From positions 186,001 through 250,000 of the forward strand of contig JADZBD010000016.1 in assembly GCA_020852255.1 (NCBI GenBank): a stretch of 64,000 nt of DNA, in the 5' to 3' direction. The position numbers were made by a program, and so were the translations under genes. The notes under the pieces are model-generated. The model made no database searches. It was not told where the DNA came from and saw only the letters and a program-made list of their open reading frames with translations. This DNA is from Bacteroidia bacterium. GTDB taxonomy: Bacteria; Bacteroidota; Bacteroidia; JADZBD01. This document shows positions 1 to 64,000 of this stretch, one piece after another; position 1 is the first letter of the stretch; every line of letters begins with the position of its first letter.

Positions 1-54
1 CATTGGCCTATTTCAGCACACATGGTGTGCATCTTTCCTTAAAAAACACAGCGC

Positions 55-414
55 ATGAAAAAAACCGTATTGAGTTTTAAATACGCCATCCGTGGCATTG
101 CTCAGTTATTCCTGACGCAACGGAATGCAAGAATCCATTTGCTTGCACTGATTACCGTTGTTACTTTTGGCTTCTGGTTCAGAATTGAACAACACGAATG
201 GCTTTGGCTGCTGGCTGCTTCAGGTTTCGTACTCACTGCAGAAGGATTTAACACCTCCATAGAATACCTCACTGATCTTGCATGTCCGGATTTTTCAAAT
301 CAGGCAGGAAAGGTAAAAGATATTGCTGCCGGGGCGGTATTGTTAGCGGCGCTTACTGCCGTGGTGGTGGGACTGATTGTATTTGTGCCAAAAATCGGGC
401 TAGCCATGTTCTAA
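55..414 (+). CDS. dgkA: Diacylglycerol kinase / undecaprenol kinase family (DgkA-type)
   Basis: A 119-residue inner-membrane protein of usual family length. It phosphorylates diacylglycerol or undecaprenol, returning lipid to phospholipid or cell-wall carrier pools. Visible hallmarks are EGFNTSIE (residues 63-70), matching the family's E-x-x-NTAIE core, and KDIAAGAVLLA (88-98), matching the KD-x-AAGAV signature, set among three hydrophobic helices (about 28-43, 48-62, 91-112). The ATG sits at the left edge, so the upstream neighbour cannot be seen. Which lipid is used cannot be told from sequence; Bacteroidota members are often undecaprenol kinases. Confidence 0.9.
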   Translation: MKKTVLSFKYAIRGIAQLFLTQRNARIHLLALITVVTFGFWFRIEQHEWLWLLAASGFVLTAEGFNTSIEYLTDLACPDFSNQAGKVKDIAAGAVLLAALTAVVVGLIVFVPKIGLAMF

Positions 415-475
415 TGTTCACTCCCGTTGATAGCGGGGGCGGCGAAAGCCGAACTACGAAATCGTTTAGAATCAG

Positions 476-1744
476 CTACCGCACCAATTTCTTTGTCAGC
501 AATTCACTTCCGGCGTGAATACGTAGCAGGTACAATCCGCCCGCCAGCTCTTCAAGACTGATTTCATCCTTGTCTGTAAAACGCTTCCTGCTGATTAATG
601 TTCCGGCAAGATTGTATAACTCCCATGCGGCTTCAACCCCGGGGCAGCTGATAATCCACGTATCATGGCCATTCTGTAAAATACGGATAGAGGAGATACC
701 GGGATCACTCAGTCCTGTTGCAGGATTACTCCATTTGGCAATGTTAAAAGCCATGCCTCCGCCTGCAAGAGTAAAAATACCGCCTGCATACAGATAACCT
801 CCGTATTTACTCAGGGCTTCAACGTTGTTGTTCATTCCCTGTACGCTCACCTGGCTCCAGGCACTGCCATTCCATTTGGCGATCCGGTTTGCGGTAACTA
901 ACCCTGCGGTTGTAAAGGCTCCGCCTGCGTACAGTTCTCCGTTATAAACCGTCAGGGCTTTCACATCACCTCCCCCCATCCCGGTTCCAAGTGCAGACCA
1001 GGCAGAACCATTCCATTCAGCGATGTAGGTAGCCGGACTGCCTCCGGCATTCTGAAAAAATCCGCCGCATATCAACTTCCCATTATACACACACATAGCT
1101 GCAACCCTGGCATCCATTCCCACACCGACCGCCGACCAGGTGCTGCCATTATATTTTGCAATGTAACTGGCCGAGGTATTGACAATGGTAGTGAAATCGC
1201 CTCCCACATATAATTCGCCGTTATAAACAGCCATGCACCTTACACCGGCACTGGTACTATTCCCGAACCCGGTCCATGTACTTGTACCCTCATTCCATTT
1301 GGTAATGTTATAGCTCTGGTTCGGACCGGCAGTATTAAAGGTGCCACCAATGAATAGTTCACCCTGGTATTGCTGCATGCAGTACACATTATTATTAATG
1401 CCTGTGGTGAGGGGAGTCCATGTGTTTCCGTCCCACTTGCCGATATGATTGATGGGAGTAGATCCGGACATTGTAAAATTACCGCCCATATGCATCTCCC
1501 CGTTATACAAAGTCATGCAGAAGGCCGAATTATTCAGGCCGGAACCCACATTGCCCCATGCCGAGCCGTTCCACGATACTACCCGGGTGCCGGGGCTGGT
1601 AAAATCACCGCCCACATACAACAAGTTAGCAATGGTATCATTATACATAACATGCACCGCGTTATTGGTCCCCGAAAGCACAGCAGACCATTGGGCAAAT
1701 GAAAACGCGGGTAAAATCAGCAGGAGGATAGTCATTCGGTTCAT
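476..1744 (-). CDS. Secreted repeat (beta-propeller-like) protein with T9SS type A sorting domain
   Basis: About 422 residues. The start is the ATG at 1744, where MNRMTILLLILPAFSFAQ gives a clean signal peptide; the frame stays open to a GTG at 1801 that only adds a non-signal-like extension. The body is a series of repeats of about 40 residues built on 'LYVGGDFT' and 'WNGSAW' elements, probably a beta-propeller. The last 80 residues (ILQNG.., LYNLAGTLISRK, GGLYLLRI, KKLVR) form a T9SS type A sorting domain, so it should be exported to the cell surface or medium. Its paralogue is at 3747-4943, beyond the S9 peptidase gene. The ligand is unknown. Confidence 0.8.
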   Translation of the reverse strand: MNRMTILLLILPAFSFAQWSAVLSGTNNAVHVMYNDTIANLLYVGGDFTSPGTRVVSWNGSAWGNVGSGLNNSAFCMTLYNGEMHMGGNFTMSGSTPINHIGKWDGNTWTPLTTGINNNVYCMQQYQGELFIGGTFNTAGPNQSYNITKWNEGTSTWTGFGNSTSAGVRCMAVYNGELYVGGDFTTIVNTSASYIAKYNGSTWSAVGVGMDARVAAMCVYNGKLICGGFFQNAGGSPATYIAEWNGSAWSALGTGMGGGDVKALTVYNGELYAGGAFTTAGLVTANRIAKWNGSAWSQVSVQGMNNNVEALSKYGGYLYAGGIFTLAGGGMAFNIAKWSNPATGLSDPGISSIRILQNGHDTWIISCPGVEAAWELYNLAGTLISRKRFTDKDEISLEELAGGLYLLRIHAGSELLTKKLVR

Positions 1745-1797
1745 GAACGGGCTCTTTAGCAAGTAAAGATAAAAAAAAGGGCGAAATGTTATCTGTT

Positions 1798-3750
1798 TCA
1801 CTTCACCACGAACTCCCGGATAAACATGACAACGGATGCAAGATAGAAGTCGTTATTTACTTTCTTCCTGAATCCATGCCCTTCATCTTTCCCAAGGAGA
1901 TACCAAACAGGATTTCCGTTCTTTTTCAGTGCGTCCACCATTTGCTCCGCTTCCGTTGCCGGCACCCTCGGATCATTCAACCCCTGCACAATAAACATTG
2001 GTTTTGTGATCTTGTGAACATTATTATTGGGCGAAATTTTTTCGAGAAAGTCGCGCATCTTCGGATCCCGCTCGTCGCCGTACTCCACCCGTCTTAAATC
2101 GCGTCTGTATTCTGAAGTGTTCTTCAGGAATGTAACGAAGTTCGAAATTCCCACCACATCTATACCGCCTTTCAGACGGTCGTTAAAATGTGTCATACAG
2201 GCCAGGGTCATATAACCGCCATACGATCCGCCCCAAACTGCCACTTTGGATGCGTCAAGCTCCGGCTGCAGCGCAATCCAGTCGAGGAGCTTCCCGATAT
2301 CCTTTACCGAATTCTCCCGGAGGAATCCGTTGTCCAGTGTAACATAGGTTTTACCGTATCCCGTGCTGCCGCGAACATTAGGAACCAATATAGCCACCCC
2401 CAGTTCATTACAAAGATACTGGTAGAGGGGCGAAAAGCCTGGTTTACTCTGCCCTTCCGGGCCTCCGTGAATATTGATCATCACCGGAAGTTTTCCGGGC
2501 CGGTTCGGCTTGTACAAAATACAAGGGATCATCCGCGGTTTTCCGCCAGAAGAATCGAATGTGGGATAATAAAAAATGGACGGCTTTGAAAATTTCGAGA
2601 CATCCATATTACCAACTTCTGAAAAGGTCCAGCGTGTAATTACCTCTTTGCCACCTGCCAGAAACTTATCCGCATCTAAGACATAGACATCGCCCGAAGA
2701 GTTGAACGTAGTAAGGGTATAAGCGAGCCGGTTGGTCACCGGATGAAAACGCATCGTTGAAAATAAGCCCTCCGGAAGCTGGGATACGCGGGTATACATT
2801 TTCTTTTTTACCTGATAAATATACAGGGAAGAATAACCGTTTTCATTGCATTCGAACGCAACGAGATCTCCTTTGGCATTCAGCTCAAAACCTTCTGCAT
2901 CCCAGGGAATCTTTCCGGAGATAACCGTTGATTTTTTTGCAGCGATATCGTAATACCTGAGGTGGGAAAATTCACTGCCTTCGTCGGAAACATACCATAT
3001 CCCTTTCCCGTCCGGGGAGAAGGAGGCTTCGCCGATATTTATTTTTTCCTCGGAAGGAATCAGGTTGATCATTTTTTTTCCCACGAGGTCATAGAGGTAT
3101 AGATGGGATTCATTCACGGAAACATAATTCTTCACAATCATCCACTTTTCATCCCTGGACCAGTCACTTATCCCCCAGCCTCCGCCTTCCACCTTCAGTA
3201 CCAGTTCGGGCTCAACATCACGGTCGAGGTAATGTACATAGATATCCATATCCTTGCCGTTTCTGGCATTTCCTGTGTAGGCGAATTTGTCACCTTTGGT
3301 GCTCCATTTAAAACGCTCGTGCCTGGATTTGCCATCGGTAAGGGTCTGATACTGGTTCGTATTCAAATTCAGACGCAGAATCTGATAATTTTCATCGCCT
3401 CCTACATCCTTCATAAACAGCAGTTCATTTCTACGCGCATCAGGACAGGACATTCCGGTTCCAATGGGTTCTTTAAACCAGGTGATCTGTGTACGATCCT
3501 TCCCAGGACCTGCTACGTAATGCAGCTGTGCCACATCTGCAAACCGGGTGGAAATAATCATTCCTTTACCCCCGGGACCCCAGTCGCAGAAGACTGCTGA
3601 ACGGACATTGGTGAATTTCGCCAGTTGCTCAAAGAGCGGATTGGGAATATCTGGAATGCCCTCCATTGCAAGGTTACCTATTTCTTTTCGCTGTTGCCCG
3701 AAGAATACTGCGGCGCACATCAGGAGTCCGGTAAGGATGTTCGTTTTCAT
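1798..3750 (-). CDS. S9 family peptidase (prolyl oligopeptidase fold), exported
   Basis: A 650-residue serine peptidase with a signal peptide (MKTNILTGLLMCAAVFFGQ). The N-terminal half is a WD40-like/PD40 propeller (TRFADVAQLHYV, FSPDGKGIWYVSDEG). The C-terminal alpha/beta hydrolase domain carries GGSYGG with nucleophile Ser509, Asp593 in GLNDPRV and His625 in DEGHGF, so the triad is complete. It probably acts in the periplasm on peptides. No T9SS domain is present. The ATG overlaps the stop of the upstream propeller gene (ATGA), indicating translational coupling inside an operon of secreted proteins. Substrate preference (dipeptidyl, acylaminoacyl or Pro-specific) cannot be told. Confidence 0.88.
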   Translation of the reverse strand: MKTNILTGLLMCAAVFFGQQRKEIGNLAMEGIPDIPNPLFEQLAKFTNVRSAVFCDWGPGGKGMIISTRFADVAQLHYVAGPGKDRTQITWFKEPIGTGMSCPDARRNELLFMKDVGGDENYQILRLNLNTNQYQTLTDGKSRHERFKWSTKGDKFAYTGNARNGKDMDIYVHYLDRDVEPELVLKVEGGGWGISDWSRDEKWMIVKNYVSVNESHLYLYDLVGKKMINLIPSEEKINIGEASFSPDGKGIWYVSDEGSEFSHLRYYDIAAKKSTVISGKIPWDAEGFELNAKGDLVAFECNENGYSSLYIYQVKKKMYTRVSQLPEGLFSTMRFHPVTNRLAYTLTTFNSSGDVYVLDADKFLAGGKEVITRWTFSEVGNMDVSKFSKPSIFYYPTFDSSGGKPRMIPCILYKPNRPGKLPVMINIHGGPEGQSKPGFSPLYQYLCNELGVAILVPNVRGSTGYGKTYVTLDNGFLRENSVKDIGKLLDWIALQPELDASKVAVWGGSYGGYMTLACMTHFNDRLKGGIDVVGISNFVTFLKNTSEYRRDLRRVEYGDERDPKMRDFLEKISPNNNVHKITKPMFIVQGLNDPRVPATEAEQMVDALKKNGNPVWYLLGKDEGHGFRKKVNNDFYLASVVMFIREFVVK

Positions 3751-4943
3751 TGATTGGGATTTGTAATCACTTTTTTAACAGACAAGCCATCCGGAGTGCA
3801 GAAAAGATATACTCCCGGAGTCAGCGGAGGCAACAGCAGTTTCCTGCCAGTAAGATCATGCCACGCGCCACCTGTTATGGTATTGCTTTTCGTATCACCC
3901 TCCATACCCAGTCCGCTGCCCCAGCGGCTGATATACTTCGAATAGACAGATCCGGCATAGGCGAAATAACCACCTACGTATAGTTCTCCCCCATAGGTTA
4001 TCCACTTCCAGGTGTAACTGTTGGTGCCGCCATACATCGGAAGCCAGTTTACTCCATTGAATACTGCAACATAGTTAAGCTGGGTGCTGCCGGAATACAT
4101 AAAATTTCCGCAGGCATACAGCTTTCCGTTAAAGGACCAAAGATCATTCACCCAGTCATCGAATCCGGCCGCGACAGCGGACCAGCCTGCGCCATTCCAT
4201 TTCGCCACGCGAAGGGCGGGATTGCCGCCTGCACTCTGGAAATTTCCACCCGCATACAATTCACCGTTATGAACACCCAGGGCATCGCCCTCCCCACCCA
4301 ATCCGCCCCCTACATCTACCCATGCATTTCCCGACCATGCAGCCATAAAGGCGAGAGGAGTAACTCCGCTGGAATCAAAATTTCCGCAGGCATACAACGT
4401 ACTGTTCCATATAGTCATGTCGAGGACACCGTTATTAAAACCGTCTCCACAGGCGGACCATGTACTTCCGTTCCATCTGGCTACTCTGCTGACAGGCACC
4501 AATCCGGCGGAATCAAAATCTCCTCCTACATAGAGTTCACCATTAAAAACATGTAAACAAAAACCGAGGTAACTCAATCCACCGCCAACATCCGACCATG
4601 TAGAACCGTTCCATCGTGCGATATAGTTCACTTCCGTAGTTCCGCAATGAGTAAACAGGCCTGTGGCATACAGTTCGCCATTGTAATACTCCACATCCCT
4701 TACCAGTCCGTTCGTACCCGGTCCGAGTGCCTGCCAGTTGACTCCGTCCCAACGGGCAATATTATTTGCATTTCCGGTACCGGCAGTCATGAAATCTCCT
4801 GCTACATACATGAATGAAGAAACGGTATCGAGTGCAATTCCCAACACACCAATGCCTCCTCCCAGACTACCACCAACCGGATTCCAGACCTGCGCCTGAA
4901 TTATGAACGGAAGCAAGACAAAAGGAATTACTTTACTTCGCAT
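3747..4943 (-). CDS. Secreted repeat (beta-propeller-like) protein, probable T9SS substrate
   Basis: 398 residues with signal peptide MRSKVIPFVLLPFIIQAQ. The repeat units (WNGSTW, LYVGGDF, ARWNG) are the same kind as in the protein at 476-1744, so these are paralogues flanking a peptidase gene. The C-terminal 45 residues (GGAWHDLTGRKLLLPPLTPG, VYLF, VKKVIT) look like a short type A T9SS sorting domain, though less complete than usual. The stop overlaps the start of the downstream S9 peptidase by 4 bp. No catalytic motif is visible; an adhesive or substrate-binding role would be a guess. Confidence 0.75.
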   Translation of the reverse strand: MRSKVIPFVLLPFIIQAQVWNPVGGSLGGGIGVLGIALDTVSSFMYVAGDFMTAGTGNANNIARWDGVNWQALGPGTNGLVRDVEYYNGELYATGLFTHCGTTEVNYIARWNGSTWSDVGGGLSYLGFCLHVFNGELYVGGDFDSAGLVPVSRVARWNGSTWSACGDGFNNGVLDMTIWNSTLYACGNFDSSGVTPLAFMAAWSGNAWVDVGGGLGGEGDALGVHNGELYAGGNFQSAGGNPALRVAKWNGAGWSAVAAGFDDWVNDLWSFNGKLYACGNFMYSGSTQLNYVAVFNGVNWLPMYGGTNSYTWKWITYGGELYVGGYFAYAGSVYSKYISRWGSGLGMEGDTKSNTITGGAWHDLTGRKLLLPPLTPGVYLFCTPDGLSVKKVITNPNQ

Positions 4944-4966
4944 CCGGCTAATTTAATAATAAAACA

Positions 4967-6154
4967 TTACTGATCCTGAGTATCGGAACTGCGAAAAAAA
5001 TCAATTCGCTCAAGGTCCACGAGTAGAACACCCTTATAATAATGATCTATGATTTCTCTGACAGAATACCCCTGTTTTGACATTTCCATAGCACCCTCCT
5101 GGCACAGTCCTACTCCATGCCCGAACCCTCTGCCGTTTAAGAACACCTGACCACCCTGCAGACGCACAGAGAAGTAAGTAGACCTAAGCTTCCAGTCTTC
5201 ACGTATCGTACGCAGAGGTATACAATTCCCATCTTCCATGAAATACTTTTTACGCACCGGCTGGTCAAAGTGCGTAAGCGCATACCACATGGCTGAATCA
5301 TTTACCGCACAATAAAATTTCTTCTCGAAGTAGTCCAGCCATTCCTTCTCCGGAATCTTCCGTGTCCAACCGGCGCCTGGTTTTTTCAGGCAGAAGGTGT
5401 CCGGAACGGAAACCAGATAGGGAACTTGTTTATTCCAGACATCCTCTGCATTGGAAGTATGCCCTCCGCAATTTGAAAAGAACAACGTACTGATGAGTCT
5501 CACGGAATCATCTACGAGCACCTGGCCGGCTGTTTCGAAAACCGCCCTGGAAATGTCTTTCTGGTACGATTTCCCATTGTACACCTGGCAATGCACTTTA
5601 TCGCAAAGATGAAACCCCTCTGCCTTATGCTTTTCAAGATTGCTGAGCGCATAGGTACGAATAATGATCGCTTTAAGCTTTTTGAATTCGTAAGGATTCA
5701 CGGATCCCACCTCTGCCTGGATAACGCCTGGTATATAAAACTCCAGTGGAAGCTCATTGGTGAGAATGAGTGATCCGGCCGCTGCGGTGATCGTAAGGCT
5801 TCCGGGATAATGCCTGGCTTTTGTACCCCCGTCGGGACGGAGTTCAAAGCTTGCAGTACCAGAAGAGTCCGGGTGGACAGGAAAGATCTCAAAGTAGGAT
5901 GATACCGATATGATTTTCCCCGCCTCAGACATCACGATGGAATCGCCCTGCACTTTCATCTGGAGATTCCTGTGAATAGTTGCAGTGAACAACTTGCCAC
6001 CTTCTCCGGTAACCATGTAATTTGCGTTATTAGGACTGAATATGCAGAGCGGCATATCTCGGTTATAGAAGATACGCACAGAAACAACCTGTGAGAAAAG
6101 AGGGAGCGAAAAGGAGAAAAAAAGGATGAGTCCGATGGCAGCGAAGCGGATCAC
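4967..6154 (-). CDS. SpoIID/LytB domain protein
   Basis: 395 residues. The start is GTG at 6154 (GTGA overlap with the lpxB stop), giving MIRFAAIGLILFFSFSLPLF as a signal peptide. The SpoIID/LytB domain is shown by LPLEFYIPGVIQAEVG (about 135-150), the YALSN segment, and GRGFGHGVGLCQEGAMEMS near the end, the family's glycine-rich GHGxGxxQxGA signature. SpoIID of sporulating bacteria is a lytic transglycosylase for denuded peptidoglycan glycan. Whether this one is catalytic is not known. Coupling to lpxB places it in an envelope operon. Confidence 0.85.
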   Translation of the reverse strand: MIRFAAIGLILFFSFSLPLFSQVVSVRIFYNRDMPLCIFSPNNANYMVTGEGGKLFTATIHRNLQMKVQGDSIVMSEAGKIISVSSYFEIFPVHPDSSGTASFELRPDGGTKARHYPGSLTITAAAGSLILTNELPLEFYIPGVIQAEVGSVNPYEFKKLKAIIIRTYALSNLEKHKAEGFHLCDKVHCQVYNGKSYQKDISRAVFETAGQVLVDDSVRLISTLFFSNCGGHTSNAEDVWNKQVPYLVSVPDTFCLKKPGAGWTRKIPEKEWLDYFEKKFYCAVNDSAMWYALTHFDQPVRKKYFMEDGNCIPLRTIREDWKLRSTYFSVRLQGGQVFLNGRGFGHGVGLCQEGAMEMSKQGYSVREIIDHYYKGVLLVDLERIDFFRSSDTQDQ

Positions 6155-7236
6155 TTTGCGGTAATAATTGCGGCCGCACGCTCCGATGCTCCGGGTCCGC
6201 CCAGCTTTGCTGTAAGCTCAGCATATTTCCCGATCAGGCGATTGCGGTATTCCGGATTAAAGATGTTTCGCAATTCCCTGAGAAGATTTTCCGGATGAAG
6301 ATCGGACTGAATCAGTTCCTTAACCACCTCCTCGTCCATCACCAGATTAACCAGAGAAATAAATTTCACTTTTACGATCTGCCGCGCGATAAAATAGGAA
6401 ACAGGGTTTCCTTTATAACATACCACTTCAGGTACTCCGAAGAGTGCTGTTTCCAAAGTGGCTGTACCTGAGGTAACCAGTGCGGCATCTGCGTGTCTCA
6501 GCAGTTCATAGGTTTTTCCGTGAATGACCGGTACTTTTCCTCCTGTGATTTCATCATAAAATGCCGGAGGCATGGCCGGTGCGCCTGCAATCACATACCT
6601 GTATTCAGGAGCCCGCTTTGCCGCTTCCATCATGATGGGAAGCATGGTAGAAATTTCCTGTTTGCGGCTACCGGGCAATAATGCCACCAATGGCCGGGAA
6701 TCGGGGGTGAGGGAAAGGGAGTCAGGCAACGTACCCCTGATCGCATCCAGCAGAGGATGTCCCACATAATTCACATCCATTCCGAAGCGGGCATACCATT
6801 CCTTCTCGAAAGGGAGAATCACAATCATTTTATCCACTGTCTCCTTTATAGCATGTACACGGGATGCCTTCCACGCCCACACCTGGGGAGAGATATAATA
6901 ATAAACAGGAATGCCTTTTGATTTCAGGAATTTTGCGACCCGCAGATTGAAGCCCGGGTAGTCCACGAGAATCACTGCATCGGGCTTCCAGCTCAGAATA
7001 TCCTTTTTACAAAATTCAATATTCGAAAGAATTGTCCGGAGATTGAGTAATACTTCGGTGAAGCCCATGAACGCCAACTCGCGGATATGTTTCACCACCT
7101 GTGCGCCGGAATCCGCAAGAAGGTCTCCTCCCCATGCCCGGAAAGAGGCTCCGGGGTCTTTTCGCAGAATTTCACGAACCAGGTTGGAGGCATGGAGGTC
7201 CCCTGACGCTTCACCTGCTATGACGTAATATTTCAA
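6151..7236 (-). CDS. lpxB: Lipid-A-disaccharide synthase LpxB
   Basis: 361 residues, normal length. LpxB condenses UDP-2,3-diacylglucosamine with lipid X to form the lipid A disaccharide at the inner membrane. Diagnostic segments are IAGEASGDLHASNLVREI at the N-terminus, YYISPQVWAWKASR, FEKEWYARFGMDVNYVGHPL, LLPGSRKQEI and VTSGTATLETALFGVPEVV (family GT19). The likely start is TTG at 7236, immediately after the stop of the upstream small membrane protein. The stop overlaps the next gene (GTGA). Presence of lpxB supports an LPS-bearing Gram-negative cell. Confidence 0.95.
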   Translation of the reverse strand: MKYYVIAGEASGDLHASNLVREILRKDPGASFRAWGGDLLADSGAQVVKHIRELAFMGFTEVLLNLRTILSNIEFCKKDILSWKPDAVILVDYPGFNLRVAKFLKSKGIPVYYYISPQVWAWKASRVHAIKETVDKMIVILPFEKEWYARFGMDVNYVGHPLLDAIRGTLPDSLSLTPDSRPLVALLPGSRKQEISTMLPIMMEAAKRAPEYRYVIAGAPAMPPAFYDEITGGKVPVIHGKTYELLRHADAALVTSGTATLETALFGVPEVVCYKGNPVSYFIARQIVKVKFISLVNLVMDEEVVKELIQSDLHPENLLRELRNIFNPEYRNRLIGKYAELTAKLGGPGASERAAAIITAK

Positions 7237-7530
7237 TCAGCGGATCACTTTGAGGTAAACGATCAGAAAAGCGAAAAGGAAGGTGGCCGCAATGATCCCT
7301 TTGGCTGCCTTGTCCATTTTTGTCCAGTAAAACGTGAAGAATAATCCGAGGTTCAGTATCACACAGAGGGAGATTCTCGGACTCAGTGTTCCCTCACGGG
7401 ACAGGTGGTCGGCAAAACGCTCCAACCCCATCTGGCCATATTGTATCCAATGGTAGACGGAGAATAAAAGAACAGGACCTGCGATACCGCAGGTTAACCC
7501 GAACCATAATCTATCAAGTTTTGCTTTCAC
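7237..7530 (-). CDS. Small integral membrane protein of unknown function
   Basis: 97 residues with three predicted transmembrane segments (about 9-28, 52-70, 75-94) and a basic C-terminus (YLKVIR). It starts with GTG at 7530, overlapping the surE stop (GTGA), and its stop abuts the lpxB start, so it is translated as part of surE-x-lpxB. I do not recognise the family. Position between surE and lpxB is the only functional hint, perhaps envelope or lipid A related. Coding status is supported by the tight packing and continuous hydrophobic pattern. Confidence 0.75.
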   Translation of the reverse strand: MKAKLDRLWFGLTCGIAGPVLLFSVYHWIQYGQMGLERFADHLSREGTLSPRISLCVILNLGLFFTFYWTKMDKAAKGIIAATFLFAFLIVYLKVIR

Positions 7531-8300
7531 AATTCCCAGTTGTTGAGGTGCTGGAATGCTTTATGCATGGTCATATCAAAATGTACCGGTACCACCGCAA
7601 CGTATCCATTATCGCAAGCCCATACATCGGTATCTTCCTTCCCTTTTTCGAGGTTCAAAAAACTACCGGTTAGCCAGAAATACGGAACGCCGGACGGATC
7701 TTTTCTTTCATCAAGCTCCTCTATCCAATAACCGTGCGTTTGCCGGCAAAATCGGATGCCGCGTATATCCTCTGCTCCAATGGCAGGGATATTGACATTC
7801 AGGCAACATCCTGCAGGTAGCCCGTAACGCAATACGTTGCCGGCGATCTTTGTTACAATCGGTGAACAGGCGCTGAAATCCGCGTCAATGGAGTGATCAC
7901 AGAGCGAGAACCCAACAGAAGGAATGCCTTCGATCGCACCTTCCATTGCAGCAGACAAGGTGCCAGAATAAATCACCGAAATAGAAAGATTCGAGCCGTG
8001 ATTGATCCCCGAAACAACGAGGTCGGGTTTGCGGGGAAGAATCTTGTTAATGGCCAGTTTCACACAATCCACTGGTGTTCCTGTTGAAGAGTATTCCTTT
8101 TCCAGGCCATGGTACTTCTCTTTACGGAGCCGGATGGTATGATTGATTGTAATGGCATGTCCCATTCCGCTTTGAGGCTTATCCGGTGCGATCACCACAA
8201 CATCGCCCAGCTCCCTCATAGCCTTCACCAGAACACCAATACCGGGAGCAGTGATCCCGTCATCATTCGTTACGAGGATAAGTGGCTTCTTTTCAGTCAT
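7527..8300 (-). CDS. surE: 5'/3'-nucleotidase SurE
   Basis: 257 residues, typical of SurE, a metal-dependent nucleoside monophosphate phosphatase linked to stationary-phase survival. The N-terminal LVTNDDGITAPG carries the metal-binding Asp pair. SGMGHAITINHTIRL, STGTPVDCVKLAI, DLVVSGINHGSNLS and YSGTLSAAMEGAIEGIPSVG are family signatures. The ATG at 8300 lies seven bases after a TAnnTTTG box (8308-8315, minus strand), which would give an almost leaderless message. It heads the cluster that runs on through lpxB. Confidence 0.96.
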   Translation of the reverse strand: MTEKKPLILVTNDDGITAPGIGVLVKAMRELGDVVVIAPDKPQSGMGHAITINHTIRLRKEKYHGLEKEYSSTGTPVDCVKLAINKILPRKPDLVVSGINHGSNLSISVIYSGTLSAAMEGAIEGIPSVGFSLCDHSIDADFSACSPIVTKIAGNVLRYGLPAGCCLNVNIPAIGAEDIRGIRFCRQTHGYWIEELDERKDPSGVPYFWLTGSFLNLEKGKEDTDVWACDNGYVAVVPVHFDMTMHKAFQHLNNWEL

Positions 8301-8307
8301 CTATCTG

Positions 8308-8315
8308 CAAAATTA
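8308..8315 (-). promoter_or_regulatory. Candidate -7 promoter box for surE
   Basis: Reads TAATTTTG on the minus strand, an exact TAnnTTTG. It ends seven bases before the surE ATG, so the transcript leader would be only a few bases. No good -33 TTG at the usual spacing was found. Confidence 0.4.
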
Positions 8316-8427
8316 GCAAGAAGAGGTGTCACTTTTACATTGCCACCTGCCATTTATGCACAAACAGGGGTCAAAAGCAGAAAGGCACAGGATTTGACAT
8401 AATGAAATATCTTTAAAAAAACGACCT

Positions 8428-9135
8428 ATGTTAATGTTTGACCCTGTTCTGCTGATAATCACTATAGTATTTGCCGTTATCGGCTTTATCATCAGCGGAA
8501 CCCTGAAGTCCAAATTCGCCAAATACTCCCGAACACCTATGCGGTCGGGGCTTAGCGGAAAGGAAGTAGCTGAAAAAATGCTTCGCGACAACAATGTTCA
8601 CGATGTAAAAGTAATTTCTGTTGAAGGCCAGCTCACGGATCATTACAATCCGAAGAACCGCACGGTAAATCTCAGTCGTTCTGTATACGAAGGGCGCCAT
8701 ATAGCGGCCGCTGCGGTTGCTGCCCACGAATGCGGACACGCGGTTCAGCATGCTCAAAGCTATGCGTGGCTGCAAATGCGTTCAGCCCTGGTTCCGGTTG
8801 TTCAGATCGGGACCACTTTATTGAACTTCGTGATCTTTGCGGTTATGATCGCTGCATTTGCCTTACCTGCCCTTTCCAACATTGGTCTGCTTATCATGAT
8901 CATTGCACAGGCTCTTATTACCCTTTTTACGCTGGTTACATTACCCGTAGAAATTGATGCAAGTCAGCGGGCGCTGATATGGCTTCAGAGTAGTCGCATT
9001 TCGGCCGGAGAAGAGCAAGGTCAGGCGAAAGATGCCCTTACCTGGGCCGGCCTTACCTACCTGGCAGCCGCACTGGGTGCGTTGGTGACCCTGCTATATT
9101 TAGTTTTGCAATTTACGGGGAGACGGGATAACTAG
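8428..9135 (+). CDS. Zinc metallopeptidase, YugP family
   Basis: 235 residues. The N-terminal hydrophobic segment (about 6-24) is followed by a zinc-binding HECGH motif at residues 100-104 (AAHECGHAVQHAQSYAW), then paired transmembrane segments (about 120-165) and a final one near 210-230. This is the layout of the YugP (Peptidase_Mx-like) membrane zinc proteases. NLSRSVYEGRHIAAAAVAAH just before the motif is also typical. It is divergent from surE across about 125 bp and is followed by a strong hairpin terminator, so it is probably monocistronic. The physiological substrate is unknown. Confidence 0.88.
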   Translation: MLMFDPVLLIITIVFAVIGFIISGTLKSKFAKYSRTPMRSGLSGKEVAEKMLRDNNVHDVKVISVEGQLTDHYNPKNRTVNLSRSVYEGRHIAAAAVAAHECGHAVQHAQSYAWLQMRSALVPVVQIGTTLLNFVIFAVMIAAFALPALSNIGLLIMIIAQALITLFTLVTLPVEIDASQRALIWLQSSRISAGEEQGQAKDALTWAGLTYLAAALGALVTLLYLVLQFTGRRDN

Positions 9136-9172
9136 TTGATTTTCTGACACATAAATAATTTGGTATTTCATT

Positions 9173-9203
9173 AAGAAGCCCGGAGTAATTCTCCGGGCTT
9201 CTT
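9173..9203 (+). terminator. Intrinsic terminator after the YugP-type gene
   Basis: Perfect 13-bp stem: AAGAAGCCCGGAG (9173-9185), five-base loop, CTCCGGGCTTCTT (9191-9203), followed by a short AT-rich tail. It separates the metallopeptidase gene from the next plus-strand gene. Confidence 0.8.
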
Positions 9204-9262
9204 AATTTTACAAGAATATGGAAAGGGCTCTCAACCTGCATCCATCTCTAAAACACACCACT

Positions 9263-10897
9263 ATGAAAAACAAATTTCTGCTTGGGATTTTCCTTCAGGC
9301 GTTGACCATTCCTGCGTTTTACTCACAGGAAAAAAAAGTTAAACACGACATTAAGGAGGTAACCGTTTTTCTCGCAGGCGCACAGGTAACGCACGCAGGA
9401 AATGTAACGGTTACCGCTGGAAAGAACGAATTTGTATTTGATGATCTTTCGCACTCCATTGATGTGAATTCTATTCAGGCAAAAGGTGAGGGAGATTTTA
9501 CCATTCTCAGTGTTTCACACCGGATCAATTACCTGAATCCTGATTTTAAGACAAAGGAAGTGAAGACCATGCAGGACAGCCTGGAGAGCATGCAGATGAA
9601 GCTGGACATGAACCGCGCGATCCGCGGAGTTTATGAGAGTGAGCAGTCCCTGCTACTGGAGAACAAAAAAATCGGCGGTGCCAACACGGGCGTATCTGCA
9701 GCGGAACTGGAGAAAACGGCGAATTTGCTGCGCACCCGCCTCATCGAGATCCAGATGAAGATCCAGGAATTGCGCATCAAGGAAAAGAAGCTCAATGAGC
9801 AGATATCCAAACTAAGTTCTCAGCTCAATGAGATGAATGCACATAAGAACCGGACCAGCGGGGAAGTGATTGTAACCGTGAACGCCCGGCAGGCCGCCAG
9901 CGGCAAACTCAGTGTTAGTTTTCTGACCCCTCAGGCGGGATGGATTCCCAGCTACGACATCCGTGCCATTGACAACTCTTCGCCCATTAAGCTGGATTAC
10001 CGTGCGAATGTTTGGCAGAATTCCGGCAGCGACTGGAATGATGTTAAGCTGTTGCTCAGCACAGGGAACCCGACGATCAGCGGAACGGCGCCCACGCTTA
10101 TGCCCTGGTGGCTGACGTACTATGTGGCACAGTATAAGAACCAGCCAAGCAGCGTGAATTACGGATATATGAACAGCATGCCTCCTTCAACCGTAACGAT
10201 GGACGGGGAAGGAGCCATCAATGAAGAACCAGCTCCGCCTCCGGTTCCCAGCCTCACCACGAGTTCCTTCACCCAGATGAATGAAAGCGCAGTGAATACC
10301 GTGTTCGACATTTCCATACCGTACACCATCCGAAGCGACTCAAAAAAATATTCCGTGGAGGTTCAATCCTTCAGCATTCCGGCACAATACCGGTATTTCT
10401 GCGCGCCGAAAATGGACCGTGATGCATTTCTACTTGCTAAAATCACCGGGTGGGACAAATTAAACCTGCTCAGTGGAGAAGCAAACGTGTTTTATGAAGG
10501 CATGTATGTGGGAAAGAGTTACATCAATACACGTTCTACCTCCGACACCTTATCGTTATCACTCGGACGCGACAAAAACGTGGTAGTAACAAGGATCAAG
10601 GTAGGAGAACTTTGTGAGAAGAAAGTGATCGGCAATCAGAAGAAAGAGACGCTCGTATTTGAGATCAATGTAAGAAACAAGAAGAAGCAGGAAATTGAAA
10701 TTGATATCGAAGATCAGTATCCCCTCTCCTCCATCAAAGAAATAGAGATTGAGTTGCTGGAGAGTTCCGGTGCCAAGGTGGATCCGGTGAGCGGAAAGAT
10801 ATCCTGGAAATATAAAATGCCAGGCGGCGACACAAAGAAAATGAAGTTCAGTTTCTCCGTAAAATTTCCAAAAGATAAGGTACTCGGAAATCTTTAA
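9263..10897 (+). CDS. Mucoidy-inhibitor MuiA-type protein (DUF4139/DUF4140)
   Basis: 544 residues from ATG 9263; the frame is open 45 bases upstream, but the signal peptide (MKNKFLLGIFLQALTIPAF) begins here. The N-terminal part (VTVFLAGAQVTHAGNVTV, residues about 30-50) matches the DUF4140 region. It is followed by a coiled coil (about 85-200). The DUF4139 C-terminal region has AGWIPSYDIRA, LDYRANVWQNSGSDW, LLSTGNP and the conserved end KMKFSFSVKFPKD. An acidic Pro-rich linker lies near 310-345. Family proteins are exported; the molecular role is not established. The last 4 bp overlap the convergent RNA methyltransferase gene. Confidence 0.85.
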   Translation: MKNKFLLGIFLQALTIPAFYSQEKKVKHDIKEVTVFLAGAQVTHAGNVTVTAGKNEFVFDDLSHSIDVNSIQAKGEGDFTILSVSHRINYLNPDFKTKEVKTMQDSLESMQMKLDMNRAIRGVYESEQSLLLENKKIGGANTGVSAAELEKTANLLRTRLIEIQMKIQELRIKEKKLNEQISKLSSQLNEMNAHKNRTSGEVIVTVNARQAASGKLSVSFLTPQAGWIPSYDIRAIDNSSPIKLDYRANVWQNSGSDWNDVKLLLSTGNPTISGTAPTLMPWWLTYYVAQYKNQPSSVNYGYMNSMPPSTVTMDGEGAINEEPAPPPVPSLTTSSFTQMNESAVNTVFDISIPYTIRSDSKKYSVEVQSFSIPAQYRYFCAPKMDRDAFLLAKITGWDKLNLLSGEANVFYEGMYVGKSYINTRSTSDTLSLSLGRDKNVVVTRIKVGELCEKKVIGNQKKETLVFEINVRNKKKQEIEIDIEDQYPLSSIKEIEIELLESSGAKVDPVSGKISWKYKMPGGDTKKMKFSFSVKFPKDKVLGNL

Positions 10898-11658
10898 GCC
10901 GGGCGGCGCCGGAATTCAGAACAAAGAATACCGGCAGCAACCGCTGCATTCAGAGATTCTGCCCCGGAACTTCCAGGGTGCAGGTGAGCGAAGGAAGGGA
11001 TGGAAAGTCGGCGTGTGATGTGTGTACACACGGCTTCTGATATCCCCTTCCCTTCGTTCCCGATGAGGAGCAATGCGGAGGCAGGAAGATCAGCAGTATA
11101 AACACTTTCCCCTTCCATAAAGGTTCCGGCTACCACCACGTCTGCCGGGAGGGCGGGGATGAACTCCAGCAAGTTCCTGTAATGCAACTTCACACGTGCA
11201 ATGGAACCCATGGTAGCCTGCACCGCTTTGGGATTGTACAAATCCACCGTTTCCTGTGAACAAATAACATGTTCCACACCAAACCAATCCGCAATTCGCA
11301 GTAAAGTACCGAGGTTACCCGGATCCCGGATATCGTCCAGCGCAATGGTCAGCTTCCCGGAAAGCGCAGTGGTATCCAGCCGGTGCTCCGGGATGGAGCA
11401 AACAGCCAGCACACCGGAGGGGGTATGAAGAGAAGATATGCGCCCCATTTCCCTGGCGGTAATACGGATGACCGCCGTATCGTGGGAAAAAAGGGAATGT
11501 TGAAAATTGACGCTGGAATAGATCTCCTTCACCCCTATGCCACTGCTCAGCAGATCATGAACCATTTTCTCGCCTTCGGCAACAAAACAACGATGCTCAT
11601 CACGAAACTTCTTCTGCTGAAGAGAACGAATAAAGGAGGCTTGATTTTTGCTTAGCAA
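10894..11658 (-). CDS. TrmH/SpoU-family RNA 2'-O-methyltransferase
   Basis: 254 residues. The N-terminal substrate-binding part (KNQASFIRSLQQKKFRDEHR, FVAEGEKMV) is followed by a SPOUT knot domain with ALDDIRDPGNLGTLLRIADW (motif 1), LIGNEGKGIS (motif 2) and GAESLNAAVAAGIL (motif 3). It uses SAM to methylate a ribose in rRNA or tRNA; the target base cannot be told. It is divergent from tamL with only 60 bp between, in which each gene has an exact TAnnTTTG box. Confidence 0.93.
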   Translation of the reverse strand: MLSKNQASFIRSLQQKKFRDEHRCFVAEGEKMVHDLLSSGIGVKEIYSSVNFQHSLFSHDTAVIRITAREMGRISSLHTPSGVLAVCSIPEHRLDTTALSGKLTIALDDIRDPGNLGTLLRIADWFGVEHVICSQETVDLYNPKAVQATMGSIARVKLHYRNLLEFIPALPADVVVAGTFMEGESVYTADLPASALLLIGNEGKGISEAVCTHITRRLSIPSFAHLHPGSSGAESLNAAVAAGILCSEFRRRPA

Positions 11659-11675
11659 GGGACGAGTTTTCGGGT

Positions 11676-11683
11676 TACTTTTG
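11676..11683 (+). promoter_or_regulatory. Bacteroidota -7 promoter box upstream of tamL
   Basis: TACTTTTG, exact TAnnTTTG, 35 bases before the tamL TTG start. A TTTG at 11647-11650 could serve as the -33 element at a slightly long spacing (25 bases). Confidence 0.55.
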
Positions 11684-11695
11684 TACGTCAGCCCC

Positions 11696-11703
11696 CAAAG
11701 CTA
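11696..11703 (-). promoter_or_regulatory. Bacteroidota -7 box for the RNA methyltransferase
   Basis: TAGCTTTG on the minus strand, exact TAnnTTTG, 37 bases before the ATG at 11658. It lies 12 bases from the opposing tamL box, so the two divergent promoters interleave. No clear -33 element. Confidence 0.45.
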
Positions 11704-11718
11704 ATAAATTTCAAGTCA

Positions 11719-14256
11719 TTGGCCCTCCGAAGGTTATATCTCATACGGATCTGCTTTCCGGTAGTTTTGCTCTTTTTTGCCTGCAGCCCTGTCAAGAAAG
11801 TGAAAGACGGGGAGTTTCTGCTGACTAAAAATGAGATCGTGGAAGTGGACGCGAAGCTACTGGAACTGAAGGGAGACATTGACCTGGACGAGATTGAAGC
11901 CTACATCCGTCAAAAACCCAATCGCAAGGTGCTCCGCCTGCGAATGCACCTGGGCGTTTACAACAGCATAAATGAAGACCGGCTGAAGAAGAAAAAGACC
12001 CGCCGTGAAACCCGTTTTGCCAGAAAGGACAAACGTCGCCAGAAGCGGCATAACAAATATGTAGCGAGAAAAATAAAAAAGGGCAAGCCGTATAAACCGT
12101 TCAGTCCCATGAACCGCAATCGCAGAACCTTTCGGGAATGGGTCATGGACATCGGTGAGGCCCCGGTGATCTACGATTCGCTTCTGGCTCATAAATCAGC
12201 ACGCCAGATCCGGATGTACCTGCAGAACAAAGGTTTTTTTAACGCCGTAGTCAGGGACAGTGTGGTGATGAAAAGAAAACGTGCCCAGGTTTACTATATT
12301 ATTGATCACAAAAAGCCGTATCAGGTACGCAAGGTTTCGTACGAAATCACTGATCCGCTGCTCGCCTATTATGTTTACCAGGATACGGCGAATCGTCAGA
12401 TTATCCCCGGCAGGAATTACGATGTTGACAAGATTACCTCCGAGCGCGAAAGAATCACCCGCCACCTGAAAAATAACGGCTATTACTACTTCGTAAAAGA
12501 ATATATCTTTTTTGAGATAGACAGTACTCTGGGAAGCCGAAGTGTGGATATTACCATACTGATCAAGAGCCGGGAGATGCCCGTCACCGGTCAACCTGAT
12601 TCCATCCGGGTGCTGGATCACCTCCGGTACAGGATAGGAAACATTTTTATTCACCCGGATTTTAATCCCAAGATGAAGGGTATGGTTCCACAGGACAGCA
12701 GTAACTATAAAGGCATTTTTATTGTCTGCCATCAAACACCTAAATTCCATGACCGGATTCTGGCAGACGCCGTAATGTTTCACAGCGGAGAATACTACCA
12801 GAGTGTGCTGGCCGATGCCACTTATCAGCGGTTTTCGGAATTAAAATCTTTTAAGTTTATCAATGTTTCCTTCCGGGAAGCAGGTGCGGGCGTTCTGGAC
12901 GCATACATTTATCTGACTCCCGTGGTAAAACAATCATTCTCCATTGAAACCGAAGGGACGAACACAGGAGGAAATCTTGGAATATCGGGAAGTTTTATTT
13001 ATCAAAACAGGAATGTCTTCAAAGGAGCTGAGGTCTTTGAAATAAAACTGAAAGGCGGACTGGAGATTCAGCAATCGGATCCCGGGAATGATGAAAATTC
13101 CGCCATCGTCTCGAATAGTTTTATTCCTTTCAATACATTGGAATTCGGACCGGAGCTGAATCTGCATGTACCGCGTTTTCTCTCGCCGGTGAAATTCAAA
13201 ATGTCGCGACTGGCCAATCCGCACACAACCTTCACCGTTAGCATGAATGTGCAGAAGCGTCCGAGCTTTTCCCGCACCGCCGTCAGCGGGTCGCTCAATT
13301 ATACCTGGAAGGAAAATGTATTCAAACGGCATACCGTATATCCCGTTGAGCTCAATCTGATCAGTATTGATCCCTACCCCGAATTTGAGGACTATCTGAA
13401 CAACAGCCAGGATCCATTTGTAGTATACCGCTACTCTGACCATACAATACTCGGGGGACGGTACGCATTTGTTTACAATAATCAGACGGCAGGATCGCGC
13501 AAAGGATTCTGGTATTTCCGTGGTGGTGCTGAAGCGGCAGGAAATTTACTCCGGGGTGTTTTCAACCTGGTAGATCAGTTTGTTCAGGAACTACCGACCG
13601 AGGAAGGCGGTTATTTACTTAATGGCTCACGGTTCTCACAGTACCTGCGGTGTGAAGCAGATCTCCGTTATTACAAATCGCTCACTGAGATGAGTAAACT
13701 GGTACTGCGTGCGTTTGTTGGGGTGGGAAAGCCACTCCATAACCTGCGTGAACTCCCCTTTGAAAAAAGTTTCTTCGCCGGAGGACCCAACTCTATACGA
13801 GGCTGGAAAGCCCGCACGATTGGCCCTGGTTCATATTACCGTACCGGCATCAGCACCTTCGACCAGGTGGGAGACAATCAGATCGAGCTGAATTTTGAGT
13901 ACCGCTTTAATCTGGTGAAAGTGGTGCATGCCGCTTTCTTTACCGATGCGGGAAATATCTGGATGAGACGGGATTTTGAAGACCGCGACGGTGAAGATAT
14001 CACCGTAAAGAGGGCGTACAAGGAACTGGCTATCGGTTCAGGATTCGGACTGCGTCTGGATTTCAGCTTCTTTGTCATCCGACTGGACCTGGGAATTAAA
14101 ATGCATGACCCGATCTTCTCCGAAGGGGACCGGTGGGTGGTACAGCACCTGTTCGACAAAGAATGGAAAACTAACTGGACACCCAGCACGGGCGTTCAGG
14201 AAACTGGAAAATATCCCTTTTATAATTTCAATTTCGGGATTGGATATCCCTTCTAA
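11719..14256 (+). CDS. tamL: TamL: BamA/TamA-family outer-membrane assembly lipoprotein
   Basis: 845 residues. The only start that keeps the signal is TTG at 11719 (MALRRLYLIRICFPVVLLFF then AC), a lipobox ending at Cys22, so it is a lipoprotein. A very basic stretch lies at about 90-125. POTRA-like modules follow (QIRMYLQNKGFFNAVV, RITRHLKNNGYYYF). The C-terminal surface-antigen barrel has FAGGPNSIRGWKART, LNFEYRFNL and AAFFTDAGNIW, and ends NFNFGIGYPF. Lipidated TamA homologues (TamL) act with TamB in outer-membrane biogenesis in Bacteroidota. No tamB lies beside it here, which is unusual. Confidence 0.87.
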   Translation: MALRRLYLIRICFPVVLLFFACSPVKKVKDGEFLLTKNEIVEVDAKLLELKGDIDLDEIEAYIRQKPNRKVLRLRMHLGVYNSINEDRLKKKKTRRETRFARKDKRRQKRHNKYVARKIKKGKPYKPFSPMNRNRRTFREWVMDIGEAPVIYDSLLAHKSARQIRMYLQNKGFFNAVVRDSVVMKRKRAQVYYIIDHKKPYQVRKVSYEITDPLLAYYVYQDTANRQIIPGRNYDVDKITSERERITRHLKNNGYYYFVKEYIFFEIDSTLGSRSVDITILIKSREMPVTGQPDSIRVLDHLRYRIGNIFIHPDFNPKMKGMVPQDSSNYKGIFIVCHQTPKFHDRILADAVMFHSGEYYQSVLADATYQRFSELKSFKFINVSFREAGAGVLDAYIYLTPVVKQSFSIETEGTNTGGNLGISGSFIYQNRNVFKGAEVFEIKLKGGLEIQQSDPGNDENSAIVSNSFIPFNTLEFGPELNLHVPRFLSPVKFKMSRLANPHTTFTVSMNVQKRPSFSRTAVSGSLNYTWKENVFKRHTVYPVELNLISIDPYPEFEDYLNNSQDPFVVYRYSDHTILGGRYAFVYNNQTAGSRKGFWYFRGGAEAAGNLLRGVFNLVDQFVQELPTEEGGYLLNGSRFSQYLRCEADLRYYKSLTEMSKLVLRAFVGVGKPLHNLRELPFEKSFFAGGPNSIRGWKARTIGPGSYYRTGISTFDQVGDNQIELNFEYRFNLVKVVHAAFFTDAGNIWMRRDFEDRDGEDITVKRAYKELAIGSGFGLRLDFSFFVIRLDLGIKMHDPIFSEGDRWVVQHLFDKEWKTNWTPSTGVQETGKYPFYNFNFGIGYPF

Positions 14257-14265
14257 ACATCCACT

Positions 14266-14685
14266 CTACCTTCCCTGCAAAGCAAAATACTCCTCTCTCT
14301 TTTTTTGAAGCCATTCCGAAGCCTCTGCGAAGGTCCGAAACAAGTAAGTAGGTGCCGGCGGCCGGTTTATTTTAATAAAAAAATTACTGATCATTCTGGT
14401 AGCAAGGCTATTCGTAACTATCGCTTTGGCGATGGCATTCCGGTTGACTTCGATTGTTGCGGAAAACTCCCGCCCTTCTTTCGAAATATTATTATACTCT
14501 CCCGATTCGAAGATCAACGTATACGGCTGGTCCCCGACAAGGCGGAGTTTGGCCTCATGCATGGCTTTCATATCCTCCAGCTCCAGATGATGGTGCTCTT
14601 TTAGCCGTATATGCACATGCCCCTCGGGGGACAATCGCACTATCGCTTTTTCGAGAGAAATTACTTCCCGGGAGTTGGGCTGCAT
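14266..14685 (-). CDS. STAS/SpoIIAA-like small protein, copy 1
   Basis: 139 residues, cytoplasmic, no signal. The fold pattern is that of small STAS/SpoIIAA-like proteins: a strand-rich N-terminus (EKAIVRLSPEGHVHIRL), a helix (LEDMKAMHEAKL), a strand (YTLIFES), then AKAIVTNSLATRMISNFFI and a terminal F-x-x-x-x-EASEWLQKK. It is clearly paralogous to 35022-35459 (shared A-x-A-V/I-x-TNSLA, NFFI, F-x-x-x-x-x-A-x-x-WL-x-KK). It converges on tamL with a 9-bp gap. The role is unknown; the link to SpoIIE phosphatases is argued under the second copy. An exact Pfam assignment was not possible. Confidence 0.72.
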   Translation of the reverse strand: MQPNSREVISLEKAIVRLSPEGHVHIRLKEHHHLELEDMKAMHEAKLRLVGDQPYTLIFESGEYNNISKEGREFSATIEVNRNAIAKAIVTNSLATRMISNFFIKINRPPAPTYLFRTFAEASEWLQKKREEYFALQGR

Positions 14686-14696
14686 CTCTGCCAGAT

Positions 14697-15695
14697 CTAA
14701 TCAAGTATCACTTTGAGCATATTCATTTTCTCTCCGGCGATGATTCTCAGCAAATAGACACCGCGGGGAAGAGCACTAAGGTCCAGACGTGCTTTTTCAC
14801 CTTCGAAATGCTCCTGCAGGATGGTTCGCCCGAAAAGATCTATCAGCTCCAACCGGACAGGAAGTTGAATTCCGTCTGTGCCGGCTACCTCTACTATCCC
14901 GGTTGTGGGGTTGGGATAAACTGAAAATCCGGCAAGGGGGGAGATTTCCTCCATCGCTGTAGTGGATCCGCAATTAAGTGCGATAAGCTGGGCGCCAGTG
15001 ACCCAGCCTGTAGAACTGCATCCTGAAAGTGCTGCCACTTTATTTCCGGTAGGTCCGGGAGGAGCCTGTAATTCATCTGCAATTTCCAGATTTTCGTTCC
15101 CCCAGGGGTGATTGCCTGTAGTTCCTACATCTACACGCTCCGTCATCGAATTCGGGGGAACAATATTGTTCAAAGAGTTATTCACGCTGCAAAAGAAAAT
15201 TCCGACCAATCGCTTATTCGGGGAGGAGGTGAAAACACCATTCGCTACAATATTTGCGCAGGCATCCTGCGCACCGTAACTACTGAACACATCAATGGGA
15301 TTGGCTGTATTCACTCCGCTGTAAGCAACAATACATCCTACCAGATACTGTGAAGCATTTCCTGTGAAAATGTGGGTTACGGGTTCCGAAGGACCGGCAA
15401 TCTTGTAGAAAGTAACAAGTTGCGGCGTGGTATTGCCTGAGCCACATCCTGATCCGGTGTTAATAGTGCTGGCCAGCAATGTCCATCCCACCGGTGCGGT
15501 GATGACGCTGCCATTGCACCACCCCATATGAATGGCGGCAATCATCAGGTCATTTTGGACCACTGCCGTTGGCTTTGTTAAGGTGACGACATTTGAATTC
15601 CCTATGGCGGAAGTGGCACCAACGAAAGCGCATTGTGCGCTGATTGTAAGGACCAGGAATAGTGATGCGGAAAAAAGTGTAAAGTGTTTTTTCAT
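14697..15695 (-). CDS. Secreted protein with T9SS type A sorting domain
   Basis: 332 residues with signal peptide MKKHFTLFSASLFLVLTISAQ. The body (about 22-245) contains VTLTKPTAVVQNDLMIAAI, GWTLLAS and FYKIAGPSEPVTHIF, a pattern seen in extracellular jelly-roll-like secreted domains. The end (SVYPNPTTGIVEV, LIDLFGRTILQ, LPRGVYLLRI, MLKVILD) is a complete type A T9SS sorting domain. It probably ends on the surface. No catalytic residues are recognised. It lies alone between the STAS-like gene and the MBL hydrolase, on the same strand. Confidence 0.8.
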   Translation of the reverse strand: MKKHFTLFSASLFLVLTISAQCAFVGATSAIGNSNVVTLTKPTAVVQNDLMIAAIHMGWCNGSVITAPVGWTLLASTINTGSGCGSGNTTPQLVTFYKIAGPSEPVTHIFTGNASQYLVGCIVAYSGVNTANPIDVFSSYGAQDACANIVANGVFTSSPNKRLVGIFFCSVNNSLNNIVPPNSMTERVDVGTTGNHPWGNENLEIADELQAPPGPTGNKVAALSGCSSTGWVTGAQLIALNCGSTTAMEEISPLAGFSVYPNPTTGIVEVAGTDGIQLPVRLELIDLFGRTILQEHFEGEKARLDLSALPRGVYLLRIIAGEKMNMLKVILD

Positions 15696-15757
15696 GAAAG
15701 AGCAGTTTTCTTAGAGATCTAATATGGGTTAAATATATGAAATTATAGTAAAACGAT

Positions 15758-16528
15758 TCAGGAGTCAACGGTCAGTCCGTCCCATGCCAGCTGGATATGC
15801 GCGGGTAGTTCCCTGTTCACCTCTTCGTGCAATCCCATCTGGTGCGAGATGTGAGTAAAATACGTCCGCTCTGCCCTGAGATCTTCAGCCAATGCCACCG
15901 CTTCATCCAGCGTAAAATGGGAAATGTGCTTTTCCCGCCTGAGGGCGTTTAAAACCAACACCTTGGCTCCACGTATCAGTTTTCGTGATGCCTCGGGGAT
16001 GTGATTTGCATCTGTTATATAAACAATATCAGCAACACGAAAACCCAGTACAGGCAGCCGGTAATGTAACACGGGAATCGGTGTCAATGGAATATCATCG
16101 ATAAAGAACCGGAGGCCGGAATGAATCGTGTGCAGATTTATCTTTGGGATTCCCGGGTAATCGCTTCCATCAAAGACGTACGCGAATTCCCGTCGCAGTG
16201 CGTCCTGTACCAGCGGCTCCGCAAACACATCCACCGCGGCACCTGAAGTAAAATTAAAGGCGCGCACATCATCCATTCCGGCAATATGATCCTTGTGAGC
16301 GTGCGTAAACACCACCGCAGCAATCTGTTTTACACGTTCCCGTAACATTTGCTGCCGGAAATCAGGACCCGTATCAATAACGATATTTCTTCCTCCCACT
16401 GTAAACATCACGGAAGAGCGCAGTCGCTTGTCTCTGGGATCTGCCGAAGAACATATCCGGCACGGACATGAAACCACAGGAACTCCCTGCGATGTGCCGG
16501 TACCCAGGAATGTAAGGCGAACATTCAT
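15758..16528 (-). CDS. MBL-fold metallo-hydrolase (PhnP/YycJ-like)
   Basis: 256 residues from the ATG at 16528, which overlaps the paaY stop (ATGA); an in-frame ATG at 16540 is less likely. LTFLGTGTSQGVP opens the metallo-beta-lactamase fold, CPCRIC (about 20-25) resembles the extra zinc site of PhnP-like enzymes, and THAHKDHIAGMDD is the HxHxDH metal site. ITDANHIP and THISHQMG complete the ligands. It is probably a phosphodiesterase acting on cyclic phosphates or nucleotides. The substrate cannot be read from sequence. It is co-transcribed with paaY by position. Confidence 0.85.
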   Translation of the reverse strand: MNVRLTFLGTGTSQGVPVVSCPCRICSSADPRDKRLRSSVMFTVGGRNIVIDTGPDFRQQMLRERVKQIAAVVFTHAHKDHIAGMDDVRAFNFTSGAAVDVFAEPLVQDALRREFAYVFDGSDYPGIPKINLHTIHSGLRFFIDDIPLTPIPVLHYRLPVLGFRVADIVYITDANHIPEASRKLIRGAKVLVLNALRREKHISHFTLDEAVALAEDLRAERTYFTHISHQMGLHEEVNRELPAHIQLAWDGLTVDS

Positions 16529-17112
16529 TGCTTTTTCCAATTCCTGTATATTTCCTGCTGCTTCGGCCGGTTTTCCGGAACAGAGCGCAGGGACTCACAG
16601 GCATTCAGCCTCTGATGAAGATCCGCTGGTAAACCCTGGTAAAGTCCGGTCCCTTTCGTCTTCCAGGCTAACATCTCCTCAGATACATCCTTGATAATCT
16701 TACCTGGATTACCTACAACGATTTTACGTGCAGGAATCTTCATTCCTTCAGGAATCAATGTTAGGGCTCCAATAATACTGCTCTCTCCTACTTCCGCGTG
16801 ATCCATGATCACAGCGTTCATACCTATCAAAGTATTTTTACAAAGATTGGCTCCGTGAATAACCGCGCCATGCCCAACATGTGCTCCTTCACGCAGATAA
16901 ACAGTAATACCCGGAAACATATGCACGGTACAATTCTCCTGTATATTACAACCGTCTTCTATTACAATTTCTCCCCAGTCGCCGCGGATTGCAGCACCGG
17001 GTCCTACGTATACATTTTTACCAATAATAACATTTCCGGTAACACATGCCTGAGGATGCACGAATGACGATTCGTGGACCACGGGTATATATCCGTTAAA
17101 GGAGTAGATCAC
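16525..17112 (-). CDS. paaY: PaaY-like gamma-carbonic-anhydrase-fold hexapeptide protein
   Basis: 195 residues. Left-handed beta-helix hexapeptide repeats run through about 1-155 (VTGNVIIGKNVYVGPGAAIR, EGAHVGHGAVIHGANL, NTLIGMNAVIMD) with the His metal ligands of the gamma-CA fold. The helical tail (WKTKGTGLYQGLPADLHQRL) is the PaaY-type extension. PaaY is a thioesterase that clears dead-end CoA esters formed in phenylacetate catabolism. Proximity to paaJ, paaI, paaH and paaG favours PaaY over a generic YrdA carbonic anhydrase, although a subtilase gene intervenes. Confidence 0.8.
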   Translation of the reverse strand: MIYSFNGYIPVVHESSFVHPQACVTGNVIIGKNVYVGPGAAIRGDWGEIVIEDGCNIQENCTVHMFPGITVYLREGAHVGHGAVIHGANLCKNTLIGMNAVIMDHAEVGESSIIGALTLIPEGMKIPARKIVVGNPGKIIKDVSEEMLAWKTKGTGLYQGLPADLHQRLNACESLRSVPENRPKQQEIYRNWKKQ

Positions 17113-17118
17113 AGAGTA

Positions 17119-18729
17119 TCAGTTGGTTTTAATAAAGATATGTACCCTGTTCCCACATGAAACAAAATAGAACCCCGGTGGAATCAGAGAAATATCCAAT
17201 GAGGTAAGCGGGCTCTGCAGATCCCTTTCCAACACCACCCTGCCGGCCGGGTCCAGGATTTGCAGGTGTTCTGCGCCGCTAAATCCCTTCAGCAGAACAA
17301 ACAGATTTTCATCCGCTGGATTCGGAAAAATAAACATACCCGGATCCTTCACCTCTTCCTGGTTTGTAACCAGCATGCCGGCCAGACAAAAATCCGGAAT
17401 GCCATACCCTTTCAGTGAATCGGGACTGAGGTACTGGGAGGAACTGGCCCAGATTGCAGAGCGGATTTGCATATTGGTGAATGAGGGGCGGTATTGCCAC
17501 AGGCAGGCCGCTGCACCGGCGCAGATCGGCGTTGAAAAACTGGTACCGTTAGCGGTAGTAAGGTTTCCGCCCGAATTTACAACTACAGCGCTGACCCCCT
17601 GGGCACAGATGTCGGGTTTAACTTGTCCGTCTGCGCTGGGGCCACGGGAGCTGAATGAAGCCAGGTTTCCGCTTCCGTTCACGGCACCCACAGCAAAAGC
17701 AGAATCTGCATCGGATGGCGTTCCGATACGCAGCCAGGCGGTTTGTCCGGAATTACCGGCGCAGCAAAATGTGAGCATCCCCACCCGTGCGGTAAAATTG
17801 GCAGCTCGTGCACAGATGGTTGTTTGACCATCCATATCCAAAAAAGTGTGGTTTTGAGATGCATCATCGAATTGTGTGTAATAAAGTGATGTACAGATAA
17901 TATCTGCACCGGCACTGTCCGCATATTCTGCCCCCGCCACCCAATTGTCCTCCTCCACAAGATATTCCGTTACGGCATCCTCCGTTCTGATAAGATAATA
18001 TTCTGCTTTGGGTGCTGTGCCGACAATCTGGTTATTCACAAAGGCAGCCATACAAGAGAGTACCATCGTACCGTGTCCGCCTACCGAATACACATTGCCG
18101 CCAGGGTTTGCAAAATCTTTGGTACCCAGTATCTGATTATTGATTCGTATGCTGTCGAATGCAGCAATCGTATTCACATTCATAAAACCATCGTCAAGCA
18201 CCGCAATACGCATGCCCTCTCCATGATAACCCATGTTATGAAGGCAAACACCATTCACCTGATTGATCTGGTTGTAAGAACTGCCATAGTTATAAGCCAT
18301 AGGCACAGGGGGCAGTTCCGGTGCTGACCGCAATGTACCATTGAAATCCAGCTCACTGAATCCATCATCTCTCCTCATCCTAAAAACAGGATTTACGCCT
18401 GACACAAAAGGGAGTGCCGCAATTGCAGTGAGCGCTCCAGCATCAGAAGTGGTAATGGAAATGGCGTTGAACCAGCGTGAAGTGTAGTTGAGCGTTACCG
18501 CGCCGGTGGCTAACACCTGAGTAACATAAGAAGGATTAACCGGAAGGTCGTCGGCCGTGACAGGAATACCCTGGTTCGCTCTTCGCTGAATGGACCTCAG
18601 CGATAAAAAGGCGGAAGGATTAGAAATAGAATAAGGAGTTCCGGCTTTATCAGTAAAGGTAACCCAGAATTTGGTAGCGGCTTCACTGATCACAGGAAGC
18701 AGTAAACAAAGAAATATAATTCGTCTCAT
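17119..18729 (-). CDS. Secreted S8 (subtilisin-like) serine peptidase with T9SS type A domain
   Basis: 536 residues from ATG 18729, which overlaps the stop of the SWIM gene (ATGA) and gives signal peptide MRRIIFLCLLLPVISEAAT. The catalytic triad is Asp in AVLDDGF (about 179-180), His219 in GGHGTMVL and Ser397 in GTSFSTPICAGAAA; CCAGNSG carries the oxyanion Asn326. The N-terminal 100 residues resemble an inhibitor-like propeptide (ITTSDAGALTAIAALPFVSG). The C-terminus (FIFPNPADENLFV, LDPAGRVVLER, IPPGFYFV) is a T9SS sorting domain. It sits oddly within a phenylacetate gene run, coupled to its neighbours by overlap. Confidence 0.88.
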   Translation of the reverse strand: MRRIIFLCLLLPVISEAATKFWVTFTDKAGTPYSISNPSAFLSLRSIQRRANQGIPVTADDLPVNPSYVTQVLATGAVTLNYTSRWFNAISITTSDAGALTAIAALPFVSGVNPVFRMRRDDGFSELDFNGTLRSAPELPPVPMAYNYGSSYNQINQVNGVCLHNMGYHGEGMRIAVLDDGFMNVNTIAAFDSIRINNQILGTKDFANPGGNVYSVGGHGTMVLSCMAAFVNNQIVGTAPKAEYYLIRTEDAVTEYLVEEDNWVAGAEYADSAGADIICTSLYYTQFDDASQNHTFLDMDGQTTICARAANFTARVGMLTFCCAGNSGQTAWLRIGTPSDADSAFAVGAVNGSGNLASFSSRGPSADGQVKPDICAQGVSAVVVNSGGNLTTANGTSFSTPICAGAAACLWQYRPSFTNMQIRSAIWASSSQYLSPDSLKGYGIPDFCLAGMLVTNQEEVKDPGMFIFPNPADENLFVLLKGFSGAEHLQILDPAGRVVLERDLQSPLTSLDISLIPPGFYFVSCGNRVHIFIKTN

Positions 18730-19019
18730 AACTGTTTGTTTTCTTCGACAAATAATACGGCCGCCATATGGCGGCAAAACCCTGTGACACCACAGGTACA
18801 AAACATATCGGTTAACGTGTTTTCGGTTCTGCGAAAACTCACCTCCTGCGGGCAGGGTTCATTCACCACAACAGTAAATAATCCGGGCAAAATTTCCTTT
18901 TCCGTTTTCACCCAACCATTCTTGAAGTAGATATATCCCCATTCCAGTAAATGCTCCGGAAGTATATTCCGGAAATTTCCGGAAGAAAGCGGATCCAATA
19001 CCTTCATCTCCCTTGTCAT
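18726..19019 (-). CDS. Mini-protein with SWIM-type zinc finger
   Basis: 97 residues. The C-terminal third carries CTCGVTGFCRHMAAVLFV (about 72-89): a CxC pair, a spacer, then CxH, which is the SWIM zinc-finger signature, followed by the usual A-x-L helix. The N-terminal part (FRNILPEHLLEWGYIYFKNG) resembles the segment preceding SWIM in larger proteins. There is no helicase domain. It overlaps both neighbours by 4 bp (paaJ stop, subtilase start). A DNA- or protein-binding role is expected from the motif; its meaning in this operon is unknown. Confidence 0.78.
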   Translation of the reverse strand: MTREMKVLDPLSSGNFRNILPEHLLEWGYIYFKNGWVKTEKEILPGLFTVVVNEPCPQEVSFRRTENTLTDMFCTCGVTGFCRHMAAVLFVEENKQL

Positions 19020-20224
19020 TCTGCATTTTCAATTACTACAGCGTAACCCTGCCCTACGCCAATGCACATCGTGGCCAGGGCATATCGTTTATTCCTCTCC
19101 TTAAGTTCCATTGCAGCGGAAAGAAGTATCCGTGTGCCGGACATACCCAAAGGATGACCCAGTGCAATGGCTCCGCCATTCACATTGATCCTGTTGTCCT
19201 GGTCTTTTAATCCCCACGCTCTGGTACAGGCCAGAGCCTGAGCAGCAAAGGCTTCATTCAGTTCAATAATATCCATCTGGGCCATGGTAAGTCCTGCTCT
19301 TTTCAGTGCAAGATAAGATGCCTCCACGGGACCAATACCCATGAACTTAGGCTCCACTCCCACTGCACCGGACGAGATGACACGTGCCATTGGTTTAAGC
19401 CCGTATTTTTTTACCGCGCTGCCCGATGCCAGAAGTAAAGCGGCTGCACCGTCATTAAGTCCGGAAGAATTGCCCGCTGTAACAGATCCGTCCTTTTTGA
19501 ACGCAGGTCTGAGTAAGGACAGTGCCTGTACTGTGGTTTTTTCTTTAATAAATTCGTCTCTGGAGAAAACAATAGGATCTCCCTTTCTTTGCGGGACTGA
19601 AACAGGAATAATTTCTTTCTGCAGCCGGCCGAAGTTCTGAGCTTTTACAGCCTTCTCCTGAGACCATGCGGCGAAAGCATCCTGATCCTGACGTGCGATA
19701 TTATCTCTCATGCAAAGATTCTCCGCGGTATCACCCATACCGTCCACCCCATAGATTTCCTTCATTTTAGGATTGATGAATCTCCATCCGAAGGAGGAGT
19801 CAAACATTTGCTGATCGCGTCCGTACGCAGATGCAGATTTAGATATCACCCAGGGGCCCCTTGTCATATTCTCGACACCTCCGGCAACGGCCAGTTCGGC
19901 CTCTCCTACCTTTATCATCCGTGATGCATCCATTGCCGCCGCCATGCCTGAAGCACAAAGCCGGTTCACAGTTTGACCCGGTACGGTATGCGGATAACCT
20001 GCCAGTAGCAAAGCCATACGTGCAACGTTCCTGTTATCCTCTCCTGCCTGGTTGGCGCATCCCATAATAACATCAGAAATACAGGAAGGATCCAGGCCCG
20101 GATTCCGGCGAAGGAGGCCGGCCAACACATGCGCCGCCAGATCGTCCGTTCTTACCGCAGCAAGCGCACCTCCAAGATTTCCGATGGGAGTGCGAACACC
20201 ATTTATGATAAACGTTTCTTCCAT
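19016..20224 (-). CDS. paaJ: 3-oxoadipyl-CoA / 3-oxo-5,6-dehydrosuberyl-CoA thiolase
   Basis: 402 residues from ATG 20224; the frame extends upstream into paaI, but MEETFIINGVRTPIG is the standard thiolase start. Active-site residues are Cys90 (VNRLCASGM), His357 (IALGHPLG) and Cys387 (ATMCIGVG). The segment GCANQAGEDNRNVARMALLL is characteristic of the PcaF/PaaJ subgroup rather than general acetyl-CoA acetyltransferases. It performs the last thiolysis steps of phenylacetate breakdown, yielding acetyl-CoA and succinyl-CoA. It lies 4 bp downstream of paaI. Confidence 0.92.
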   Translation of the reverse strand: MEETFIINGVRTPIGNLGGALAAVRTDDLAAHVLAGLLRRNPGLDPSCISDVIMGCANQAGEDNRNVARMALLLAGYPHTVPGQTVNRLCASGMAAAMDASRMIKVGEAELAVAGGVENMTRGPWVISKSASAYGRDQQMFDSSFGWRFINPKMKEIYGVDGMGDTAENLCMRDNIARQDQDAFAAWSQEKAVKAQNFGRLQKEIIPVSVPQRKGDPIVFSRDEFIKEKTTVQALSLLRPAFKKDGSVTAGNSSGLNDGAAALLLASGSAVKKYGLKPMARVISSGAVGVEPKFMGIGPVEASYLALKRAGLTMAQMDIIELNEAFAAQALACTRAWGLKDQDNRINVNGGAIALGHPLGMSGTRILLSAAMELKERNKRYALATMCIGVGQGYAVVIENAE

Positions 20225-20228
20225 AGAT

Positions 20229-20657
20229 TCATTTTTCCTCAAACCATTCTTTAGATGTAATATAAACCGTTCCCCTGAAAAGTGCAATCGCTTCATTCCG
20301 TGAGTCGGTGATCCTGATCAGATAAACACCGAACTTGTTTGTCCGGCTCAATTCCTCAGTAGTAGCGGTAATCAATTCTCCCTCCTTCAGGCTTTTGGTA
20401 TGAGTTATGGAAGTTTCCACTGACACTGATTTCCTTCCGTGAGAATTGGAAGCGAAGGCCAGCGCAGAATCGGCCAGACAATAAGTGATGCCTCCGTGTG
20501 CGATGGCAAAAGCATTCAGCATTTCCTTTCTGACTTTCATCCGCAGTACACATGTACCTGGATCAACGGAAACACATTCGATTCCCAGCCACCGACTGAA
20601 CGGATCATTTTCGAACATGGCTGAAACCACTCTGCCGGCAAGATCCTTATTGTTCAT
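20229..20657 (-). CDS. paaI: PaaI-type hotdog thioesterase
   Basis: 142 residues, single hotdog domain. NAFAIAHGGITYCLADSALA matches the PaaI active-site helix HGG-x-x-x-x-LAD, with the catalytic Asp. The N-terminal FSRWLGIE segment also fits. PaaI hydrolyses hydroxylated phenylacetyl-CoA and other off-pathway thioesters, releasing trapped CoA. Its start overlaps the paaH stop by 4 bp and its stop is followed closely by paaJ, so it is inside the paa operon. Confidence 0.92.
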   Translation of the reverse strand: MNNKDLAGRVVSAMFENDPFSRWLGIECVSVDPGTCVLRMKVRKEMLNAFAIAHGGITYCLADSALAFASNSHGRKSVSVETSITHTKSLKEGELITATTEELSRTNKFGVYLIRITDSRNEAIALFRGTVYITSKEWFEEK

Positions 20658-21811
20658 GAGAAAAATTTCTTTCGTTCAGCTGTCATAATCTTCAGCAGGA
20701 GAGAAGGCCGGTAGCGCTCCTCACCATACGCTTCATGCAGTGTACGCAGCTGACGGCAAACTGCATCTGCACCGAGCTCGTCGCACCAGTGGAGAAGACC
20801 CTTGGGGTAATTCACTCCTTTGGTCATCGCCAGTTCAATATCATCCTTCGACGCCAATCCGGAATAAAGCGCTTCAGCGGCCTCATTGATCAGCATCACA
20901 ATGACCCTGTCCGCTATGCGTCTCCCCAATTCAGGATCCGTGTCCGGCTGCGGGCGGTCGGAACCCGACGCATAATTATAATATCCCCTTCCGGATTTCT
21001 TTCCATACAAACCCGCTTCGAATAATCTCTTCTGTGTAACAGATGGTTTAAATCTGGGCTCATAAAAGAATTGCGTCCACACACTTTCCGTGACTCTGAA
21101 ATTAATGTCGTTACCAATAAAATCCATCAGTTCAAATGGTCCCATCCTGAAACCTCCAAACGTTTTCATTGCATAATCAACCGTTGCCACAGAGGCAATA
21201 CCTTCCTCAAGGATGCGGATACTCTCTCCGTAAAAACTGCGGGCCACACGGTTCACGATGAATCCCGGCATATCTTTGGCCAGTACAGGAATTTTATTCC
21301 ATTTTTTCATCAGTTCTATACAAAGGGAAGATAGATTTTCCACCGTCAGTATTCCCGGGATCACTTCTACGAGGGGCATTACGGGGGCCGGGTTAAAAAA
21401 GTGAAGGCCGATCACCCGTTCTTTCACCACACAAGCCGATGAAATCCCGGCAATAGAAAAAGAACTTGTATTGGTAGCAAGGATACACTGCCTGGCAACC
21501 ACGGCTTCCAGTTCACGAAAGACCTGATGCTTCACCCCTATATCCTCCACTACCGCTTCAATGATCAGGTCACAGGAGGCGAGATCCTTCAGAGAACTAA
21601 CCGGAAAAATTCTTTTCAGGATAATATCCGCATCCCCCGCCGGCAGCCGACCTTTTTCTACCTGTGCTTTAAAGGCTTCGAAGAGATTCATGCCGGCACG
21701 CTGAAGTGCCTCCTTGTTACTGTCGAACAGGAATACTTCCTCGCCGGCTTCCGCCGCTACGCGGGCAATCCCGCTGCCCATTGCCCCCGATCCAACGATT
21801 CCTACTTTCAT
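20654..21811 (-). CDS. paaH: 3-hydroxyacyl-CoA dehydrogenase PaaH
   Basis: 385 residues. The Rossmann NAD site GIVGSGAMGSGIARVAAEAG opens the protein. The catalytic His lies in GLHFFNPAPVMPLVEV, and the first C-terminal domain has PGFIVNRVARSFYGE. A shorter second 3HCDH-type segment follows (INEAAEALYSG, MTKGVNYPKGLLHW). It is shorter than E. coli PaaH (about 475), as often seen in Bacteroidota. It oxidises 3-hydroxyadipyl-CoA to 3-oxoadipyl-CoA. It is packed one base from paaG and overlaps paaI, which supports the pathway assignment. Confidence 0.9.
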   Translation of the reverse strand: MKVGIVGSGAMGSGIARVAAEAGEEVFLFDSNKEALQRAGMNLFEAFKAQVEKGRLPAGDADIILKRIFPVSSLKDLASCDLIIEAVVEDIGVKHQVFRELEAVVARQCILATNTSSFSIAGISSACVVKERVIGLHFFNPAPVMPLVEVIPGILTVENLSSLCIELMKKWNKIPVLAKDMPGFIVNRVARSFYGESIRILEEGIASVATVDYAMKTFGGFRMGPFELMDFIGNDINFRVTESVWTQFFYEPRFKPSVTQKRLFEAGLYGKKSGRGYYNYASGSDRPQPDTDPELGRRIADRVIVMLINEAAEALYSGLASKDDIELAMTKGVNYPKGLLHWCDELGADAVCRQLRTLHEAYGEERYRPSLLLKIMTAERKKFFS

Positions 21812-21812
21812 A

Positions 21813-22589
21813 TTATTCCCCTTTGAACATTGGTTTCCGCTTTTCTAAAAAGGCCTGTACGCCTTCGTTGAAATCAAAACTTTCCGAGGCTTCCACCTGC
21901 ATACGTCCTTCCTCTGCGATTTGGGTGAAAAAATCATTAGTCATGGATCGATTCAGAAGTTTTTTTGTGAGTGCGAGACCTTTCGTGGGCCGGGAGGCCA
22001 ATACGTGTGCCAGTTCATCAAAGCCACTGGCAAACCGCTCCTCCGGAAAAACTTTATAGATCATCCCCGCATGAAGTGCTTCTTCGGCAGAGATTTTATC
22101 CGCCAGCATCATCTGTGCCGATGCTCTTCCGAAACCGATAAGACGCGGCAAAAAGTAAGTTCCCCCGCTGTCCGGCACCAGACCAATACTGCTGAAGGCC
22201 TGAATAAAGGAAGCAGATGACGAGGCCACAACGACATCGCAGCAGAGGGCGATATTTGCCCCTGCTCCCGCGGCTACTCCGTTCACTGCTGCAATTACCG
22301 GTTTAGCGATCTCCCTGATTAATGACACCATTGGATTGTAATGTTCTTCCACGATCTTCTTCAGCCCAGGTCCTTTGGGATCCATGGCCTCTGCAAGATC
22401 CTGGCCTGCACAAAAAGCCTTCCCGCTGCCTGTGATGCAAACAGCCCGAATCGCTTTGTCGGAAGCAGCCGCATCCATTGCCTTCTGAAAAGCAAGTGCC
22501 ATTTCCCTGTTAAAACTGTTGAATTTATCCGGGCGGTTCAGGGTAATCTTCATAACGGGCCCGGACTTTTCTGTTAATATGCTGGACAT
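21813..22589 (-). CDS. paaG: 1,2-epoxyphenylacetyl-CoA isomerase PaaG
   Basis: 258 residues of the crotonase fold. FCAGQDLAEAMDPKGPG (about 60-75) and VIAAVNGVAAGAGANIALCC form the CoA and oxyanion site, and GLVPDSGGTYFLPRLIGF carries the PaaG-type Asp. These blocks match PaaG better than general enoyl-CoA hydratases. The enzyme converts the ring epoxide to the oxepin and later shifts a double bond. bshC ends 4 bp upstream on the same strand and paaH starts one base downstream. Confidence 0.92.
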   Translation of the reverse strand: MSSILTEKSGPVMKITLNRPDKFNSFNREMALAFQKAMDAAASDKAIRAVCITGSGKAFCAGQDLAEAMDPKGPGLKKIVEEHYNPMVSLIREIAKPVIAAVNGVAAGAGANIALCCDVVVASSSASFIQAFSSIGLVPDSGGTYFLPRLIGFGRASAQMMLADKISAEEALHAGMIYKVFPEERFASGFDELAHVLASRPTKGLALTKKLLNRSMTNDFFTQIAEEGRMQVEASESFDFNEGVQAFLEKRKPMFKGE

Positions 22590-22593
22590 ACGT

Positions 22594-24159
22594 TTATTTC
22601 AGGGAAGTTAATGATATAAAGAGACAATGTTCCGGTACCGGTTCAAAATACCCCATTAAGGTACCAAAAAAAGCAGGGTGATATGCTGAAAAATAGGGCA
22701 GGAAATTCTCCCGGCGCTCCATGGGTACCCCACCGGGAAACAGGCTTTCCTTCAGGCTTCTCAGGCGGTTCACTGTCACTTCTTCTTTCTGTTTAAGCGC
22801 CCTTAACATCCGGCCCTCTATCTGATCCAGTGATTTTTGCATTTTAACGGTTTCTGCTGCCACGGAGGCTTTCAGGGTGGCGTCGGCTGTACCGGCAAGC
22901 AATGCCACCTCTTCCATAAGTTTCTCCAACGCTTTCCGGTAAGAGGAAAGATCGGGCGTGTCCATTTTTCTCCGTATCAGGTCGTCCAGGGGCCGTAGCA
23001 GATCCGCCGCTTCCAATCCTGCCGCACGAACATGACCCAACTGCTTTTCTGAAAGAAGAAAAAAACTATTTCGTAAAATGAGTGCGGGAATATTGCATTC
23101 AAACGACTTCAGCAGTTCACCGAACTGCAACCAGTAGGCCACTTCGCCGGGGCCACCTATGTAAGCAATGTTTGGCAGAATGTGCTGCTGATAAACAGCC
23201 CGAAGCGCAACATTCGGAGAAAAGCGCTCCGGATTTTTCTCCAGCTCATTCAGCAATTCCTGCTCAGTCCAGGAGACGTCACCGGCATGAAACCGTTCGC
23301 CCTCCCGGCGCAAACGTTCCCGTGAAGCCGGCTTCATGTAAAAAATATTAATCTCCCGGGGATTTACTGCGGGCTCATATCCGAGTTGGCGGAGGCGGGA
23401 ATTGGTCTCCGACAAAGATCGATACACCTGCCCCCCGGTAATCTCTTTGCGGAATTGTTCCCGAAAGTATGATTTCAACCGTGAATCGGCAGGATCAAGA
23501 ATAATCAGCCCGAAATCTCCGAAAAGCTCATTTATAAATGAACGTGTGGCATCTCCCAGACTCCTTCCGTCTGTATAATGCCTTTTCAGGATTTCACCAA
23601 CAGATGGTCCGCATAGCGCTTCAACTTCCCTGATCACATTGTCAATAGAATGAAGTGCAATTTTTCCGGCGGGTCCGGTTCCCGAATTTTCCCAGCGTAT
23701 TTCTTTATCGCCGATGTAAACATGATCGATCTCCGCCACATCGTGATCCTCGGTATGCATCCAGAAAACAGGAACTACTGACAGAGCATTTTCCCGAAGA
23801 TGTGCTGCCAGCCGGAGGAGATTGAGGAGTTTTCCGGGTAAATACAAGGGGCCTGAAAAAAGGCAACACTGGTGCCCCGTACAAACGGTATAGGTCGAAT
23901 CCGATTCCAGCAGGGAAATATTTTTTTCGGTTGCGTGAGAAACAGGAAGTCCCCTGTATTGTTCCCGGATCACACGCACGAGTGTTTCTCTAACCTCCGC
24001 CGGCAATCTGCAGCGCGAGGCGATCTCTTTCCATTGCGCCATACTGCCTGTAGACGGGAACAGACCGGATATGGTGCGGTCTCCCTTCAGATAGGCTGCG
24101 GTAAGCCCCGGCAATGAAGGCATGTAGGATAACAGAGGATAGGCGCCCAGGGAAGGCAT
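22594..24159 (-). CDS. bshC: Bacillithiol biosynthesis cysteine-adding enzyme BshC
   Basis: 521 residues, usual length. CTGHQCCLFSGPLYLPGKL, followed by VVPVFWMHTEDHDVAEIDHV, is the diagnostic BshC block. The second half has a long coiled coil (about 385-450) and ends with YHPAFFGTLMGYFEP. BshC joins cysteine to glucosaminyl-malate, completing bacillithiol, the low-molecular-weight thiol of many Bacteroidota. The ATG lies only four bases after an exact TAnnTTTG box. It leads directly into paaG (4-bp gap), so it probably heads the paa transcript. Confidence 0.93.
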   Translation of the reverse strand: MPSLGAYPLLSYMPSLPGLTAAYLKGDRTISGLFPSTGSMAQWKEIASRCRLPAEVRETLVRVIREQYRGLPVSHATEKNISLLESDSTYTVCTGHQCCLFSGPLYLPGKLLNLLRLAAHLRENALSVVPVFWMHTEDHDVAEIDHVYIGDKEIRWENSGTGPAGKIALHSIDNVIREVEALCGPSVGEILKRHYTDGRSLGDATRSFINELFGDFGLIILDPADSRLKSYFREQFRKEITGGQVYRSLSETNSRLRQLGYEPAVNPREINIFYMKPASRERLRREGERFHAGDVSWTEQELLNELEKNPERFSPNVALRAVYQQHILPNIAYIGGPGEVAYWLQFGELLKSFECNIPALILRNSFFLLSEKQLGHVRAAGLEAADLLRPLDDLIRRKMDTPDLSSYRKALEKLMEEVALLAGTADATLKASVAAETVKMQKSLDQIEGRMLRALKQKEEVTVNRLRSLKESLFPGGVPMERRENFLPYFSAYHPAFFGTLMGYFEPVPEHCLFISLTSLK

Positions 24160-24163
24160 CTTG

Positions 24164-24171
24164 CAAAGTTA
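24164..24171 (-). promoter_or_regulatory. Promoter box abutting bshC (predicted leaderless)
   Basis: TAACTTTG on the minus strand, an exact TAnnTTTG, four bases before the bshC ATG. If the start point lies where it usually does relative to this box, the message begins at or next to the ATG. It would drive bshC-paaGHIJ. Confidence 0.45.
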
Positions 24172-24191
24172 GAAGAAATAGGGACTGGCTG

Positions 24192-24584
24192 TCAGGCCGC
24201 AGCGATCTCGGCCTTTTCTGCTTTGGTGAATTCAAACGGAAGGCGTACCATATAGGCGTAATCGCGTCCAGCTCCGAGGATATATGCGTCTGAATAGATC
24301 CATGAAATCCTGACATCATGACCGCGCTCCTTCATCTCCATCAGCTTATACATTAGGAAAAGGAAGGATTTGGAGGATGATATATTAAAGAATTCCAAGT
24401 GAAACGTCACATGCGTGCTTACATGCGGAGACTTCGAATACTCGTTGATCCAGACCATCAGTCGTTCAAAAAATAATTTTCCGTTTTCCGGGACTGATTT
24501 ACCCTTGATCAAAAGCTCTCCCGTAGCAGGATTAAAATCTACCAGAGGTAGTCCGGAGCTTGCTTCTATATGCAGTCGTTCCAT
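24192..24584 (-). CDS. SiaC-family regulatory phosphoprotein (DUF1987)
   Basis: About 130 residues from ATG 24584, the start that matches SiaC family length; the frame runs 66 bases further up. Family blocks are LPLVDFNPATGELLIKGKSV followed by PENGKLFFERLMVWINEY, then HLEFFNISSSKSFLFLMYKL (the SSK region with the phospho-acceptor Ser/Thr) and VRISWIYSDAYILGAGRDY. In Pseudomonas, SiaC is switched by the SiaA phosphatase and SiaB kinase to control biofilm signalling. No siaB-like kinase or phosphatase is adjacent here, so it is an orphan. An intact SpoIIE phosphatase lies at 38040. Confidence 0.85.
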   Translation of the reverse strand: MERLHIEASSGLPLVDFNPATGELLIKGKSVPENGKLFFERLMVWINEYSKSPHVSTHVTFHLEFFNISSSKSFLFLMYKLMEMKERGHDVRISWIYSDAYILGAGRDYAYMVRLPFEFTKAEKAEIAAA

Positions 24585-24747
24585 AGATAACTTACGGGAT
24601 TGAAGGTAGCTCAGCACCCTCACGGATTCAAATATTTTAGACCATTGCAATTAAAAACAAGGCGAATGCTTCATCATCATGGACGAATTGCATAATGCGC
24701 TGGTTTTCACACATTTAAGCGATGAATCTGTAATAAAGTTTGATGAA

Positions 24748-26061
24748 TCACCCAATAAAATCGGCAAAGAGGTCATATTCCCCTGCTGATGAGATCCGAA
24801 CCTTAATAAAATCTCCCAGCCGTAGATGCTGTCCGCCGGCGGCAATGATTACTTCATTATCCACTTCAGGCGAATCATGCTCTGTTCTTCCTATAAAATT
24901 TCCATCTTCAAACCGGTCAACCAGCACTTCCAACACCTTTCCTACTTTTTGTTCATTCAGGGATAAGGAAATTCCGCGCTGAACTTCCATTATCTCAGCA
25001 GCTCTTCTGGTCTTTTCTTTCGCCGGTACATCATCCTTGAGTTGAAATGCCCCTGTATTTTCTTCATGAGAATACGTGAATACACCCAGCCGGTCGAATC
25101 TCATTTCCCTCACCCAGTCTCGCAGTTCTAAATGCATCTCTAAGGTTTCTCCCGGAAATCCGCTGATGAGTGTGGTACGAATACTGATACCCGGAACGTT
25201 CTCGCGGAGCTTTCTGATTAAATCATTTGTCTTGTCCCGGGTTACACCTCGTTTCATGTTTTGAAGCAAGGGATTGGAAATGTGCTGCAGGGGAATATCA
25301 ATGTATTTACAAACCTTTTCATTCTTAGCGATCACCTCGATCACATCTTCCGGAAAGCCCCCCGGAAAGGCATAATGGAGGCGGATCCACCGTATACCGT
25401 TTACCTCACTTAATCTTTGCATTAATTCCGCCAGTTTCCGCTCTCCGTAAATATCTAATCCATAATAGGTGGAGTCTTGTGCAATCAGAAGAAGCTCCGT
25501 AGTTCCACGCGCGGTCAAAACAGCAGCCCTGCGCACCAGCTCATCCATTGGCACAGAAACATGCCTTCCGCGCATTAGCGGAATCGCGCAGAAAGAACAT
25601 GGCCGGTCGCAACCCTCCGATATTTTAAAATAAGCATAGTGAGAAGGGGTCGTCAGGAGGCGCTCCCCAAGCAGTTCCTGACGGTAATCCGCCTTCAATG
25701 TTTTCAGCAAACGGGGCAGCTCACGGGTTCCAAACCAGTCATCCACATCCGGGATCTCTTTCTTCAGATCTTCCCTGTACCGCTCGCTCAGACATCCGGT
25801 AACCAGCAACTGGTCAATATTTCCTGCCCTTCTTTCCGAAGCATATTGTAAAATCATATCAATACTTTCCTGCTTTGCGTTATCAATAAATCCACAGGTG
25901 TTAATTATCACGATCCGGTGATCGCTCTCACCGGTCTCATGCCCTACTTCGATCGCATTCGCCTTAAGTTGTCCCATCAGCACCTCGCTGTCCACCACAT
26001 TCTTAGAACAGCCAAGTGTAATAACATTTACCTTGTTCTTCTTTAAGGTTCTCGCTTTCAT
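24748..26061 (-). CDS. rimO: Ribosomal protein S12 methylthiotransferase RimO
   Basis: 437 residues. The N-terminal UPF0004 domain has VITLGCSKNVVDSEVLMGQL and NTCGFIDNAKQESID. The radical-SAM domain has the cluster motif CDRPCSFCAIPLMRG (CxxxCxxC). The C-terminal TRAM domain has LVDRFEDGNFIGRTEHD. RimO adds a beta-methylthio group to an Asp of ribosomal protein S12; the LGCSKN start and PLMRGRHVS distinguish it from MiaB. The ATG follows a one-mismatch -7 box (CATTTTTG at 26066-26073) at four-base spacing, as at bshC. Confidence 0.95.
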   Translation of the reverse strand: MKARTLKKNKVNVITLGCSKNVVDSEVLMGQLKANAIEVGHETGESDHRIVIINTCGFIDNAKQESIDMILQYASERRAGNIDQLLVTGCLSERYREDLKKEIPDVDDWFGTRELPRLLKTLKADYRQELLGERLLTTPSHYAYFKISEGCDRPCSFCAIPLMRGRHVSVPMDELVRRAAVLTARGTTELLLIAQDSTYYGLDIYGERKLAELMQRLSEVNGIRWIRLHYAFPGGFPEDVIEVIAKNEKVCKYIDIPLQHISNPLLQNMKRGVTRDKTNDLIRKLRENVPGISIRTTLISGFPGETLEMHLELRDWVREMRFDRLGVFTYSHEENTGAFQLKDDVPAKEKTRRAAEIMEVQRGISLSLNEQKVGKVLEVLVDRFEDGNFIGRTEHDSPEVDNEVIIAAGGQHLRLGDFIKVRISSAGEYDLFADFIG

Positions 26062-26088
26062 ACTGCAAAAATGAGAATAATAACGGAT

Positions 26089-29000
26089 CTACTTCCCGCC
26101 GGTCAACGCTTTGGCATCTTCAACGGAAATTTCCGCTCCGTTACGGTAAGCAATTATTCTGGCTTTCAGCAATCCTTGCTCTTCAATTCGGAATAACGAT
26201 GTTCCGGCAGAAGCGTAATCTGCGAATTTACCAACAACATACCGATTCGTATTTCCGCTTTTAATTATTCTGATTCCCTGCTTCTGTACCTTTAGAATTT
26301 CATTGGCATCCCGCGTTGGAACCCTTCCTTCATATTCCCCAAGAAAAATACAAAAGACAACCCCTGTATCGGTGACAGCGTTATTCGGGACCGGTTCGTA
26401 ATTCGATATCTGCCCTACAGAAATTACAGAGGGATCTCCGGGAGATGAGGTGGTTTCGGGTTGTGTAGTAGTCTCGGGTTGTGTAGTAGTCTCGGGTTGT
26501 GTAGTAGTCTCAGGTTGTGTGGTAGTCTCAGGTTGTGTGGTAGTCTCGGGTTGTGTAGTAGTCTCGGGTTGTGTAGTAGTCTCAGGTTGTGTAGTAGTCT
26601 CGGGTTGTGTAGTAGTCTCGGGTTGTGTGGTAGTCTCAGGTTGTGTGGTAGTCTCAGGTTGTGTGGTAGTCTCAGGTTGTGTGGTAGTCTCAGGTTGTGT
26701 GGTAGTCTCAGGTTGTGTGGTGGTAGGTACTGGAGAAAGGCTCCCTGTACCTGTAAGTATCCCCTTTCCTTCACGTGCAATGATGTTGGCCGCTTCATCG
26801 GGAGTAATCCGCTCTCCGTTATAATATGCAGTAACAAAGGCATCCTTTATTCCCAATATGACAATCCGTTCCTTGTTCTTCTGCGCATCTGCGAAATTAT
26901 TGTATTGTCCAGAAGAATATCTGAGAAGCCCCCCCTTGACCTGTTCACTATTTAGAGGCGAAACCCCGAATAGCTGCGCGGAAGTAACCGCCTTTGAGTA
27001 TACTCCAACCTGCACGGTAAAGAACAGTCCTTTCATTTTCTGAACATTTGTAGAACGTACATCGTTCACAACTACATCTGGCGGAGTGGTAACAGGTGGA
27101 GTAGTTGTTGTTGTTTCAGGTTGAACAGGTGTTGTGCTGAGCGGAACTTCGTTGCCCTTGATCATGGTCAGGGCATCATTCGTATTAATTCTCTTTCCGT
27201 TCAGGTAGGCAACAACGAATGCATCTTTGAATCCCAAGGCCTGTATCTGTCTTTTTGCGTTATCTGCATTTTCATATTTGGTGAATAATCCTGCTGTGAT
27301 CCGGGTAAATCCATTAGCGGTTAATTCTGAACTGAGAGGAGAAATTCCACCTAGTTTCTCCGGATTCACAGGATTTCTGAATGCCCCGACCTGGACTTTA
27401 AACACCAGCCCCTCCGGTAGTTTATCCATTTTCGGAATTGGCTTGTTGACTGAATAGATGGTGCGGGGCGTTGTAACAATTTTATCCACTATCATACCGG
27501 AAATTGTTGGTGAAGGAGGCTGTGTGGTAGTGGTAGTAGTTTCAGGTTGGGTAGTAGTAGTGGTAGTAGTTTCAGGTTGGGTAGTAGTAGTAGTTTCAGG
27601 TTGGGTAGTAGTAGTAGTTTCAGGTTGGGTAGTAGTAGTAGTAGTTTCAGGTTGGGTGGTAGTGGTAGTTTCAGGTTGGGTGGTAGTGGTAATAACCGGT
27701 ACCGGGGGCGCAGAGCGTTCGATCTTCGGAGCTGTTGTAATAATGCTGTCGGAGACTTTGGAATCCACCTTTGCCAGAATTTGCCTGGACTCCTCCTCCT
27801 TAACTTGACCCATTTTCTCCTTCTGTTTTCCAGATTGCATAAGAGAATCGGCTTCCTTTTTATTTTTAAAGGCAAGCGCGTCTAATTCCTCTGACTTCTT
27901 AAGGAGTTTCAACTGTTCCGCAGGATCCGTCACCTTTGCCGTCTTATTTATCAGCAGTTGTGATTCGGTATATTGTTCCTCCGACTTTTTCTTTAAGTCC
28001 GCTCCTGCATCAAAATCCTTTTGTGCGGATTTATAGTACTGATTGGCATCCTGCACAACCGTCAGGTACATTTTGTATTCGGGAAGGGATGTGGTGGGAG
28101 TGTCTGGAGTAGAAGTGGTAGTGGTAGTAGTAGTGGAAGGCTCTGGCTGTGTGGTTACAGGATTTGTTTGAACTATAACGCCGGACTTAATATAAATTTC
28201 AATGGATTGCTGTTGGCGTTGAAGGGCCTTCTTCTCCAGGTCAAGAGCCGCCTGGTTATTCCCGGCTTGTCGCTCTTTTTTAGCATCAGCAAAGAAAACC
28301 TTTGATTCATGGTCGTAGATTCCAGCCAGATCCATCTCCGGAGTATTCAAGCCGGAAGAGGCAATGTATGCGTCAATTTCGCTGCTGTTTTTCTCGTATT
28401 GGGTTTTATTTAAATCCGCGGACAACTGCATTGACTCTCGCTCCTTTTGCATGGCATCCTTTTCATAGTTCTGTACTAGGTTCAGAATATCCTCCTTTTT
28501 CTTTGGATCCTTCTCTATATTAGCTTCAATGCGTAATGAATCCGCCTTATAACTATATTGTTCTGCCTCCTTTTTCAGACGCAGGGCATTCTCCGATTTC
28601 TGCTTGCTTCCATCTGTCGTGTATTTGACCTCCACCTTAGAAAGGTCCCCGGGATCCGGCTGAGTGGAAGTGCTGTTTACGCTGGTGTTTAGCTCTTCGA
28701 TTTTTTCTTTGCTTGCAACCGACATTTGTCGCATCTCGCTCTGCTTATTGTCCAACTCCACTATCTTTTCATTCAGTTTCTTTTTCTCCTCTTTCTTTTT
28801 TGTGCTGGCTAGAACCTGCTTCAGACTATCGCTCTCCTTCTTGATCGCATCTGCCCACTGAGAGTAAAGGATCTCCTTTTGCTTCTCCTTTTCCACCTCT
28901 GTGGTTATTGTAGCTGAAACATTCTCAATCTGATTTTCAAAATATTCATTATAGTTCTTCTCCGGGCTTTCGGTAGTAGTAGTACTAAGTATCTCCAGAT

Positions 29001-31890
29001 TCTTTTCTGACTTCTTTACCTGTTGAATATTTTCACTGATCTGGTCCTTCGAGCGATTCATGTCTGTTTGTAAGGCAACTTTTGACGACATAGTAGTGGC
29101 AGTATCCAGGTGCTTTTTAAGCTCCTCCTGCTGAACCATTAATTCCTTGTTCCAGTTCGAATAGAGCTCGAGTTTTTTCTCCTCTTTGCTTTTCGGATCA
29201 GCTATATTCTCTATCTCCTTCAGCTTACTCCCGTTCTCGTTATTAATTCTCTCGATGTTCTGAACAATAATGTCCGGAGTTGTAGTGGGAGTTGTTGTTG
29301 TTGTGGTGGGAGTTGTTGTTGTGGTGGTGGTGGGAGTTGTTGTTGTGGTGGTGGTGGGAGTTGTTGTTGTGGTGGTGGTGGGAGTTGTTGTTGTTGTGGT
29401 GGGAGTTGTTGTTGTTGTGGTGGGAGTTGTTGTTGTTGTGGTGGGAGTAGTAGTTGTGGTGGTGGGAGTAGTAGTTGTGGTGGTGGGAGTAGTAGTTGTT
29501 GTAGTGGGAGTAGTTGTTGTTGTGGTATTTTCCGGCAGATTGTTCTGGATATTATTAACACTGATGTTGAGTTTATTCTTGTCGATATTAGAAACAGAGA
29601 CCGTCTCAGTTGATGTATTCACTTGCTGGATAAGATTAGAAGCAATATTAACCTGATCTTTCAAGCTGTCGGCCTGTTTCTGTAACTGGATGGTTCTGGA
29701 ATCTGCCAGGGCCTTCTCCTTTTTCTTTTCATTGAGTTCCTGTTCCATCTCAACGATCTGTTCCAGCTGTGCCGCCTTAAGTTCCACATTCTTCTGTTCT
29801 CCTGCCTCTTTCTTCATACGGTTGATTTCTTCCTGCATTCCATCAATATCCGTCTGAATATCCTGTCCCTTCTTTTTGGATTTATCCACAAGGATTTGCT
29901 TTTCCTCTGCCGTTTTTTTGATTTCCGTCACAACATCTCCGGTTCCCATCCCTTTCTTCTGCATATCCTTCTGCATTTTCTCCTTTTCATCCTGCAGAGA
30001 AAGAATCGTCTCAGCGGGCACCTTGTCCTTGAGCGCCCTTTCCAGATCCTTTGCATATTTAAGTTCCAGATCAGCCTGCTGCTGTTTGTCCCTGGCATCC
30101 TGCTCCATTTTCTGGGCCAGATTATATGCAATGAGGGTTTGTTGAGACAACAAATCGATCTCGTTCTTCATTTTTGAGATGTCCTCTATTTCCTTTTGCT
30201 TCTGAAGCGGGTCCTGAACCTGGTCGAGGTTTGCTTTACGTTGTTCGAACTCCTGCTGCTTTTGAGTTAATTCTTCATTCTTTGCATTCGAAAGATATAA
30301 GTAGTGGTCGGCTTCCTTCTTGTACTGATTCGCATCCTTTTGTGTTTCCTTAGCATCGGTATACGATTCGGTAATAATATCTTCATTCGAGATAGGTGTT
30401 TTATCCGGTGTTTTATCCGGCTCTTGTGACAGCGGTTCCGGATCTGAAGGAATGGGATTCATATTGGTTTTATCCGGCGTGACATCCAGATTGGCCCGCT
30501 GCTTTAGAATATCCATTACGGCCAGGTAGTCATCATCGCTCGGAACAGATTCGAAGTTGTTCGTTACGATCAGTACATCTTCGCCATTCTCCTTTTTAAG
30601 GACCATAATCTGCTGCCCAAGCGGTTTCAGTTCATATTGCACAGGTACTACCACCTTTTCTGAGAGTGACTTGTACCCCGCGGCTTCTACGGTAAACAGG
30701 AAAGTTCCGCCATTAGGAACATTCAGCAAGTAGCCGCCATCCGTTTCTTTAGAATTGAAAATCCCTACAATCTCTCCGTTTGCCAGGTTCTTGATTGTAA
30801 TTCGTGTTTTCAGCGGCAAACTATTACCATCTACCGTTTTGCCCTTGATCAGAGCAATGTCAACAGGCACACGCTCGGTCCGTATGCGGTACACCGCAAC
30901 CATACCATCGGGAGTACTTCGGCCGGAAGCAAAAAAACCTGTCTTATCCTCGGCGTCGGATACAAACATAAAATCATCATCGGGAGTATTAATTGCAAAA
31001 TCCATATTAACCGGCTTACCCCATGTGCCCGTAGTTTCATTTCGTACTGATTTGAATATATCATAACCTCCCATTGAATTGTGACCCTTGGAACAGAAGT
31101 AGAGTATATTACCACTGGGATGCAAAAAGGCGAAGTCCTCATCGGCTTCAGTATTCACCGGGTAACCCACGGGCTTAGGCTTTGACCAATCTCCATTTGG
31201 CAATCGCTTTTTAAAATAAATATCCTTTCCCATCTCACCTTTCTCACCATAGCTGGAATAATAAAGTTCGTCCTTCCCCTGCTCATAATACATCACAGAC
31301 TTCAGCTTCATTTTTCTGTCATATGCTGTTTTGAACTCGTCAGGCATTACAATAATTTTAGCATTGGATGATGACAGATCATACGAGTCAAAGAAATCAA
31401 TTCTCGACACCTCCTTTTTCTCAAGCACCACCAGATCCTTGATGTTCTTGAGCAGCTTTTTCCCGTTTTGACACATGGTAATCTGTTCATCCGTCCGGTA
31501 TTTCTGCGCCACCTTAGGAGAGACCTTCGACTTGAAGATGGTAAAAGCGGTAATGGCATCCTGGAAACGGTAATTGAGATGGTAGGCCCGACCGAGGTAG
31601 AACATCACCTGAGGTTCTACCTTCGGATCCTTCGATGCCTTTTCAAGAAAGGGGAGCGCTTTCTCTTTGTCCGGTGTCGTGAATAACATACACACACCGA
31701 ATTTGTAGGAATAATTCGGATCGCTTTGATTCAAACTGAGGAGCTGAGAGAACAAAGGAAATGCCTTCGCATATTCTTTCTCTTCGAACAGGCGCTCTGC
31801 CTCCTTCTTTACATCCGCCTCAGAAGTAAAATCCTGAGCATTCCCGGTGAAGGATAGCAATAAGAATATCAAGCCAAGGATACGGCTCAT
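26089..31890 (-). CDS. Giant periplasmic TPR-PD40-CRD-coiled-coil-SPOR protein
   Basis: 1933 residues with signal peptide MSRILGLIFLLLSFTGNAQ and no lipobox. Order: TPR region (about 24-125), PD40/WD40-like propeller (195-335; PSGNILYFCSKGHNSMGGYD), carboxypeptidase-regulatory-like domain (346-435), long charged coiled coils (about 525-785 and 880-1370), three low-complexity T/P/Q/E tracts (about 788-871, 1401-1457, 1723-1812), and three SPOR-like domains (about 1487-1577, 1618-1707, 1834-1933; e.g. FKVQVGAFRNPV). TPR-PD40-CRD is the order found in PorE-type T9SS/peptidoglycan proteins, but here the OmpA-like end is replaced by SPOR domains, which bind denuded peptidoglycan. It is probably an envelope scaffold. 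It has its own promoter. Confidence 0.85.
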   Translation of the reverse strand: MSRILGLIFLLLSFTGNAQDFTSEADVKKEAERLFEEKEYAKAFPLFSQLLSLNQSDPNYSYKFGVCMLFTTPDKEKALPFLEKASKDPKVEPQVMFYLGRAYHLNYRFQDAITAFTIFKSKVSPKVAQKYRTDEQITMCQNGKKLLKNIKDLVVLEKKEVSRIDFFDSYDLSSSNAKIIVMPDEFKTAYDRKMKLKSVMYYEQGKDELYYSSYGEKGEMGKDIYFKKRLPNGDWSKPKPVGYPVNTEADEDFAFLHPSGNILYFCSKGHNSMGGYDIFKSVRNETTGTWGKPVNMDFAINTPDDDFMFVSDAEDKTGFFASGRSTPDGMVAVYRIRTERVPVDIALIKGKTVDGNSLPLKTRITIKNLANGEIVGIFNSKETDGGYLLNVPNGGTFLFTVEAAGYKSLSEKVVVPVQYELKPLGQQIMVLKKENGEDVLIVTNNFESVPSDDDYLAVMDILKQRANLDVTPDKTNMNPIPSDPEPLSQEPDKTPDKTPISNEDIITESYTDAKETQKDANQYKKEADHYLYLSNAKNEELTQKQQEFEQRKANLDQVQDPLQKQKEIEDISKMKNEIDLLSQQTLIAYNLAQKMEQDARDKQQQADLELKYAKDLERALKDKVPAETILSLQDEKEKMQKDMQKKGMGTGDVVTEIKKTAEEKQILVDKSKKKGQDIQTDIDGMQEEINRMKKEAGEQKNVELKAAQLEQIVEMEQELNEKKKEKALADSRTIQLQKQADSLKDQVNIASNLIQQVNTSTETVSVSNIDKNKLNISVNNIQNNLPENTTTTTTPTTTTTTPTTTTTTPTTTTTTPTTTTTTPTTTTTTPTTTTTTPTTTTTTTPTTTTTTTPTTTTTTTPTTTTTTPTTTPDIIVQNIERINNENGSKLKEIENIADPKSKEEKKLELYSNWNKELMVQQEELKKHLDTATTMSSKVALQTDMNRSKDQISENIQQVKKSEKNLEILSTTTTESPEKNYNEYFENQIENVSATITTEVEKEKQKEILYSQWADAIKKESDSLKQVLASTKKKEEKKKLNEKIVELDNKQSEMRQMSVASKEKIEELNTSVNSTSTQPDPGDLSKVEVKYTTDGSKQKSENALRLKKEAEQYSYKADSLRIEANIEKDPKKKEDILNLVQNYEKDAMQKERESMQLSADLNKTQYEKNSSEIDAYIASSGLNTPEMDLAGIYDHESKVFFADAKKERQAGNNQAALDLEKKALQRQQQSIEIYIKSGVIVQTNPVTTQPEPSTTTTTTTSTPDTPTTSLPEYKMYLTVVQDANQYYKSAQKDFDAGADLKKKSEEQYTESQLLINKTAKVTDPAEQLKLLKKSEELDALAFKNKKEADSLMQSGKQKEKMGQVKEEESRQILAKVDSKVSDSIITTAPKIERSAPPVPVITTTTQPETTTTTQPETTTTTTQPETTTTTQPETTTTTQPETTTTTTTQPETTTTTTQPPSPTISGMIVDKIVTTPRTIYSVNKPIPKMDKLPEGLVFKVQVGAFRNPVNPEKLGGISPLSSELTANGFTRITAGLFTKYENADNAKRQIQALGFKDAFVVAYLNGKRINTNDALTMIKGNEVPLSTTPVQPETTTTTPPVTTPPDVVVNDVRSTNVQKMKGLFFTVQVGVYSKAVTSAQLFGVSPLNSEQVKGGLLRYSSGQYNNFADAQKNKERIVILGIKDAFVTAYYNGERITPDEAANIIAREGKGILTGTGSLSPVPTTTQPETTTQPETTTQPETTTQPETTTQPETTTQPETTTQPETTTQPETTTQPETTTQPETTTQPETTTQPETTTQPETTTQPETTTQPETTSSPGDPSVISVGQISNYEPVPNNAVTDTGVVFCIFLGEYEGRVPTRDANEILKVQKQGIRIIKSGNTNRYVVGKFADYASAGTSLFRIEEQGLLKARIIAYRNGAEISVEDAKALTGGK
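26455..26724 (-). repeat. 18-bp tandem repeat array, 15 units, in frame
   Basis: Fifteen units of 18 bp encoding TTTQPE, in two main variants: TCGGGTTGTGTAGTAGTC and TCAGGTTGTGTGGTAGTC (plus-strand reading). Same-type units cluster, as expected from slippage or unequal exchange. It forms the spacer between SPOR domains 2 and 3 of the giant protein. Copy changes keep the reading frame. Confidence 0.9.
27520..27690 (-). repeat. Imperfect TQPE-type repeat tract
   Basis: Irregular units encoding T(2-6)QPE precede SPOR domain 1 of the giant protein. Unit length varies by whole codons (GTA/GTG-rich on the plus strand), unlike the strict 18-bp array at 26455. Confidence 0.8.
29278..29527 (-). repeat. 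Thr-Pro (PTTTTTT) repeat tract
   Basis: About twelve units of P followed by five to seven Thr, read as GTTGTTGTGGTGGGA-like repeats on the plus strand. It separates the two coiled-coil blocks of the giant protein. It is a likely extended, possibly glycosylated linker, with codon-length slippage between units. Confidence 0.8.
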
Positions 31891-31965
31891 AGCACGTGAC
31901 CTTTACCCTTTATTAGTGGATGCACAAAACCCACATAATCCATACAAAATGCGTGCATATCCTAA

Positions 31966-31973
31966 CAAAATTA
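31966..31973 (-). promoter_or_regulatory. Bacteroidota promoter of the giant SPOR protein
   Basis: On the minus strand TTG (31994-31996), 20 bases, then TAATTTTG (31966-31973): the full TTG-N(17-23)-TAnnTTTG arrangement. The leader to the ATG at 31890 would be about 70 bases. Confidence 0.6.
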
Positions 31974-32032
31974 GGTATTGAAGCGGGCTGTGTCAATGCT
32001 GCATAACCCCTTTATTCACAGGAAATTGTTAT

Positions 32033-32695
32033 TTACTCCTCATCGGCTTCCCGGGGCCGGGAGGCAGGTCGCTTTCTCAGGAGGTGGATCTTGGACTCTT
32101 CGCGGTTAATCAGGCGTTCAATATTCTTTTGGTGGGTTAACAGGACAATGGCAACCAGAAACAGGGAAAACGCTACAAAAGAAGGCACCCCGGTAGGAAA
32201 GAAGAACATCAGACTTACCGGAAAAGAGAGGGCAGAAACCATTGAGGAAAGTGAGACATAATTGGTTAGCAAAAAGACAAGTGCGAATACACCAATGCAA
32301 ACCAGGGCAGCCTGAGGATGAAGGGCCAGTGTAACCCCCAGCAATGTGGCAATCCCCTTCCCTCCCCTGAAAGCAGCAAGAACCGGAAAAATATGACCAA
32401 GCAAAGCCGCGATTCCCAAAACCATTTGTAACTCTAAAAAGCGCTCATTACCAGGACTTTCTGAAACGAGATAGGCCAGATTTACGCTTCCCCATCCCTT
32501 CAGTACATCAATTATCAATACCGGGAGACCAGCCCTTTTTCCCAGAACGCGGAAAGTATTTGTGGCCCCGGAATTGCCACTTCCGTGTTCCCGCACATCC
32601 ACCTTGTAAAAGTACCGGCCGATCCACACCGCCGTTGGAATAGACCCAATGAAATAGGCCAAAAGAATGGTAAGAAAATTGGAAAGAGTCAGCAT
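32033..32695 (-). CDS. plsY: Acyl-phosphate:glycerol-3-phosphate acyltransferase PlsY
   Basis: 220 residues with five hydrophobic segments. Family signatures are YFIGSIPTAVWIGR near the N-terminus, REHGSGNSGATNTFRVLG (the GSGNxGATN loop), LGHIFPVLAAFRGGKGIAT (phosphate-binding loop) and HQKNIERLINREE at the end. PlsY makes lysophosphatidic acid from acyl-phosphate in the inner membrane, the first committed phospholipid step. The start follows an exact TAnnTTTG box by seven bases. It is otherwise isolated between the giant gene and a divergent peptidase. Confidence 0.95.
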   Translation of the reverse strand: MLTLSNFLTILLAYFIGSIPTAVWIGRYFYKVDVREHGSGNSGATNTFRVLGKRAGLPVLIIDVLKGWGSVNLAYLVSESPGNERFLELQMVLGIAALLGHIFPVLAAFRGGKGIATLLGVTLALHPQAALVCIGVFALVFLLTNYVSLSSMVSALSFPVSLMFFFPTGVPSFVAFSLFLVAIVLLTHQKNIERLINREESKIHLLRKRPASRPREADEE

Positions 32696-32702
32696 CGAAA
32701 TA

Positions 32703-32710
32703 CAAATTTA
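32703..32710 (-). promoter_or_regulatory. Candidate -7 promoter box for plsY
   Basis: TAAATTTG on the minus strand, exact TAnnTTTG, seven bases before the plsY ATG. Same unusually short spacing as at surE. No TTG at normal -33 spacing. Confidence 0.4.
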
Positions 32711-32829
32711 AGCAATTGAACAGGAAAATCCGAATCCTCAACCGTTCATACTTTCAACATACTAACTCACTGGAAATGCCTAATTTAAGGCCGGGAACGG
32801 AATAAAATTCACTTAACTTCCTGAATATC

Positions 32830-35025
32830 ATGAAGAAACTGATCTTAACCACCTTTAGTCTCCTGATCTTCACTGCGCTGAAGCCTCAGGGAGATAAACT
32901 AATTACCCTGGAGGACATCTACAAAAGCCCTGCATTCTATGGGCAGGGTTTTTACGGAATGGATTTTACCGCCGACGGGAAACATTACCTGGAAGTGGAT
33001 AATTCAGAACCCGGGAATAAGAAAGTAGTCCGCTACCACCTTGCCTCCGGTACCGCAATTAATACGGTGGTTCAGGAAAAAGAGCTTCTGATCAACGGAA
33101 AAAAGCCGCTGATCTATTTCGAATCCTTTCAGTTCAGCCCGGATGAAAAGAAAATTCTTTTTTATGGTGAACAGGAAACCGTATACCGTCACAGTACATT
33201 GGAGAATTATTACATCTTCGATCTTGTCTCACGGCAGTTAAAGGCACTTTCTGTTTCGGGTAAGCAAAGCCTTGCCGGATTTTCCCCCTCCGGATCACAT
33301 GTGGCTTACGTACGCGGTAATAATTTGTACCTGGTAGAAACGGCTACGGGAAAGGAGACTCGTGTCACTGCCGACGGAGAAAAAAATAAAATCATTAACG
33401 GTGCGCCGGATTGGGTGTATGAAGAAGAATATTCCTTTATAAAGGCGTATTGGTGGAGTCCGGACGGAAAGTATCTTGCTTATCTGCGCTTCGACGAGAG
33501 CGAGGTCAGAGAATATAATATGCAAAAGTGGGGAAGTCTGTATCCCTCTGACTACCGTTTCAAATACCCTAAGGCAGGGGAAAAGAATTCTGTTGTAACC
33601 GCCCATGTTTTTGACCTCACGTCCGGAAAAATCAGAACGGTAGAGACCGGCGCGGAACAAGACCAGTATCTGCCAAGGATTTCATGGTCAACATTGCCCG
33701 GACAGCTCTGTATCACGCGCCTGAACCGCCTCCAGAATCACCTGGAACTGCTTTTGGCCGACTGTTCATCAACCGAAGAAAAAATAAGCAGCCGCGTTTT
33801 ATATACAGAATCGGCTCAAACGTATATTGAGATCCACGACTTTCTCAAATTCAGGAAAGACGGTTCTTTCCTATGGGTTTCTGACAAAGACGGATGGACC
33901 CATATCTACCTTATGGATAAGGAGGGTAAACAGGTGCGGGACCTCACTCCGGGAAAATTTGATGTCCTGGATGTATATGGTGAAGATGCGGGCGGGAATA
34001 TCTATTACTGCGCAGCCGAAGCACATCCCACAGAAAAAGAAGTATATGCTGTAAAAAATGATGGTTCGGGAAAACGTACTCTGTCGCTGAAAAAAGGTGC
34101 TTCCATGGCGTTATTCAGTCCCGGATTTCTCTATTATGCATTGAGCCATTCGGATGCCAACACTCCTCCCCATGCGGAATTGTATAATAGCAAGGGTAAG
34201 CTGATGCGATCTCTGGTTACCAATGATGAGCTCATCAGTAAAATGAAAGGATACAAGCTGGGAAAAAAGGAATTTATTAATGTGCCCACCGCAGACGGAA
34301 CGATGCTGAATGCATACATTATAAAACCGAAGGATTTTGATCCCGGAAAAAAATACCCTGTATTTATGTATGTATACGGAGGTCCCGGGAACAGTATTGC
34401 ACTGAACCAGTGGACAGGTTCAGAGTACTTTTATCAGCAGATGCTGGTCCAGAAAGGCTACATCATTGCCTGTGTGGATAACAGGGGTACCGGCAACCGC
34501 GGGAGAGATTTTAAACACTGCACTTACAAACAACTGGGAAAAATAGAAACCCAGGATCAGATAGATGCAGCCAAATATTTCGGCGGGTTACCTTATGTAG
34601 ATAAATCCAGGATCGGTATTTTCGGATGGAGTTACGGAGGATATATGACCAGCCTTTGCATCACCAAGGGGGCAGAATATTTCAAACTTGCCATTGCCGT
34701 GGCTCCTGTTACAAACTGGAGGTATTACGACTCCATCTATACCGAGCGGTATAACGGATTACCACAGGATAATGCCTCCGGGTACGACGACAATTCTCCC
34801 ATTAACCATGCGGATAAGCTCAAAGGAAAATATCTGCTCATTCATGGAACCGGCGACGATAACGTGCATTTTCAGAACGCAGTGGAGATGACCAATGCTT
34901 TGATAAAAGCGGGAAAGCAGTTCGAGACCATGTATTACCCAGACCGGGCGCATGGTATCAGGGGTGGAAATGCTACGTATCACCTATACACTCTAATGTC
35001 GGATTTTGTTTTAGCTAATCTTTAG
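32830..35025 (+). CDS. Dipeptidyl-peptidase IV-type S9 serine peptidase
   Basis: 731 residues with a signal sequence (MKKLILTTFSLLIFTALKPQ). The N-terminal DPP-IV propeller has KNKIINGAPDWVYEEEYSF, the double-Glu loop that binds the substrate N-terminus, and YLAYLRFDESEV. The hydrolase domain has IFGWSYGGYMTSL with Ser601, Asp in HGTGDDNVHF (676-677) and His708 in DRAHG. GWSYGG and the EE loop indicate true DPP-IV activity, releasing X-Pro dipeptides. It is probably periplasmic. The last 4 bp overlap the convergent STAS-like gene. Confidence 0.93.
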   Translation: MKKLILTTFSLLIFTALKPQGDKLITLEDIYKSPAFYGQGFYGMDFTADGKHYLEVDNSEPGNKKVVRYHLASGTAINTVVQEKELLINGKKPLIYFESFQFSPDEKKILFYGEQETVYRHSTLENYYIFDLVSRQLKALSVSGKQSLAGFSPSGSHVAYVRGNNLYLVETATGKETRVTADGEKNKIINGAPDWVYEEEYSFIKAYWWSPDGKYLAYLRFDESEVREYNMQKWGSLYPSDYRFKYPKAGEKNSVVTAHVFDLTSGKIRTVETGAEQDQYLPRISWSTLPGQLCITRLNRLQNHLELLLADCSSTEEKISSRVLYTESAQTYIEIHDFLKFRKDGSFLWVSDKDGWTHIYLMDKEGKQVRDLTPGKFDVLDVYGEDAGGNIYYCAAEAHPTEKEVYAVKNDGSGKRTLSLKKGASMALFSPGFLYYALSHSDANTPPHAELYNSKGKLMRSLVTNDELISKMKGYKLGKKEFINVPTADGTMLNAYIIKPKDFDPGKKYPVFMYVYGGPGNSIALNQWTGSEYFYQQMLVQKGYIIACVDNRGTGNRGRDFKHCTYKQLGKIETQDQIDAAKYFGGLPYVDKSRIGIFGWSYGGYMTSLCITKGAEYFKLAIAVAPVTNWRYYDSIYTERYNGLPQDNASGYDDNSPINHADKLKGKYLLIHGTGDDNVHFQNAVEMTNALIKAGKQFETMYYPDRAHGIRGGNATYHLYTLMSDFVLANL

Positions 35026-35459
35026 GTCCGGTAACCGGCAGCGATTTGCTTTTTTTTTAGCCAGGCCATCGCATGGCTTTCATCGGTAAACATCCTTGTC
35101 TCAACCTCCGGCTTGTTGAAACGGATAAAAAAATTAGTAGTCATTTTCATTGCCAGTGAATTAGTAAGTACTGCCCGTGCAATTACTTTTTTGTTATAAC
35201 CCGCCTTTGCAACATACGCTCTCGTTTCAGGAGATGCCTTTGCATTGCGATTAGCATCAATCAATACACAAAACCTCTCACCCCCTGTCTTCTCAATACA
35301 ATACTCCATGAGTGCCTTTACCACAGGGATATCCAATTCCACATCCTCCGCCAGTCGGATAATGAAAACACCTTCAGAAAAGCGAACATTTCCAAAGGAG
35401 AAATTCTTGTTCTCAGGGGTCACAGCATAGCGAATATAATCTATTCTTTGTAAATACAA
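35022..35459 (-). CDS. STAS/SpoIIAA-like small protein, copy 2
   Basis: About 145 residues if the TTG at 35459 is used; a GTG at 35423 is possible. The paralogue is at 14266-14685: both share A-x-A-V/I-x-TNSLA, TNFFI/SNFFI and a final F-x-x-x-x-x-A-x-x-WL-x-KK. CVLIDANRNAKASPETRAYV contributes the central strand and turn, and MAWLKKK ends the fold in SpoIIAA-like manner. Nineteen bases upstream on the same strand lies a decayed SpoIIE phosphatase fragment, suggesting an ancestral phosphatase-target operon. Convergent 4-bp overlap with the DPP-IV gene. Function not established. Confidence 0.72.
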   Translation of the reverse strand: MYLQRIDYIRYAVTPENKNFSFGNVRFSEGVFIIRLAEDVELDIPVVKALMEYCIEKTGGERFCVLIDANRNAKASPETRAYVAKAGYNKKVIARAVLTNSLAMKMTTNFFIRFNKPEVETRMFTDESHAMAWLKKKQIAAGYRT

Positions 35460-35478
35460 GGTTAATAGTGTGCACAGA

Positions 35479-35656
35479 TCAAACCCTGATTGCTGTCACA
35501 CAAATATCATCCAGTTGTTCCAACCCTCCCGTACACTGAATATAATCCCTCTCCGCTCTCCTTCATTTATGAAATCGCAAGATTTGAAATGCTCCGGATA
35601 AATTCCCTAAACCGCTTCGAGGAATACTTCTTCTCTTTTTCTCCTCCGAACTAATC
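35479..35656 (-). pseudogene. Decayed C-terminus of a SpoIIE-family phosphatase
   Basis: Read on the minus strand, 35650-35570 encodes FGGEKEKKYSSKRF and onward to a TAA, and 35523-35479 encodes LEQLDDICVTAIRV then TGA. These match FGGDKGKKFKYKQL and LEQVDDVCVIGVRI of the intact phosphatase at 38040-38750, in the same order. The span from the preceding Asp codon to the stop is 178 bases against 180 in the intact gene. The Gln after that Asp has become TAG, a TAA interrupts the middle, and the two parts lie in different frames. The N-terminal and central phosphatase parts are missing: upstream sequence (35657-35830) shows no recognisable similarity. Confidence 0.75.
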
Positions 35657-35871
35657 CGTGATTACGTCATTGTGCCGCACGAGTACAGGGAATGAAAACG
35701 CTGCGATCAGCGCAGCAAAAGGAATATCCACGATCGGAAATATCCTCGTGATATATACTAACTGAACTCTCCTCGTTTCGTCCATCAACGGTACTACAGC
35801 GGATCCGGCCGGCGAGGTAAGGTTTCCGAACAAATGTATAAAAAGAAAATCATTGACTTTTTGTTATTTGT

Positions 35872-35880
35872 TATATTTAG
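35872..35880 (+). promoter_or_regulatory. Candidate promoter of paaZ
   Basis: TATATTTAG resembles the -7 box with one mismatch at the last conserved base. TTG at 35853-35855 lies 16 bases upstream, slightly short. It stands 21 bases before the paaZ ATG. Confidence 0.35.
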
Positions 35881-35901
35881 GTCCCTGAACTACGCATCAA
35901 A

Positions 35902-38022
35902 ATGACTCTGAAAACTGCCGCTGCAAAACCGCTGGAAAACTACACCCTTGGCCAATGGAAAAAGGGTGAAGGAGAAGGACAATTATTGTTTAACGCGATC
36001 ACCGGAGAACCATTGGCCACAGCCAGTTCCGCTGGACTTGATTTCGGTGCCATGTGTGAATATGCACGGAAAACGGGCGGAAGCAAACTGCGAAAGCTGA
36101 CCTTCCATGAAAGAGGCCAGATGCTGAAAGCCCTCGCGCTTCACCTTATGAAAGTGAAAGAAAAGTTCTATTCCATTTCCTGGGCTACCGGTGCCACCCG
36201 GTCCGACTCATGGGTAGATATTGAAGGTGGTATTGGAAATCTCTTCGCCTATGCCAGCCTGCGCCGAACATTTCCCAATGAAACCTTTTGTCTGGATGGC
36301 GATATTGCAAAACTATCTAAACAAAACACATTTATAGGTCATCACCTTTGCGTTCCGAAAGAAGGTGTGGCTATTCACATCAACGCTTTTAATTTTCCTG
36401 TCTGGGGCATGCTTGAAAAGGTGGCGGTAAACTGGCTAGCCGGTGTACCAGCCATTGTTAAACCTGCAACACTCACCTCCTACCTCACTGAAGCAGTGGT
36501 GCGGGAAATTGTAAGTTCGGGAATATTGCCAGCCGGCGCCCTTCAACTTATTTGCGGAAGCGCGAACGGAATATTGGACCATGTTATAAGTCAGGACGTG
36601 GTTACATTTACCGGTAGCGCTGCAACCGGAAAAGCGCTTAAATCACATCGTCGGATCATTGAGGAATCTGTCCCTTTCAACATGGAAGCAGACTCGCTTA
36701 ACTGCTGTGTTATGGGACCTGATGTGAGTCCCGACAAACCGGAGTTTGATATTTTTATTAAAGAAGTAGTTCGGGAAATTACCACAAAAGCCGGGCAAAA
36801 ATGTACTGCTGTACGCCGCATCATTGTTCCTGAGAACCGTGTGGAAGAAGTGCGTGTGGCATTAGGCAAACGGCTTGCAGGCACCGTAATCGGTGATCCG
36901 CAAACTGAAGGAGTGCGGATGGGATCGCTGGCAGGACAATCGCAAAGGAAAGAAGTAATGGAAAAGGTTGAACAGCTTAGCCGCAGCCAGAAACTTATTA
37001 TCGGTGATTTCGAAAAATTTGAGGTAAAGGGGGCTGACCGACAGAAAGGAGCCTTTATGCCACCAGTCATTTTTTTCAATCCCGACCCCTTCAACAAAAC
37101 AGATTGCCACTCCATTGAAGCCTTCGGACCGGTAAGTACACTTATGCCTTATAATACCCTGGGGGATGCTGTAGAGTTGGCAAAACTTGGCAAAGGATCG
37201 CTCGTTAGTTCCATTGTAACCGCCGATGAAAAAGCCGCCCGTGCATACGTACTGAATGCGGCCAGCATGCACGGCCGCGTGATGGTTCTCAATGAAGAAT
37301 GTGCCAGAGAAAGTACAGGCCACGGGTCTCCCCTTCCTATGCTGGTTCACGGCGGTCCTGGCAGAGCCGGTGGCGGAGAGGAGATGGGCGGACGCAGGGG
37401 GGTGTTTCACTACCTTCAACGCACCGCCATTCAAGGCTCACCAACCATGCTAAGTGCGGTAAGCCATCAGTACCTTTATGGAGGAAAATACACCAACAAA
37501 GACGTTCATCCGTTCCGTTGTCATTTCGAAGAACTGGAGCCCGGCGATACACTTATAACAGACACACACACCGTCAAAGAATCTGATATTACCGAATTTG
37601 CAGCGCTAAGCGGAGACAGATTTTACGCACATTTACAGCCGGACGCCCTGGGCGGAACGGTTTTCAAACGCACCGTGGCTCACGGATATTTTATCTTATC
37701 CAGAGCTGCCGGCCTCTTTGTTGATCCGCCCAAAGGACCTGTGCTTCTGAACTATGGGATCGACGATTGCCGATTTACCAAACCCATCTATCCCGGGATG
37801 AGCATTGGGGTGCGCTTCACCTGCAAAGAGAAAATTGAAAATGACAAGCCCCTGAATGCCGCGGATGGTACGGAGGTTAAAACCGGAATCGTAAAATGGG
37901 TAGTGGACGTTTTCGATGCAAGTCCACAGGATGTGCGCGACCGCTACAATCTTGAGGGATCAACAGGAGACACTGTGGCCATTGCCACCATCCTTACCAT
38001 GGTCAGGAAGAAGAATCAATAA
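35902..38022 (+). CDS. paaZ: PaaZ: oxepin-CoA hydrolase / semialdehyde dehydrogenase
   Basis: 706 residues, a two-domain ring-cleavage enzyme. The N-terminal aldehyde dehydrogenase (about 1-535) has HINAFNFPVWGMLEKVAVNW, VTFTGSAATGK and nucleophile Cys in TTKAGQKCTAVRRI. The C-terminal MaoC-type hydratase (about 540-695) has SGDRFYAHLQ and KRTVAHGYFILSRAAGLFVD with the Asp/His pair. It opens the oxepin ring and oxidises the semialdehyde to 3-oxo-5,6-dehydrosuberyl-CoA. It is encoded on the opposite strand and about 13 kb from the other paa genes. The SpoIIE phosphatase follows 17 bp downstream. Confidence 0.95.
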   Translation: MTLKTAAAKPLENYTLGQWKKGEGEGQLLFNAITGEPLATASSAGLDFGAMCEYARKTGGSKLRKLTFHERGQMLKALALHLMKVKEKFYSISWATGATRSDSWVDIEGGIGNLFAYASLRRTFPNETFCLDGDIAKLSKQNTFIGHHLCVPKEGVAIHINAFNFPVWGMLEKVAVNWLAGVPAIVKPATLTSYLTEAVVREIVSSGILPAGALQLICGSANGILDHVISQDVVTFTGSAATGKALKSHRRIIEESVPFNMEADSLNCCVMGPDVSPDKPEFDIFIKEVVREITTKAGQKCTAVRRIIVPENRVEEVRVALGKRLAGTVIGDPQTEGVRMGSLAGQSQRKEVMEKVEQLSRSQKLIIGDFEKFEVKGADRQKGAFMPPVIFFNPDPFNKTDCHSIEAFGPVSTLMPYNTLGDAVELAKLGKGSLVSSIVTADEKAARAYVLNAASMHGRVMVLNEECARESTGHGSPLPMLVHGGPGRAGGGEEMGGRRGVFHYLQRTAIQGSPTMLSAVSHQYLYGGKYTNKDVHPFRCHFEELEPGDTLITDTHTVKESDITEFAALSGDRFYAHLQPDALGGTVFKRTVAHGYFILSRAAGLFVDPPKGPVLLNYGIDDCRFTKPIYPGMSIGVRFTCKEKIENDKPLNAADGTEVKTGIVKWVVDVFDASPQDVRDRYNLEGSTGDTVAIATILTMVRKKNQ

Positions 38023-38039
38023 ATTAGTATATTCGCCTT

Positions 38040-38750
38040 ATGGAAACAGCCACAGAAACCAAACCCTTCTTCATCCTCTACAAACCCAAAGACATCGTAA
38101 GCGGGGATTTTTATCACGCTTTAGCCCATAAGCACGACAGTATTGATCACGAATTATTCTATCTCTGTGCAGCCGACTGTACCGGGCATGGCGTTCCGGG
38201 GGCGCTGATGAGTATGATCGGCATTTCCAATCTGAACGAATCCATTATCGAAAAAAAACTCATTCATCCCAGTGATATTCTCAACAATACGCGGAAAGGT
38301 ATTATAGCTGCTCTCAATCCTGAAGGCAGTGAAGAAGAAAGTAAAGACGGCATGGACTGTGTGCTGTGTTGCTTTGATTTCAAAAATATGAAACTGGAGT
38401 TTGCTGCTGCTAACAATCCGCTCTGGCATGTTCGCGACGGGCAGCTTACAGAATACAAACCGGATAAAATGCCGGTAGGGGTGCACGGAGAAGATATGAA
38501 ACCGTTTACGCTGCAGAAAATCGATCTCAGGAAAGGAGACATCATCTACCTTTTCACCGACGGCTATGCCGATCAGTTCGGGGGCGACAAAGGAAAAAAA
38601 TTCAAATACAAGCAGCTACAGGAAAAACTGATGTCGATACACACGCTTCCTATGGAGGACCAGAAAAAGATCCTGGATGAAACCTTCGAAAAATGGAGAG
38701 GCAACCTGGAACAGGTTGATGACGTATGTGTGATCGGTGTACGCATCTGA
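38040..38750 (+). CDS. Stand-alone SpoIIE/PP2C-type serine phosphatase domain
   Basis: 236 residues consisting of little more than the catalytic domain. It begins almost directly with FFILYKPKDIVSGDFYHA, which in most Bacteroidota relatives follows long TPR or 7TM sensory regions. CAADCTGHGVPGALMSMIG and DCVLCCFD carry metal-ligand Asp residues, AANNPLWHVRDG is conserved, and YLFTDGYADQFGGDKGKKF and DDVCVIGVRI complete the domain. It should dephosphorylate a Ser/Thr-phosphorylated STAS- or SiaC-like protein. It lacks any visible sensor domain. It is followed by a hairpin terminator. A decayed sibling lies at 35479-35656. Confidence 0.88.
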   Translation: METATETKPFFILYKPKDIVSGDFYHALAHKHDSIDHELFYLCAADCTGHGVPGALMSMIGISNLNESIIEKKLIHPSDILNNTRKGIIAALNPEGSEEESKDGMDCVLCCFDFKNMKLEFAAANNPLWHVRDGQLTEYKPDKMPVGVHGEDMKPFTLQKIDLRKGDIIYLFTDGYADQFGGDKGKKFKYKQLQEKLMSIHTLPMEDQKKILDETFEKWRGNLEQVDDVCVIGVRI

Positions 38751-38786
38751 TTACTGCCTCTTTTCCCGGAATACACTGAATACCCA

Positions 38787-38813
38787 GATGACAACCAGGG
38801 TTGTCTGCTTTTT
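38787..38813 (+). terminator. Intrinsic terminator after the SpoIIE phosphatase
   Basis: GACAAC (38790-38795), loop CAGG, GTTGTC (38800-38805), then TGCTTTTT. The stem is short but well placed, 40 bp after the phosphatase stop and ahead of the stress-protein promoter region. Confidence 0.5.
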
Positions 38814-38857
38814 CCCACACTTCTTTTTCCTACCTTCGAATCAGAATCAAGGATTTT

Positions 38858-39739
38858 ATGGATACTAGTAAACTCAAAGGCAGACCTCCCTTCCCTTTTG
38901 AAACAATTGCAGTGGCCATTGCTTTCTCACCGCGGCTGGAAGCGTTGCTTTCCGAGTCACATCATCTGGCGAAAACATTCGGCGCACGGCTAATTCTCAT
39001 CCATGTAGGCACTGCAAATGCGTCTAAAGCAGATAAGATTCAAAAAGTGTGTGCCAAAGCAGGTATCACCAACCCGGAAGTGATCTGGAAAGAAGGAACT
39101 CCCGCCACTACAATCCTTCAGGTGTGCAAGGAAAACACCGTTGATTTGCTGGTGATCGGAGCGCTTAAAAAAGAGAGTCTGCTGCGCTTCTACATAGGAT
39201 CGCTGGCGCGCACTATCTGCCGGAAAGCAAAATGCTCTGTTCTCCTGCTTACTCGACCGTCATCTATCCGCCGAAAGCCTGAACGCATAGTTGTAAATGG
39301 CGTAGAGCATCCCAAAACAACGGAATCACTGAAGACCGCTGTCTACTTCGCAGAAAAATACGATGTTAAAGAGGTAAAAGTTGTGAAAGAATTGGACATG
39401 ACCGGGATGGCCATGACACTAGCCGACGACACGACGGCATCCCATGCCAATAAAATGAAAAAGGAGATCACCTCCGAAGCGGAAGGCTACCTTGAATCCA
39501 TTATTCACCAATGCCAGACCCGTCAGGTTCAGCTTACTGAAAAAACGGTCAAGGGGAAACCGGGCTTTGCAATCGGTAAATACGCCCGTGACAAGAAAGC
39601 CGACCTGCTGGTGCTGAATTCCCCCGATAAGTCACTGGGGCTGCTGGACCGTATATTCACACATGACCTCGAATTTATCCTCGAGGATCTTCCCTGTGAC
39701 ATTCTTCTTGTACACTCCCGTAACCATTCAGAAAAATGA
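38858..39739 (+). CDS. Universal stress protein, tandem USP domains
   Basis: 293 residues from ATG 38858; the frame opens 57 bases earlier without a better start. It has two UspA-like halves: FETIAVAIAFSPRLEALLSE to DLLVIGALKKESLLRFYIGS (about 12-150), ending SVLLLTRP, and a second, less canonical half to DLLVLNSPDKSLGLLDRIFT. The ATP-binding G-x-x-x-x-x-x-x-x-x-G is imperfect in both. The stop overlaps the start of a sodium/proton antiporter gene (ATGA), so USP may regulate that transporter, as suggested for other USP-antiporter pairs. A near-match -7 box, TACCTTCG, lies at 38831-38838. Confidence 0.82.
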   Translation: MDTSKLKGRPPFPFETIAVAIAFSPRLEALLSESHHLAKTFGARLILIHVGTANASKADKIQKVCAKAGITNPEVIWKEGTPATTILQVCKENTVDLLVIGALKKESLLRFYIGSLARTICRKAKCSVLLLTRPSSIRRKPERIVVNGVEHPKTTESLKTAVYFAEKYDVKEVKVVKELDMTGMAMTLADDTTASHANKMKKEITSEAEGYLESIIHQCQTRQVQLTEKTVKGKPGFAIGKYARDKKADLLVLNSPDKSLGLLDRIFTHDLEFILEDLPCDILLVHSRNHSEK

Positions 39740-40968
39740 ACGGTTTAAATAGCACCGAACTTATCGTATTGTTGCTATCCATCAGCGTTATGCTTATTTC
39801 CTCCCGCGTGCTTGCAGAACTGGGGAAACGGTGGAAACTACCGGTGGTGATGGGAGAACTTTTCGTAGGAATCTTACTTGGACCAACCGTACTGGGACTG
39901 ATTTCGCCCGAGACATTCAGCTTTCTCTTTCCACCAACAGGTAATGTGCCCATTGCGATGGACGGTATCTTTAAACTATCCGTTGTGATGCTGCTTTTCG
40001 TTGCAGGAATGGAAGTACAACTACCACTGGTACTTAAACAAGGAAAGGTAGCTATCTCCACCAGTTTTTTCAGTATGATCATTCCTTTTGCCACAGGTTT
40101 TGCCGTTGCCTGGTATTTCCCGGAGTTGTTCGGTATCAACGCGGAGGGGAAAATCCGTCTGCTGTTTGCACTTTTCCTCGGCACAGCCCTGTCCATCTCT
40201 GCTTTACCCGTTATTGTCCGTATTCTGATGGACATGAATCTGTTCAAGACAAATGTAGGCATGGTGATCGTAGCCAGTGCAATGTTCAATGACTTGTTCG
40301 GCTGGTTGATCTTTTCAGTGGTTCTTTCCATGGCAGGTCAGCCCGACAATATGAATATCGGCTATACCATTTTATGGGTTCTGGGTTTTGGGATCTTCAT
40401 GCTCACCATTGGCAAAAAGATCATTGACCGTATACTGCCCTGGGTACAAAACAAACTTTCCTGGCCCGGCGGTGTACTTAGCGGCACCCTGGGTCTTTGT
40501 CTGCTGTGCGCTGCTTTCACCGAATCCATTCACATTCATGCAATTCTCGGAGCATTTATCGCAGGTATCGCGATCGGGGACTCCGTTCAACTTCACGAGC
40601 GTGCACGAGAGATCATTCACCAGTTTGTAACCAATTTCTTCGCACCGCTGTTTTTTGTTAGCATCGGATTAAAGCTAGACTTCGTAGAGAATTTTAACCC
40701 TGTGATTGTTGGTGTTGTTCTTCTGCTATCTTTTGCCGGAAAAGTACTCGGCGCCTACATAGGAGCAAGACTGGGCGGAATGGGTACCTCTAATTCTCTT
40801 GCGGTTGGCTTCGGTATGAATGCACGGGGTGCTATGGAAATAATTCTCGGTACACTGGCTTATCAGGCAGGACTGATCAGCCAACCCATATTTGTGGCAC
40901 TGGTGGTGATGGCCCTTGTCACTTCTCTCAGTTCAGGGCCTCTTATGCGAAAGTTTGTCAAGACATGA
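39736..40968 (+). CDS. CPA2-type cation:proton antiporter
   Basis: 410 residues with about twelve transmembrane segments. GELFVGILLGPTVLGLISPE is the N-terminal Na+/H+ exchanger domain hallmark, and ALSISALPVIVRILMDMNL, ASAMFNDLFGW and GMNARGAMEIILG (the region with the Arg of CPA2 proteins) follow. It has no C-terminal TrkA-N domain, unlike KefB/KefC. It exchanges Na+ or K+ for protons at the inner membrane. It is coupled upstream to the stress protein and downstream to rarA by ATGA overlaps. Confidence 0.9.
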   Translation: MNGLNSTELIVLLLSISVMLISSRVLAELGKRWKLPVVMGELFVGILLGPTVLGLISPETFSFLFPPTGNVPIAMDGIFKLSVVMLLFVAGMEVQLPLVLKQGKVAISTSFFSMIIPFATGFAVAWYFPELFGINAEGKIRLLFALFLGTALSISALPVIVRILMDMNLFKTNVGMVIVASAMFNDLFGWLIFSVVLSMAGQPDNMNIGYTILWVLGFGIFMLTIGKKIIDRILPWVQNKLSWPGGVLSGTLGLCLLCAAFTESIHIHAILGAFIAGIAIGDSVQLHERAREIIHQFVTNFFAPLFFVSIGLKLDFVENFNPVIVGVVLLLSFAGKVLGAYIGARLGGMGTSNSLAVGFGMNARGAMEIILGTLAYQAGLISQPIFVALVVMALVTSLSSGPLMRKFVKT

Positions 40969-42251
40969 ACTCTCCTGCAACACCACTGGCAGAGCGGCTC
41001 CGGCCGCATACACTCGATGATTACATCGGGCAGGAACATCTTGCAGGTAAAGAATCTGTACTTCGTCAGACCATTGAAAAGGGACTTTGCCCTTCCATGA
41101 TCCTTTGGGGACCACCGGGAGTGGGGAAAACCACACTGGCAAATATTATTGCGAATGCACTCAAACGTCCGTTTTACACGCTGAGTGCAATTAACTCCGG
41201 CGTAAAAGATATCCGTGAAGTCATTGATAAAGCAAAAGGAGACCCGTTTTTTGGAACAAATCATCCCATCCTGTTCATTGATGAGATTCACCGGTTTTCA
41301 AAATCGCAGCAGGATTCACTGCTGAATGCAGTTGAAAAAGGAATTGTAACCCTCATCGGAGCTACCACTGAAAATCCCTCCTTTGAAGTCATTCCCGCCC
41401 TGCTGTCCAGGTGTCAGGTATATGTCCTGGAACATCTTAGCCGTGAAAAACTTGAACAAATTCTGAAACTCGCCGTCGAAAAGGACGAGTATCTGAAGAG
41501 CAAACACATTGAATTCAGGGAAACAGAAGCTCTGATCCGCATTTCAGGCGGAGATGCGCGAAAACTACTGAACGCGCTTGAGCTGGTGGTGCTCTCCCGC
41601 TCAGGTTCCGGTCCTGTTATTATTACCAATGCAGTTGTTACAAAGATCATACAAAGCAAAATGGCATTGTACGATAAATCGGGCGAGCTGCATTATGATA
41701 TTATCTCTGCATTTATCAAATCGATCCGCGGAAGTGACCCGAATGCCGCTGTTTACTGGATGGCCAGAATGCTCGAAGGAGGCGAAGACCCTCTTTTTAT
41801 TGCCCGTCGTATGATCATCCTTGCCTCAGAAGATATCGGGAATGCCAATCCTACAGCACTCGTCATCGCGATGAATACTGTCCAGGCCGTTAATGTGATC
41901 GGTATGCCTGAAGGCAGGATTGTTCTTTCGCAGTGTGCTACCTATCTGGCCTGTTCCTCAAAAAGCAACGCTGCCTATATGGCCATTGAAACCGCGGCTG
42001 AAAAAGTTAAGGCAAACAGCAACCTCCCCGTTCCACTCCACCTGCGGAATGCCCCAACACGCCTGATGCAGGAGCTTGGATACGGAAAAGAATACCAATA
42101 TGCACATATAGGTGAAGGGAACTTTATGGAACAAGAATACCTTCCTGAAGAGCTCAGTGGAAACGTCTTTTATCAACCGGGATCCAATGCCAGGGAACTT
42201 GAATTCAGGAAGTTTCTCAGAGAAAGATGGAAAAATAAATACGGTTACTGA
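40965..42251 (+). CDS. rarA: Replication-associated recombination ATPase RarA
   Basis: 428 residues. Walker A GPPGVGKTT is at 49-57, Walker B LFIDEIH at 103-109 and sensor 1 in IGATTENPSFE. The C-terminal MgsA-type region has MALYDKSGELHYDIISAFIK and SIRGSDPNAAVYWMARMLEG, the family fingerprint. It acts at stalled replication forks with SSB. The ATG overlaps the antiporter stop, a coupling unlikely to reflect a shared pathway. A convergent lipoprotein gene ends 24 bp beyond. Confidence 0.95.
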   Translation: MNSPATPLAERLRPHTLDDYIGQEHLAGKESVLRQTIEKGLCPSMILWGPPGVGKTTLANIIANALKRPFYTLSAINSGVKDIREVIDKAKGDPFFGTNHPILFIDEIHRFSKSQQDSLLNAVEKGIVTLIGATTENPSFEVIPALLSRCQVYVLEHLSREKLEQILKLAVEKDEYLKSKHIEFRETEALIRISGGDARKLLNALELVVLSRSGSGPVIITNAVVTKIIQSKMALYDKSGELHYDIISAFIKSIRGSDPNAAVYWMARMLEGGEDPLFIARRMIILASEDIGNANPTALVIAMNTVQAVNVIGMPEGRIVLSQCATYLACSSKSNAAYMAIETAAEKVKANSNLPVPLHLRNAPTRLMQELGYGKEYQYAHIGEGNFMEQEYLPEELSGNVFYQPGSNARELEFRKFLRERWKNKYGY

Positions 42252-42275
42252 ATTACTTTCAAGCGGCGACAGATC

Positions 42276-43892
42276 CTATTTGTTGAAAGTGTAATTAAAC
42301 TCGCCAACCATCTGGAATCCCATCTTGTAAAAGGAATATAGCTTGATGTAATCAGGATAGCTGGATGTGTTGAAAACCAGCTTCAGGCGCAGGTGCCGGG
42401 TGTTCTCCAGCGCATTAATCTTGCTTTCCGGAACAGGAATAATCAGCCGGGTGATCCGCGGCTGAGAAACAATAGCATTGGTTCCCAGGGGGGCTGCGTC
42501 AATTGTGTTCACCGTGGGCATTAGCTCGCCCAGGGCGTTCCCATTGGCATCCAGCATAGTAATGGTAATGGCACAGTCGAATGGAAATCCGTTCTCCACA
42601 TACAGCGTGAGCGTACCATAATTTACACCGTTTTTCTCCGGGTCAATGGCTGCAAATGCCATCGTGTCCGTCATCGTGAGATTGCCTGCTGCCAGCGAAA
42701 GCGGAATGTTCAGGTTCAGATTTGCGTTGAGTCCGCGTCCGTAATAAATGAAGTCGTTGTTTCCTGAAACATTTCCCAGCGGGTTTACATTAGCGTTCAG
42801 CGCGTAACGGAAACGGTCAGGAAGATTTTCAATCATATCCTTGAAATTGGAGTTCAACGTGTTTAGTGTAACAGACCAGGTTTGCGGCGCCACATTTCCA
42901 TTGCCGTAATCCACCGCCCTGTTCAGATTCACGGGTGTGTTTAGAATGCTGTGATTCAGACTAACTGATGTATTGGTGCGGGTGTTCACCGAAGTAAGCT
43001 CAGAGAGCGAAACCACAGCATCCACTCCAATCTGATTAACAAGACTAAGCGTGGCCGTAGCATCTTCCAGTCTTAGTACTCCTGCCGTGATCTTCTTAAA
43101 GAGATCAAAAGCTGTACTATCGGGACCCACATTCACCAGCGTCTGGCTCAGGTAGCCCTTCGCATACTCCGGGATCAGACTTTTAAAACTCACTTCAAGT
43201 TCGGCTCCTTCTCCGGCGTACACGGTATCCAGTCCAGTTTCAGCAGGATCAATGATCCCTGTGGTCTGATAAATGAATGTATTAAATGAATTCATGGACG
43301 ATCCCCGCAGATCAATCGTATATCCATCAAGCCGGAACGTATCGACAAATATTCCCGGGGTATTTCCCGAAGCGCGGGGAACAGTAACCGTTCGGGAGAA
43401 TGGCTGGGAATTCTTCACGGCGTAAGGCATCGTAAAAGTGATTTTCATGCGCTTATGTACAGTGTTTTCCACCTTTGCTTCTATATATCCGCTTCGCACT
43501 GTTACTTTCACCAGCTCTACATTATTGATCTGGTACTGCTCCTCATCCGTGGAGTTAATGAAGACATCTCCAGGATTAACGATCAGATAACCAAGCGGTA
43601 CCAGATAGGAATAATACATCGTTGTATCCGGAATGCGGAACAATGTATCCATGGTCAGAGAATAGAATGTACTGTTGTAAGAAAGATTAAGTGAGTTGTC
43701 CGGATTGCTGGTCATCAGTGAATCCGGAATGATATTTCCAATATCCATCTCTCCCTTGAGCAGCGGTAGCAGATAGTCAGCGTCCCAGTACGGGGTGTCC
43801 CGCTCTTTACGACAGGAACTGCAGATAAAGAGCAAAGAAGCTAATCCGAGGATTAAGAGCCTTTGTTTTCCTGAAACTCTTCTGTTGAACAT
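42276..43892 (-). CDS. Large lipoprotein of unknown function
   Basis: 538 residues. The N-terminus (RLLILGLASLLFICSSC) has a lipobox with Cys27 followed by RKERD, so it is membrane-anchored; the acidic residues after the Cys do not form a standard surface-export signal. The rest is beta-rich with many Thr/Asn/Val strands (YWDADYLLPLLKGEMDIGNI, then DSLMTSNPD near the start) and looks like a multi-domain beta-sandwich protein. The opening 'pyWda.yllPl' motif is seen in other Bacteroidota lipoproteins of unknown role. No catalytic motif is seen. It stands alone between rarA (convergent) and a divergent membrane protein gene. Confidence 0.72.
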   Translation of the reverse strand: MFNRRVSGKQRLLILGLASLLFICSSCRKERDTPYWDADYLLPLLKGEMDIGNIIPDSLMTSNPDNSLNLSYNSTFYSLTMDTLFRIPDTTMYYSYLVPLGYLIVNPGDVFINSTDEEQYQINNVELVKVTVRSGYIEAKVENTVHKRMKITFTMPYAVKNSQPFSRTVTVPRASGNTPGIFVDTFRLDGYTIDLRGSSMNSFNTFIYQTTGIIDPAETGLDTVYAGEGAELEVSFKSLIPEYAKGYLSQTLVNVGPDSTAFDLFKKITAGVLRLEDATATLSLVNQIGVDAVVSLSELTSVNTRTNTSVSLNHSILNTPVNLNRAVDYGNGNVAPQTWSVTLNTLNSNFKDMIENLPDRFRYALNANVNPLGNVSGNNDFIYYGRGLNANLNLNIPLSLAAGNLTMTDTMAFAAIDPEKNGVNYGTLTLYVENGFPFDCAITITMLDANGNALGELMPTVNTIDAAPLGTNAIVSQPRITRLIIPVPESKINALENTRHLRLKLVFNTSSYPDYIKLYSFYKMGFQMVGEFNYTFNK

Positions 43893-43947
43893 ATTGGTAA
43901 TGAGGTAAATATATGATAAAGCATTGACATTACAGCACTTTTTTTTC

Positions 43948-43955
43948 TACTTTTG
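43948..43955 (+). promoter_or_regulatory. Bacteroidota promoter for the 148-residue membrane protein
   Basis: TTG at 43924-43926, 21 bases, then TACTTTTG (43948-43955): the full two-part consensus. It ends 15 bases before the ATG at 43971. Confidence 0.62.
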
Positions 43956-43970
43956 TAAGTACTTGAGCCC

Positions 43971-44417
43971 ATGTTTATACTGCGAAGAAGATTCTTCATT
44001 TCCTGGTTAGCGAGTTCCCTTCTTATGTTCGGTCTGTCGTACATCTGGCATGGGGTAATTACCACGGATCTGCAGAAAATTTCTTATCCACTGCAGATTT
44101 TCCTCATCAGCGCCGGCATTGTTTATTTTGTTCTTGGATTTCTCCTTACACGCATCTACCAATCCAAAACACTCTCCAGGTATTTTATAAAGCAGCCTTT
44201 TATCAAAGGTATCGTTACCGGCTCGGCGCTGGGATTTGTTTTATTTCTGATTACCCTGGTTCTGGGAATTTCCTTTAACCAGTCACTTAATCTGGAATTC
44301 TTTCTGATAGATTTAGGTTGGCAGATGATTGAACAAATGACCGGTGGGCTGGTGGTGGCGCTGGTACATATTTTTATCTGGGATCCCGCCCCGCTTCCGG
44401 AAGAACTGGATCATTAA
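43971..44417 (+). CDS. Four-helix integral membrane protein, unknown function
   Basis: 148 residues with four hydrophobic segments (about 9-29, 41-62, 80-101, 117-138) and a basic start (MFILRRRFF), so N-in topology is likely. Gly and polar residues within helix three (GIVTGSALGFVLF) and QMIEQMTGGLVVALVH in helix four are notable. I do not recognise the family. It has a strong consensus promoter and lies 6 bp before the DUF5916-type gene, so the two are probably co-transcribed. Confidence 0.78.
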   Translation: MFILRRRFFISWLASSLLMFGLSYIWHGVITTDLQKISYPLQIFLISAGIVYFVLGFLLTRIYQSKTLSRYFIKQPFIKGIVTGSALGFVLFLITLVLGISFNQSLNLEFFLIDLGWQMIEQMTGGLVVALVHIFIWDPAPLPEELDH

Positions 44418-44423
44418 TACGGG

Positions 44424-46619
44424 ATGAAGTCACTTCCCTTTTTACTTTGTCTCTGCGCACTCTCCAGCGTTTCCTATTCACAAAATTTTCTTCCTATTTC
44501 GAAAACCCGTGTTCCGGTAAGGGTAGACGGTGTACTGGACGAACAGGTATGGAATAGTAATATTCAAAAGGCCGGACGTTTCTGGCAGAATTATCCTTCC
44601 GACACCAGTCTGGCGCTTTCTGAAACGGAAGTGATGGTTTCCTACGACGATAACTTTTTATATGTCGCTGCTATCTGCTACGATTCCCTTCCCGGTTCCT
44701 ATATCAGTCAATCACTTAAAAGAGATTTCTCCTATCCGGTAAACGATGCCTTTGCTGTTTTTTTTGACCCCTTCAATGATAAAACCAATGGTTATAATTT
44801 TACAGTTAGTCCGCTTGGCGTGCAAAGGGAAGGGCTCGTGGCCACGGGCGGAGGAATGGGTGTAAGCACAGACTGGGACTGCACCTGGTATTCCGCTGTT
44901 CAGCAACACAAAGACAGGTGGACACTGGAAATGGCCATCCCATTCCGCGTTCTGAAATTCTCAAAACGGCTGGATTCGTGGGGTATAAATTTCGCAAGGA
45001 ACGATCTCAAGAGAAATGAAAGTTCTGTATGGTCGCGTGTGCCAAAGAATTTCAATATTGCCTCCCTCGCTTATACGGGACTTCTGAAGTGGGATCACCC
45101 TCCGGACAAAGAAGGCAGCGGTATTGCCCTTATTCCCTACCTCAGCGGAAATGCTTCCTTTGACCACGTTTCTGACTCGTTGTGGAGAATTAAACCCAAC
45201 GGCGGTATGGACGCCAAGATTCCGGTTTCTAATTCGCTAAACCTGGATGTAACCGTTAATCCGGACTTTTCCCAGGTGGAGGTTGACCGGCAGGTTACCA
45301 ATCTCACTCGGTTCAGTATCTTTTTCCCGGAGAAACGGCAGTTCTTCATAGAGAATTCCGACCTGTTCGACCGCTTTGGATTCCGGCAGATACGCCCCTT
45401 CTTTTCCAGGCGCATCGGCCTTTTTAACGGAGAAGTAATTCCCATCTATGGCGGTCTGCGCCTGAGTGGAAAGATCAATAAGTTCTGGAGAATAGGTTTG
45501 ATGGACATGCAAACAGCGGCTCATAAAAAAACGGGACAACCGTCGGAAAACTTCGGGGTTTTTGCCATCCAGCGCACCACTTTTAAGCGGTCAAACATCG
45601 CCTTCATTGCCGTCAACCGTTACACCTTCCCTGACTCTTCTCTCCCTTCTTCGGCTAACACTATTCTTGGAGTAGATTATAATCTCAATTCCGCAAACAA
45701 CCATTGGCTGGGAAAAGCCTTTTTTCACTACAGCCTCAATGATGTCAATGATTCGGACAATTTTTCTCATGCTACATTCCTCCGGTACGACAACGGCAAC
45801 TGGGGCTTAGAATGGAACCACGAATACGTGGGAATGAATTACCTCGCGGCCACAGGATTCGTCCCCAGGAATGTTCAAACCGATGCGATCAACGGGCTTT
45901 CTATATACAAGCCTTACTGGCGTCTGGATGAATCGGTCAACCGAAACTGGTATCCAAAATCAAAATGGATTAATAAACATGGCCCCAAGATTATATACTC
46001 ACAGTATCTCGATGAGGCATTCAATTCTACGGAACTGCTCCTCACTTTCAGCTACAATTTAAAATTTCAGAGCGGGCATGAAGTGAATGCACTGACTTTT
46101 CGCAATGAGATCTTTCTGCCCTGGTTAACTGATGTATCCTTCAGTACCGGGGAAGATACACTTCCGCAGGGATATTATCGCTTTTGGAATTATGAGCTGA
46201 ACTGGAAAACGACGGAGCGAAAGCTCTTTTACATGCTGGGAAGGATCAACTACGGCAACTATTATACCGGAAAAAAACTCAGCTTATCCGCAGATATCAC
46301 CTACCGCATTCAACCCTGGGGATCATTCACCGCGTATTTTTCTCAGGACGAGTTGGATATGCCCGATCCACTGACTGATGCCTCTATCTCTCTGATAGGG
46401 ACACGAATTGAATTCAGTTTCTCCAGAAATCTTTTCTTCTCCACTTTTATACAGTATAACACACAGGCCAACAACATCAATCTGAACGCAAGGATTCAAT
46501 GGCGCTATGCGCCCCTGAGTGACCTTTACATAGTATATACTGACAACCGCTACTCGACAGATTTCGGACCGAAGTATCAGGGATTGGTCTTAAAACTTAA
46601 CTACTGGCTCAACCTGTAG
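44424..46619 (+). CDS. DUF5916/CBM9-like outer-membrane protein
   Basis: 731 residues with signal peptide MKSLPFLLCLCALSSVSYSQ. The N-terminal carbohydrate-binding family 9-like domain (about 30-210) has VRVDGVLDEQVWN, YDDNFLYVAAICYD, FDPFNDKTNGYNFTVSPLGV and WTLEMAIPFRVLKF. The DUF5916 part follows: NPDFSQVEVDRQVTNLTRF, FFPEKRQFFIENSDLF. The C-terminal half has alternating beta strands and ends LNYWLNL, as in an outer-membrane barrel. It is co-directional with the preceding membrane gene. The biological ligand is unknown. Confidence 0.85.
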   Translation: MKSLPFLLCLCALSSVSYSQNFLPISKTRVPVRVDGVLDEQVWNSNIQKAGRFWQNYPSDTSLALSETEVMVSYDDNFLYVAAICYDSLPGSYISQSLKRDFSYPVNDAFAVFFDPFNDKTNGYNFTVSPLGVQREGLVATGGGMGVSTDWDCTWYSAVQQHKDRWTLEMAIPFRVLKFSKRLDSWGINFARNDLKRNESSVWSRVPKNFNIASLAYTGLLKWDHPPDKEGSGIALIPYLSGNASFDHVSDSLWRIKPNGGMDAKIPVSNSLNLDVTVNPDFSQVEVDRQVTNLTRFSIFFPEKRQFFIENSDLFDRFGFRQIRPFFSRRIGLFNGEVIPIYGGLRLSGKINKFWRIGLMDMQTAAHKKTGQPSENFGVFAIQRTTFKRSNIAFIAVNRYTFPDSSLPSSANTILGVDYNLNSANNHWLGKAFFHYSLNDVNDSDNFSHATFLRYDNGNWGLEWNHEYVGMNYLAATGFVPRNVQTDAINGLSIYKPYWRLDESVNRNWYPKSKWINKHGPKIIYSQYLDEAFNSTELLLTFSYNLKFQSGHEVNALTFRNEIFLPWLTDVSFSTGEDTLPQGYYRFWNYELNWKTTERKLFYMLGRINYGNYYTGKKLSLSADITYRIQPWGSFTAYFSQDELDMPDPLTDASISLIGTRIEFSFSRNLFFSTFIQYNTQANNINLNARIQWRYAPLSDLYIVYTDNRYSTDFGPKYQGLVLKLNYWLNL

Positions 46620-46627
46620 AAACCTGC

Positions 46628-48382
46628 TCAGTCAAAAAAATCCCACTTCACGCCAACTCTTATTATACGGTCAGGCCCCGGATATTTTTCAGCGATAAAA
46701 TAATTATACCCGAAAAGTCCGGAGGTAACATGATCGGCACGAACAAATATCCGTGCAGGGCCCACCAGCAGATGCACATAGAGTGCGGGATAAATATAAT
46801 CTCCGGCATTAAAATTCCCACCCGGTGAAAACATACCGAGTGCGGGCAAGTAGTTACCCGGTCGGTAACTGCCAAAGTAGGTACCGGAAGCGCCCAGCTG
46901 GAGCGCCAGCTTTTCACTGTTGAATTTCTTTTCCCAAAAAATATCGAATTTCCCTTTCAACGCAGGTACGGGCAGCAGTGTGTCTTCGGATATCCTGTAG
47001 CAAGCTTCTGCACGAAATGTCCATGCCCCTGCTTTCCGTAGTAACCGCAGCTGGATATCTGCCCATGTGATCCGGTTCGCCCACTGAGGCATACCGTTTG
47101 CATTTACAAAAGCAAATCCCTCCATTGAACGGTACCCTGCCAGCAATTCTGCCCCGAATTTCCGAAGGCTGGTAACAAGTTCCGCTGAATTAAGAACGTA
47201 ACGCGAAAATTCAACGCTCAGATTATTCGCCCATGAATAATGATTGGACACATAATGGGAAAAAAACAATGGAGAACGAATGCTGGAGGATTGAATAGTT
47301 AACCCAACGACAACACTTGTACTGTCAAATCCAGCGAACCGAAGCACATCCTTCACAGCCAGAATGGCCTGGGAATTTCCTGTTGAAGGCCCCTTCAGCA
47401 CATATTCTCCCTTCAATTCTACCAACGTATCTTGGAATATTCTTCCCTTAAAGGAAATATCATTCATCACTGAATCAAACCCTGCATTGTAGTAATCGCT
47501 TATGCAACCACCGAATCCGGCTTCCATGTTCCAGCGCCTGACAGGAATGTTTAACAACACGTCAGCCCCCAGGCGCGAAAAACATACAGAATCCCGGGTT
47601 TGGGTACTATCCAGGAAAATAGCCGGATAATACTCTCCCGGTGTGTTGTCTGAATAAACCCGTAATTCATCAGAACCATACCAGCTCATGCGGAAGTGTG
47701 CCCCTCTGCGCTTATTTTCCCAAAGTGTGTCTTTTGAGAAGAACAGATACTGGTGCACGTAAATACTGCGTGAACGGCTTTGAGAAGAAGCATTTTCAAG
47801 AATAACCGGCAGTAACTTTCGGTTAGAATAAACATTGTCGGTAAAAAGACTTACATCCTCAAGTCCTCCGTTCTCGTTCTGTTCACGGGAAATTAACTGT
47901 ATGGCAAGGGCGATTGCGTATTTTCCATGCAGCGGACGATGGTTAAAGGTGAGAGCATAGCGCTCAGAAAAGAACTGCTGCCGCAGGTACATGCCCTCTC
48001 CGTTATTTCTAAGTACCGCAACAGAAAAATTATCGCGCGGAGTAATGTTTTGGGAGTGAAGCCCGTCGAACAACTGTTCATTGCCCATTCCGAAACGGGC
48101 ATGAAGCCATGTGTAGGGCAATCGTGTATTCAGGAATGAGCCGAACGGCTGCGGGTGCGGGTAATGTTGCTGCACCGGATCTTCATACAACGAGAAAAAG
48201 CCGGCTGAGGGAAAGACCTCTGAAATTCTATGAGCAGACTGGAAAACGGACAGTGTGGAAGGTGCCCAGGAATAGTCAGCTAATATTCTGTAAACAAACG
48301 CATTTGGATGTTGGGCGTATATGCCGGCTGTATAAAAAAACAGCACCATTACCAACCCATAGCAATGACTTCTCCCGAACAT
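46628..48382 (-). CDS. Putative outer-membrane porin (Porin_10-like)
   Basis: About 584 residues from the ATG at 48382; a TTG nine bases upstream falls inside the promoter box. Signal peptide MFGRSHCYGLVMVLFFYTA to AQ. Strand-rich throughout, with RLPYTWLHARFGMGNEQLFD, the barrel segment LHGKYAIALAIQLISRE and a terminal VGVKWDFFD ending in aromatic-acidic residues. This resembles the 'putative porin' family common in Bacteroidota. It converges on the DUF5916 gene with an 8-bp gap. Family assignment is by overall pattern, not a single motif. Confidence 0.68.
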   Translation of the reverse strand: MFGRSHCYGLVMVLFFYTAGIYAQHPNAFVYRILADYSWAPSTLSVFQSAHRISEVFPSAGFFSLYEDPVQQHYPHPQPFGSFLNTRLPYTWLHARFGMGNEQLFDGLHSQNITPRDNFSVAVLRNNGEGMYLRQQFFSERYALTFNHRPLHGKYAIALAIQLISREQNENGGLEDVSLFTDNVYSNRKLLPVILENASSQSRSRSIYVHQYLFFSKDTLWENKRRGAHFRMSWYGSDELRVYSDNTPGEYYPAIFLDSTQTRDSVCFSRLGADVLLNIPVRRWNMEAGFGGCISDYYNAGFDSVMNDISFKGRIFQDTLVELKGEYVLKGPSTGNSQAILAVKDVLRFAGFDSTSVVVGLTIQSSSIRSPLFFSHYVSNHYSWANNLSVEFSRYVLNSAELVTSLRKFGAELLAGYRSMEGFAFVNANGMPQWANRITWADIQLRLLRKAGAWTFRAEACYRISEDTLLPVPALKGKFDIFWEKKFNSEKLALQLGASGTYFGSYRPGNYLPALGMFSPGGNFNAGDYIYPALYVHLLVGPARIFVRADHVTSGLFGYNYFIAEKYPGPDRIIRVGVKWDFFD

Positions 48383-48388
48383 AGTGCT

Positions 48389-48396
48389 CAAAGATA
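48389..48396 (-). promoter_or_regulatory. Candidate -7 box for the porin-like gene
   Basis: TATCTTTG on the minus strand, exact TAnnTTTG, six bases before the ATG at 48382. Another box almost touching its start codon. Confidence 0.42.
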
Positions 48397-48436
48397 GGGA
48401 GAAGATAGAAGTGCTGACCCTGAATCGTTTGCCGGG

Positions 48437-49630
48437 TTAATTTGCCAGCACCTTATTAACCAGCTCTGCCGCTTCCTGCAGCTGAATGGCAGAATACACC
48501 TTCAGACCAGATTCCTCAATGATTTTCTTTGCTTCAGTAGCATTCGTTCCTTGCAGCCGGACAATAATCGGCACGCGAATGTTGCCAATATTTTTATAGG
48601 CGTCTACAATTCCCTGTGCTACACGATCGCAACGAACGATCCCACCGAAAATATTAACCAGAATGGCCTTCACCTCCGGATCTTTCAGAATAATACGAAA
48701 GGCATTTTCTACACGCTCCGCATTGGCAGTACCTCCTACGTCCAAAAAGTTTGCAGGCTCTCCGCCGCTGAGCTTAATAATATCCATAGTAGCCATCGCC
48801 AGGCCTGCACCGTTCACCATACAGCCGACGTTTCCATCCAGCTTAACATAGTTCAGTTCATGTTCTCCTGCCTCCACCTCTGTGGCATCTTCCTCCCTGG
48901 TGTCGCGCAGTGATGCATAATCCGGGTGGCGAAACAACGCATTGTCATCCAGGGTCACCTTAGCGTCTACGGCCACAATCCGGTTATCAGAGGTCTTCAG
49001 AAGCGGGTTGATTTCGAACAAGGATGCATCAATTTCCACGTACGCCCGGTAAAGCTTGGGGATAAACTTCAACATATCCTTATACGCATCTCCTTCCAAC
49101 CCCAGGTTGAAAGCGATCTTCCGGCATTGAAATCCTGTGAGGCCTGATTTAGGATCCACCTCCTCCTTGAAGATTTTATCCGGGTGCTTTTCTGCCACTT
49201 CCTCAATATCCATTCCGCCTTCTCTGGAGTATACGATGATATTTCGCCCGGAGGAACGGTTAAGCAGTACACTCATGTAAAATTCCAGTGGGCGGGACGG
49301 ACCATCATAATACATATCCTGTGCAATGAGAACAGAATGCACTGTTTTGCCTTGCGGACCTGTTTGCTTGCTCACCAGATTCATCCCGATAATTGCTCCG
49401 GCCTTTTCCCTGACTTCATCCAGTGTTTTAGCTACCTTGATACCCCCTCCTTTTCCACGCCCGCCTGCATGTACCTGCGCTTTTACAATCCAGACCGGTG
49501 TATTGGTCCTGGCCTTTAAGTCTTCCGCGGCTTTCACTGCATCCTCAGCTGTGTTGGCAATGATTCCTTCCTGTACGGCAACTCCGAAAGTTTTGAGGAT
49601 ATCCTTCCCCTGATACTCATGCAAGTTCAT
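48437..49630 (-). CDS. sucC: Succinyl-CoA synthetase subunit beta
   Basis: 397 residues, full length. MNLHEYQGKDILKTFGV opens the ATP-grasp domain. VKAQVHAGGRGKGGGIKVAK is the nucleotide loop, FEINPLLKT and AKVTLDDNALFRH bind metal, and NGAGLAMATMDIIKLSGGEP with FGGIVRCDRVAQGI forms the CoA-ligase domain. It converts succinyl-CoA to succinate with ATP or GTP formation in the TCA cycle. The alpha subunit gene is not adjacent. A TAGGTTTG box lies 19 bases upstream, overlapping the end of the RsmB-type gene. Confidence 0.97.
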   Translation of the reverse strand: MNLHEYQGKDILKTFGVAVQEGIIANTAEDAVKAAEDLKARTNTPVWIVKAQVHAGGRGKGGGIKVAKTLDEVREKAGAIIGMNLVSKQTGPQGKTVHSVLIAQDMYYDGPSRPLEFYMSVLLNRSSGRNIIVYSREGGMDIEEVAEKHPDKIFKEEVDPKSGLTGFQCRKIAFNLGLEGDAYKDMLKFIPKLYRAYVEIDASLFEINPLLKTSDNRIVAVDAKVTLDDNALFRHPDYASLRDTREEDATEVEAGEHELNYVKLDGNVGCMVNGAGLAMATMDIIKLSGGEPANFLDVGGTANAERVENAFRIILKDPEVKAILVNIFGGIVRCDRVAQGIVDAYKNIGNIRVPIIVRLQGTNATEAKKIIEESGLKVYSAIQLQEAAELVNKVLAN

Positions 49631-49649
49631 GTAAATAGTTTTAGGTGGA

Positions 49650-49657
49650 CAAACCTA
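49650..49657 (-). promoter_or_regulatory. Candidate -7 box for sucC
   Basis: TAGGTTTG on the minus strand, exact TAnnTTTG, 19 bases before the sucC ATG and overlapping the last codon of the upstream methyltransferase gene. No matching -33 element was found. Confidence 0.4.
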
Positions 49658-50791
49658 ACTATTTTTTTTTATTCTGGCCATATAGAATCCGTCTCCTTCC
49701 GTTTCCGAGGGGAAAAACATTTTCTCCTCTTCCGTAACCCATCCGCTATGACCTGAAAGAAAGGAGCGGATCATTTCAGTGCCTTCGGAAGGAAAAATCG
49801 AACAAACCGCATAAACCATCACTCCCCCCGTCAGCAGCAATGCAGCCGAACGATCCAGCAGCGAGGCCTGAAGTCTGCGGCAGCTGTCTACCAGCGCCTC
49901 ATCCAAAACATACTTCTTTACCGGCTCCCTCCGGATCACTCCCGAACCGCTGCATGGAGCATCAATCAGTATCCGGTGAAAAGGTCCCCGGATCTGACCT
50001 GGATCCGTGAGCTGAATGCCGGTCGCCCCGGAACGGATGATCCTTTCCTTCATCCTTTCCAGCCTCACCTTTGAGGCGTCGGAAGCTACAATAGTTGATT
50101 TATTACTTGTAAAGGAAGCAATATGTAACGTCTTCCCGCCGCCGCCTGCACAGACATCCAAAATTCGTTCCCCGGCCCGGGGATCCAGGAACGGCACAAC
50201 CTCCTGCGAAGAAATATCCTGGATCTCTATCAGGCCGGTTTTAAAAATCTCTAAATTATCAAGGCGGGGTCTCCCCTCCAGGCGTATTCCTTCCTCACCA
50301 GCCGCAAGAGCAGGAATTCCGTTCTCCATGAGAATTTGGATCGCCTCCTCCCGCCTACCCTTTAAAGAATTTACCCTGAGAAATACGGGTGCAGGATGAT
50401 CCATAGATTCCAACTCCCTTTTCCATTGTTTCTCTCCCAACTCCTTCATTCCGAGTAAGTGAAGATTCCCGGAAACACTGTGTTGGATTTGCCAGCTTTC
50501 GCTTTCAGACGGTATCTCACCGTGAATGTAATTCAGGATCACCTTCTCGAGTGCCGCCGGGTTTCCGTCCCACTGCTCATCTAAACCCTGCCAACATTTC
50601 CTCCAACTCCGGAGTATGTCAAAAAACATTTCAGAAATAAATGCGCGATCGCGGGAACCTAGCTTACGGTTGCTGCGTAAAACCGAACGAAGGGCTCTTT
50701 CCGGCTGTGTTCTTTGAAGGAAAACCAGAGAAAGGCTATGTTGAATCGCGATTAAACGGGATTTATGAATTTTTTTACCTGGTTCGTGCAT
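49655..50791 (-). CDS. RsmB/NOP-family RNA (cytosine-C5) methyltransferase
   Basis: 378 residues. The N-terminal NusB-like region (QRTQPERALRSVLRSN, RDRAFISEMFFDILR) is followed by a short RNA-binding part and the SAM domain: LDVCAGGGGKTLHIAS (motif I), ILIDAPCSGSGVIRREP (motif IV with one Cys) and VYAVCSIFPSEG (motif VI with the nucleophile Cys). Both catalytic cysteines are present. The likely target is a cytosine in 16S rRNA; which site cannot be told, hence no gene symbol. It is divergent from the SprB-repeat gene across 42 bp. Confidence 0.9.
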   Translation of the reverse strand: MHEPGKKIHKSRLIAIQHSLSLVFLQRTQPERALRSVLRSNRKLGSRDRAFISEMFFDILRSWRKCWQGLDEQWDGNPAALEKVILNYIHGEIPSESESWQIQHSVSGNLHLLGMKELGEKQWKRELESMDHPAPVFLRVNSLKGRREEAIQILMENGIPALAAGEEGIRLEGRPRLDNLEIFKTGLIEIQDISSQEVVPFLDPRAGERILDVCAGGGGKTLHIASFTSNKSTIVASDASKVRLERMKERIIRSGATGIQLTDPGQIRGPFHRILIDAPCSGSGVIRREPVKKYVLDEALVDSCRRLQASLLDRSAALLLTGGVMVYAVCSIFPSEGTEMIRSFLSGHSGWVTEEEKMFFPSETEGDGFYMARIKKNS

Positions 50792-50833
50792 TTTCCGAAA
50801 ATTATTACGAATTTAATGCACTTTTCCTGCCGG

Positions 50834-52033
50834 ATGTTACTGCGCCTGTTCTTTCTTTACTCCCTTTGCATTTCCACGGCCTTCGCACAGTGTCCGTTCG
50901 GTGTCAGCGTCAATGTTCAGGCTGCCACCACCTGCTCGCCATGTAACGGTACAGTTACACTCTCTCCCGTTTCGGGTACACCACCGTACACCTATTCATG
51001 GTCAGTGATTGGCTCCACCACGTCGGCTGTGAGTGGTCTTTGTCCGGGTTCCTACACGGTAACTGTAACAGATGCAGTGAACTGCACCGTAACCGATACG
51101 ATCAATGTGCAGAATGATTTCATGCAGATCACCGTTTCCGAAACCAGCCCTGTGCTTTGTAATGGCGAATCGAATGGATCACTGACAGCTCTCGTAAGCG
51201 GCAACGGTCCTTTCCTCTATTCATGGAATCCGTCTGGTCAAACCAATGCCGTAGCGCCCGGTCTGGGAGCCGGCTGCTATACCGTATCGGTTACAGACGC
51301 TAACGGCTGCTCAAAAACGCAAAGCTTTTGCCTCTTCCAGCCAGCGCCGGTCAATCTCACAACTGTTGGTAATCCGGATGTTTGTCTTAGCTGCGGAGGT
51401 GATGCGGGTGCCCTGGCCGGAGGAGGAACTGCACCCTACGCTTATCTTTGGTCCAATAACGCCACGGGTCAAACCATCACCGGACTTTGCTCAGGCAACT
51501 ATGTAATAACCGTAACGGATAACCACGGGTGCACGCAGTCTGATACTGTTTCCATCGCCGCAGGCCCCGGAGGACCTGCTTGTTCAGTGAGCCTTCTGTC
51601 GGCTCCGAGTTGCAGTACCTGTTGTGACGGAATCCTTCAGGCGAACGTGATCGGCGGCACCCTTCCTGTTTTTCTTTCCTGGACACCCGGGGGGCCGACA
51701 GGAGTGTGTCCGGGGCTCTATACTTTTACCGTTACGGACGCAAACGGTTGTGTGTGTACCGATACTATTACCGTAGGATTTTTAACCGGCCTTGCATTTC
51801 CGCTGATGCCTTCCTTCCTGATCAGGCAGGAGGAGAACAGTCTATTGGTTATGACAGCCCGGCAGGAATCAATTCCTGTTTTTCTTTACGATCTTTCAGG
51901 AAGAGAACTGGTCTCTACACATCTCAACGACGGGGAAGGCAGATTGTCCACCGTAACCATACAGCCGGGAATTTTTTTCCTGCGTATCCTTTGGGAAGGA
52001 GAAAGTTTTTCCCGGAAAGTGATTATCCGGTAA
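50834..52033 (+). CDS. SprB-repeat secreted protein with T9SS type A domain
   Basis: About 399 residues from ATG 50834; the upstream open frame overlaps the divergent methyltransferase start and lacks signal character. The signal peptide is MLLRLFFLYSLCISTAFAQ. At least four Cys-containing SprB-like repeats follow, each with PPYTYSWS, GLCPGSYTVTVTDA and C-T-V-x-D elements (about 25-315). The C-terminal 80 residues (VFLYDLSGRELV, IQPGIFFLRI, FSRKVIIR) are a type A sorting domain. SprB repeats occur in gliding adhesins. It is probably a small surface adhesin. It meets the HMG-CoA lyase gene stop to stop. Confidence 0.85.
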   Translation: MLLRLFFLYSLCISTAFAQCPFGVSVNVQAATTCSPCNGTVTLSPVSGTPPYTYSWSVIGSTTSAVSGLCPGSYTVTVTDAVNCTVTDTINVQNDFMQITVSETSPVLCNGESNGSLTALVSGNGPFLYSWNPSGQTNAVAPGLGAGCYTVSVTDANGCSKTQSFCLFQPAPVNLTTVGNPDVCLSCGGDAGALAGGGTAPYAYLWSNNATGQTITGLCSGNYVITVTDNHGCTQSDTVSIAAGPGGPACSVSLLSAPSCSTCCDGILQANVIGGTLPVFLSWTPGGPTGVCPGLYTFTVTDANGCVCTDTITVGFLTGLAFPLMPSFLIRQEENSLLVMTARQESIPVFLYDLSGRELVSTHLNDGEGRLSTVTIQPGIFFLRILWEGESFSRKVIIR

Positions 52034-52891
52034 TCAGCCGGGAAACACCTGCACTGCATGCTGCATCGCCGAATCGAAACAGTGAGAATTCACCCCGAAC
52101 GAGGCTTGTTTCTCCCGAAGGAAATTCAGCACATTTTCGGTAGGCATATTTCCCGTCAGCTTATCCGTGGCCATGGGGCAGCCTCCGTAACCTCTGATGG
52201 CCGAATCAAATCGCCGGCAACCGGAATCCCAGGCAGCCTGCAGTTTCTCTTTCCAACTTTCCGGGGTAGTATGCAGATGTGCGCCGATCTTCAGTTTCGG
52301 AAATGCAGGAATCAGCGCGCTGAATAGTTCACGAATGGTTGCGGGCATTGACGCACCGATCGTATCCGCCATTGCAAAATACTCTATGCCGAGTCCCGAA
52401 AGCTTTTCTGTCCATTGGAGCGCAATATCGCCGTTCCATGGATCACCATATGGGTTACCAAAAGCCATACTGATGTAGATAAGTACCTTTTTTTTGCTGT
52501 TGGCCGCCAGGGAGCAAATCTCCTCCACGCGCAGCAGAGATTCGGTAACGGAAGCATTGGTGTTTCTGCGCTGAAAAGTTTCAGAGATAGAAAACGGGAA
52601 ACCAAGGAATCGGATTTCCTCAAAGCGGCAGGCATCTTCAGCACCCTTTTTGTTGGCTACAATTGCCAGCAAGTCGGTTTTATTTGTTCGTCTTAAACCA
52701 TTCAGCACCTCGGCCGTATCGCGCATCTGAGGAATCGCTTTTGGAGAAACAAAGGAACCGAAATCCAGTGTATCGAACCCGCATTCCAGAAGTGCATTTA
52801 AATAAGCAATCTTTTTTTCTGTAGGAATGAACTCATGAAGGCCCTGCATGGCATCTCTGGGGCATTCCGTCAGATGAACAGTCTCAATCAT
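52034..52891 (-). CDS. Hydroxymethylglutaryl-CoA lyase
   Basis: 285 residues, DRE-TIM barrel. The opening [20 protein letters not shown] is the Bacteroidota form of the family's PRDG-LQ segment. [20 protein letters not shown] and ADTIGASMP follow, and [19 protein letters not shown] contains the catalytic Cys loop and metal site. It cleaves HMG-CoA to acetoacetate and acetyl-CoA, the last step of leucine breakdown. It overlaps pyrD by 8 bp, probably by packing rather than shared function. Confidence 0.9.
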
Positions 52892-53918
52892 GAATTCCTA
52901 CGCATATTTTTTTAACGATAGATGGTCCTTCGTAAATGAAACCGGTATAAACCTGCACCAGCGCAGCACCGGCCTTCATCTTGTCTATTGCATCTGCGGC
53001 CGAGTGAATACCACCGGATGCGATCACGGGAAATCTTCCCGCACTCCTGTCACAAAGATAACGAACAACTTCCGTGGACCGCTCTCTGAGCGGCTTCCCG
53101 CTTAGTCCGCCTGATCCAATACTGTCAATAGCCTCCTGGGCCGTCTTTAATCCCTGTCTGGATACGGTAGTATTGGTGGCAACCACTCCGTGAATACCCG
53201 TTTCCTTCACAATGTCTACGATGTCATTCAATTGTTCATTGCTCAGATCCGGTGCAATCTTCAGAAGCAAAGGCTTTGGATACTCTTGTGAAAGTTGGCG
53301 ATTGAGACGCATGAGGCTGTTAAGAATATCCAGCAAAGGACCTTTTTCCTGCAATTCCCTCAGTCCGGGAGTGTTCGGGGAGCTCACATTCACGACAAAA
53401 TAATCTACGACATCAAACAGCTCACGGAAGCAACAGATGTAGTCATCTGTTGCCTTTTCATTTGGAGTGAGCTTATTTTTTCCGATGTTACCACCGATAA
53501 TAACACCGGGGAGTCGTTTTTTCAGACGGATGGCCATCGCCTTCACACCTTCATTGTTAAATCCCATCCGGTTAATTAGTGCCTCATCCTTCGGAAGGCG
53601 AAACATCCGTGGAGGATCGTTGCCCGGCTGAGGCAGGGGCGTGACTGTTCCCACCTCAATGAATCCAAACCCGAATACCTCCAGTTCTTTGAACAGCCGT
53701 GCATCTTTATCAAAACCGGCTGCCAGTCCGATCGGATTTTTGAACTTTAAACCAAACACTTCCCTTTCAAGTTCCGGAGTCTTCACGGTGTAAATACTGC
53801 GAAGCAATGCGCGCGTGCCGGGAAAAAGAAAGAGGAATTTCAGCCAATTGAAAACAAGGTGATGTATTCTCTCCGGATCGAAGAGAAAGAGAAAGGGTCT
53901 GATCAGCGATTTATACAT
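52884..53918 (-). CDS. pyrD: Dihydroorotate dehydrogenase (quinone), class 2
   Basis: 344 residues. Class 2 signs are the N-terminal membrane-association helix ([20 protein letters not shown]) and [37 protein letters not shown] carries the catalytic Ser, and [22 protein letters not shown] and [14 protein letters not shown] bind FMN. It oxidises dihydroorotate to orotate in pyrimidine synthesis, passing electrons to quinone. The ATG is directly preceded by the T run of a strong hairpin terminator, which may attenuate it. Confidence 0.96.
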
Positions 53919-53958
53919 AAAAAAAGAAGCCCAGACCGCCAGAGACGGACGGGGCTTC
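53919..53958 (-). terminator. Intrinsic terminator abutting the pyrD start codon
   Basis: On the minus strand GAAGCCC (53958-53952) pairs with GGGCTTC (53932-53926), with inner CCG/CGG pairs, followed by seven Ts (53925-53919) that run straight into the pyrD ATG (53918-53916). It ends the TPR gene transcript. Its contact with the pyrD start suggests attenuation. Confidence 0.75.
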
Positions 53959-53978
53959 CCGTTGAGTGCTTTTAAACA

Positions 53979-55025
53979 TCATTTACAGCCGGCTGCATAA
54001 TCCACGGATTCCTCATTGCCGAGGGAAACTGCTTTCTTGAAATCGGTGCATGCTGTTTTGTCTTTAGACTCCTGCTTTGCCAGTCCTCTGCGGTAATAGG
54101 CATAACCGTCATCGGGTTTGATACGAATCACCTGCCCGTAGTCGTAAATAGCGGATTTCCAGTTACCCATCCCCTCACAGGAGTATGCCCGGTAAAGGAT
54201 CGCATCCACATAGTTTGGGTTCATGCTGACTGCTTTCCCGAAATCTTCAAATGCCAACTTGTGCTTTTCCTGGCTGTAATAGGCCAGTCCCCGGTGATAA
54301 AAATACTCTGCTTTGTTCGGATTGCGGTCAATGGCACGGGTGAAATCGAGCATGGCTTCATTGAATTTACCCATACCGTAGTAACATTGTCCGCGATACA
54401 TGTAATATGATGCAGAATCCGGATTGAGTTTGACAGCCAGGTGAAAATCGTTGAGTGCAGACTCATATTGTTTGAGCGCCAGTTTGGATGTACCTTCTTT
54501 TACATAATTAACGGCATTATTCCAGCAGAAGTTATCCTCATAAAGTTCCTTGGCCGCAGGGCTCCCAAGGTCGGCTGCAGCGCGAAGGTCAAGACAACCC
54601 TGATCCTTCTGACCTTTTTCAAAAAGAATCTTTCCTCGCTCGAGATAGGGTCCGGCGAACTTATCATCCATGTAGATGGACATCTCAAAATCCTTCAATG
54701 CATCTTCCTTCTTTCCGAGTCCGAGCGATGCGAGTCCGCGGTAATAATACACCTGGGCAAAATCATTTCTTGGTTGAAGCGCCTCTGCATTCTCGAGCGA
54801 AGCCTTTTCAAACTCTGTTAGTTTATCAAAGGCCTTTCGCTTATTAAGATAATTGTTGATCTCCGCCTGCTTTGCGTTATAGGCACTCTGGAAATCCTGG
54901 TACGCTCCGGCGAAATTCTTCGCATCCAGTTTCGTTCTTCCGTTTTTAATATGATCCTCAAACTTCAACTGTGCAGTGAGGGTGGCAGACAGGATGAGGA
55001 CAAGACAGAAAAGTATCTTTTTCAT
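53979..55025 (-). CDS. Exported tetratricopeptide-repeat protein
   Basis: 348 residues with signal peptide MKKILFCLVLILSATLTAQ. About seven TPR-like units are present; the clearest run is residues 185-330 (ALKQYESALNDFHLAVKLNP, MYRGQCYYGMGKFNEAMLDF, YHRGLAYYSQEKHKLAFEDF, RRGLAKQESKDKTACTDFKK). The N-terminal part resembles Sel1/TPR mixtures. It is probably a periplasmic scaffold. Its ATG follows a TAGTTTTG box by 19 bases and a strong terminator follows the stop, so it is likely a single-gene unit. No partner can be inferred. Confidence 0.87.
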   Translation of the reverse strand: MKKILFCLVLILSATLTAQLKFEDHIKNGRTKLDAKNFAGAYQDFQSAYNAKQAEINNYLNKRKAFDKLTEFEKASLENAEALQPRNDFAQVYYYRGLASLGLGKKEDALKDFEMSIYMDDKFAGPYLERGKILFEKGQKDQGCLDLRAAADLGSPAAKELYEDNFCWNNAVNYVKEGTSKLALKQYESALNDFHLAVKLNPDSASYYMYRGQCYYGMGKFNEAMLDFTRAIDRNPNKAEYFYHRGLAYYSQEKHKLAFEDFGKAVSMNPNYVDAILYRAYSCEGMGNWKSAIYDYGQVIRIKPDDGYAYYRRGLAKQESKDKTACTDFKKAVSLGNEESVDYAAGCK

Positions 55026-55044
55026 GGGTTCTTACTTAGCGTGG

Positions 55045-55052
55045 CAAAACTA
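55045..55052 (-). promoter_or_regulatory. Candidate -7 box for the TPR gene
   Basis: TAGTTTTG on the minus strand, exact TAnnTTTG, 19 bases before the ATG at 55025, the same spacing as the sucC box. No clear -33 element. Confidence 0.45.
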
Positions 55053-55074
55053 AAAACAAATCCGGTTCGGGTTT

Positions 55075-56793
55075 TTACTTTATTAACAACCTTTGTGCCG
55101 TTTTACCATCCGGGGTATGCACACAGACGCTGTAAACCCCTGTGGGGATGCCTGTTGTGTTGATAAAAAAGTTTCGATCTCCTGCCTTAAAATCCCCTTC
55201 ATAGATCACCTCCACCGTCTTTCCGAGCATATCCTCCAGAGTAACCCGGATCAGCAGATCGCGCCCGGATGACAACGGGATACATGTGATTCCCCTGGAG
55301 GGGTTAGGGTACACCGGATGCATACTGAAATTAAACGAGTACTCTTCAGCACCTGTGGTTCCAAGCACATCGAACTTCCAATAACCCGCAGGAGCAGACA
55401 AAGGACGCACTTGCATCTTTCCTGAAACGGAGGTGCCCTCAACATAATAAAATACGCGGGTTCCGGCCTGCTGCGCTGGAATGCTGCCCGTCCAGTCGGT
55501 ACCATTTACCGTATTCATAGTAACCATCGAATAGGGCTGAAGCGTATCCGTTCTCCAGTAGAGCCGGGCTCCGGCAATTCCTGAACGATGAAGCATTTTT
55601 GCACTCACGAGATAAGGAACGGTAGTGTTGAAGGTATTAGGCAGGGGCTGATGGGAGATTAACAAGGGGTTTGAAGTTCCCACCGAATGTGTGATACAAT
55701 GCAACGCGCCGCTGGCAGGAATTGTGGTATTACAGTTAATTCCAACAATTCGGTAACCCGGTAATGACTCCCTCCAGATACGCAGAGCTGTGGTATCATA
55801 CTGCTGATAATAGGTAGGAACCAAAACCGTTTTGTTCACAAATACCGCATTGGTATATGTCAGGTAATCGCCGCCCTGGTGCGGCCACGTTCCGTTTTGT
55901 TCAGGAGGCATTGGCATCCGGATCACTTTGTACGGAGTTCCGAAAACAGAATTAAAATTCGAAAGAACATATTGCAGGTTGGCCTCGATCTGAGGGCCGT
56001 CGGCAATGTTGGAAGGATACTGTCCCACCAGCAACGTTTCCTCGTCCAGCAATTTCATGTGCATATCAATATGGTGAATGCCGTCATAAGGAAGCACCGT
56101 CATCTTGATGTAACGGCTGATCCCCATGAAATCGTCCATGATCTGATCAATCTGGGATAAAGTGAGGCTTGAATTTTCCTGTACGACCAGGTTAGACGAA
56201 AAACCCGTTCCGAACCCGTCCGACATAAAATTACCTCCTGTGTGCACCAGCAGATGCGGACTCTGTGTCATCGCATACACCGGTATATTGAAATAGGTGG
56301 CAATGTAATTGGGCACTGCATCGTCGAGGGGGCGGGTCGGGCGGTTGTATTTCCAATCCATCAGGATTAAGGAGTCAACGTCGTTGGTATAGCCCCAGTT
56401 CTGACCATAATCCCGGATCCAGACGCTGTTATAAGGCACCTGCAAAAAACCAAGATTAACCAGGGGAACCGTGTTGTTAGTCAGGTAGGTTTTTACCGTA
56501 TTGGAATCTGCGCAAACAATGATGACTTTGCATTCCGTCTGAGCATTGCGCACGATTTCCTTTAGCACCGACTGGTAGCTTGTCCATGTAATGGTCAGGG
56601 CCTGGATCTCTTCCCACTCGGCTCCGGTACGAACCGAAGAAACCGGGGGAGTGTAGATGGGAGCTAAGCTTTGAACCGAAGGGAACTCCCCTTCCCACTT
56701 CTCAGACCCTGTTGTTCTTGTAACCTCCTGGGATACTGATAGTTGAATAGCTCCTAAACAAAACGCAAACAACAAAAGTAAATTTATCTTCAT
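55075..56793 (-). CDS. Secreted peptidylarginine-deiminase-like enzyme with T9SS domain
   Basis: 572 residues with signal peptide MKINLLLLFAFCLGAIQLSV. The agmatine-deiminase fold (about 45-385) carries Asp128 (WIRDYGQNW), Arg151 and Arg154 (YNRPTRPLDD), His241 and Asp243 (HHIDMHMKLL), Asn315 and Cys366 (SGALHCITHS). These match in order and nearly in spacing the catalytic and C-terminal-Arg-binding residues described for Porphyromonas PPAD. An Ig-like region follows (about 395-480), then a complete type A T9SS domain (VYPNPSRGITCI, LEDMLGKTVEV, IPTGVYSV). It should citrullinate peptides or deiminate agmatine outside the cell. Confidence 0.85.
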   Translation of the reverse strand: MKINLLLLFAFCLGAIQLSVSQEVTRTTGSEKWEGEFPSVQSLAPIYTPPVSSVRTGAEWEEIQALTITWTSYQSVLKEIVRNAQTECKVIIVCADSNTVKTYLTNNTVPLVNLGFLQVPYNSVWIRDYGQNWGYTNDVDSLILMDWKYNRPTRPLDDAVPNYIATYFNIPVYAMTQSPHLLVHTGGNFMSDGFGTGFSSNLVVQENSSLTLSQIDQIMDDFMGISRYIKMTVLPYDGIHHIDMHMKLLDEETLLVGQYPSNIADGPQIEANLQYVLSNFNSVFGTPYKVIRMPMPPEQNGTWPHQGGDYLTYTNAVFVNKTVLVPTYYQQYDTTALRIWRESLPGYRIVGINCNTTIPASGALHCITHSVGTSNPLLISHQPLPNTFNTTVPYLVSAKMLHRSGIAGARLYWRTDTLQPYSMVTMNTVNGTDWTGSIPAQQAGTRVFYYVEGTSVSGKMQVRPLSAPAGYWKFDVLGTTGAEEYSFNFSMHPVYPNPSRGITCIPLSSGRDLLIRVTLEDMLGKTVEVIYEGDFKAGDRNFFINTTGIPTGVYSVCVHTPDGKTAQRLLIK

Positions 56794-56947
56794 CCGTTTC
56801 CTTTAATCGTACAATAATAAAAGTTTATAGACAAAAAACCTATTATTATCCGCAATTTTTATTAAATTAGAGCCTTATAATCAATGCAATGGGCCATAAA
56901 AAAGTCTTGGTGGCCATGCAACCTTCCCCCACCCCTGTGTATCTATT

Positions 56948-57511
56948 ATGATAGAAAAGCGCATCCATATGTCTGATGAAGAGCTGGTGAGCGGGTGTCT
57001 TAAAAAGAACCCCTTAGCTCAGAAACAGTTGTGGGAGCGGTTTTCGAGAAAGATGATGGGAGTTTGCCTTCGCTACTCTAACGATAAAGATGATGCGGAG
57101 GATATACTTCAGGTGGGGTTTATAAAGGTCTTTGAAAATATTGAATCATTCAAGGGGAGCGGATCCCTGGAAGGTTGGGTCAGAAGGATCATGGTGAATA
57201 CCGCCCTGAACCATTACCGCCAGAACAAGCAGTCAAGGGAAAGTCTTGACATTGAGGTGGTAGATTACATGGTAGAAGGCGACAACCAGGTTTCAGACCG
57301 GCTGGATGCGAAAGAACTGATGAGGATGATACAGAAGCTTCCTCCGGGTTTTCGGTCAGTTTTCAACCTCTTCGCGATCGAAGGATATTCTCACCGAGAG
57401 ATCGCGGAAATGCTGGAGATTTCAGAGGGAACTTCGAAATCACAGTATGCCAGAGCAAGGATGTATCTCCAGCGAATGATTCTGAAAGAAGAAAAAAGCA
57501 TAGAATATTAA
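56948..57511 (+). CDS. ECF-type RNA polymerase sigma factor
   Basis: 187 residues. Region 2 (about 15-85) has DKDDAEDILQVGFIKVFENI and LEGWVRRIMVNTALNHYR. Region 4 (about 115-175) has LPPGFRSVFNLFAIEGYSHR and EIAEMLEISEGTSKSQYARA. An in-frame second ATG at 56969 is an alternative start. It lies 48 bp before a membrane protein with an anti-sigma-like N-terminus, the usual sigma/anti-sigma order. It should direct transcription of an envelope regulon. The 154-bp region to the divergent deiminase gene is AT-rich with no clear TAnnTTTG. Confidence 0.93.
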   Translation: MIEKRIHMSDEELVSGCLKKNPLAQKQLWERFSRKMMGVCLRYSNDKDDAEDILQVGFIKVFENIESFKGSGSLEGWVRRIMVNTALNHYRQNKQSRESLDIEVVDYMVEGDNQVSDRLDAKELMRMIQKLPPGFRSVFNLFAIEGYSHREIAEMLEISEGTSKSQYARARMYLQRMILKEEKSIEY

Positions 57512-57559
57512 TCAGGGATATCGTTCTTATTTGTTCAATTAAAGTAAAACAACAGTATC

Positions 57560-58663
57560 GTGAAACAGACAGACAACATCGAAAAGCTTTTCAGGGATTC
57601 TTTGGAGAATCTCGAAGCTGACGCGAATCCGCGTGTCTGGGATAACATCCAGAGCCACCTCTCTTCAGGGTCCGGATCGAATGCCACATCTTCCGGCATT
57701 CTGGGTAGCCTGATGTCGAAAGTAATTACTGGCGTGGTGGGAACCGCCGCAGTTATTACAGCCGTAATTATGCTCACGAACACGGGTGAAAACAATGGCA
57801 ACCCGCAGCCTGTGACTGTTAGCAATCAGCACGAAATTCCGGTAAAGAAGGACGTACCAAACTCTCCTTCTGATCACAGCACAACGAACCATTCGGTTAA
57901 TGCGAATACCCCTGTGCTGAATTCAAACGATCATTCCTCCAATTCGGACATAAATACCGGCACAGAATCACAGCCTGATGTGCCTACGCCCGAGAAGATT
58001 TCTTTAACGAATGATCCAACTACCGAACATTCTCTGCATGTGAATTCCGTTACACCTCCGAAGGATAATACCTCTCCGAAGCCGGAATTACCCGAAAACC
58101 CTGCACCCGACAAACTGCCTGAGCTGCCCTTGTTTAAAATGGGTATTGAATACAACAATCAGGGGTTTGCCCCTGCAGTGTTCACTTTCTCTAACAAGGG
58201 AACAGGCGAGGTAATTTCCTGGGATTTCGGAGATAACTCAGAGGGCGTTACAGATCCTAACCCCAGTCATCCGTATGAGCAACCGGGAGAATACCTGGTG
58301 ACCATGACTGTACGTGATGCAAACGGCAACACACACCAGCAGACCAAAACGATCAAGGTTAAAAAAGATCCCAATGCAGGTGAGCCGGTCATTCCCAACA
58401 GCTTCACTCCGAACGGAGACGGCATTAATGACGAATTCCGCATCACAGACAACGTGAATATCTTCAGTTTCAGCCTGGTGATTCAGGATAAAAACGGCAA
58501 AACGATATCACAGTGGTCCGGATTCGAGGGTTACTGGGACGGTCGCAACCTGAAAGGTGAAATTTGCCCTCCGGGAACCTATATTTATGTTCTAAAATAT
58601 GAGGATAAATTCGGCGAGAAGCGGCAGAAGGTCGGAACTATCACCATCCCTAATCAACGATAA
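57560..58663 (+). CDS. Putative anti-sigma factor with periplasmic PKD and CHU_C (T9SS type B) domains
   Basis: 367 residues from GTG 57560. The N-terminus is cytoplasmic and has no signal peptide: IEKLFRDSLENLEADANPRV and WDNIQSHL resemble short Bacteroidota anti-sigma regions. One transmembrane segment is at about 51-72. A Ser/Asn/Pro-rich linker (75-190) leads to a PKD domain (192-268; WDFGD at 221-225) and a gliding-type C-terminal domain (279-367; PNSFTPNGDGINDEF, GYWDGRNLKGE, YIYVLKY). Being membrane-anchored, it cannot be an ordinary T9SS cargo. It is placed directly after the sigma gene and before a large CHU_C protein. Confidence 0.8.
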   Translation: MKQTDNIEKLFRDSLENLEADANPRVWDNIQSHLSSGSGSNATSSGILGSLMSKVITGVVGTAAVITAVIMLTNTGENNGNPQPVTVSNQHEIPVKKDVPNSPSDHSTTNHSVNANTPVLNSNDHSSNSDINTGTESQPDVPTPEKISLTNDPTTEHSLHVNSVTPPKDNTSPKPELPENPAPDKLPELPLFKMGIEYNNQGFAPAVFTFSNKGTGEVISWDFGDNSEGVTDPNPSHPYEQPGEYLVTMTVRDANGNTHQQTKTIKVKKDPNAGEPVIPNSFTPNGDGINDEFRITDNVNIFSFSLVIQDKNGKTISQWSGFEGYWDGRNLKGEICPPGTYIYVLKYEDKFGEKRQKVGTITIPNQR

Positions 58664-58699
58664 AGAAAAAAAGGCTCTGAAATGGGCCTTTTTTTCTTT
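58662..58699 (+). terminator. Intrinsic terminator after the anti-sigma gene
   Basis: A-rich arm AAAGAAAAAAAGGCTC, loop TGAAAT, then GGGCCTTTTTTTCTTT, a nearly perfect long stem whose 3' arm supplies the T run. It overlaps the stop codon and separates sigma/anti-sigma from the next gene. Confidence 0.75.
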
Positions 58700-58756
58700 C
58701 ATATTTCCCCTGATTCTTATTATCTTGCAACGCCTTATTTTATAAATAAGCCCAGT

Positions 58757-60595
58757 ATGAAAAAAGCGCTACAATTACTCTTACTCACCGGAACATTCGT
58801 TCTTCCGGTTTCCGTTTTTGCCCAGAACGACAGTTGTTGTGCCAACGCCGGCTTTGAGCGGACCAACACAAGCTCCCAATCCATTTTTTCACCCTGGCAG
58901 GGTTGTACCGGCAGCGGAAGCACCGTTCAGCCATGGGCTTGTACCTTCCCAGGATTGGCCAATATCGGAACCACATGGCCTGCAGACTCCGGAGTGAATC
59001 TTCCCACGGCCACGGGCTCATTTGTGTTTCAAACCGGAAACGGAATCGATCCGAACATTGGCGGAAATAATTGTATGACTGTAGTTGCTCCCGGTGGTGG
59101 ATCCGTATCCGTACGATTGGGCAACTCCAGCGTGAGTAATAAGGCAGCAAGGATGATGTACCAGATCAACACGGTCGACTCCTGTAACGCGGGGTTCACC
59201 TACTCATACGCTGTGGTGTTACAAGATCCGAGTCATACTCCTCAGGAACAGCCTCGCTTTGATATCAAAGTGACAGATATTAACGGAAACATCCTTGGCG
59301 GACCCTGCGGAACCTATTCCGTATATGCCGGATCAGATCCTAATTTTCAAACCTTCGGAGGCGTAAAATACCTTTGCTGGGTAACGGTGGGCATTGACCT
59401 TCTACCCTATATCGGAACCACGGTACGAATTGAATACGCCACCATGGACTGTACCCAGGGCGGCCATTATGGTTATGCTTACATTGACTGCGGCTGCTCC
59501 CCTTTGATGGGTACCGCACTTTTCTGTCCCAACTCCAACGGACCGATCGTGCTTATTGCTCCATCCGGATATGCCAGCTACCAGTGGAACGATCCTTTTG
59601 GTAATCCCATCCCAGGTCCTGGCGGAACCAACGATACCTGTATCTATACCCTTCCCGCCCAGATCGGAGATCAGTTCGTTGTGGGCATGGTTTCCGCAGC
59701 CGGATGTACCACCAACCTTACTGTGACCTTAGTACCGACAATTATCCAGGCAACAACCACCTGGACCAATGCCATTTGCTATGGCGGTATAGGAATCGTT
59801 AACACCACCCCTTCGGGAGGAACCCCGATTCCAACGTGGAATGTTAGTTACACAGAAATCGTCACAGGACAGCAATTGGGTGGAGGAAGCTGGAATACCG
59901 GCACCTGGACCGATACACTCTACGCCGGAACCTACGTTGTAACATTCCAGGATAGCATTGGATGTGAACACAAAGACACCATCACGATTACACAGCCCCC
60001 CTCTCCGCCTGATACGTTGCCGCAAACCATGTACTTCTGCGAGGGTGACTCAATTGGTTATTTTATGTATCAGGTGGGATCCGGACAAAATGGTCCCTTC
60101 CAATGGTTTAATTATCCCTCAGGAACTCCTGCCACACCACTTATGCCGACCAACCAGGTATGGCTGGTACCCAATCCTACAATGGGTAGCACTTACTGGT
60201 TCACCTGGTACGACAATAACGGATGTAAACGTCGCTCGGTGGTTTCTACCGGCTTTCAGGCACCTAATCCGCTCTATGGACCATCGGATACAGTTGTAAA
60301 TATCTTCACACCGAACGGAGATAATATGAATGAAACGTTCCGTCCGTATTTCTCTCTGTACTGGACCAAAGAAGACATCGAATATTACGCCAAGGAATAC
60401 AATCTGAAGATCTACAGCCGCTGGGGTAACCTCATTTTCGAAACGGACGACTATATGACTGCCTGGGATGGAAAGAAAGGCAGCGCGAAAGTCAATGAAG
60501 GAGTGTATTACTGGGTTGCCACCTATAAGAACCGTTGCGCACCGGAGGATGAACCTCCGATTGAAAAAGCGGGATATGTGCACCTGATGAAATAA
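58757..60595 (+). CDS. Large secreted protein with T9SS type B (CHU_C) sorting domain
   Basis: 612 residues from ATG 58757 with signal peptide MKKALQLLLLTGTFVLPVSV to AQ; the upstream open frame reads through the terminator and is not used. The body is Cys-rich and beta-rich with a jelly-roll-like first domain (about 30-260), an Ig-like segment (SGYASYQWNDPFGNPIPGPG) and an SprB-like repeat (GTPIPTWNVSYTEI, DSIGCEHKDTITI). The end (NIFTPNGDNMNETFRPYF, YSRWGNLIFETDDYMTAWDG, VYYWVATYKN) is the gliding-motility type B domain. It is a likely surface adhesin and possible target of the adjacent sigma system. Confidence 0.87.
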   Translation: MKKALQLLLLTGTFVLPVSVFAQNDSCCANAGFERTNTSSQSIFSPWQGCTGSGSTVQPWACTFPGLANIGTTWPADSGVNLPTATGSFVFQTGNGIDPNIGGNNCMTVVAPGGGSVSVRLGNSSVSNKAARMMYQINTVDSCNAGFTYSYAVVLQDPSHTPQEQPRFDIKVTDINGNILGGPCGTYSVYAGSDPNFQTFGGVKYLCWVTVGIDLLPYIGTTVRIEYATMDCTQGGHYGYAYIDCGCSPLMGTALFCPNSNGPIVLIAPSGYASYQWNDPFGNPIPGPGGTNDTCIYTLPAQIGDQFVVGMVSAAGCTTNLTVTLVPTIIQATTTWTNAICYGGIGIVNTTPSGGTPIPTWNVSYTEIVTGQQLGGGSWNTGTWTDTLYAGTYVVTFQDSIGCEHKDTITITQPPSPPDTLPQTMYFCEGDSIGYFMYQVGSGQNGPFQWFNYPSGTPATPLMPTNQVWLVPNPTMGSTYWFTWYDNNGCKRRSVVSTGFQAPNPLYGPSDTVVNIFTPNGDNMNETFRPYFSLYWTKEDIEYYAKEYNLKIYSRWGNLIFETDDYMTAWDGKKGSAKVNEGVYYWVATYKNRCAPEDEPPIEKAGYVHLMK

Positions 60596-60600
60596 AACAG

Positions 60601-60625
60601 AACCCCTCCCGCCGGAGGGGTTTTT
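60601..60625 (+). terminator. Intrinsic terminator after the CHU_C protein gene
   Basis: AACCCCTCC (60601-60609), four-base loop, GGAGGGGTT (60614-60622) then further Ts. A GC-rich nine-pair stem. Confidence 0.82.
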
Positions 60626-60635
60626 ATTTACGGCT

Positions 60636-61016
60636 ATGATTCTTCATTTACTTCTCTTCCTGTTATTTGCTCCGGCTCAGAGTTCCTGTCCTATCCGGAC
60701 CGACGGCATATATACCGCGCCAGTAGACCAGGAGACAGATGCTCACATTCGTTTTTACCCAGAGGGTATTGTGATTGTATCCACTTCCGTAAAAGAGATG
60801 AAAGATGTTAAAACCTGGTTTCACAAAGAAAATTCAGACAGGGTACTTAAAGGAAAATACAAAATTAAGAAAGGGAAAGTAAAATTCTCCGTGAAAGGAG
60901 ACACCGGCGAACAGCAATTCTCAGGCACCATTGGGTGCGATAAACTCGAAATGACAATTACGGACCCTCTTACAAAGGCCAGTACGCGGCGAAATTATGT
61001 ACTGATACCTCTTTGA
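60636..61016 (+). CDS. Small exported protein of unknown function
   Basis: 126 residues with a short signal (MILHLLLFLLFAPAQS). The mature part has DGIYTAPV, HIRFYPEGIVIVSTS, KGKYKIKKGKVKFSVKG and FSGTIGCDKLEMTI, an alternating strand pattern like a small lipocalin-type or beta-barrel sensor protein that reports 'rest-of-molecule' phenotypes in other hypothetical Bacteroidota proteins. I cannot assign a family. It begins just after the preceding terminator and 45 bp before the ZIP gene, so it may be expressed with it. Confidence 0.7.
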   Translation: MILHLLLFLLFAPAQSSCPIRTDGIYTAPVDQETDAHIRFYPEGIVIVSTSVKEMKDVKTWFHKENSDRVLKGKYKIKKGKVKFSVKGDTGEQQFSGTIGCDKLEMTITDPLTKASTRRNYVLIPL

Positions 61017-61061
61017 AATTACGCTTCCTATTCTCTTCTTTGAGCGCGCTAAAATTCAGTT

Positions 61062-61883
61062 ATGCAGAACATTATTGACTTTTTCCAGAACATTCATCCG
61101 GTTCTGGCCGCCCTTATAGCCACACTTTTTACGTGGGGCATGACTGCATTGGGCGCCGCGCTGGTGTTTTTCTTCAAAACCCTCCACAGGCGAACACTTG
61201 ATACCATGCTGGGCTTCACAGGAGGTGTGATGGTGGCGGCCAGCTTCTGGTCTTTGCTTTCTCCGGCCATAGAATTGTCGGAGGGTAAAGCAGTGCCCAG
61301 CTGGTTCCCGCCCGCAGTCGGGTTTCTCTCAGGCGCCTTATTCCTTTTTGCCCTTGATAAAGTAATTCCGCACCTTCATATTAACTTTAAACATGAAGAG
61401 AGCGAAGGGCTAAAAACAAACTGGCACCGTACCATATTGCTTGTGCTGGCTATCACGCTTCACAATATTCCGGAAGGACTTGCGGTGGGAGTAGCGTTCG
61501 GTGCAGCTGCCGCAGGAATGGACGGATTTACCGTGGCAGGTGCCATTGCGCTCGCTATTGGTATCGGCATTCAAAACCTACCGGAAGGTACCGCCGTTGC
61601 CGTTCCATTGCGAAGAGAGGGTCTGGGGAGATTCCGCAGCTTCTGGTGGGGGCAATTATCCGCCGTGGTGGAACCAGTGGCAGGAGTGCTGGGTGCAGTG
61701 GCTGTGATCTACATGCAGCCGATCCTTCCATATGCCCTCGCCTTTGCTGCCGGAGCAATGATTTATGTGGTGGTGGAAGAAGTAATCCCGGAAACACAAC
61801 GTGATAAGTACACAGATTGGGCAACGATGGGATTTATTGGAGGATTTTTGGTGATGATGATTCTGGATGTGGGATTAGGTTGA
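61062..61883 (+). CDS. ZIP-family divalent metal transporter
   Basis: 273 residues with eight hydrophobic segments. HNIPEGLAVGVAFGAA (helix IV) and IQNLPEGTAVAVPLRREG (helix V) hold the binuclear metal site of ZIP proteins, and MLGFTGGVMVAASFWSL is the conserved helix II. It imports zinc or iron across the inner membrane. It is of the short GufA type without a His-rich loop, although HLHINFKHEE lies between helices III and IV. smpB follows 30 bp downstream. Confidence 0.93.
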   Translation: MQNIIDFFQNIHPVLAALIATLFTWGMTALGAALVFFFKTLHRRTLDTMLGFTGGVMVAASFWSLLSPAIELSEGKAVPSWFPPAVGFLSGALFLFALDKVIPHLHINFKHEESEGLKTNWHRTILLVLAITLHNIPEGLAVGVAFGAAAAGMDGFTVAGAIALAIGIGIQNLPEGTAVAVPLRREGLGRFRSFWWGQLSAVVEPVAGVLGAVAVIYMQPILPYALAFAAGAMIYVVVEEVIPETQRDKYTDWATMGFIGGFLVMMILDVGLG

Positions 61884-61886
61884 ATA

Positions 61887-61901
61887 ATCTGTTAAACAGA
61901 T
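61887..61901 (+). promoter_or_regulatory. Dyad upstream of smpB
   Basis: ATCTGTTAAACAGAT: perfect seven-base arms about a single base, in the 30-bp gap between the ZIP gene and smpB. It could be an operator for a dimeric regulator or a small RNA hairpin. No T run follows, so it is not a terminator. Confidence 0.3.
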
Positions 61902-61913
61902 CGAAACAAAAAA

Positions 61914-62363
61914 TTGTCGGAAGAGATAAATATAAAAAACAAAAGAGCAGGATTCGAATATTCCTTCCTGGATAAGTTCATTGCCGGTATTCAGCTGACG
62001 GGGACGGAGATAAAGAGCATCAGGCTGGGAAAAGCAAGCATAACCGAAGCCTATTGTTTAGTGGAAAAAGGAGAGGTGAAGGTGCGGAATATGCAGATAG
62101 AGGAATACGACAAGGGAGGGCATTACAATCATCAGCCCCGCCGCGACCGGAAGTTACTGCTGAACGCAAACGAAATAAAAAAGATCAGCAACACGCTGAA
62201 GGATCAGGGAGTTGCTGTGATCCCATTACGACTCTTCATTAACGAGAAGGGTCTGGCTAAGCTGGAAATTTCCCTAGCCAAGGGAAAGAAAATACACGAT
62301 AAGCGGGAAAGCATTAAGGAGCGGGAAGTGAAGAGAGAGCTGGATCGGAGGAGGAAAAAGTAG
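61914..62363 (+). CDS. smpB: SsrA-binding protein SmpB
   Basis: 149 residues starting with TTG at 61914; no ATG is available before the conserved start. IKNKRAGFEYSFLDKFIAGI, LTGTEIKSIRLGKASITEAY, and the C-terminal KKIHDKRESIKEREVKREL with a basic tail (DRRRKK) are all family marks. It delivers tmRNA to stalled ribosomes for trans-translation. The ssrA gene itself was not found in the window. It is followed by a bidirectional terminator shared with a convergent outer-membrane protein gene. Confidence 0.95.
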   Translation: MSEEINIKNKRAGFEYSFLDKFIAGIQLTGTEIKSIRLGKASITEAYCLVEKGEVKVRNMQIEEYDKGGHYNHQPRRDRKLLLNANEIKKISNTLKDQGVAVIPLRLFINEKGLAKLEISLAKGKKIHDKRESIKEREVKRELDRRRKK

Positions 62364-62393
62364 TAGTGGTGATGATGATGGGAGGGGTATAAT

Positions 62394-62429
62394 AAACAAA
62401 CCCCGAAGATTTCTCTCCGGGGTTTGTTT
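62394..62429. terminator. Bidirectional terminator between smpB and the outer-membrane protein gene
   Basis: AAACAAACCCCG (62394-62405), twelve-base loop, CGGGGTTTGTTT (62418-62429): a perfect twelve-pair stem that ends in T runs when read from either side, placed between convergent genes. Confidence 0.82.
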
Positions 62430-62447
62430 CAAATAAAATGGTATTGA

Positions 62448-63356
62448 CTAGAAGTGCAGGTTCAGACGCAGGGAAGCATTTCCTGTTCCGAAAGCATTCT
62501 GGTCAACGTCAATAACAAAAGCTGAGCTCTTGCCAGTTTCAGTGGTAACGGTTCCAACAGTGGGGGTAACACCACCTACTGTTTCGTAGCTGGAAGTTCC
62601 TCCTCCGCTCTTGGAGAATCCAAGACCCCATCCGAATTCACCAGCGATGGAGATTTTCGGGAAGATGAAGTACTCAGCTCCGATGAAACCACGAACGCCG
62701 AAACCAATGGTTGAACCACTCTTGAATTCGGTACCCCTTGCTCCCAAAGGTCCTGCAGTAACAACACCAGGAGCGAAGTTTGCGAAATCAAGCGTACCCC
62801 AGTCTGTAGACTCCGGAGTAGTAGTGGTGCTGGCCGTGTTAGTCGGAGACATAACGTTACCATACTCATAGGCTGCTTTGTAAGAATTCATCCAAATGAG
62901 CAGGTCCGCTCCGTACACACCCTGAAGACGGGTTTTTCCGCGGCGCATTTCCATACCTCCGCCGAGTCCGACAAAGGTTCCACCCATTTTCAGCTTATCT
63001 TCCACCACATCCACAGTGGGGAAAGTTGCAGTGCTGAAATCCTTGCCAACCAGATTGGTGTATGAATGATTATGCATACCCAGGCGAATTGTGGCACGAT
63101 AGGCGGTCTTCTCGTCCTTGAACATTTTTCCTGTGATAATCAGATTGTTGTTCAGGAAGTTCCACGTAGGAGAGTTGTTTGAGGTGTTTCCATTGAGGGC
63201 ATTCCCCAAGAAGTCCAGAAGCGGGGTCGCCTCAATACTCACGCACCAGTCATCTGTTTCAGGAAGATAGGGTTCACCCTTCTTCGAAGTCAGATCCTGT
63301 GCAAATGCCGAGGACGCAGCAAAGGCCACGGCAAGAACAAGCATTGTTTTTTTCAT
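62448..63356 (-). CDS. Outer-membrane beta-barrel protein
   Basis: 302 residues from ATG 63356, giving signal peptide MKKTMLVLAVAFAASSAFAQ; the frame opens earlier without reason to use it. Alternating beta strands with aromatic girdles (YRATIRLGMHNHSYT, GGTFVGLGGGMEMRRGKTRL, GVRGFIGAEYFIFPKISIAG, GEFGWGLGF) end in NASLRLNLHF, a typical terminal barrel strand with C-terminal Phe. A Thr/Ser-rich loop with TTTPES is at about 180. It is a likely abundant small barrel protein; the ligand is unknown. An exact TAATTTTG box lies 41 bases upstream. Confidence 0.83.
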   Translation of the reverse strand: MKKTMLVLAVAFAASSAFAQDLTSKKGEPYLPETDDWCVSIEATPLLDFLGNALNGNTSNNSPTWNFLNNNLIITGKMFKDEKTAYRATIRLGMHNHSYTNLVGKDFSTATFPTVDVVEDKLKMGGTFVGLGGGMEMRRGKTRLQGVYGADLLIWMNSYKAAYEYGNVMSPTNTASTTTTPESTDWGTLDFANFAPGVVTAGPLGARGTEFKSGSTIGFGVRGFIGAEYFIFPKISIAGEFGWGLGFSKSGGGTSSYETVGGVTPTVGTVTTETGKSSAFVIDVDQNAFGTGNASLRLNLHF

Positions 63357-63397
63357 AGTTTTTTGTGTTGGTTTATTGTTTGGATTTGATTCCGGCT

Positions 63398-63405
63398 CAA
63401 AATTA
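63398..63405 (-). promoter_or_regulatory. Bacteroidota -7 box for the outer-membrane protein
   Basis: TAATTTTG on the minus strand, exact TAnnTTTG, 41 bases before the ATG at 63356, giving a normal leader. The -33 position has no exact TTG. Confidence 0.5.
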
Positions 63406-63467
63406 AGCAATTAGTGTGCCTGAACATGTTATTAACAATCCTATGGTTTTCAACAGCAAATTGTTAA

Positions 63468-64000
63468 TTACCTGGCTTTCTCCGATAGCATTGGCACAAA
63501 CTTGAAGGCACCCATACTCTTTATATTAAACTGATTATCAGCCACTTTAGTGTATACCTTCATGTCCTGTACGGCCCCCTCTCCCACGGGAATGACCAAT
63601 ATTCCGCCCACCACCAATTGTTTCAACAAATCTTCCGGCACATAGGGAGCGCCTGCCGTTACCAGAATCCGGTCGAAGGGGGCAAACCGGGGAAGGCCTA
63701 AATATCCGTCACCGTAAAAGAAATGCGCCCGGTAGCCCATTTCCGGAAGAAACAGCTTTGTTTTATCGAAGAGCAGCTTCTGGCGTTCAATAGTGTAAAC
63801 CCTGGCTCCCATTTCCAGCAGTATGCAGGTCTGATAGCCTGATCCGGTGCCGATCTCCAACACCTTCAGGCCCGGATCTACTTGCAGGAGCTGGGTTTGG
63901 TAGGCCACGGTATAGGGCTGGGAAATAGTTTGTCCCGCCCCTATTGGAAAAGCCTTGTCCTGGTACGCATGTTCCAGAAGGGCATTATCGAAGAAGTAAT
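63468..64000 (-). CDS. pcm: Protein-L-isoaspartate O-methyltransferase, N-terminus beyond window
   Basis: Partial: the reading frame is open to the right edge, and 63909-64000 adds FFDNALLEHAYQDKAFPIG followed by GQTISQPYTVAYQTQLL, the conserved PCMT substrate segment. A GTG at 63908 is therefore internal. SAM motif I is VLEIGTGSGYQTCIL, followed by GDGYLGLPRFAPFDRILVTA and LVVGGILVIPVG. The enzyme repairs isoaspartyl residues in aged proteins. About 177 residues are visible; a short N-terminal part, including the start codon, is missing. Gene order beyond the edge is unknown. Confidence 0.92.
   Translation of the reverse strand, partial: YFFDNALLEHAYQDKAFPIGAGQTISQPYTVAYQTQLLQVDPGLKVLEIGTGSGYQTCILLEMGARVYTIERQKLLFDKTKLFLPEMGYRAHFFYGDGYLGLPRFAPFDRILVTAGAPYVPEDLLKQLVVGGILVIPVGEGAVQDMKVYTKVADNQFNIKSMGAFKFVPMLSEKAR

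Follow-up and report, generated by a model that had tools for sequence, protein, structure and literature searches.

The window (the whole 64-kb stretch of DNA analyzed) carried, on its forward strand, an ECF sigma factor gene, a gene for a membrane protein with a C-terminal CHU_C domain resembling the type B signals of the type IX secretion system (T9SS), and a third gene for a secreted CHU_C protein, with the following features:

56918..56944 (+): sigma-operon promoter GCAACC-N16-TATCT, the sole exact match in the 64-kb window
56948..57511 (+): ECF sigma factor gene (Pfam r2 and r4_2), the start likelier at 56969
57560..58663 (+): anti-sigma-like membrane protein carrying PKD and CHU_C (ORF, Pfam, AlphaFold2)
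57575..57661 (+): conserved cytoplasmic tail, residues 6-34, with two helices and W27; presumed sigma-binding part
57722..57778 (+): membrane helix, residues 55-73 (hydropathy), found in all homologues
57779..58138 (+): disordered hydrophilic linker (pLDDT < 50)
58139..58366 (+): PKD domain (Pfam), in 38/39 family members
58391..58648 (+): CHU_C (T9SS type B-like) domain (56.5 bits), in 39/39 members
58487..58498 (+): hairpin DKNG, residues 310-313, replacing the RWG hairpin of cargo
58664..58697 (+): Rho-independent terminator 3' of the pair (14-bp hairpin, -18.6 kcal/mol, z -4.5)
58757..60595 (+): adjacent gene for a secreted cargo protein (CHU_C at about 60293-60535), probably a separate unit

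Judged by its domains, the product of 56948-57511 is an ECF sigma factor, as the earlier note had read it, with sigma-70 regions 2 and 4 and without region 3: it matched Sigma70_r2 (60.5 bits) and Sigma70_r4_2 (58.3 bits) in Pfam, both over cut-off, and TIGR02937 (96 bits) in NCBIfam. Translation probably begins at the ATG at 56969, given that homologues open with MTDEE.. and that the promoter -10 element ends at 56944. The third gene encoded a real secreted CHU_C protein, as had been proposed, with its start moved from 58682 to the ATG at 58757, and its synteny was kept in genome G001. It is probably a transcription unit of its own, because the terminator hairpin, followed by a U tract, separates it from the pair; this terminator was found by folding, and a pattern scan had missed it owing to a loop limit.

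The membrane protein (367 aa, GTG start) was composed of a predicted cytoplasmic N-terminal domain, one membrane helix, a long linker, a PKD domain, and a C-terminal CHU_C domain (sequence, hydropathy, Pfam, and AlphaFold2), in agreement with the signal-less architecture described earlier: (i) the tail was the best-conserved region (2.75 bits per column of the family alignment), with AlphaFold2 helices at residues 5-16 and 24-35 and with W27 invariant across the family; (ii) the hydrophobic helix was single and lay behind the conserved polar tail in all homologues, and no N-terminal Sec signal was found in the sequence of the protein; (iii) residues 37-164 were modeled at pLDDT < 50, and linker length across the family ranged from 74 to 188 residues (median 128); and (iv) PKD_4 matched residues 210-267 (52.4 bits) and CHU_C residues 278-363 (cut-off 27) in Pfam, TIGR04131 was matched over cut-off (46.4 bits) in NCBIfam, and the two domains were mostly modeled at pLDDT > 90. 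The reading that the earlier note had set against its own proposal, an ordinary T9SS cargo protein that has no regulatory role and whose signal peptide is unusual or escaped detection, would account for the CHU_C domain, which cargo also has, but it is highly improbable: the helix begins at residue 55 behind the conserved polar tail, a sigma gene adjoins, and the RWG hairpin was absent from the whole family.

No curated anti-sigma domain was matched by the tail in Pfam or NCBIfam, so the protein is classed as anti-sigma-like, outside any named anti-sigma class; with residues 1-73 alone as query, no convincing paralogue turned up in the own genome. In Aequorivita (L086), a related tail-helix module was joined to an outer-membrane barrel, likewise after an ECF gene. 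RseA and CnrY are examples of single-pass membrane anti-sigma factors. Class I type ECF sigma factors with anti-sigma factors of this kind (reviewed in PMC7406223) shared with the present locus an autoregulatory-type promoter and a gene order in which the sigma gene comes before that of a membrane protein whose cytoplasmic N-terminus is short, but here the tail had no curated domain and the putative extracytoplasmic sensor was T9SS signal-like.

The fusion spanned 11 or more families of the class. A sigma gene lay directly 5' of the fusion at 39 of 42 loci, which came from other genomes and the window itself, and at all 20 loci whose first-search match spanned the whole protein, while the three loci without the pair (L118, L125, and L132) had matched over PKD-CHU_C only. 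The two genes often overlapped by 4 nt, and SprA was present in 25/25 fusion genomes. Such recurrence of the gene order is far above chance. GCAACC-N16-YRTCT was located 5' of the sigma gene, with identical spacing, in 34/39 homologous loci (shuffled mean 0.2), being absent or divergent in family f24 and some members of f62. Because of the conserved operon, the best-conserved cytoplasmic tail, and the autoregulatory-type promoter, it is very probable that the membrane protein regulates the adjoining sigma factor, as had been proposed, and a sigma/anti-sigma pair is highly likely.

The predicted regulon was compiled site by site from exact motif copies in the fusion genomes. These copies numbered 122, of which 82 were intergenic and 91 had the N16 spacing; at 67 of them the gene downstream could be read, and of these, 28 preceded CTD-bearing T9SS cargo and 13 preceded a sigma gene. 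The scrambled motif gave no copy before cargo, and neither did the control genomes, where the flanks examined around each site were shorter; motif copies did not exceed the reversed control in some of the fusion genomes (G261 and G190). Within the own genome, high motif scores were found at 8/47 type B cargo promoters versus 1/46 other window genes and 2/47 antisense sequences, a difference confined to the high-scoring tail (rank test over all cargo promoters not significant, p 0.12). More than one sigma factor may read the motif, because it also preceded another ECF gene in G158 (L330). No motif was found upstream of sprA in 19 of 20 genomes, and control of this translocon gene by the sigma factor was thus not supported; a match near sprA in G261 was dropped, as it sits inside an upstream ORF. 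No T9SS component was recognised among the target genes read. On these promoter matches, the sigma regulon is likely to include T9SS cargo genes, and the tie to the type IX system thus appears stronger than the earlier note had claimed, because the predicted targets are cargo genes of that system.

The CHU_C domain was the only extracytoplasmic domain common to all 39 members and was better conserved than PKD, helix, or linker in the family alignment; because it alone occurs in all members, it is the likely sensor. Its reading as a T9SS signal domain held for the fold and most hallmark residues and failed at the RWG hairpin, which was found in 0/39 sigma-linked CHU_C domains versus 57/88 other CHU_C domains, a contrast that is understated because the 88 include some duplicate readings of the sigma-linked ones. 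Compared to T9SS type B substrates (TIGR04131/CHU_C; PMC12618676), the head thus shared the CHU_C fold and most hallmark residues, but it had no cleavable Sec signal, was membrane-tethered, and was without the RWG hairpin; by these residues, it is a consistently altered type B signal and not a standard one. The missing RWG could signify lost binding to T9SS. Sequence and fold searches of PDB matched nothing but generic Ig-like entries, including PorU; a CHU_C domain tree had too few columns to place the origin of the sigma-linked domains as single or repeated; and one scan of the genome contigs matched mostly PKD. Elsewhere in the own genome, the short CHU_C genes (L012-L018) encoded ordinary secreted proteins, L012 adjoining a PorP/SprF-like gene, and no sigma partner was seen beside them. 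A generic envelope regulator, in which CHU_C and PKD serve as spacer or protease-access domains, the signal is unrelated to T9SS, and cargo control arises by chance, would suit two such common Ig-like folds, and RWG loss could then be decay of an export function; this is quite improbable, as CHU_C was kept with most hallmark residues in every member and as a T9SS-type sensor joined to a T9SS cargo regulon would be an unexplained coincidence.

The chance that the head senses the state of T9SS is put at about even. The anti-sigma would hold the sigma factor via its short two-helix tail, and the long flexible linker would let the periplasmic PKD-CHU_C head, with its consistently altered type B signal, extend to the T9SS machinery of the outer membrane. 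A translocon or shuttle with capacity to spare would engage the head, and the sigma factor would be freed by pulling or by a change of conformation, with proteolysis as a possible later step. By its promoter matches, the freed sigma factor would act on its own operon and on both type A and type B cargo genes of T9SS, so that cargo would be made when exportable. The earlier note had given the opposite sign, the head sensing translocon occupancy or cargo backlog and the backlog releasing the sigma factor, which would be a relief response. That model has identical anatomy, and a periplasmic T9SS signal-like domain could compete with cargo for the translocon or shuttle, but it is improbable: the predicted targets are cargo genes, whose expression would worsen the backlog, and neither sprA nor any recognised T9SS component was among them. 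Since the sigma factor is predicted to activate cargo genes, its release at times of spare capacity is the better fit.

Release on free capacity resembles the logic of FlgM/FliA in flagellar type III export, where soluble FlgM leaves the cell. By this logic, the sigma factor would transcribe the late cargo of an export system, and the anti-sigma would bear that system's export signal; the predicted regulon here holds cargo of the export system that the signal names; the present protein differs in being membrane-tethered, unrelated in sequence, and linked to the type IX system, and its full export is unlikely because the membrane helix tethers it. Judged against periplasm width, the family linkers are long enough for crossing a periplasm, and T9SS parts might instead carry or anchor the head at the outer membrane or surface, the trans-envelope tether then sensing an outside ligand, contact, or force and not T9SS state. 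Type B domains do anchor proteins at the surface through PorP/SprF-like shuttles (PMC9143113, PMC12618676), and the barrel-fused module of Aequorivita would also suit a surface sensor; this is nevertheless rather unlikely, as no ligand-binding domain was present besides PKD, CHU_C was the only domain in every member, and normal hand-over to the shuttle is doubtful without RWG.

The comparison was also applied to three further systems: (i) P. gingivalis PorXY-SigP with PorA, in which a two-component system acts on T9SS component genes and PorA is a surface protein (PMC7712824, PMC4800418), likewise had an ECF sigma factor tied to the type IX system and a CTD-bearing protein upstream, but in the present pair the presumed anti-sigma itself bears the CTD-like domain, and cargo genes are the predicted output; (ii) the F. 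psychrophilum SM6 ECF promoter set (PMC9723704), likened by promoter and targets, had an ECF-type promoter with a CGT -10 element and T9SS genes plus an ECF/anti-sigma pair among its targets, but these included the machinery genes gldN and porU; and (iii) RsgI anti-sigmas of Clostridium thermocellum (PMC12203970), freed by proteolysis, were likewise membrane anti-sigmas with an outside sensor domain governing secreted-protein genes, but they had carbohydrate-sensing heads in a Gram-positive cell and no secretion signal as sensor.

An altered-signal membrane anti-sigma with T9SS cargo output, coupling cargo synthesis to secretion capacity, is the favored reading, at about even odds. Its fullest form is tentative: a secretion checkpoint in which the tethered, signal-mimicking anti-sigma would monitor from the periplasm whether a translocon or shuttle is available and license T9SS cargo synthesis, as a type IX counterpart of FlgM/FliA across many families of the class. 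A system of this kind was not found in the literature searched, and neither was a description of how Bacteroidota match their very large T9SS adhesin and enzyme output to translocon capacity; the PorXY-SigP path of P. gingivalis acts on machinery genes. The present system supplies a conserved sigma factor with its probable anti-sigma, together with a promoter sequence and a list of targets, all of which could be tested in a culturable host, and the uniform loss of RWG offers a natural probe for separating signal residues for recognition from those for hand-over to the shuttle.

The sigma locus and its flanks carried the following features.

Features of the sigma locus in the window
55075-56793, minus strand: divergent neighbour, a PAD_porph peptidyl-arginine/agmatine deiminase-like enzyme with a type A T9SS (type IX secretion) tail
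56918 (GCAACC) to 56944 (end of TATCT): sigma promoter, the sole exact match within the window
56948-57511: ECF sigma gene, directly 5' of the membrane-protein gene
57560-58663: membrane protein of 367 residues with a GTG start (Pfam/NCBIfam-type domain search, hydropathy, AlphaFold2)
58487-58498: D310-K-N-G of the membrane protein, at the position of the cargo RWG hairpin
58664-58697: 14-bp hairpin followed by a U tract, 3' of the membrane-protein stop codon (z -4.5)
58757 (start): CHU_C protein with a Sec signal, encoded by the gene after the pair

The membrane protein displayed the order polar tail–one membrane helix (residues 55-73)–disordered linker–PKD–C-terminal CHU_C (the type B T9SS signal); AlphaFold2 gave short tail helices 5-16 and 24-35 with modest confidence, left residues 37-164 unstructured, and modelled PKD and CHU_C confidently. 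The anatomy described in the earlier note (ECF sigma, tail-helix-linker-PKD-CHU_C protein, secreted CHU_C protein) was thus borne out. The true sigma start is more likely 56969 than 56948, because it agrees with the MTDEE.. homologues and the promoter position, and the hairpin and U tract make the gene at 58757 probably a separate transcription unit.

Among 395 genomes of the class, an initial search and an improved profile together gave tail-to-CHU_C matches in 38, and five extra genomes (G021, G373, G024, G102, and G135) had a partial profile match, their tails being read directly. These fusion genomes spanned at least 11 families (f1, f5, f16, f19, f20, f21, f23, f24, f34, f52, and f62), and flanked loci were fetched for nine of them (n=42). 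An ECF gene lay immediately 5' of the fusion in 39 of the 42 loci, some of them close relatives of one another, frequently with a 4-nt overlap; it was present in all 20 loci whose initial match spanned the full length, and the three loci without it had matched PKD-CHU_C only. The neighbouring genome G001 (Bacteroidia bacterium SW_6, locus L067) kept all three genes. CHU_C was found in 39/39 family members and PKD in 38/39, and conservation fell from tail (2.75 bits per column) through CHU_C (2.30), PKD (2.16), and helix (2.07) to linker (1.24). The translocon protein SprA was found in 25/25 fusion genomes tested, the co-occurrence with T9SS for which the earlier note had proposed a search.

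The CHU_C head of the fusion differed from that of cargo: cargo domains bore an RWG hairpin (R in 94% and W in 86% at the aligned columns), while none of the 39 sigma-linked domains did (Fisher p 9e-14, uncorrected for relatedness). With PNGD, ND, WDG, GxYxY, and KG..L all retained, this loss makes the head look like a specialised relative of the secretion signal rather than a standard copy. In F. johnsoniae, five conserved motifs of type B domains are all required for export (PMC12618676), a set that may include RWG.

GCAAC plus YRTC was found 5' of the sigma gene in 34 of 39 loci, with identical spacing in all 34 (shuffled sequences: mean 0.2 loci, maximum 4). When conserved before an ECF gene, such a promoter-like element usually signals autoregulation, which we infer for this operon.

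Exact TGCAACC-N15..17-YRTCT was then scanned in the own genome plus 8, later 14, other fusion genomes, and 122 distinct sites were read with their surroundings (72 from an initial set and 50 from a second set of 104). N16 spacing was seen in 91/122 and intergenic placement in 82/122; a downstream gene could be read at 67 of the intergenic sites, and it encoded a T9SS CTD (C-terminal domain) protein in 28 and a sigma factor in 13. Curated models were applied to 17 of the 28 CTD targets and assigned 7 to type A and 10 to type B; among the type B targets, L207 exceeded the Pfam cut-off but fell slightly below that of TIGR04131. The other 11 were recognised by profiles built from those 17. Further targets were (i) Sec-signal proteins running past the end of the fetched stretch and (ii) a secreted MORN-repeat protein of ~185 residues, a recurrent target in the own genome and three others (L141 at G000:C16:170496, L176, L180, and L186; Pfam confirmed for L186). 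The own-genome MORN-repeat gene lay divergently to locus L012, which holds a short CHU_C gene next to a PorP/SprF-like one. In genome G016, the promoter preceded both members of a pair of secreted paralogues, each 150-160 residues long (L151 and L172, the latter with no Pfam match). At L330 (G158:C5:4866-4893), the element lay 5' of a different ECF sigma gene, pointing either to a cascade or to another sigma of the same specificity. None of the targets read was recognised as a T9SS component, and a search 5' of sprA in 20 genomes gave one match, located within an upstream ORF.

Two controls were compared: (i) 12 T9SS-rich genomes in which a search scoring five candidates per genome did not find the fusion (30 of 60 sites read: no CTD target, 9 intergenic, flat spacing) and (ii) a scrambled motif (18 sites: no CTD target, 1 intergenic). 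Fisher p values, respectively, were 0.001 and 0.013 for CTD targets, with control sites having shorter flanks in which a CTD ending a long gene could escape notice, and 0.0002 and 6e-7 for intergenic placement, which, like spacing, was unaffected by flank length. In the own genome, a matrix trained on sigma promoters of the other genomes scored >= 12 at 8/47 type B cargo promoters, 1/46 other window genes (p 0.016), and 2/47 antisense; without two preselected genes, at cut-off 6, the counts were 11/45 and 3/46 (p 0.018). The rank test across all cargo promoters was not significant (p 0.12), and therefore a subset of cargo would be affected at most. This 3.28-Mb genome carries a heavy type B load, with 50 CHU_C domains above the Pfam cut-off and 53 when E values up to 0.001 are admitted.

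ECF control of T9SS is known from PorXY-SigP, with the CTD protein PorA (PMC7712824, PMC4800418), and in F. psychrophilum a set of ECF promoters takes in gldN and porU as well as an ECF/anti-sigma pair (PMC9723704). The known output of PorXY-SigP is T9SS machinery, whereas that predicted for the window pair is T9SS cargo. Neither an anti-sigma with a T9SS signal domain nor a T9SS cargo regulon of this ECF kind was found in the literature searched, which covered few subscription journals and no bioRxiv.

Judged by sequence, the tail-helix module is reused with differing heads, because (i) in Aequorivita echinoideorum (L086:4402-6560) an ECF gene is followed by a related helix and tail, the latter with 49% identity over residues 1-35, joined to an outer-membrane beta-barrel (OMP_b-brl_2) and (ii) a second pair without CHU_C adjoins the CHU_C pair in some genomes (L041/L098). 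The single L086 chain may span both membranes. The f16 genomes (L098:5228-6555; also L096, L099, and L100) had a second ECF sigma beside the CHU_C pair and then a tail-plus-helix protein of ~240-260 residues without CHU_C or Pfam match.

Pair, operon, altered head, promoter, and promoter targets were all read from sequence. Given the predicted topology, the cytoplasmic tail would bind sigma, the linker would be long enough for the head to reach the outer membrane and contact the translocon or a shuttle, and sigma would be freed through pull or proteolysis. A serious rival is that the pair works as a surface sensor instead of sensing T9SS capacity. The sign proposed in the earlier note, release of sigma by cargo backlog, is disfavoured, because with cargo as the predicted output a stable circuit needs activation at free capacity. 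Capacity licensing is therefore the favoured model, in which sigma would be on while secretion capacity is free.
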